Virus record (IMG/VR): IMGVR_UViG_3300028608_000093
Coordinates: 1-21,641 of that record
Length of the DNA stretch: 21,641 bases
Origin: a virus
Strand: one strand, 5' to 3'
Notes under the pieces: model-generated
What the model saw: the letters and a program-made list of their open reading frames with translations, nothing else
Told to the model about the DNA's origin: nothing
Databases searched by the model: none
Position numbers and translations under genes: made by a program
Shown here: in pieces, positions 1 to 21,641 of the stretch
How the letters are laid out: every line of letters begins with the position of its first letter
Numbering within the stretch: the stretch's first letter is position 1

Positions 1-72
1 CCCACTCCGGTACGGGGGGGATCCGTGACTCAAGATTAACAGGTCTTGGGGGGATAGTCTCGGTTTTTGGGG

Positions 73-108
73 GGATGCCCGGTAACTTCGTTGAGTTACC
101 GGGCATCC
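73..108. repeat. 15-bp perfect inverted repeat
   Basis: GGATGCCCGGTAACT (73-87) is repeated in inverted form at 94-108 around a 6-nt loop. It lies just beyond the tRNA-Ser-like 3' end, where a tRNA terminator would sit. No T-run follows on either strand, so a simple intrinsic terminator is not well supported. It may be a protein-binding site of the att complex or a weak transcription stop. Confidence 0.5.
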
Positions 109-111
109 ACG

Positions 112-137
112 GGCGGAGACGGGGGGATTTGAACCCC
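112..137 (-). other. candidate att core: 3' end of a tRNA-Ser gene
   Basis: Read on the minus strand, this segment is a T-arm with the loop TTCAAAT followed by CGTCTCC, a G discriminator and CC. From memory, that matches the 3' end of actinobacterial tRNA-Ser, whose acceptor begins GGAGACG. No matching GGAGACG 5' strand, D-arm or class II variable arm lies upstream, so this is not a complete tRNA gene. The T-stem pairs for four base pairs and fails at its outer pair (T opposite C), as expected if identity with the host gene ends there. A phage copy of a tRNA 3' end is the standard att core for tyrosine integrases. It could be attP, or an att end of an integrated prophage. Confidence 0.6.
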
Positions 138-164
138 ATCCATTACGGCCAGTTGGATAGCGGT

Positions 165-186
165 TTCCCCTTGCAAACAAAGGGAA
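165..186. repeat. 9-bp hairpin
   Basis: TTCCCCTTG (165-173) and CAAAGGGAA (178-186) flank the 4-nt loop CAAA. On the minus strand all nine pairs form, one of them G-T. It looks like an anticodon arm at first sight but lacks the conserved U33 position and the other tRNA arms. It lies within the att region. Confidence 0.4.
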
Positions 187-289
187 GTAGCCCCATTACC
201 GCCGAGTATTCGAAACCGCATAAACCGCTTGATTGGGGGCTATTCGACTAGGCATCCCCCCAATGGGGGGATGAGTTGCGGCACCTCGG

Positions 290-544
290 CTAAATCCCCT
301 CCCCACCCCACGCTGTAGCCGCCACCTTCTCCACCTGCCATTTCTCATCCCACCGGCAGTGGTATTCGCCGTACCTAACCCACTCCCACAGCACGTGCGT
401 GGGGGTCGTCGCTATGGCCCTGCCGTAGATGACGCGGACCTTTACGAGCGGCCGCGGGTCGAGCAGCGTCACAGGCCCACCAGGAGCCCGTGCTAGTTCA
501 CCAGTGACCGCAGCACGTCGGCGCATCGACTCAAGATCCTCCAT
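290..544 (-). CDS. small hypothetical phage protein
   Basis: This 84-residue protein has no family I can name. It has a basic N-terminus (MRRRAAV from residue 7), a Pro-containing middle, and a Trp/Tyr/His-rich segment (HVLWEWVRYGEYHCRWDEKW) with alternating hydrophobic and charged residues, which reads as a small beta-rich fold and argues for a true gene. Two starts are possible. The ATG at 544 has no Shine-Dalgarno but has TAGCAT ending 6 nt upstream, as a leaderless transcript would. The ATG at 526 has GGAGG 11 nt upstream and would give 78 residues. The gene lies between the att region and a leftward terminator, separate from the late operon, so it may be expressed in the lysogen. Confidence 0.65.
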   Translation of the reverse strand: MEDLESMRRRAAVTGELARAPGGPVTLLDPRPLVKVRVIYGRAIATTPTHVLWEWVRYGEYHCRWDEKWQVEKVAATAWGGEGI

Positions 545-550
545 CCAGCC

Positions 551-556
551 ATGCTA
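551..556 (-). promoter_or_regulatory. candidate leaderless -10 element
   Basis: TAGCAT on the minus strand lies 6 nt before the ATG at 544. This TANNNT spacing is typical of leaderless actinobacterial transcripts. No clear -35 is visible; that position falls in the terminator stem. Confidence 0.35.
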
Positions 557-567
557 CCGAGACGACG

Positions 568-600
568 AAAAAGCCCCCACCCTCCGAAGAGGATGGGGGC
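568..600 (-). terminator. strong intrinsic terminator, leftward
   Basis: On the minus strand a fully paired 12-bp stem (one G-T pair) closes on a UUCG tetraloop and is followed directly by TTTTT (572-568). The plus strand has no T-run after the stem, so it acts leftward. No minus-strand gene lies immediately upstream. The nearest incoming leftward transcript is the late operon ending at 1723, which would have to cross two plus-strand genes to reach it. Confidence 0.85.
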
Positions 601-638
601 AGATTCAGTTAGGGAACAAAACCGGTCTTTCGGGCCGC

Positions 639-644
639 TACTCT
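639..644 (+). promoter_or_regulatory. candidate leaderless -10 element
   Basis: TACTCT ends 6 nt before the ATG at 651. No Shine-Dalgarno sequence precedes that ATG, so transcription starting at or next to the start codon is plausible. The layout mirrors the TAGCAT-6 nt-ATG of the divergent gene at 544. Confidence 0.4.
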
Positions 645-650
645 GGTGCC

Positions 651-842
651 ATGACTAATGACAACGTTCCCGGCCGGTTCCTCGTTGGTGACGCCTTCCC
701 CATCGACCTGATCAACGAGGCGGACTGCCCGGCTGAAACTGCTCCGATCGGCTTTCCGGCCTCCTGCATCCTTGATAAGGGGCACGGCGGCCAACACGTA
801 GCCGTGGGCTTTGAGGGCCAGGTCGTCGAAGTCTGGAGCTAG
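651..842 (+). CDS. 63-residue protein with a C-C-H-H pattern
   Basis: The predicted product has Cys26, Cys39, His45 and His49 (C-x12-C-x5-H-x3-H), with the run CILDKGHGGQHVA. Short actinobacterial and phage proteins with a Cys before GH.G.H are common, and a bound zinc is possible, but I cannot name a function. I chose the ATG at 651 because the longer open frame upstream crosses the terminator stem and has different composition. There is no Shine-Dalgarno, while TACTCT 6 nt upstream suggests leaderless expression. It is transcribed with the SGNH gene to its right and against the late operon, so it looks like an accessory gene. The opposite-strand open frame here appears to be its shadow. Confidence 0.6.
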   Translation: MTNDNVPGRFLVGDAFPIDLINEADCPAETAPIGFPASCILDKGHGGQHVAVGFEGQVVEVWS

Positions 843-910
843 CCCAACCTCAGGACACTTCCCCGTCTTGATCAAACCTTGATGGTAACTCTGCATCTTC
901 GGTGCAAGTT

Positions 911-949
911 TTTGACTTGACAGGCTTTACACTCATCTTTGACTTGACA
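911..949 (+). promoter_or_regulatory. 12-bp direct repeat upstream of the secreted SGNH gene
   Basis: TTTGACTTGACA occurs exactly at 911-922 and again at 938-949, a 27-bp period. Each copy contains TTGACT and TTGACA, which resemble -35 hexamers, but I find no well-spaced -10. The second copy ends 18 bp before the GTG at 968. A regulator binding site or part of a promoter is a reasonable inference. Confidence 0.45.
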
Positions 950-967
950 AATCCAGATGGGGGAAAA

Positions 968-1726
968 GTGAGCCGGAAGACTCGACGTATGCGGTCGGCA
1001 GCTAAATGGCAGATCGCGGGGCTTACGGCTCTTGGGCTTGCAACGGTGGGCGTGGTGGCGGTGGCGGTAGCCCCGGACAAGACGGAGGCCACTGCTGGCC
1101 CGAACCTTGTGGCTCCCGTTGCTGCGGCGCCGGTCATTGCCCGCCCCGGCGTGAAGCTCGTAGACAATCCCGTGGTCCTCTTCGCTGGTGACTCGCTGTC
1201 TGATGGATGGTACGCGACCGAAGAGGTCAAGGGCTTCCGCCCCATCGTCTCCGGTGCGCTGACCAAGGCCCGCCCGTCCTCTACATTCGTCCAGGCGCAT
1301 AAGGCCGGCTACACCACGCAGCAGGTAGCGGACACCTTCCCGGTTCCTGAGGGCATCAACCTTGCCGTGGTCCAGCTCGGAACCAACGACGTCACGAAGA
1401 AGACCAACCCTGGCATGTTCGCCGGGCAGTACGCCGCGTACGTGGACGCCATCAAGTCGAAGAACCCGGATGCCGGGCTGATCTGCCTGGGCTCGTTCTT
1501 CCACGCCGCTGAGCAGTCCGACGCGATTGACAAGGTCATCGAGGCTGAGTGCAACAAGCACGACGGCTTCTATCTCGACATCACGGCCGTCTACGTCACC
1601 GCTGGTTACCGCGGCCCGGCAGGCACCCCGACATGGCTGGGTAAGTCCGACATGGGCCACCCGAACGATCTGGGACATGCACGCATCGCTGAGATGGTGC
1701 TGTCCCAGATCATCACCGAGGGCTAG
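968..1726 (+). CDS. secreted SGNH/GDSL-family hydrolase (accessory gene)
   Basis: This 252-residue protein starts at the GTG at 968, preceded by GGGGGAAAA; an earlier in-frame GTG at 902 would read through the repeat at 911-949. Residues 2-13 are basic (RKTRRMR), residues 14-35 form a hydrophobic helix, and an Ala/Pro-rich linker follows, so the protein should be secreted or membrane-anchored. SGNH blocks are present: GDS with Ser76 as nucleophile, GTND at 138-141, and DMGH at 228-231 giving the Asp/His pair. The family hydrolyses esters of lipids or of acylated sugars. It is on the opposite strand to the virion genes, near the att region, so it is probably a lysogen-expressed cargo gene altering the cell envelope. 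The substrate is not evident. Confidence 0.85.
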   Translation: MSRKTRRMRSAAKWQIAGLTALGLATVGVVAVAVAPDKTEATAGPNLVAPVAAAPVIARPGVKLVDNPVVLFAGDSLSDGWYATEEVKGFRPIVSGALTKARPSSTFVQAHKAGYTTQQVADTFPVPEGINLAVVQLGTNDVTKKTNPGMFAGQYAAYVDAIKSKNPDAGLICLGSFFHAAEQSDAIDKVIEAECNKHDGFYLDITAVYVTAGYRGPAGTPTWLGKSDMGHPNDLGHARIAEMVLSQIITEG

Positions 1727-2844
1727 AGCGACCGGAGCGTAGCGAACACGGCGGATGCCATATCGCTGTACCCCTGATCAGTCGGGTGCGCGCCGTCGTT
1801 CATCCATCCGGCGGCGTTGGATATTGCGTAGGACCCGAACCGTTCAAACACGTCGATGAATCCATACCCGGCCGATGCAGCAAGTGCCCGGCCCTGATCG
1901 GCGTACTGCGCTTCCAGCACCGGGTCATTGGCTGATGCCGGGTTGGATGGGACCACGGACATCAGGATCACGTCGCCGGATGCGGCTGCCGCAGCAGCGA
2001 TCAGGGTGACGTTGGTCAGCCAGGTCGCCGCCGTGACAGCCGCGCCCGCGTCGTTGATGCCGAGCATAAGCAGGGTCAGGTCCGGCGCGTAGGCCCGGAC
2101 CACGCTGAGGCTGTTGGTCGGGTTAGTGTCCGACTTCCACTGCGTGGTGGTCGAGGACGGGATACCCGCGTTGCCGACCCGGATGGACGACTCCGTTGTG
2201 AGGATCGGCTCAACACCGAAGATGAACACGTCCCCGCCGGTCTGCGCGATGGACAGCACGTGCCCGACGCCGGCCGTGGCCGTGACGCGTGCGACCTGCA
2301 CGGAGGCGCTGCCCGCGGTGCTCACGGTCGTTACGGCGCCGCCGTCCACGCTCAGTCCGATAGAGCCAAGCCCAGTGTTGCGGGAGTAGTAAACGTCGAA
2401 GGCGTCAGCGTTCGTGGTCGTGGTGAAGGTCAGGGGCGCCGAGGTTGCCGAGCCCTTGTATCCGGCGTTGTTCGCGAACCCGGTGGCGCTCTTGATCCAG
2501 CCGGCGCCAAGGCCCCAGCGGGTGTCGATGCTCGTGGAGCTAAGAAATGATGTGGGGATCGCGAGGCCCGTGCGCGCCGGGGCGTAGTAGGTGTTCAGCA
2601 TGTCCCTGAGCCGGGCCGGATAGCCCGTGGTCGAAGGGATCGGTGAGCCGCTGGACGTGGAGCCCCACGTGGTGGAGTCGCCCAGGCACAGGATCTTGGC
2701 CGTGCCGGAGTTGGTGCGGACCTTCGCCAGGGCCTTGCGGATCTTCCGGGTGGAGGTCGGGCCGATGTTGAACGAGCCCTGAGCGCGGGCGTATCGGACA
2801 TCGGCGGCGGACAGGGACAGTGCGGGGGCATCAAGGATTCCCAT
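1723..2844 (-). CDS. virion-type SGNH hydrolase / tail-associated esterase
   Basis: This 373-residue protein starts at an ATG with AGGAGG 6 nt upstream. It has no signal peptide. SGNH residues are clear: GDST with Ser57, GIND at 262-265, and DGAH at 350-353 for the catalytic Asp and His. Residues about 135-215 are Thr/Ser/Gly-rich and beta-like, probably an inserted sugar-binding or beta-sandwich domain. The N-terminus (MGILDAPALSLSAADVR) may be a tail-attachment segment. It is the last gene of the late operon, directly after a stalked minor tail protein, so I infer a tail fibre or tip enzyme that deacylates surface polysaccharide during adsorption. Its stop codon shares the palindrome CTAG (1723-1726) with the stop of the convergent SGNH gene. 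Confidence 0.8.
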   Translation of the reverse strand: MGILDAPALSLSAADVRYARAQGSFNIGPTSTRKIRKALAKVRTNSGTAKILCLGDSTTWGSTSSGSPIPSTTGYPARLRDMLNTYYAPARTGLAIPTSFLSSTSIDTRWGLGAGWIKSATGFANNAGYKGSATSAPLTFTTTTNADAFDVYYSRNTGLGSIGLSVDGGAVTTVSTAGSASVQVARVTATAGVGHVLSIAQTGGDVFIFGVEPILTTESSIRVGNAGIPSSTTTQWKSDTNPTNSLSVVRAYAPDLTLLMLGINDAGAAVTAATWLTNVTLIAAAAAASGDVILMSVVPSNPASANDPVLEAQYADQGRALAASAGYGFIDVFERFGSYAISNAAGWMNDGAHPTDQGYSDMASAVFATLRSL

Positions 2845-2854
2845 GGGTTGCCTC

Positions 2855-3631
2855 CTAGGCTACGGTGATCGCGGGTCGGGTGATGACAGCGCCGGAGGCG
2901 TTCCGGGTCACCGTGGGCTGCGTGTAGGTCTTGGTTACGGGTGAGCCGTAGGTGATCGTGTACGAGTCGATGGCGCCCGGAGTACCTGCCGAGGGTGTGC
3001 CGGCGTACGTGCCAACCGAGCCGTCAGGCCACACCACGCCGGCACCAGTCGCGGCGCCGTTCCCGTCCCTCGTGATGGCCCCGACGATCAGCGCGTCAGG
3101 GTTTCCGGCGAGCGAAAGGTATGAGACATAAGTGGCATTTAGTGCCCCTCGTGTGGCGGATGCCGGGGCGTTGATGAGGGTCTGCACCGCGGAGTCGGCC
3201 GGCGCCCCAACGAGTGCGGCGCTGGTGGCCGCCGCTGCTTCGCTTGCTGCTGCTGCGGCCGCCGCACTGTCGGCATCGGCCACAGCTTCGGCGAGTGATG
3301 CCGTAGCTGCTGCGCCCGCGGATGCGCCAGCGTTCTCGGCCGCCACCTGGGCCGCAACAGCCGCCGCCTTGATGCCTTCATACGATGTGAAGTAGCCGGT
3401 GAAGCTACCACCATGCCAGCCAACACGCTCGATGCTGGCGACGAACGCCGGACCGAAACCGTTCTTGCTCACGGTGATCGGGTTAGGCAGTGCCGCGCCC
3501 GTTACGTCCGTGATGGTGATCGGCGCCATGGTTTCGTCGGCGGGGTCGAAGATGATGATAGACGCGTTGGCGGCGACGTTCTCCGTATTGTTCGGGTCGG
3601 TGGCGAATATCGGGTCATAGGTGTACGCCAT
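2855..3631 (-). CDS. minor tail protein with Ala-rich stalk
   Basis: The product has 258 residues and an ATG start with AAGGAG 6 nt upstream. Residues 1-85 form an N-terminal domain rich in beta-type sequence, probably the virion attachment part. Residues about 87-145 are an almost continuous Ala-rich helix (KAAAVAAQVAAENAGASAG and onward), suggesting a trimeric coiled-coil stalk. Residues about 160-258 are Gly/Thr/Ala-rich beta sequence. This head-stalk-tip order is common in side fibres and tail spikes. The gene lies between the holin and the SGNH enzyme, and the two probably act together at the cell surface. A hairpin that covers its ribosome binding site lies just upstream. Confidence 0.7.
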   Translation of the reverse strand: MAYTYDPIFATDPNNTENVAANASIIIFDPADETMAPITITDVTGAALPNPITVSKNGFGPAFVASIERVGWHGGSFTGYFTSYEGIKAAAVAAQVAAENAGASAGAAATASLAEAVADADSAAAAAAASEAAAATSAALVGAPADSAVQTLINAPASATRGALNATYVSYLSLAGNPDALIVGAITRDGNGAATGAGVVWPDGSVGTYAGTPSAGTPGAIDSYTITYGSPVTKTYTQPTVTRNASGAVITRPAITVA

Positions 3632-3639
3632 GGGTTACT

Positions 3640-3669
3640 CCTTGGGGTCATGGAAGAAGCGCCCCAAGG
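3640..3669 (-). promoter_or_regulatory. hairpin overlapping the tail-gene ribosome binding site
   Basis: CCTTGGGG (3640-3647) pairs with CCCCAAGG (3662-3669) across a 14-nt loop. In the minus-strand mRNA the proximal arm includes most of the AAGGAG that precedes the ATG at 3631, so folding would hide the binding site. It lies in the only non-coding gap (3632-3695) between holin and tail gene. Regulation of translation is inferred. Confidence 0.45.
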
Positions 3670-3695
3670 GACGCATGAGCAGGGTGGAGCAGTGG

Positions 3696-3941
3696 TTAGG
3701 CTTCGTGCCGGCCGTCAGTAGTCGTCTCAGAGTTCGTCGCGGACGGGTTGCCATCCACGGCGCCGGACGCAACCGATGTCAGCACGGACAGCAGCGCGGC
3801 GGTTGCGGTCAGACCCAGGAGCTCAGGCCAATTCAGCGCCGTGATCCCGACAGTGCCCGCGCCGATTAGCAGGATGAGTGTCTGCGCTGCGGTCTTTACG
3901 GCTCGTTCGGTTGCGGCTTTCCAGAATGCGAGGGTGAACAT
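3696..3941 (-). CDS. holin, r1t-like
   Basis: This 81-residue protein has a short amphipathic N-terminus (FTLAFWKAATERAVKTAAQ), then two hydrophobic segments at about residues 16-36 and 41-60, and a polar acidic tail. That N-terminal pattern and the position beside the endolysin fit the r1t-type holins common in phages of Gram-positive bacteria. It would form the membrane lesion that times lysis and releases the endolysin. Its ATG overlaps the endolysin stop as TAATG, so translation is probably coupled to the endolysin. Confidence 0.85.
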   Translation of the reverse strand: MFTLAFWKAATERAVKTAAQTLILLIGAGTVGITALNWPELLGLTATAALLSVLTSVASGAVDGNPSATNSETTTDGRHEA

Positions 3942-4747
3942 TACTTGCCACCTGCCAAGCGCGCCGCCAGCGCGTCAACAAGCGCCTCTGCGTCAGCCTT
4001 CGGTAGACGGTCCGCCAGCGCAGTCGCCAGCGCGTCTACGTCCAGGTCAGGGGCGTTCTGCTCGGAAGCGTAGATGTCCGCCCGGAGCTGCTTGAACCAG
4101 TTCATTACGCCGCGGCCGTCCTCCTTCTGCTCATAAAGGATCGTCGCCGGAACATGCTCGACGGCGGCCTTGGTGTTGCCCAGTTCGGTGCGTACCTGGT
4201 TGAGGTGGTCGATGGCGCTGCGGCCATCCTGAAACTCACCCTTGGTCCGGAGCCCCTGAATGGTGCCCTCGGCCGCGATCTGTACTAGTTCTTCCCTACT
4301 GAAACCTGCCAATGGGTCATCCTCCTCGGATGCTGGTGTGATGGTGCCTGAGTAGTTGATGCCGTCATTGCTGACGACTGGCGTGTCTTCTACGTCCTCG
4401 GTCCAGCCCCGGTAGGTGAGCGTCATGCCGTAGTAGGCGTAGAACGCTTCGAGGTGCGCGAGGTTCGGGTGATGGTACGGCTTATTGGACAGGTCACTGG
4501 TGGAGTAGCAGGACCCGTCCGGGGCGAGTAGCACGACGTGCCCCAGGGGTTCATCAACAAGGCCGTACCAGACGGGCACCCAGACACCGGGCGGGAAGTT
4601 CCGGTCCCGGTGCTGCGTCTTGGACCCGTTCCATGCCGCCGTTGCCGAACCGTAGCGCTTGGCTACGCCGAACGCTTCGTTGACATATGCCAAGCACCAG
4701 CCCGGCTTGCAGGGAATGTGTGGATTGGGGGTTACGAGTTGGATCAT
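3941..4747 (-). CDS. endolysin with N-terminal CHAP/NlpC-like cysteine hydrolase domain
   Basis: The product has 268 residues. Residues 1-120 look like a cysteine amidase/endopeptidase: the nucleophile is probably Cys18 in PGWCLAYV, with His70 in GHVVLL, and a YRGWTEDV ending typical of CHAP-type phage lysins. It would cut peptidoglycan stem peptides or cross-bridges after release by the holin. Residues about 140-268 are acidic and helical (two Asp/Ala-rich helices at the end) and show no wall-binding repeats I recognise. There is no signal peptide. It overlaps the gene upstream by ATGA and the holin downstream by TAATG, so the three are translationally coupled. The lysin class is clear; the exact bond cleaved is not. 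Confidence 0.8.
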   Translation of the reverse strand: MIQLVTPNPHIPCKPGWCLAYVNEAFGVAKRYGSATAAWNGSKTQHRDRNFPPGVWVPVWYGLVDEPLGHVVLLAPDGSCYSTSDLSNKPYHHPNLAHLEAFYAYYGMTLTYRGWTEDVEDTPVVSNDGINYSGTITPASEEDDPLAGFSREELVQIAAEGTIQGLRTKGEFQDGRSAIDHLNQVRTELGNTKAAVEHVPATILYEQKEDGRGVMNWFKQLRADIYASEQNAPDLDVDALATALADRLPKADAEALVDALAARLAGGK

Positions 4748-5640
4748 GGCGTTCCCCCGATAGGTGGCGTGATGGTTGTTCGGCAGGCGCCGCCGTCCTG
4801 CTTGGCGCCGTCCGTATAGGTGATGGCCCAGCGGCCGTCATCGCCGCAGTATGAGTTGGCAATGCCGCGGCCGGGCTCCCCTTGTGGTCCTCCAGGGCCT
4901 TCGGGTCCTCCCGGGCCGGGCACCGTGGAGTCCGAGCCGGAGGCGCCCCTGCACGCATCGTTAGCACAGAACTGCTGGACGGCGGCAAGGATAGCCTCCG
5001 CGCTTGGGGGCGGTCCCGTGCCACCACTGGGGCCAATGCAGATCCCCGGGGCGCAGTAAGCGGTTACGGCCGCTAGGACCATGTCAGGTGTTGGCTGAGC
5101 GGCCTTCCCGTCCGCGCCATTGGTGCCGTTGGTCCCGGCTGTTCCTTTGCATCTACCGTCCGAGCAGAACGCGGCGAACGCGGATGCGATGTCATCCGGG
5201 GTGGGCGGCTGCCCGTCTCGCCCCTTGCAGTTCCCGTCCGCGCAATACGAACGGAAGGCTTGGACGAGGTCTGCTTGCGAGGGCCCGCCTAGCGGTGCCG
5301 CTGGAGCAGTTGGCGCGATGGTCGGTTCGCCGGCCGCTTCCGCCCATTTTGCGCAGAGGTCCATATCGTAGATCTGCCGGTCGCCTTCGCCGCAGAGAGC
5401 CTTGCCGGCTTCCTTGGCGATCTCCTTTTTCTCACCCTGCTGCTGCTGGGCGAAGGTAGCGTTTGACGCCGCCAGCCGCTGATTGTCCGCAACCAGGAAG
5501 AGGCACACGACGGCGAAGATTACCGCCGCGACAGCCAGCCCAAGGATTAGCAGGTTCCGGCGCCGCGCCGCCTTATTTCGGCGGTTCAGGTCCGTCTCCT
5601 GCTCCTCAATGGCCTTGTCGAACTCTGACTCGTTACTCAT
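4744..5640 (-). CDS. membrane-anchored collagen-like protein with repeated Cys pairs
   Basis: This 298-residue protein starts at the ATG at 5640, with GGAGG 6 nt upstream; an earlier ATG would overlap that site. A basic segment (residues 20-29) precedes one transmembrane helix (about 29-50), predicting a short cytoplasmic N-terminus and an exported body. A Gln/Glu/Lys helix follows. Then come four repeats of a helix ending in [YF]C-x4-C-[KIR]-G, with Cys pairs at 133/138, 159/164, 196/201 and 225/230, joined by Gly-rich G-x-y linkers. A collagen-like stretch (about 241-258) leads to a C-terminal domain with Cys265 and Cys286. It sits between a membrane/coiled-coil gene and the endolysin, suggesting a role in lysis or the envelope; a virion part is possible. 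Confidence 0.75.
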   Translation of the reverse strand: MSNESEFDKAIEEQETDLNRRNKAARRRNLLILGLAVAAVIFAVVCLFLVADNQRLAASNATFAQQQQGEKKEIAKEAGKALCGEGDRQIYDMDLCAKWAEAAGEPTIAPTAPAAPLGGPSQADLVQAFRSYCADGNCKGRDGQPPTPDDIASAFAAFCSDGRCKGTAGTNGTNGADGKAAQPTPDMVLAAVTAYCAPGICIGPSGGTGPPPSAEAILAAVQQFCANDACRGASGSDSTVPGPGGPEGPGGPQGEPGRGIANSYCGDDGRWAITYTDGAKQDGGACRTTITPPIGGTP

Positions 5641-5911
5641 CGTCATCCTCCGGCCATTCCGCTGGATCGGGCCTGATGTCATGCGCCACTAGTTGTTCCC
5701 GCCAGCGGTCCCCCGCACGGGTGCGGAGTGAGAGCTTCCGGCGCAGTGCCGCGATGGTCTTCTTCAATTCCTCGATGCGGTCCTTGAGAGTCTGGATCAT
5801 CGCGGCCTCCCCCGAGTCACGCTTCTTGTCCGCCCGGTTGACGAGCCATGCGACTCCACCACCCATGACGCCAAGGAACCCCCCGAGGGGTATAAGCCAC
5901 TGAAGATCCAC
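5633..5911 (-). CDS. small membrane protein with coiled coil
   Basis: The product is 92 residues if started at the GTG at 5911, which has GGGGAGGA 7 nt upstream; the open frame extends further but would overlap the minor tail gene. Residues 3-24 are one hydrophobic membrane helix with a Gly-rich face. Residues about 37-65 are a Lys/Glu/Leu coiled coil (TLKDRIEELKKTIAALRRKL), and the end is very acidic. Its stop overlaps the start of the next gene by 8 nt (ATGAGTAA). As first gene of the lysis group it could be a second holin-like or spanin-like factor, or an assembly partner of the next membrane protein. I do not recognise a named family. Confidence 0.7.
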   Translation of the reverse strand: MDLQWLIPLGGFLGVMGGGVAWLVNRADKKRDSGEAAMIQTLKDRIEELKKTIAALRRKLSLRTRAGDRWREQLVAHDIRPDPAEWPEDDDE

Positions 5912-5925
5912 ATTGGCGTCCTCCC

Positions 5926-6834
5926 CTAGTAGCCGACTGCGATATACGAGACTTTGAGGGTCAAGCTCGCAAGCGCGCTGCCGTTCGGGTTCAGGAAGCG
6001 CACGCAAACTTTGGTGCGGTCGGTCAGCTCGTTGATGATCTTGACGTTGATTGCGCCGAAGCCGCCCGTTGATTGGGCGTCCGTGATGGTGATCGCGGTC
6101 AGTGCCGATGGGAACGCTGTGGGGAACGTGTAGATCACGTCACCGTTGGCGTTCGTGGCGGGGAATACCCGTGTTTCAGCCTTGATGATGGGGGTGCTTG
6201 AGGATTGGCCGGCGTCAACACCTGGCGGCGTACTGCCGGACCATTCGGGGGTGTCGTTCGCGCCAACCCGTCGCGTCCACGTGGTGCCGCCGATGGTAAT
6301 CTGCGTGCCAGTCGAGTTGAGGAAGGACCGCACAAGGTCATCGTTGGCGACAATCGCCCCGCCGTCGCCGGACCATGTGCGCAGGTCCACAATCGCGGTC
6401 GGCTGTGTCTGGCCGGCAGTGACCTGTACGAGGGCGATGGGCTGCTCGTCAATGTTGCCGGGTCCAGTCTGCCGGCCGCCTGGGATCGTCTTGGTTGATC
6501 CGCCGTTGACCTTCACGAATTTGGACTCGCCGCCAGTCGGGGTCCAGTCGCGGCGGACCGCGATCAGGTCCCAACGCGAGCCGGAACTAATCGTGTCGAG
6601 CTGGATGGTTTCGTTGTCCACGGTCTTATCCGTGACGCCGCAACCGAAGCCCTCGCCCGCGCCAATCGACACGGTGCGGTCCTGCCCGGCAACGGCAGTG
6701 ACCTTCCAGTGCAGCGGGGAGCGCACACCGTACTTAGCCGTTCCGATAGACGGGAAAGCATCAGCCCATGCCGTCTCGGTGTACGGGTTCACCGTGGTCG
6801 TGTCATAGCCGTGAGAAGTGAATGTGACTGCCAC
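5926..6834 (-). CDS. minor tail protein
   Basis: This 302-residue protein starts at a GTG that shares its G with the stop of the gene upstream (TAGTG), with AGGAGG 7 nt before it. The sequence is beta-rich. Residues 1-150 resemble the N-terminal domain of tail-tip/baseplate proteins in actinophages (KWKVTA-type strands, TVSIGAGEGFG, WDLIAVRRDW, a GPG loop and QPIALVQVTAG). A linker follows and then a C-terminal beta domain (about 210-302) with ITITDAQ and VKIINEL. It follows the Gp37/Tal-like protein, so it is probably part of the tail tip and may bind the host. The exact role is not shown by sequence. Confidence 0.75.
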   Translation of the reverse strand: MAVTFTSHGYDTTTVNPYTETAWADAFPSIGTAKYGVRSPLHWKVTAVAGQDRTVSIGAGEGFGCGVTDKTVDNETIQLDTISSGSRWDLIAVRRDWTPTGGESKFVKVNGGSTKTIPGGRQTGPGNIDEQPIALVQVTAGQTQPTAIVDLRTWSGDGGAIVANDDLVRSFLNSTGTQITIGGTTWTRRVGANDTPEWSGSTPPGVDAGQSSSTPIIKAETRVFPATNANGDVIYTFPTAFPSALTAITITDAQSTGGFGAINVKIINELTDRTKVCVRFLNPNGSALASLTLKVSYIAVGY

Positions 6835-7958
6835 TAGCGGGCCTCCTGGTTTCGTTGCCGCCGTGCGAGGGAAGCGATTCGTTGCGCGGTAATCCGCTCT
6901 GGCTGGTTGGTCAGTTCGCCGATGGCCGGCTCAACTGACGCGTACTCCGGCGACACCCATTTGAGAGTGCATTCGCGGATCACTTCGGTAATGGTGATGT
7001 CGTCCGTGACCTTGACGGGGACACGGTCGCCCACATGGAATCCGCCCGGCCCGTACTGGAAGATGCCGGAACCTGCGAGGGTGAGTGAGACGCCGTTCTT
7101 GGGCCCGAGTTCGTCAAGGGTTTCCTGCCCGCGGGCGTACATGACCGCATCGGCGTTGTCGTCCCTTGCGTCCCGGAACGTTTCGGCCCGCATCCCGTAC
7201 TGGGTTTCGCGTGCCGTGTCCGCGAGCGTCAGGAACTTCCGTGCGACCCCCTCACCCTGCCCGCCAATAACGGCGCGGGATGCGGTAGGCCTAGTGCGAG
7301 TCATGTTGACCTGCTTGAGCGTGCGGCCCTTCACCGACAGGCTGCGAGGGTGCGTCACAGGCTCGTACACGTCCAGGACCAGCGCGGTCCCCTCCTGCTT
7401 GACGGTGACGCCAATCCCGGCATCCTCGACCGCTGGGAACAGTTGATCCATGAGCGGGTGCATCCTGAGGGGCACGCCGCCGGGGATCGTGGCGCCCCGG
7501 GCAAGGTTCGTTGCGACAGTCAAACCGGGGACAGCCAGCCGGGCCACGCCATTCTCAGTGACGGCCGTCTTCACGATCGTCTCCGCGGGCCCGGTGTACG
7601 TCCGGTACTCAGCGGAACCCTGAGCGCTGATAGCGGCGCCGGGAACAGGCCAACCAAGGATCTCCCGCAGCACGCGGAAGTCATCCTCTACCGTGACCGT
7701 GTAGAGTCCCTTGACGCCGTCTGCGCTCAGACTGTCGGCCACGATAGGCCCGCTAATGAGGTGCTGGCCCTTGAATAGGACCCTGAGCCGGGCCCCGTCC
7801 GCTTTGAGCTTCTCAAAGCTTTTGTGAGCCAGTGGGACCGTCATCGTTAGGGTGGAGACGAGGTTATGCCGATCGGTGACCTCAAGCGCAGTTGGGTTTC
7901 CGATCTGGCACTGGAAGACGCGGTTCTTGTCGTAGACGCTGATGCGGAAGACGCTCAC
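6834..7958 (-). CDS. tail-tip hub protein, Gp37/Tal-like
   Basis: The product has 374 residues from the GTG at 7958, which forms a GTGA overlap with the gene upstream and has GGAGG 5 nt before it; a GTG one codon earlier would crowd that site. The order of beta strands fits the siphovirus ReqiPepy6 Gp37-like family: FRISVYDKNRVFQCQI, a GPIVADSL strand, then YTVTVEDDFRVLREIL. These proteins form the central hub beneath the Dit ring and are the equivalent of Tal. No peptidase motif is visible, so wall cleavage is more likely supplied by the tape measure peptidase. Residues from about 340 are helical and basic. Confidence 0.8.
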   Translation of the reverse strand: MSVFRISVYDKNRVFQCQIGNPTALEVTDRHNLVSTLTMTVPLAHKSFEKLKADGARLRVLFKGQHLISGPIVADSLSADGVKGLYTVTVEDDFRVLREILGWPVPGAAISAQGSAEYRTYTGPAETIVKTAVTENGVARLAVPGLTVATNLARGATIPGGVPLRMHPLMDQLFPAVEDAGIGVTVKQEGTALVLDVYEPVTHPRSLSVKGRTLKQVNMTRTRPTASRAVIGGQGEGVARKFLTLADTARETQYGMRAETFRDARDDNADAVMYARGQETLDELGPKNGVSLTLAGSGIFQYGPGGFHVGDRVPVKVTDDITITEVIRECTLKWVSPEYASVEPAIGELTNQPERITAQRIASLARRQRNQEAR

Positions 7959-8938
7959 CACGGCCTCCGATACAGCGTAGGCAGGAGGACTTCAACCGTT
8001 CCGGCGCCGGTGATCTCCAGCGACAAGGGCACCTGCGAGCCAGCAGGGACCGGCGCGAAGTCCGCTTCCCCGAGCTCCGCGGTCATGTCAACCGGGTTGA
8101 TGAGGTCCACGCCGACAATCCGCTCCGAAGGCTTCTTAGAGGCGCCCGAGACGGTGATGTCATAGAGGGTCGCGCCGATCATGTCCGGATCCGACTCGAT
8201 CACCAAGCACGTGCCGGCCATAACCGCAAAGGGCACATTGACAACCACGTCGCCAACACCAGCCGAAACCGCCGTCGTGTCGCCGTCAATAAACCAGCGC
8301 GGATAAGACTCGACGTCGCCAGGGTTGTCCATCCTGGCGTTCGCCGCCGAGTAGGAGGACGCGATGTTGACGATCTGCGGGCCGTCCGGCTCGAAGAACG
8401 GCAACGGCTCAACCTCGCCGATGAAACTGTTCACCACCGGATCGCCGACCCAGTAAGGCTGCTCAGCAATCAACGTGATCCCGTAGGAGTCCCAGCCCGT
8501 CCGCATAGGGTCGTGATCCCGGACCTTATCCCCGTCAGAGAGGAATCGCAGCCGGAGCGTACGGTGGCTGCCGTCCGGGTGCGTCACCGTCCAGACGCCA
8601 GTATCCTGCGGGTCCATAGTTGCCCAGAAGGCCCGGTCGCGGTGCATCCAGTCAATAGAGCCAGCGTCTGAGTAGATATGTAAGGGCCAGAACACTTCGC
8701 GGTCTAGAACGCTCGTGCCCTCATACCTAGACCCGGCCGCGGCCGGCGACACTGTTGAGTGCCGCTCAGCCGTGACCGAACCAAGGCCCCGCACCCCAGG
8801 CTTTAGAAAGAGGCCGGTGGGCGGGCTCATAAGATCCCACTCGGACCCCTTCGCGGTCCATCGCATAGACATCCCGGACCACGCCGGGGCCGCTGGCGTA
8901 GGCGGCATGTATGGTGCACCGTAAACGATATTCGCCAC
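7955..8938 (-). CDS. distal tail (Dit)-like protein
   Basis: This 327-residue protein starts at a GTG with AAGGAG 6 nt upstream. It begins 9 nt after the tape measure stop, the usual place for Dit. Residues 1-165 contain conserved-looking features of the actinophage tail protein family: GSEWDLM, a GVRGLG strand, REVFWPLHIYS, RAFWATMDP and TLIAEQPYW, in keeping with the Dit N-terminal ring domain. The rest is beta-rich with SYPRWFIDGD, typical of the galectin-like second domain. Dit hexamers join the tail tube to the tip hub. Confidence 0.8.
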   Translation of the reverse strand: MANIVYGAPYMPPTPAAPAWSGMSMRWTAKGSEWDLMSPPTGLFLKPGVRGLGSVTAERHSTVSPAAAGSRYEGTSVLDREVFWPLHIYSDAGSIDWMHRDRAFWATMDPQDTGVWTVTHPDGSHRTLRLRFLSDGDKVRDHDPMRTGWDSYGITLIAEQPYWVGDPVVNSFIGEVEPLPFFEPDGPQIVNIASSYSAANARMDNPGDVESYPRWFIDGDTTAVSAGVGDVVVNVPFAVMAGTCLVIESDPDMIGATLYDITVSGASKKPSERIVGVDLINPVDMTAELGEADFAPVPAGSQVPLSLEITGAGTVEVLLPTLYRRPW

Positions 8939-8947
8939 TGAGGCTCC

Positions 8948-11900
8948 TTACTGGTAGACCGCTTGCGCGTCACGCTGCTTGTTGAGGATGACTCGCGCCA
9001 GCTCGGTTTCGTCCCGGACGTGGATCTCGCCGTAGTTATTAAACCCGCCATGAGACTGCCCTGAGTTGCCCGCGGCCAGCCGACTGATGTCCGCCCACTG
9101 CCGCGGGTTGAGGATCGCCTCGGGCTTGCCGGTGCGATTCACTACCTGCGAGATACCGGGAGGCAGGATGCCGCCCAGGTCATACAGTGCCGGACCCGCC
9201 GCGGAACCCCTGCCGCCGGTAATGAGATCGGAGACGCTACCGAACAGCTTCTTACCGATACCGATAGCAAGGTCGGCGATCATGCCAGCCGCCGGGAACG
9301 CCTCACGGAACTTCGCCAACAGCCCGTCGATGATGCCCGCCAGCGGATTGAAGCCGCCGCCCGAAGGCGCGCCAGCACCGGACAGGTAACCGTGCGGGTC
9401 AACATCATTCGGCCAGCCCCCCGCGAACGTCCCGAAGTGCAGGTGAGGACCAGACGTAATGCCCGTGTTACCCGACAAAGCGATCTGCTGCCCAGCCCGG
9501 ACCATGTCACCGACCTTCACAGCCATCGAGGACAGGTGAGCGAACCACGACTGAATACCGGAACCGCCGTCGACGTGGACCTCGTTGCCACCCCACACCC
9601 CCGGAGCCTGAACGCCGGGCCCAGACCAAGACACGCGTCCGTTCTCAGTAGCGAACACCGGAGTGCCGACCGACGCCGCATAGTCAACGCCCTTATGGAT
9701 CCGGTTATAACCCTGCGTCTCGATCATCTGCTTCAGCGGATTCACGAAGCCGCCCTTGGCGTATCCCGCCAACGACTTAGCCATGGCATAAAGGTTCGCC
9801 ACACCGGCCTTGCGAGTCTGCTCCTTGGTGAACACGAACTCGCCGCCGTGGACGATGCCCGCAGGCTCGTCCTTGGCGCCGTTACCCGTGTATCCGCCAT
9901 TCATGAACCCGGCAGGCAGTGCCACGCGAGGCAGCTTGTCGATGCCCGGCAGGATGCCAGCGACGGTGTTGAACGCGCCAATCAGGCCATCATTGATGAC
10001 CGTATCGACGACGAACCTCACCGGCATCTTGGCGATTTCCTGCAGCTTGTCCCAGGCCGTCTTGATGAATCCGACGCCGTCCTCGAATGCCTTCGGGATT
10101 GTCTTCGTGATGAAGTCCGAAAGCGTGTCAAAGACCGGCTTGATGACGTTGTCCCAAACCCACTTGATGGTGTTTCCGATGTTGTCGAAAACGGGCTTGA
10201 TCGCGTTGTTGTACAGCCAGTTGAAGGCATTCGGCAGGATAACCGTGAACACGTTCACCCAAGCGTCAAAGACGGGCTTGAGAAGCGTCTCCCAAACCCA
10301 CTTCGCCGCGTTGCCGATGGCGTCAAACACTGGCTTGATGACGCTGTCATGCAGCCAGTTCAGCGCGTTCGGGATTACCGTCTGGAATACGTACAGCCAC
10401 GCGTCAAACGTCGGCTTCAGCACGTTGTCCCAGACCCACTTGACCGCGTCCCCAATCCCGTCAAAGACCGGCCTTATAACGCTCTCGTAGAGCCATGTAA
10501 AGACGGCCGGAAGGGTGACCTGGAACATGTATGCCCACGCGTCGAACACCGGCTTGAGTACGTTGTCCCATACCCACGAAATGACCGAACCAATCCCGTC
10601 AAAGACGGGCTTGACGGCATTCTCGTAGAGCCAGTTAAAGATCGCACCAATTCCATTGACCGCCTCGACCATTCGATTCCAGAAGGCCATGAACAGCGGA
10701 ATCACGATGTAGGTGATCAGCGAAACGATGAGCTGGAAGATGCCGCGGAAGAACAGGTAGAAGCCGCCGACAATGACGCCGATAGAGTCGAACACCGGCT
10801 TGATGTAGGTCAGATAGAGCGCCGTGAAAACGTCGCCCACGAACTTGACCGCCGCCGCAATTCCATCGAACACCGGCTTGATGATCGATTCGTAAAGCCA
10901 CGTGAACACCGCGCCGATACCGTCGATGGTTGACTGAATGAACGATGCGATGTTGTCGAACACCGGCTTGATGATGTCCGTCCAGAGCCAGCTAAAGAAG
11001 CCGCCGACAGCCTTTATCGCGTTGTTCCAGGCTGGCATTGCCGTGTCCGTGAACCACGAAACAACGGCGCCGATAGCATCCTGGATCCACTGGAAAGAGT
11101 TAGTGACAGCCTCGGAAACCCACCGCATTGCAGCGTCCACGCCATCACGGAACCAACCAATATTGTTGTAGGCCCATACGAAGCCGGCCACCAGCGCGGC
11201 GATACCGGCAATGATCCAGCCAACCGGGCCCATTGCAATAAGCCACGCAGCCGCGATCTTGACGGCCTGGATGGTCGCCTGCGCGCCCATGAGGAGCCAG
11301 CCGCCAACCATGGCGACGACAGCCCACGAGTGTGTAAAGGCAGCCTTGATCGCCTCGGCCTGCGTGATCGTCCATGCGATCTTCTGCTGCACTGCGGACT
11401 TCATCGCCTCGACGCCAAGCGCTACCCAGTGCGGGATTAGGGAGACGACAATGAGACCGACAATGATCCCGATAGGGGCGCGCATGTCCCAGAGCCACTT
11501 GGCGACGTCTTTGCTAGTGTCGATGACCTTTTGGAGAGCGTCAGGGATCTTCTTGACTTCGTCACGGATGGTCAGCAGGAAGTCCACAAAGCGGGAATCC
11601 TCTTCCCACCCGAACGCGGACGTCAGCTTGCCAGTGAAGTCACCAGTGATCAGCAGGTCATAGAGGCCCTGCGCTCCGTCGCGGACCTTGAGGAGGAAGT
11701 CGACGAGCGGCGAATCCTCTTCCCAGCCAAAGGCCGCGGTGAGCTTGCCCGTAAAGTCGCCCTTGACCATGAGGTCATAGAGTCCTTGTGCGCCCGCGAG
11801 GGTCTTATCCAGGAAGGTGCCAATTGCGGCACCGGCAATCTTCGCGCCCTCTTCCAGCGGCTTCATCCACTCGATAGCGCCGGCAAAGAACTGCTGGATC

Positions 11901-12667
11901 TTCGGGTACACGCCGGACAGCAGCGAGGCACCGATACGGCCGACAGAGGCCATGGTGTTCTTGAACGCGCCCTTGAGCGTTTCGCCGGATTTGAGAGCGG
12001 CGCCGCCGAGGCCAGACTCCATCGCGTTGGCAAACGTGGCGAAGTCGATCTGCCCCTTCTCGGACATTTTGTACACTTCCTCGGCAGTCTTGCCGAGCTC
12101 CTTGCCGAGGAGTTGAACGATGGGAATGCCGGCATCGCCAAGCTGCGCCAAGATATCGCCCTGCACCTTATTGGATGCGGCGGCCTTGTTCCAGATGGCG
12201 CCCATCTCGCCGAGCCCCACGCCGGCAATGCTTGCGCTGTCACCAACGAGCCGCAGCACACGCTGTAGATCCTTGCCGGGCTTGATGCCAGACGCCACTA
12301 CGCCAGCGGCCACCGAAGCGGCCTCATCCAGCCCGAAAGCTGTGCCCTTCACCGATGCCATGGCATCGTTCATGATGCCCGTTACGGACTCGACCGAGTG
12401 ACCGAGGCCCGAGAGCTTAGCCTTGGCCTCCTCGATGGCCTGCAAGCGGCCGAAGCCTTTGGTGAGCGCTACACCCAGGGCTGCAACGGCGCCGCCAGCG
12501 ACGGCCACCGCGCCCGTCTTGAGCGCCCCGCCAAGGGCCGAGCCCATGCTCGACCCGGCGCGAGTACCCTCGGACGTTGCGACGCCGTCCAGCTCGCGCC
12601 CAACGGTCTGCTGCAAGTTCTTGAAGGTAGGCCGGATAAGTATGTCCGCTACGCCGATCGTGGGCAT
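8948..12667 (-). CDS. tape measure protein with M23 peptidase domain
   Basis: At 1239 residues this is the largest gene, as expected of a tape measure. The ATG at 12667 has AGGAGG 6 nt upstream. Residues about 60-280 match tape measure N-terminal modules (IKPGKDLQRVLRLVGDSA, QLGDAGIPIVQLLG). A 39-residue segment is tandemly duplicated (residues 293-370). Several hydrophobic helices follow (about 395-500), likely to cross the membrane during DNA entry. Residues 684-840 carry a 46-residue Trp-rich repeat. Residues about 980-1085 are an M23 metallopeptidase: HKGVD, WFAHL and GPHLHFG provide zinc ligands and catalytic His. The protein sets tail length, and the peptidase probably cuts peptidoglycan during infection. 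It is preceded by the frameshifted chaperones. Confidence 0.95.
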   Translation of the reverse strand: MPTIGVADILIRPTFKNLQQTVGRELDGVATSEGTRAGSSMGSALGGALKTGAVAVAGGAVAALGVALTKGFGRLQAIEEAKAKLSGLGHSVESVTGIMNDAMASVKGTAFGLDEAASVAAGVVASGIKPGKDLQRVLRLVGDSASIAGVGLGEMGAIWNKAAASNKVQGDILAQLGDAGIPIVQLLGKELGKTAEEVYKMSEKGQIDFATFANAMESGLGGAALKSGETLKGAFKNTMASVGRIGASLLSGVYPKIQQFFAGAIEWMKPLEEGAKIAGAAIGTFLDKTLAGAQGLYDLMVKGDFTGKLTAAFGWEEDSPLVDFLLKVRDGAQGLYDLLITGDFTGKLTSAFGWEEDSRFVDFLLTIRDEVKKIPDALQKVIDTSKDVAKWLWDMRAPIGIIVGLIVVSLIPHWVALGVEAMKSAVQQKIAWTITQAEAIKAAFTHSWAVVAMVGGWLLMGAQATIQAVKIAAAWLIAMGPVGWIIAGIAALVAGFVWAYNNIGWFRDGVDAAMRWVSEAVTNSFQWIQDAIGAVVSWFTDTAMPAWNNAIKAVGGFFSWLWTDIIKPVFDNIASFIQSTIDGIGAVFTWLYESIIKPVFDGIAAAVKFVGDVFTALYLTYIKPVFDSIGVIVGGFYLFFRGIFQLIVSLITYIVIPLFMAFWNRMVEAVNGIGAIFNWLYENAVKPVFDGIGSVISWVWDNVLKPVFDAWAYMFQVTLPAVFTWLYESVIRPVFDGIGDAVKWVWDNVLKPTFDAWLYVFQTVIPNALNWLHDSVIKPVFDAIGNAAKWVWETLLKPVFDAWVNVFTVILPNAFNWLYNNAIKPVFDNIGNTIKWVWDNVIKPVFDTLSDFITKTIPKAFEDGVGFIKTAWDKLQEIAKMPVRFVVDTVINDGLIGAFNTVAGILPGIDKLPRVALPAGFMNGGYTGNGAKDEPAGIVHGGEFVFTKEQTRKAGVANLYAMAKSLAGYAKGGFVNPLKQMIETQGYNRIHKGVDYAASVGTPVFATENGRVSWSGPGVQAPGVWGGNEVHVDGGSGIQSWFAHLSSMAVKVGDMVRAGQQIALSGNTGITSGPHLHFGTFAGGWPNDVDPHGYLSGAGAPSGGGFNPLAGIIDGLLAKFREAFPAAGMIADLAIGIGKKLFGSVSDLITGGRGSAAGPALYDLGGILPPGISQVVNRTGKPEAILNPRQWADISRLAAGNSGQSHGGFNNYGEIHVRDETELARVILNKQRDAQAVYQ
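10148..10618 (-). repeat. 46-residue coding repeat in the tape measure gene
   Basis: The segment codes for three full copies plus 19 residues of a 46-residue unit. Each unit has [IVL]-[KR]-P-[VT]-F-D twice: once before GIG...KWVWDN and once before AW...VF...P..NWLY. Further single copies of the KPVFD motif lie on both sides, eleven in all. The DNA copies have drifted, so the duplication is not recent. Confidence 0.8.
11558..11791 (-). repeat. 39-residue tandem duplication in the tape measure gene
   Basis: Two 117-nt units (11791-11675 and 11674-11558) encode nearly the same 39 residues: AQGLYDL, GDFTGKLT, AFGWEEDS and VDFLL are shared. The differences are mostly conservative (M/L, V/I, K/T, A/S). 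Confidence 0.85.
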
Positions 12668-12687
12668 ATGGGCCTCCTGTGAAGTTG

Positions 12688-13475
12688 TCAGATGTCGTCA
12701 GGCGTGAACCCAAACTGGCCGACGAACATCTCGGCCCAGTCACGTTCTGCCGCAGCGATGGCGCGGTCTATCTCGGTGTACGGTGCGGGGAACGGCTTCT
12801 CTTCGCCAGGCTTCCCGCCGGCCGCAGCAATGCTTACCTGCCGCAAGCCCTTGATGGCGTGCAGGATCTCGCGAAGCATCGTGATGTTCAGATCGAACTC
12901 AGAAATTCTTGGGGACCACGGATCAGCATCCTCTGGCTTTTGGAGCCTGAGTTCAGCCAGGTGCTTGGCTGCTTCCGGGTCGTTCGCTATTGCCTCGTTG
13001 AGCCTGCAAGCGGTTGGTAGGTTGTCGATCAGGTCGAGCAACCCGTCCCAGCGCCCGGCCGCGTACCATTCCGCAAGATCCACGCCGAACTCCCGCAAGA
13101 GGTCGGCGCGGATCTGCGGACGGTAACGGTGGATCAGCTCGCGGAGGCGGTGCCGTTTCCCGCGGTGCCGACTGTCTGCTCGTAGTACTGGATCGCGGCT
13201 TGCACGACGGCGGCCAGCTCACGGACGGACAGCTTCTCAGCCTTGAGTGCGGCAGAGTCGGCTTTGGAGAGCCACTTGTCCAGCGCCTCCCAGTTGGATG
13301 AATTCTGAGACAGCGTGCTAAACACCGTCTCCGCTTCGGTGGACTCAAGCGCGAACAAGTCCGGGAAGGTGATGAGCTTGGAGCCCGTCAGCGACACGCG
13401 GAACGGATCCGGCTTGGCTACCTCCTTGCGGAGTGCGGTAAGGGACAGGTGGACAGTCGGCTTGTCTACGGCCAT
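12688..13475 (-). CDS. tail assembly chaperone, -1 frameshift (GT-type) product
   Basis: The long chaperone is made by joining 13475-13155 to 13155-12688 through a -1 slip, giving about 262 residues. The downstream frame is open from before the slip site, through LRELIHRYRPQIRADLL, to 12688, and its apparent internal start has no role if the slip is used. The extension contains REFGVDLAEWY and RWDGLLDLIDNLP, typical of actinophage chaperone extensions. By analogy with lambda G/GT, the short and long forms bind the tape measure protein and bring tail tube subunits during assembly. The gene lies between the major tail and tape measure genes, the conserved position for this pair. Confidence 0.85.
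13134..13475 (-). CDS. tail assembly chaperone, short (G-type) product
   Basis: The unshifted product is 113 residues and starts at an ATG with GGAGG 7 nt upstream. The N-terminus (VHLSLTALRKEVAKPDPFRVSL) and the helical C-terminal half (LSVRELAAVVQAAIQYYEQ) fit the small chaperone that precedes the tape measure gene in siphoviruses. Translation ends at a TGA 7 codons after the slip site. It would be the more abundant of the two forms. Confidence 0.85.
   Translation of the reverse strand: MAVDKPTVHLSLTALRKEVAKPDPFRVSLTGSKLITFPDLFALESTEAETVFSTLSQNSSNWEALDKWLSKADSAALKAEKLSVRELAAVVQAAIQYYEQTVGTAGNGTASAS
13155..13161 (-). promoter_or_regulatory. -1 ribosomal slip site GGGAAAC
   Basis: The heptamer is read G GGA AAC in the short chaperone frame, the exact X XXY YYZ phase needed for -1 slipping. 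After the slip, reading continues CGG CAC CGC CTC CGC GAG CTG into the downstream open frame without a stop. GGGAAAC is among the heptamers known for tail chaperone frameshifts. Confidence 0.9.
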
Positions 13476-13502
13476 GGTGTTACCTCCGGGTGTGAGGGTT
13501 GG

Positions 13503-13625
13503 TTACTTGGTGGGCTTGGGGGCGGCTGCGGGCTTCTGCTCCACAAAACCGTCGCGGCGAAGCTCTGCGGCCTCGGTCGGGATGTCGGTGTCGATGCTCA
13601 GGCTTCCCTTAGTGAAAGTTGCCAT
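13503..13625 (-). CDS. 40-residue hypothetical protein after the major tail gene
   Basis: An ATG at 13625 with AAGGAG 6 nt upstream opens a 40-residue frame: MATFTKGSLSIDTDIPTEAA at the start, then a charged middle and an Ala/Pro/Lys-rich tail ending PKPTK. The good ribosome binding site and the tight fit between the major tail gene and the chaperones support a true gene. I do not recognise a family. Its size, place and basic C-terminus recall the 41-residue gene after the major capsid gene. Confidence 0.7.
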   Translation of the reverse strand: MATFTKGSLSIDTDIPTEAAELRRDGFVEQKPAAAPKPTK

Positions 13626-13664
13626 TGACTACTCCTTAGAAGTTGGTCGGGTGTCAGGTTGAAA

Positions 13665-13700
13665 CGGTGCGCGCCGCCACCCAGAGAACGGCGCGCACCG
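13665..13700 (-). terminator. terminator-like hairpin after the major tail gene
   Basis: CGGTGCGCGCCG (13665-13676) and CGGCGCGCACCG (13689-13700) form a perfect 12-bp stem with a 12-nt loop. On the minus strand only TTT follows, so stopping would be partial. It lies between the major tail gene and the genes needed in small amounts, where it could lower downstream transcription or protect the major tail mRNA from decay. Confidence 0.55.
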
Positions 13701-13712
13701 AGCTTGATAGGG

Positions 13713-14378
13713 CTAAGAGCCCTGAGTGAAGCCGAGCGCCACCTTGTTAGCCACAGCGCCCGTGCCGCCGATGTAGTGCTTCACCGGCACGCCAACCTCA
13801 GCATCGGTGAACACGTCGAACGTGAGTGACTGCTGAAGCGGATCGCCCGTTCCCCACTTCTGGGAATCGGTCGAGGCGAGCTTGACGGAACCGTAGCCGC
13901 GGGCAAGGATCCAGTTGTCAGCGGCGGGGCCATCCGAGCCGATGATGAGCAGGCGGTATTCCTGGCCCACCGGGAGGTCCGGCTCGTCAATGACGATCTC
14001 GCCGTTGGCGACGGTCTGAGTCACGGCGGTCAGGTCCGTTCCGAGGGTCAGTTCCAGCATGTGCTTCTTGCCGGTTTCGAGCGCCGTCATGGTCACGGAG
14101 CGGGCCACTTCGGTCACGTCGGAGCGGACCGGGGAGGCGTAGCCGAGCGCGCTTACGGACTCTGCGGACACGTCGCGGCCGAACTCGTAGCCGTCAGGGG
14201 TAACCAGGCCGACAGGCAGCCAGCCCGCCGTCTTGAGGTCGATCAGAGTGCCGCCGACGCCAAAGAGTGTAGTGGGCAGGTCGACGGATTTGGGAGCAAT
14301 GAAGGCGAGGGCCTTCTGAATCTTGCGGACCAAGTTCCGGTCATCGGATTCCTGGCGGATTGTGTCAAAAGTAGGCAT
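13713..14378 (-). CDS. major tail protein
   Basis: The product has 221 residues and starts at an ATG with AAAGGGG about 10 nt upstream. Its features fit the tail tube family: an N-terminal arm, then GWLPVGLVTPDGYEFGRD, strands with SVTMTALETGKKHMLELTLG and EYRLLIIGSDG, and VKLASTDSQKWG near the end. Hexameric rings of this protein stack to make the tube through which DNA passes. It lies between the tail terminator gene and the chaperones, and the hairpin just downstream suggests it is expressed more strongly than the genes after it. Confidence 0.85.
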   Translation of the reverse strand: MPTFDTIRQESDDRNLVRKIQKALAFIAPKSVDLPTTLFGVGGTLIDLKTAGWLPVGLVTPDGYEFGRDVSAESVSALGYASPVRSDVTEVARSVTMTALETGKKHMLELTLGTDLTAVTQTVANGEIVIDEPDLPVGQEYRLLIIGSDGPAADNWILARGYGSVKLASTDSQKWGTGDPLQQSLTFDVFTDAEVGVPVKHYIGGTGAVANKVALGFTQGS

Positions 14379-14429
14379 AGCGAATAGACCCCTTTCAGGG
14401 CTCAGAGTTGGTTAGTTCCCCGAACGGGG

Positions 14430-14834
14430 CTAGAGGGGCCGTGACGTGACGAGGAACGTTGCCGTGGCCTTGTTGATGGTGTCGGACTGGTAGGGCACGT
14501 CGGCGGGCGTGATGTCCTGCTCGATGCCGTCAAGGTGCCCGGAAGGCGTCTCGATGTCGGAGCCGATAATGGATGCCGTGATGGACTCCAGCGTGTTGAC
14601 TGCCTGTTGTCCGGGCGCGTAAACCTCGATCGTTGCCCGGTCTACGCGGTCAATGAAGCCCCTAGTGCCGCCCGTGACATAGATCAAGGCCAGTGGGAAC
14701 GGGCCTTGGATCGAGCCGTAGGAGTCGGCGGGGATCTGGTAGACCGCCCGGACCGGCTGCCCGAGGTGGGTCGCGCCGTCGATCAGGTCGAACAGGGCAT
14801 CGCGAGTGTCCGGGAAGAGTAGAGCGTCAATCAC
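14430..14834 (-). CDS. tail terminator protein
   Basis: This 134-residue protein starts at a GTG with GAGGGG 5 nt upstream and overlaps the previous gene by 8 nt (GTGATTGA). The pattern of an N-terminal helix (RDALFDLIDGATHL), a basic strand (PVRAVYQIPAD), a central strand (FPLALIYVTGG), RATIEVYAPG and a later helix (ALNTLESI-like) fits the lambda gpU/Gp17-like tail terminator fold. It would cap the tube and meet the head connector. The gene position directly before the major tail gene is the conserved one. Confidence 0.75.
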   Translation of the reverse strand: MIDALLFPDTRDALFDLIDGATHLGQPVRAVYQIPADSYGSIQGPFPLALIYVTGGTRGFIDRVDRATIEVYAPGQQAVNTLESITASIIGSDIETPSGHLDGIEQDITPADVPYQSDTINKATATFLVTSRPL

Positions 14835-15132
14835 TTGTGCCCCTCACCTTCATGGAGTCAGCCACGCGCAACAGGATCGCGTCCCGTGTATCGCGCCAGT
14901 CCGGTCGGGACTCGCGGACCACGGCGCCGGCGCGGCGTTCATTCGCCCAGCCGGCCACGACGGTCGACGGCATGGCCTCATACTCGCCACGCCCAACAGC
15001 CTGCGCATTACCTGCCAGTCGTTGAGCGGCGGCCAATATTGCCTCGCCGACAGCCGATGACGTGGCGAGATCCTTGAGCCCGGAATCATCGGCCATGTAG
15101 GACTTGATGCCCTGGATCTTATGGAGCGCCAC
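14827..15132 (-). CDS. neck protein, HK97 gp10-like
   Basis: The product is 101 residues from the GTG at 15132, which shares its G with the upstream stop (TAGTG). No good Shine-Dalgarno precedes it, so translation is probably coupled to the upstream gene; a longer open frame upstream would overlap that gene by 66 nt. The sequence is helical in the first half (LATSSAVGEAILAAAQRLAG) and then has VVAGWANERRAGAVVRESRP, a pattern found in HK97 gp10-like neck proteins, which join head and tail. The position between the stopper and the tail terminator supports this. Confidence 0.65.
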   Translation of the reverse strand: MALHKIQGIKSYMADDSGLKDLATSSAVGEAILAAAQRLAGNAQAVGRGEYEAMPSTVVAGWANERRAGAVVRESRPDWRDTRDAILLRVADSMKVRGTSD

Positions 15133-15503
15133 TAGGTCATCACCAGCCCTATTTCCCAGCCATGCGGCCACTCGCCCGGCCTGCCGTCCACGGTCCACGT
15201 TCCGGCCATCCTCGCGCCCTCAGGCACCCGGATTCGGTCGGTGGGCAGGAACGTGAAGCCGGGATCGCGGTACAGGACAGCCGTGGAGCTCACGACGTCG
15301 GCCCGGTCAACAGGGTCAGCGGTCGCCCGCGGCCCAATCAGGCAGCCGGTTACAGGGATCTCCACCGGCGCTATCGGATTCCCCTTGGCGTCCTTGCCGC
15401 CGCCCCGCAGGACAGTAACGGCGGTCAGCCACGACTTCGGGAATCGCTTCACAAGGGAACGGCCCGGCGTGATGTAGTCCGGGAACGCGTAAACGACACC
15501 CAT
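15132..15503 (-). CDS. head-tail stopper-like protein
   Basis: This 123-residue protein begins with an ATG overlapping the previous stop by one base (TAATG). It is beta-rich, with AVTVLRGGGKDAKGNPI, VTGCLIGPRATADPVDRADVV, a FTFLPTDRIRVPEG strand and GTWTVDGRPGEWPHGWEIGL. That set is typical of small phage stopper proteins in this position, where DNA is held after packaging. The family is inferred mainly from size, fold pattern and gene order. Confidence 0.65.
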   Translation of the reverse strand: MGVVYAFPDYITPGRSLVKRFPKSWLTAVTVLRGGGKDAKGNPIAPVEIPVTGCLIGPRATADPVDRADVVSSTAVLYRDPGFTFLPTDRIRVPEGARMAGTWTVDGRPGEWPHGWEIGLVMT

Positions 15504-15979
15504 TAGGCGCCCTCGTAGATCGGCTCACCAGCGATGTCAGCACCACAAGAGCAGTACGTCGCACCGAATGCGAGGTTGCACCACGGGAGATGACTCGTAG
15601 TTGCGCACCCTGCGATCTGCACACCGAACGCCCGCTGCACCCCATCGCCAAGAGCCTTGCGCTCCTGCTTGGTGAGGTAGAAGTCGCCGGCAGGATTTAC
15701 CGGCTTCATCGTCACGGAGAACGGGCCGCCGGACTGCTGGACGCTTTCCATCCCATCCATACCGTCAGCGTCAGGCATGGCCCGGCGGACAACGGCGCAC
15801 ACGATCCGTCTGCGGGTTGCCGGCAAAGCCAGGCCCGCAGACGGAACCGTGTCCAGAATGAACTGGGAAGCGTCCTCCAGTAGGACCGTCGCGTGAGCGT
15901 CGGCCCCCACCGGGAAGTCAGGCCAGCGGGCTTTCAGTTCCGCCAATGTCGCAAACGGAAACGGTAGAACTTCGGCCAT
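15503..15979 (-). CDS. head-tail adaptor, Gp19/Gp15/Gp42-like
   Basis: The product has 158 residues and an ATG start with CAGGAGG upstream. The N-terminal TLAELKARWPDFP, the following LLEDASQFILDTVPS and the ATRRRIVCAVVRRAM helix are typical of the actinophage Gp19/Gp15/Gp42 adaptor family, which binds the portal ring. The C-terminus is unusual: residues 125-145 hold four Cys (C125, C134, C143, C145) with His130, which might bind a metal or form disulphides. It is the first of four consecutive connector genes. Confidence 0.75.
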   Translation of the reverse strand: MAEVLPFPFATLAELKARWPDFPVGADAHATVLLEDASQFILDTVPSAGLALPATRRRIVCAVVRRAMPDADGMDGMESVQQSGGPFSVTMKPVNPAGDFYLTKQERKALGDGVQRAFGVQIAGCATTSHLPWCNLAFGATYCSCGADIAGEPIYEGA

Positions 15980-15994
15980 GGCCTGACCTCCTGG

Positions 15995-16120
15995 TTACTT
16001 GCTTGTGCGGCGGGTAGGCTTCTCTTCGGATTTCTCAGCAACCCACTCGGAGCCGAGGACCTTGTCATCACGAACGCTCACAATCGCACCCGACGTGACG
16101 TGCTTGTACCGTTTCGCCAT
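15995..16120 (-). CDS. 41-residue hypothetical protein after the major capsid gene
   Basis: A short frame from the ATG at 16120 starts 3 nt after the capsid stop and encodes 41 residues: a basic start MAKRYKHV, a SGAIVSVRDDKV strand pair, SEWVAEKS, and a Lys/Arg tail ending TRRTSK. No clear Shine-Dalgarno precedes it, but the spacing suggests coupling to capsid translation. Similar tiny genes are common at this point in actinophage genomes. The function is not known to me. It could decorate the capsid or act as a head assembly factor. Confidence 0.7.
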   Translation of the reverse strand: MAKRYKHVTSGAIVSVRDDKVLGSEWVAEKSEEKPTRRTSK

Positions 16121-16123
16121 GGG

Positions 16124-17020
16124 CTAGACCAGGTCGTGGATCTTGGAGAACGCGTTCAGGTCAGCGATGCCCCAGCCGTAAACAACCTCGGCGCGGAAGG
16201 CAACCTGGTTGTACCGCTTCAGGTCGCCACCGCCGTCCGGGTCACCGAAGCGGATGACCTCAAGGCCAATGGACTTCTGGATGCCCCAGCGGATAGCGGA
16301 GAAGTCGCCGACGTAGCCGAGAACCTTCGTGTCCACAGCGAGAACGCCAGTGCCGCGGACTGTGTTGGACACCGACGCACGGTGGCCGTCCAGTTCCGAG
16401 GTTTCGATGCCAAGGCGGAAGTTCGGGTAGAGCTTCTGTTCGGAGTTGGCGCCACGCAGCGCGGAGAACTTCGCCGCGTAGGTCGGGTCGAGTGCGATGT
16501 CACGCGGCACGAATCCGTCAGCGAGCACGAGGCCGTCCGCAGCGTCCAGGGACACGTAAGGCTTGTCGGCTGCGACGTACTCAACCAGGTTCGTGGTGTC
16601 CGTGAGGCCGCCGTTCATCGCGGCGACAACAGCGCCACCGGTCGGGTTGATCTCGTGGAACACGCCGAAGTCGAGTGCGCGGGACAGTGCCGGCTGGATC
16701 AGTTCGAGGATCTCGTCGACAACTTCAAGCTGACGGTCCTCGTCGGCCCACAGGACTTCCTCGTTGAAACGGAGGGTCTTGTGGAACTTGAACGGCTTGA
16801 TCGTCTTGCTGGCAGACGTAACGGACGAAGCGCCCTTAGCGCCGCCCTCAGCGACGTACTCGGCCTCGCCGATGTCGAACGTCCACGATTCGCCCTCGCC
16901 GAAAGTCATCGGGGTCTGTGCGGACAGGCTCGCGACGCAGGAGCCGTTCTGGATTTTGCCCAGCCAAGGGGCGATTTTCTGCTTCGGGATCGTAAGCGAT
17001 CCGGTTGCCAGAGAGGTCAT
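16124..17020 (-). CDS. major capsid protein, HK97 fold
   Basis: The product has 298 residues. The ATG at 17020 has AGGAG 7 nt upstream. The sequence follows the HK97-type order: an N-terminal arm (LTIPKQKIAPWLGKIQ), an E-loop region with FDIGEAEYVAEGGAKGAS, the spine helix (EVLWADEDRQLEVVDEILELI), and a C-terminal P/A domain with GDFSAIRWGIQKS and AFRAEVVYGWGIADL. No protease domain is fused, and with a separate scaffold upstream the arm is probably not a long delta domain. It forms the icosahedral shell. Confidence 0.9.
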   Translation of the reverse strand: MTSLATGSLTIPKQKIAPWLGKIQNGSCVASLSAQTPMTFGEGESWTFDIGEAEYVAEGGAKGASSVTSASKTIKPFKFHKTLRFNEEVLWADEDRQLEVVDEILELIQPALSRALDFGVFHEINPTGGAVVAAMNGGLTDTTNLVEYVAADKPYVSLDAADGLVLADGFVPRDIALDPTYAAKFSALRGANSEQKLYPNFRLGIETSELDGHRASVSNTVRGTGVLAVDTKVLGYVGDFSAIRWGIQKSIGLEVIRFGDPDGGGDLKRYNQVAFRAEVVYGWGIADLNAFSKIHDLV

Positions 17021-17043
17021 TTCATTCTCCTAAGGAAGTGTTT

Positions 17044-17493
17044 CTAGTCTTTAGCGGTTGCAAAGAGGTTGCGCGTGAACTCCCTGAGGGGGTTTTCCGT
17101 AACCTTGTCGGGAGTAAGTTCCTGCCCAGGAATGACCGGGCCGGATGGTTTGATGAGTTCAGCGAGGACCTTGGCGTGGGCTTCTAGTTCTTCGCGGGTC
17201 GTACCACGGAGGGCTGATGCCGGGACTTTGGCCGCCTCGGCGACTTCAGAGACGAGCGTTGCCCGCTCCTTTTCCGCCTCGTAGGTCTGGAGCTTCGTAG
17301 CAAGCGCGCCACGCTCGGACTCGGCGGCGGTGTACTTACCCGTCAACTCGTCCAGTGCCGACTTGTTACTTTTTGCTCGGTCTTCCCACTTGCGCGCTTC
17401 CTGCTTCCAGTCCGTCTCCTGTGCAGGAGGCGCCGGGGTGGGCGTCGGAATTGGCGCTGGTGTTGGTGTGGGCTCGGGTAATGCTTCACTCAT
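17044..17493 (-). CDS. capsid scaffolding protein
   Basis: The product is 149 residues from the ATG at 17493, which has GGGAGG about 9 nt upstream; an open frame to 17568 would overlap the gene upstream and has no better start. Residues 5-32 are a Pro/Thr/Ala linker, residues about 36-95 a long charged coiled coil (WKQEARKWEDRAKSNKSALD and onward), and the end contains a short helix with TENPLREFTRNLF. This layout and the position just before the capsid gene identify a scaffold that directs shell assembly and then leaves. No protease is visible. Confidence 0.85.
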   Translation of the reverse strand: MSEALPEPTPTPAPIPTPTPAPPAQETDWKQEARKWEDRAKSNKSALDELTGKYTAAESERGALATKLQTYEAEKERATLVSEVAEAAKVPASALRGTTREELEAHAKVLAELIKPSGPVIPGQELTPDKVTENPLREFTRNLFATAKD

Positions 17494-17545
17494 CTTTTTG
17501 TTCCTCCCGTGCGGGATAAAAACGGCTCCGTGCGGGGCCGGTGGT

Positions 17546-18277
17546 CTAGTGGGTGTGGACGCCGTCATTCACCGCGTCCGGGTGCAGCCGGCGGAACGCT
17601 GCGGCTACGTCCTTGATGTCGCCGGACTGTGCCGCGTTACGGGCCGCCCGATACATCGCATAGTGGTCGTCGGGCAGGTAGCCCTCGGGATAGTCGGACG
17701 CCTTTCCGATGCGCGTCGGGACGCAGTCGCAGTCGCCGTGGTACTTGTGGCCGGGACCGCCAGCGGACTGCTTGGACGCGTAGACTGCATCCCGCGAGGC
17801 CAGCACAAGGCACCATGAGCAAGTCTTGGCGCCGGTCGGAACTCGCGCCCAACGCACGCCTTCGCGCTTGGCGTTGGTCGCCATCGTGTCCCTGCCGGGC
17901 TGCTTCACATACTTGTCCGTAGCGGTAAGTAGCGGCGAGAGAATCGCGGCCGGGTCGGGCGTCCATAGATGCCCTGCTAGATAGCGCACCTTCGCCTCTA
18001 CCGCGCCCGCAGGTACGCCCGGGGCCGTTATCGCCCGGAACCGTCCGGCGGCCCCAGAGGCGGCCCTAGTCTCTTCGTACCAGTCCGCAGCGAGGGTCGC
18101 TGCAACAGCGCCGTATTGCTCCGTCAGGACAGGCAGGAACTCCAGGAGTGCATCACGGGCCGCCTCGGGCTTCGAGAGATTCAAGGACCGGAAGAACGCC
18201 TCAAGCGCCGAGCGGACAAGCTTAGACAGTTGCGCGTTGTCCGCACGGAACTGCTCGATGCTCGCCGGGTCCACCAT
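17546..18277 (-). CDS. MuF/VG15-like minor capsid protein
   Basis: This 243-residue protein starts 2 nt after the portal stop, with GGAGG inside the portal end. The first 130 residues are helical. Residues 145-190 contain RVPTGAKTCSWCLVLASRDA, then KYHGDCDC, giving Cys153, Cys156, His180, Cys183 and Cys185. This WC-x2-LASR plus YH-x2-C-x-C pattern matches the MuF/VG15-like family found next to the portal in actinophages. The Cys/His set may bind zinc. Such proteins sit inside the head and may be injected or help capsid assembly. No extra toxin domain is fused at the end. Confidence 0.75.
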   Translation of the reverse strand: MVDPASIEQFRADNAQLSKLVRSALEAFFRSLNLSKPEAARDALLEFLPVLTEQYGAVAATLAADWYEETRAASGAAGRFRAITAPGVPAGAVEAKVRYLAGHLWTPDPAAILSPLLTATDKYVKQPGRDTMATNAKREGVRWARVPTGAKTCSWCLVLASRDAVYASKQSAGGPGHKYHGDCDCVPTRIGKASDYPEGYLPDDHYAMYRAARNAAQSGDIKDVAAAFRRLHPDAVNDGVHTH

Positions 18278-18279
18278 GG

Positions 18280-19860
18280 CTAAACGTCCTCCGGGGCCTT
18301 GATCGTGATCGGGTTACCGGGGATGAATTTGACGTTCTCAAGCCCGACGATCGTCGCCGCTGCGTCAGCGTCCACACCAGCACGACGAAGCGTGCCAAGT
18401 GCGGTAGCCTTCAGGCCCAAGACTTCAGCCGCAGCCTTCGCCGCGTCCGCCTCGGTAGGTGCCCCATCGACAGCAGGACTGCCGCCAGCCAGCAGTTGAG
18501 CGAGTGCACCGCCGGCCGCAGCCTTCTTGCGTTCGTCCAGGATCCGGTCAACCTGATCCTCATCGAAGATCGTTTCGAGCAGGACTGGCGAACTGGCAAG
18601 CTCCGGGTTCGCGCCGGCCAGCTTCACGTAGGCGTCAGCGTTCGCTGACATTGACCGGAACTCCGGATCAGCAAAGCGCGCCGACAGCTTCCATGAGTCC
18701 GTGGGAGGCTCAGTGAGCCCGTCGCGGACCATGACGGCCAGCGTGGCGATCTGCGTTACGGCTTCACTGAGGACGACGTCATTCTGGTTTCCGACCTCCA
18801 GCATCAACTTCCGCTCGGCAGTCAGCATCGCCTCAGCGCTCGATGGATTGTCATGCAGGATGCCGAGTTCCGCTAGGGGAATGCCAGTCTCACCGGAGAA
18901 CGCCGATGCAACAGTGCGGAGCATGTCAGAGTGCGGCGTCATGGTGGCTTGCTGCAACTGCTTGATGCTCGGCGCGTTGCCGTCAGCGTCACGAGTCAGC
19001 GCGATAAGACGATCCATCGCCAACTTGAACTTCTTGGACTCGCTCGCCTCGCCGTCGAACGCGTCAGGGTCGATGCCCTCAATGGCAAGCTGCGGGGAGC
19101 TGTAGAACTCAGCGTTGCCTTCCATGCGCACGTAGGCGCGCACGGCCATGTCCGTCAAGGACATGACGGGGTTGGAGATCCGGGAGCGGCCGAACGGCTT
19201 ACCCAACTGCGGGTCATAGGTCAGCGGGACGGCCAGCGTCCGGCCGATGGCGTTCGGGATCTTCTCCGCGGTCCACTTGCCGTCACCCTTGGAGCATTTC
19301 AGCACATTTGCCGGCAGGTAGACGATGAACTCGGACGGCTTATCATCCTTCATCGCCGATATGGTCAGGGCCGCGCTGACGCGCCGGTTACGGCGGTCCC
19401 AGATGGCCGCTGACGACTCCGCAGAGTGCGCCTGGATCTGCACCTCAGCCTCGCCCGGCAGGCCCTTAGCTACGGTCATGAGCGCCATGCCGTGCTTGTA
19501 GGCCGAGACGATGCCCTGCGAAAGTTCAAGGCGGAAACGGTTCGCCCAAAGGATTTCCCCGAGCTCAAACGGATCCTCGGAGCCGGGCAAGCGGAAACCC
19601 TCGAACCGGGAGCGCGTCGCGGCAGCCCGGACGGCCTGAGTCGCCCATCCGAGGAAGAACTTAGCGTTCTTCAACTGCGGCGGCAGGGTCAGGCCGAGGT
19701 CCTTGAAAGACTGCTCGGAATCGTAGTAGAGGGACCGTTTCAGGTTGCGCCCACGCCGGCCATTCCACACCGAAAGCAGTTCAGCAATGGTTGTCATCTC
19801 ATCATCGGAAAGGCCTTCAATACGAAGCCTTGAAATATCCTCAGCAGTCCAGTCGCTCAC
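18280..19860 (-). CDS. portal protein
   Basis: The product has 526 residues and a GTG start that overlaps the terminase stop as GTGA. Length, gene order and sequence fit SPP1 Gp6-type portals: an N-terminal wing (LKNAKFFLGWATQAVRAAAT), the central GKPFGRSRISNPVMSLTD motif, the FSGETGIPLAELGIL segment and the following SSAEAMLTAERKL helix that builds the channel. The C-terminal 60 residues are Ala-rich helices that form the crown. A dodecamer makes the DNA entry vertex, binding the terminase during packaging and the adaptor afterwards. Confidence 0.9.
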   Translation of the reverse strand: MSDWTAEDISRLRIEGLSDDEMTTIAELLSVWNGRRGRNLKRSLYYDSEQSFKDLGLTLPPQLKNAKFFLGWATQAVRAAATRSRFEGFRLPGSEDPFELGEILWANRFRLELSQGIVSAYKHGMALMTVAKGLPGEAEVQIQAHSAESSAAIWDRRNRRVSAALTISAMKDDKPSEFIVYLPANVLKCSKGDGKWTAEKIPNAIGRTLAVPLTYDPQLGKPFGRSRISNPVMSLTDMAVRAYVRMEGNAEFYSSPQLAIEGIDPDAFDGEASESKKFKLAMDRLIALTRDADGNAPSIKQLQQATMTPHSDMLRTVASAFSGETGIPLAELGILHDNPSSAEAMLTAERKLMLEVGNQNDVVLSEAVTQIATLAVMVRDGLTEPPTDSWKLSARFADPEFRSMSANADAYVKLAGANPELASSPVLLETIFDEDQVDRILDERKKAAAGGALAQLLAGGSPAVDGAPTEADAAKAAAEVLGLKATALGTLRRAGVDADAAATIVGLENVKFIPGNPITIKAPEDV

Positions 19861-21308
19861 AAAAAGCCAGCCTTTCTGCCGGGTCTACGTTTAGTTGTTT
19901 TCGCGCCCCAATAGGCAAGAGTCACCGCGTCGAGCAGCGCGACATTGCCGCCCTCCGGCGCCTGCCAGCCGAAGCCGCCATTCGCGCCGATCTTCCGCTT
20001 CTCGGCGGCCTTGACCTGCTCGTCAAGTTCGGACTGCCCGCGGTGGGTGAAGTCCTTGGAATTGAGTGCGGCCTCAAGCATTGAAGTGCCGGATGTGATC
20101 GTGTCCGTGCCAGCCGTGATGACGACCGACTTGGGCACGCGGGCCTCGTGAAGCGCGTTCACCAGATAGCCCACGCCCGCCTTGCCATCAACCACGATCT
20201 GCGCCGCCTTCTCGTGACGCTCGACCAGCCAATCGACCAGCCATGCAGTGCCGTCTCCCATCGATGCAAGCTTGATGCCCTCGATGTGGATCGGGCCCTC
20301 ATCGGGGCGGATCGCCGCAGCAAGTGCCACGCTGGATCCGTCCACCGAGAACCGGACAGCATAGACGCGCCGGCCATCAGTCGGGGCCGTGGGAATCGCC
20401 AAGGCGTCCCAGGCTTTGGCGTTGATCGCCTTCTTGGTTAGCGCCGCCTCATCCCAAATGCCGAGGCCTTCACGAAGGAAGGATTCAACCGAGCCAAGCA
20501 GCTTGCGCATACGCAAGATCGCGGACTCAGTCGTTCGCCGGGGATAGGACGGGTTAGCCTTTGCCCACTGCTTCCGGTCATCGGGGTTAGCCTTGGGATC
20601 CGCAGAGAGTTCGACGTAAAGGACGTCCTCATCCTCGCCGGACAGCGCAGCGGCCCGCCGGTTCATGAACACTTCGCCGGGATCGTTCGGGCGAGGGGGA
20701 GTGCCCATCATGAGAACGAGGCCATTAGGCGCCGCGTTCGTCGCCGGCACCATGTCTTCCATGGCCTTCTCGGTGAGGATTTGCGCCTCATCGAGAACAA
20801 GGATGTCTACCTGCGCGAAGCCACGGCCGAAGCCGGATTCACGGGCGCCGAACAGGATCCGGGAACCGTTACGGAACTCGACTTCCTGCTCGCCATTAGC
20901 ACGGCGGACGCTCGCAACGTGCGGCTTGATCTCGCGGCGCTCAGCCATGGCCGCCATGGAGCGGAACGTCTCGTTATGCGTTCTCGTCCGGTGCGCAGTC
21001 CAAATAACCGTCGTGCCCGGATTCAGAGTGCACAGAGCAAAGATGATCGCGCCGATAGTGAAAGTTTTGCCAACCTGGCGGGGAATGCTAACGACAGCGC
21101 CGCCGATACCGCAGGCATAAAGGCCATTGTCACGCTTGGCAAGGATCGCCATGCCAAGGCCGACCTGCCAGCCGTCGAACCGGACGCCCATCTCCAAAGC
21201 GCGGGCAGCCACCGGAGCCCAGCCCGTCGAAACGATGCCCTCGGGAAGGATTACATGCCGGGCAACCTCAGATAGCTTGGGGTCTCCACTGCTCGTCGGT
21301 GACGTCAT
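19857..21308 (-). CDS. terminase large subunit
   Basis: The product has 483 residues. The ATPase half contains a Walker A variant IPRQVGKT (residues 75-82), Walker B DILVLDEAQ (168-176) and the coupling motif MGTPP (201-205). The nuclease half has acidic residues in SVDGSS (Asp323), VVDGKAG (Asp374) and LLDAVTLAYWG (Asp460), in the RNase H-like order. It packages DNA through the portal and cuts the concatemer. The ATG at 21308 overlaps the small subunit gene by 41 nt, with GGAGG about 12 nt upstream. The basic tail (KRRPGRK) is typical. Confidence 0.92.
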   Translation of the reverse strand: MTSPTSSGDPKLSEVARHVILPEGIVSTGWAPVAARALEMGVRFDGWQVGLGMAILAKRDNGLYACGIGGAVVSIPRQVGKTFTIGAIIFALCTLNPGTTVIWTAHRTRTHNETFRSMAAMAERREIKPHVASVRRANGEQEVEFRNGSRILFGARESGFGRGFAQVDILVLDEAQILTEKAMEDMVPATNAAPNGLVLMMGTPPRPNDPGEVFMNRRAAALSGEDEDVLYVELSADPKANPDDRKQWAKANPSYPRRTTESAILRMRKLLGSVESFLREGLGIWDEAALTKKAINAKAWDALAIPTAPTDGRRVYAVRFSVDGSSVALAAAIRPDEGPIHIEGIKLASMGDGTAWLVDWLVERHEKAAQIVVDGKAGVGYLVNALHEARVPKSVVITAGTDTITSGTSMLEAALNSKDFTHRGQSELDEQVKAAEKRKIGANGGFGWQAPEGGNVALLDAVTLAYWGAKTTKRRPGRKAGFL

Positions 21309-21588
21309 TGGATTTCAACGCCTCCTCGGCTTCCTCGACTCGCAGCGATTCAATCTCACGGCTAATCTCCATCTGCCGGCGAGTCAAAGCCGCAAGGTCG
21401 CGAGGGGAAGTCATCTCGCTGTCAATCGCACGAGCAAGAACGGCGCGCATAGCCCGGAGCTCATCGGATCGGCTACCAGACTCCGCGGCATCAAAAACAG
21501 ACATCGGCGGCTTGGGCTCGGACGGCGAAGTCTCGGCGGGCGGATCGACGTTCGGAACGGAGCGCAAGGGCGTCTTCTTGGGGGCCAT
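21268..21588 (-). CDS. terminase small subunit
   Basis: The product has 106 residues and an ATG with AGGAGG 6 nt upstream. The first 30 residues are a disordered Pro/Lys-rich tail (KKTPLRSVPNVDPPAE). The rest is helical: SDELRAMRAVLARAIDSEM, SPRDLAALTRRQMEISREIE and an acidic end. The DLAALTRRQMEI segment is typical of actinophage small terminase subunits, which recognise the packaging site and load the large subunit. The 41-nt overlap with the large subunit gene supports co-expression. It is the first gene of the visible operon, so the cos/pac site should be close to the right edge. Confidence 0.8.
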   Translation of the reverse strand: MAPKKTPLRSVPNVDPPAETSPSEPKPPMSVFDAAESGSRSDELRAMRAVLARAIDSEMTSPRDLAALTRRQMEISREIESLRVEEAEEALKSNDVTDEQWRPQAI

Positions 21589-21612
21589 AACGAGCCTCCT
21601 AACGCCGTGTGG

Positions 21613-21635
21613 AAAAAATGTGGGGCAGAGTGCCC
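21613..21635 (-). terminator. weak terminator-like hairpin before the terminase genes
   Basis: On the minus strand GGGCA and TGCCC pair around a 3-nt loop, and TTTTTT follows 4 nt later (21618-21613). The stem is short and the T-run is displaced, so the call is weak. It could separate the terminase operon from genes beyond the right edge or be part of the packaging site. Confidence 0.3.
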
Positions 21636-21641
21636 ATGTGG

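What the first reader, a model, noticed from the sequence alone, without database searches (positions are those of the whole stretch)
4744..5640. Membrane-anchored protein with four Cys-pair/collagen-like repeats inside the lysis group
Sequence: one transmembrane helix with a basic cytoplasmic side, then four units ending in [YF]C-x4-C with Gly-rich G-x-y linkers, a collagen-like run, and a C-terminal two-Cys domain. The period varies (Cys to Cys 26, 37 and 29 residues), so helical Cys units are spaced by flexible collagen-like linkers. Inference: an extended, disulphide-braced exported rod, long enough to reach into or through the cell wall, made with the endolysin. It could be a Gram-positive counterpart of a spanin, an adhesin left on the cell, or a superinfection block. 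I know of no named family with this order.
Basis: partly seen in the sequence, partly recalled or inferred. Interest (0 to 1): 0.62.

Follow-up and report, generated by a model that had tools for sequence, protein, structure and literature searches.

The report
Membrane-anchored disulphide/collagen rod beside phage endolysin
This Arthrobacter-type phage gene encodes a membrane-tethered, disulphide-stiffened rod that public databases call a tail protein, but it sits in the lysis gene group, was not found in virions of a relative, and most likely helps open the bacterial envelope at the end of infection.

Summary
Gene 4744-5640(-) encodes 298 aa: N-in transmembrane helix, long helix, four helix+[YF]C-x4-C units, Gly-x-y linkers, two-Cys cap. 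The protein belongs to a real family (here 'B'; partner 'A') in Arthrobacter, Microbacterium and other high-GC phages. Every A locus found has B next to it. All 26 aligned B proteins have exactly 12 or exactly 4 Cys after the membrane helix and none before it, as expected for an exported, disulphide-bonded domain. The pair sits with the endolysin and holin in at least three gene orders and beside unrelated endolysin types. The databases call it 'minor tail' or 'tail fiber'. In phage ArV2, virion mass spectrometry lists ORFs 15-18, 23 and 24 but not 19 (A), 20 (B), 21 (endolysin) or 22. Exception: in KellEzio the pair lies 22 kb from the endolysin. Best reading: a late envelope rod acting with A as an accessory lysis factor, analogous in place and topology (not in sequence) to corynephage LysZ. 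The exact mechanism is unproven.

The parts
4744..5640 (-). gene B: membrane-anchored rod, 298 aa (annotated 'minor tail protein' in relatives)
5491..5547 (-). single transmembrane helix of B (residues 32-50), N-in by positive-inside rule
5353..5394 (-). membrane-proximal Cys pair C83-C96, invariant in aligned relatives
4936..5283 (-). four helix + [YF]C-x4-C-x-G units with Gly-x-y linkers (residues 120-235)
4864..4917 (-). collagen-like Gly-x-y run (residues 242-259)
4780..4869 (-). two-Cys C-terminal cap, type I, three strands (residues 258-287)
5633..5911 (-). gene A: 92 aa, one TM near the N-terminus then coiled coil (GTG start), overlaps B by 8 nt; partner of B
3941..4747 (-). endolysin (phrog_12298 type, probable Cys/His amidase-peptidase); overlaps B by 4 nt
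   Evidence: invariant C18, H70; model poor
3696..3941 (-). holin, r1t type
   Evidence: PF16945 E 2e-25

Best explanation
Gene B makes a late, non-virion envelope protein. The basic N-terminus stays in the cytoplasm, one helix crosses the membrane, and the rest is exported, oxidised into disulphide pairs and held as a stiff stalk (collagen triplets and/or four disulphide-closed helical units) with a small two-Cys cap. It acts together with the co-encoded coiled-coil membrane protein A as an accessory lysis factor that works with the endolysin and holin. A collagen-only stalk of relatives would measure about 31-33 nm if fully triple-helical, roughly the thickness of a Gram-positive wall (my knowledge), so the cap could reach through the wall. 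Most likely step: once the endolysin has cut peptidoglycan, the rod engages and displaces wall or lipid-anchored glycopolymer, helping the envelope to open (a LysZ-like or spanin-like role). Shown here: gene anatomy, Cys pattern, A-B pairing, linkage to lysis genes. Reported by others: absence from the ArV2 virion table. Inferred: topology, disulphides, trimerisation, target and mechanism.
For: Same order A-B-endolysin-holin in annotated Arthrobacter phages and in myovirus ArV1. In Microbacterium phages the order is endolysin-A'-B-holin; in L158 it is GH25 endolysin-holin-A-B. The downstream endolysin changes type (M23, Amidase_2, GH25, CHAP+GH25, window type) while A-B stays. All 21 loci found with A alone as query have B next (one frameshifted). 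All 26 B proteins aligned: 0 Cys before the TM, exactly 12 or 4 after it; B is 4.4% Cys while the other window proteins are mostly 0-1.6% (one 3.2%). 49 of 54 B proteins are N-in by positive-inside. ArV2 virion MS Table 2 lists ORFs 15-18, 23, 24 but not 19-22, and the text says gp20 was not detectable (PMC4205034); gp20 has 9 tryptic peptides of 6-30 aa covering 55%. Neighbour scan: M23/Amidase_2/GH25 matched 17/7/3 of 81 neighbour proteins for B, against one GH25 and two PG_binding_1 matches in the shown rows among 108 neighbours of collagen-like ORFs without an N-terminal TM.
Against: In KellEzio the A-B pair sits after the tail genes, 22 kb from the endolysin, so linkage to lysis genes is not absolute. 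In most Arthrobacter phages the pair also abuts tail genes. The ArV2 text contradicts itself (one sentence counts gp20 among detected tail proteins), and non-detection is negative evidence from one phage. Eileen and GlobiWarming, in the same genus as Constance, lack B, so it is dispensable or replaceable. No experiment links B to lysis. The neighbour comparison was not blind: I chose some B neighbours knowing earlier endolysin hits.
Confidence: 0.5

Rival explanations
1. It is a minor tail protein or tail fibre, as annotated: the collagen-like stalk and cap form part of the virion and bind the host; the hydrophobic helix is an assembly or membrane-contact element.
For: SEA-PHAGES and RefSeq labels; PHROG family labels phrog_18350 and phrog_1806; next to tail genes, and in KellEzio only there; Gly-x-y stalks are common in tail fibres.
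Against: N-in TM anchor with basic side; strict even Cys count after the TM and none before it; absent from the ArV2 virion table while flanking tail genes on both sides are present; constant pairing with membrane protein A; follows the lysis genes through at least two rearrangements. Trixie gp7, the source of the ArV2 'tail fiber' label, has no TM and no Cys-pair architecture.
Confidence: 0.15
2. It regulates lysis timing: the exported domain senses envelope state or superinfection and A relays or controls the holin (antiholin or lysis-inhibition type).
For: Paired membrane proteins with cytoplasmic coil (A) and external rod (B) beside a separate holin; single-TM lysis proteins with timing roles are reported in mycobacteriophages (LysF1b, PMC13056207).
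Against: No sequence link to known antiholins; A is N-out/C-in by charge only; a long wall-spanning rod is not needed for holin control.
Confidence: 0.17
3. It is displayed on the infected cell or its debris to block the receptor (superinfection block, or protection of progeny from readsorption), with the swappable cap as the ligand.
For: Two interchangeable cap types; a stalk long enough to reach the surface.
Against: Both cap types occur in phages of the same host species; late lysis-cassette position is too late for ordinary exclusion; caps were not found in tail proteins without the TM; no pairing reason for A.
Confidence: 0.12

Closest known systems
phrog_18350 (tail fiber protein) and phrog_1806 (collagen like minor tail)
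   Same: TM + collagen-like relatives (KellEzio gp39 1.8e-104, ArV1 ORF025 2.4e-87, Constance 5e-17, EvePickles 1.5e-35) match over most of the profile; P0001 matches phrog_18350 over residues 21-280 at E 0.003
   Different: the label 'tail' is not supported by anatomy or by the ArV2 virion data; P0001 has four Cys-helix units in place of a pure collagen stalk
LysZ of Corynebacterium phages CL31 and Cog (described in PMC13056207 and PMC13148394; primary paper not held)
   Same: single-TM protein of the lysis cassette, described as N-in/C-out, spanin-like, larger than a holin, downstream of the holin (as B is in L158)
   Different: no sequence similarity between the B profile and clg49, the probable CL31 LysZ (score -0.2 bits); clg49 has no collagen or Cys units
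LysF1b (mycobacteriophages Girr and NBJ, PMC13056207)
   Same: gene A resembles it in architecture: one N-terminal TM, N-out/C-in, charged helical tail, lysis cassette
   Different: sequences not compared here; B has the opposite topology
Rz/Rz1 spanins
   Same: two overlapping genes for membrane proteins beside endolysin and holin
   Different: no outer-membrane lipoprotein partner; the two proteins have opposite predicted topology; Gram-positive host
Collagen-like bacterial adhesins (SclA, SclB, Lcl)
   Same: exported collagen-like stalk (far below curated cut-offs)
   Different: no LPXTG anchor; N-terminal TM anchor; phage lysis locus

Membership tests
tail fibre / minor tail protein | present in purified virions | tested here: not met
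   ArV2 homologue gp20 absent from virion MS Table 2 and stated as not detectable; flanking tail proteins present. One phage only; the paper's text is inconsistent.
tail fibre / minor tail protein | no export or membrane anchor | tested here: not met
   N-in TM in 49 of 54 by charge rule; Cys only after the TM, in even numbers, in 26 of 26
tail fibre / minor tail protein | gene lies among tail genes | tested here: inconclusive
   borders tail genes in Arthrobacter phages; only tail genes in KellEzio; inside the lysis cassette in Microbacterium phages and L158
phrog_18350 | profile match | tested here: inconclusive
   P0001 E 0.0033; close relatives 1e-17 to 1e-104
LysZ | single TM, N-in/C-out, in lysis cassette | tested here: met
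   for B; LysZ features as described in PMC13056207
LysZ | sequence homology | tested here: not met
   B profile against clg49, taken as probable LysZ by position: -0.2 bits; A profile also not significant
LysZ | deletion gives small plaques, rescued on hosts lacking the lipid-anchored glycan | not testable with these tools
   needs phage genetics
spanin (Rz/Rz1 or u-spanin) | links inner to outer membrane through a lipoprotein or second anchor | tested here: not met
   no second TM in B, and the TM Cys fits no lipobox and is not conserved; no lipoprotein gene was recognised in the group
collagen-like protein (PF01391) | Gly-x-y run matching the Pfam collagen model | tested here: inconclusive
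   P0001 below detection; relatives significant (4e-14, 2e-7, 8e-8)

The most novel reading that the evidence does not exclude
A and B form a two-protein lysis device of phages of Gram-positive, high-GC bacteria: a cytoplasmic coiled-coil membrane protein coupled to a trimeric disulphide/collagen rod that spans the cell wall, a functional counterpart of spanins or LysZ in hosts without an outer membrane, hidden under the label 'minor tail protein'.
Probability: 0.3. Interest if true: 0.75.

Novelty: new variant of a known kind. Interest (0 to 1): 0.55.

Why it matters
Phages of Gram-positive hosts were long thought to need only holin and endolysin. Recent work (LysZ, LysF1b) suggests further single-TM lysis proteins. 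This family gives a defined two-gene candidate present in many sequenced, culturable Arthrobacter and Microbacterium phages, with two stalk types and two cap types, so its role can be tested directly; it would also correct a widespread tail-protein annotation.

Tried and rejected
Pfam and NCBIfam searches of B: nothing significant. Foldseek of the B model against PDB: nothing below E 0.5; short reductase fragments only, judged meaningless. Scan of bacterial genome contigs with the B alignment: no relative confirmed, probably because the peptide pattern was too narrow. Trixie gp7, cited as the ArV2 gp20 homologue, rejected as a homologue. B or A as LysZ homologues: rejected by sequence. B as a lipoprotein: the TM Cys fits no lipobox and is not conserved. 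Structure of the window endolysin: model too poor to use (mean pLDDT 45); PDB sequence search empty. A' of the Microbacterium branch as Pfam XhlA: not found. ArV1 virion paper and the LysZ primary paper are not held. No paper found describing this family as a lysis protein.

Full report
What is there. The window is a 21.6 kb virus record whose minus strand carries a siphovirus-like head and tail module. In transcription order near the finding: tail gene 5926-6834, gene A 5633-5911, gene B 4744-5640, endolysin 3941-4747, holin 3696-3941 (PF16945, 2e-25), then further tail-like genes 2855-3631 and 1723-2844. B overlaps A by 8 nt and the endolysin by 4 nt.

B is a family. tblastn in annotated phages found 22 records, all Arthrobacter phages; more appeared with other members as query, including Microbacterium phages R1 and Leaf, KellEzio, Kitkat and ArV1, and many uncultured viral contigs. 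The stalk is either collagen-like only (ArV2, EvePickles, Cole, Hum25) or exactly four Cys-helix units with short collagen runs. Both cap types occur on both stalk types.

Export. In all 26 aligned B proteins there is no Cys before the TM and exactly 12 (unit type) or 4 (collagen type) after it. An even count kept through much divergence is expected of disulphide pairs formed outside the cytoplasm. 49 of 54 B proteins are N-in by the positive-inside rule. The model gives one continuous helix 2-83, helices just before each Cys pair, and a confident three-stranded cap; the chain path between units is not reliable (pTM 0.36).

Partner A. Searching with A alone found 21 viral loci; each has B immediately downstream, one of them frameshifted. 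ArV1's A was not annotated and lies in another frame just upstream of B. In Microbacterium phages the gene before B also encodes one TM and a coiled coil, but with the TM at the C-terminus. A-like proteins without B occur in Eileen, Kumotta and Salgado; by profile they are not significant matches.

Neighbourhood. A-B precedes endolysin and holin in the Arthrobacter branch, including contractile phage ArV1. The endolysin differs between phages: M23, Amidase_2, GH25, CHAP+GH25+LysM, and the window type whose relatives are annotated endolysin or lysin A. In R1 and Leaf the order is endolysin-A'-B-holin; in L158 it is GH25 endolysin-holin-A-B. B thus keeps to the lysis group while the order changes. 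As a rough control I scanned neighbours of collagen-like phage ORFs without an N-terminal TM: few lysins, mostly tail and head genes, against many lysins for B. This comparison was not blind.

Counter-example. In KellEzio A-B (gp38-gp39) lies at 29.1-30.1 kb after the tail genes; the endolysin is at 6.0 kb and a holin-like three-TM gene at 0.8 kb. The lysis genes are dispersed there, so the position is uninformative, but it does fit the tail reading.

Virion data. The ArV2 paper (PMC4205034) lists 14 virion proteins by mass spectrometry: ORFs 15-18 upstream and 23-24 downstream are present, while ORF19 (A), 20 (B), 21 (endolysin) and 22 (holin candidate) are not in the table. The authors state gp20 was not detectable, though one earlier sentence counts it as detected and another says ORF21 is present. 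gp20 offers nine ordinary tryptic peptides. The 'tail fiber' label for gp20 rests on Trixie gp7, which has no TM and looks like a plain collagen-like protein.

Mechanism. The best fit is an accessory lysis protein anchored in the membrane and reaching into or through the wall. Collagen stalks of 108-117 residues would be 31-33 nm as triple helices. The nearest reported function is LysZ, a single-TM lysis protein of Corynebacterium phages described as N-in/C-out and acting on membrane-anchored glycans (PMC13056207 and PMC13148394; the primary paper is not held). The probable CL31 LysZ, clg49, named here only by position, shows no sequence relation to B or A. So B may work like LysZ but is not a member of that family on present evidence. 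Whether B disrupts polymers, positions the endolysin, or regulates timing with A is open.

Verdict. Observation confirmed; interpretation partly supported and strengthened by comparative and proteomic evidence; database label 'minor tail protein' probably wrong; mechanism unproven.

Noticed in passing
902-1726 (+): An SGNH/GDSL hydrolase (Lipase_GDSL_2 7e-17) with an N-terminal hydrophobic segment, on the opposite strand to, and overlapping by 4 nt the end of, the SGNH tail-like protein 1723-2844 (-); Shoya has an esterase in the same opposite-strand position.
   Followed up: no
8948-12667 (-): The tape measure protein carries an M23/LytM-like segment near its C-terminus (IHKGVDYAA..GTPVFA); endolysin seeds also hit tape measure proteins of relatives.
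   Followed up: no
L186:8636-8932 (ArV1): Gene A of phage ArV1 is not annotated; the annotated ORF024 there is in a different frame.
   Followed up: partly
L009:7488-8123 (R1 gp65) and L191:6900-7415 (CL31 clg49): B of Microbacterium phage R1 is annotated 'lysin B' and the probable LysZ of CL31 is annotated 'exonuclease'; both look like misannotations.
   Followed up: partly
L120:6285-7060: B is split by a frameshift in this viral contig, with stalk and cap II continuing in another frame; the downstream CHAP-like endolysin also seems disturbed.
   Followed up: no
L178, L179, L180 (GlobiWarming, Eileen, Kumotta): Phages with the window's endolysin type lack B and have other small membrane proteins in its place, one of them an A-like coiled-coil protein.
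   Followed up: partly
15503-15979 (-): A 158 aa head-tail region protein with five Cys clustered toward its C-terminus (CATTSHLPWCNLAFGATYCSC).
   Followed up: no
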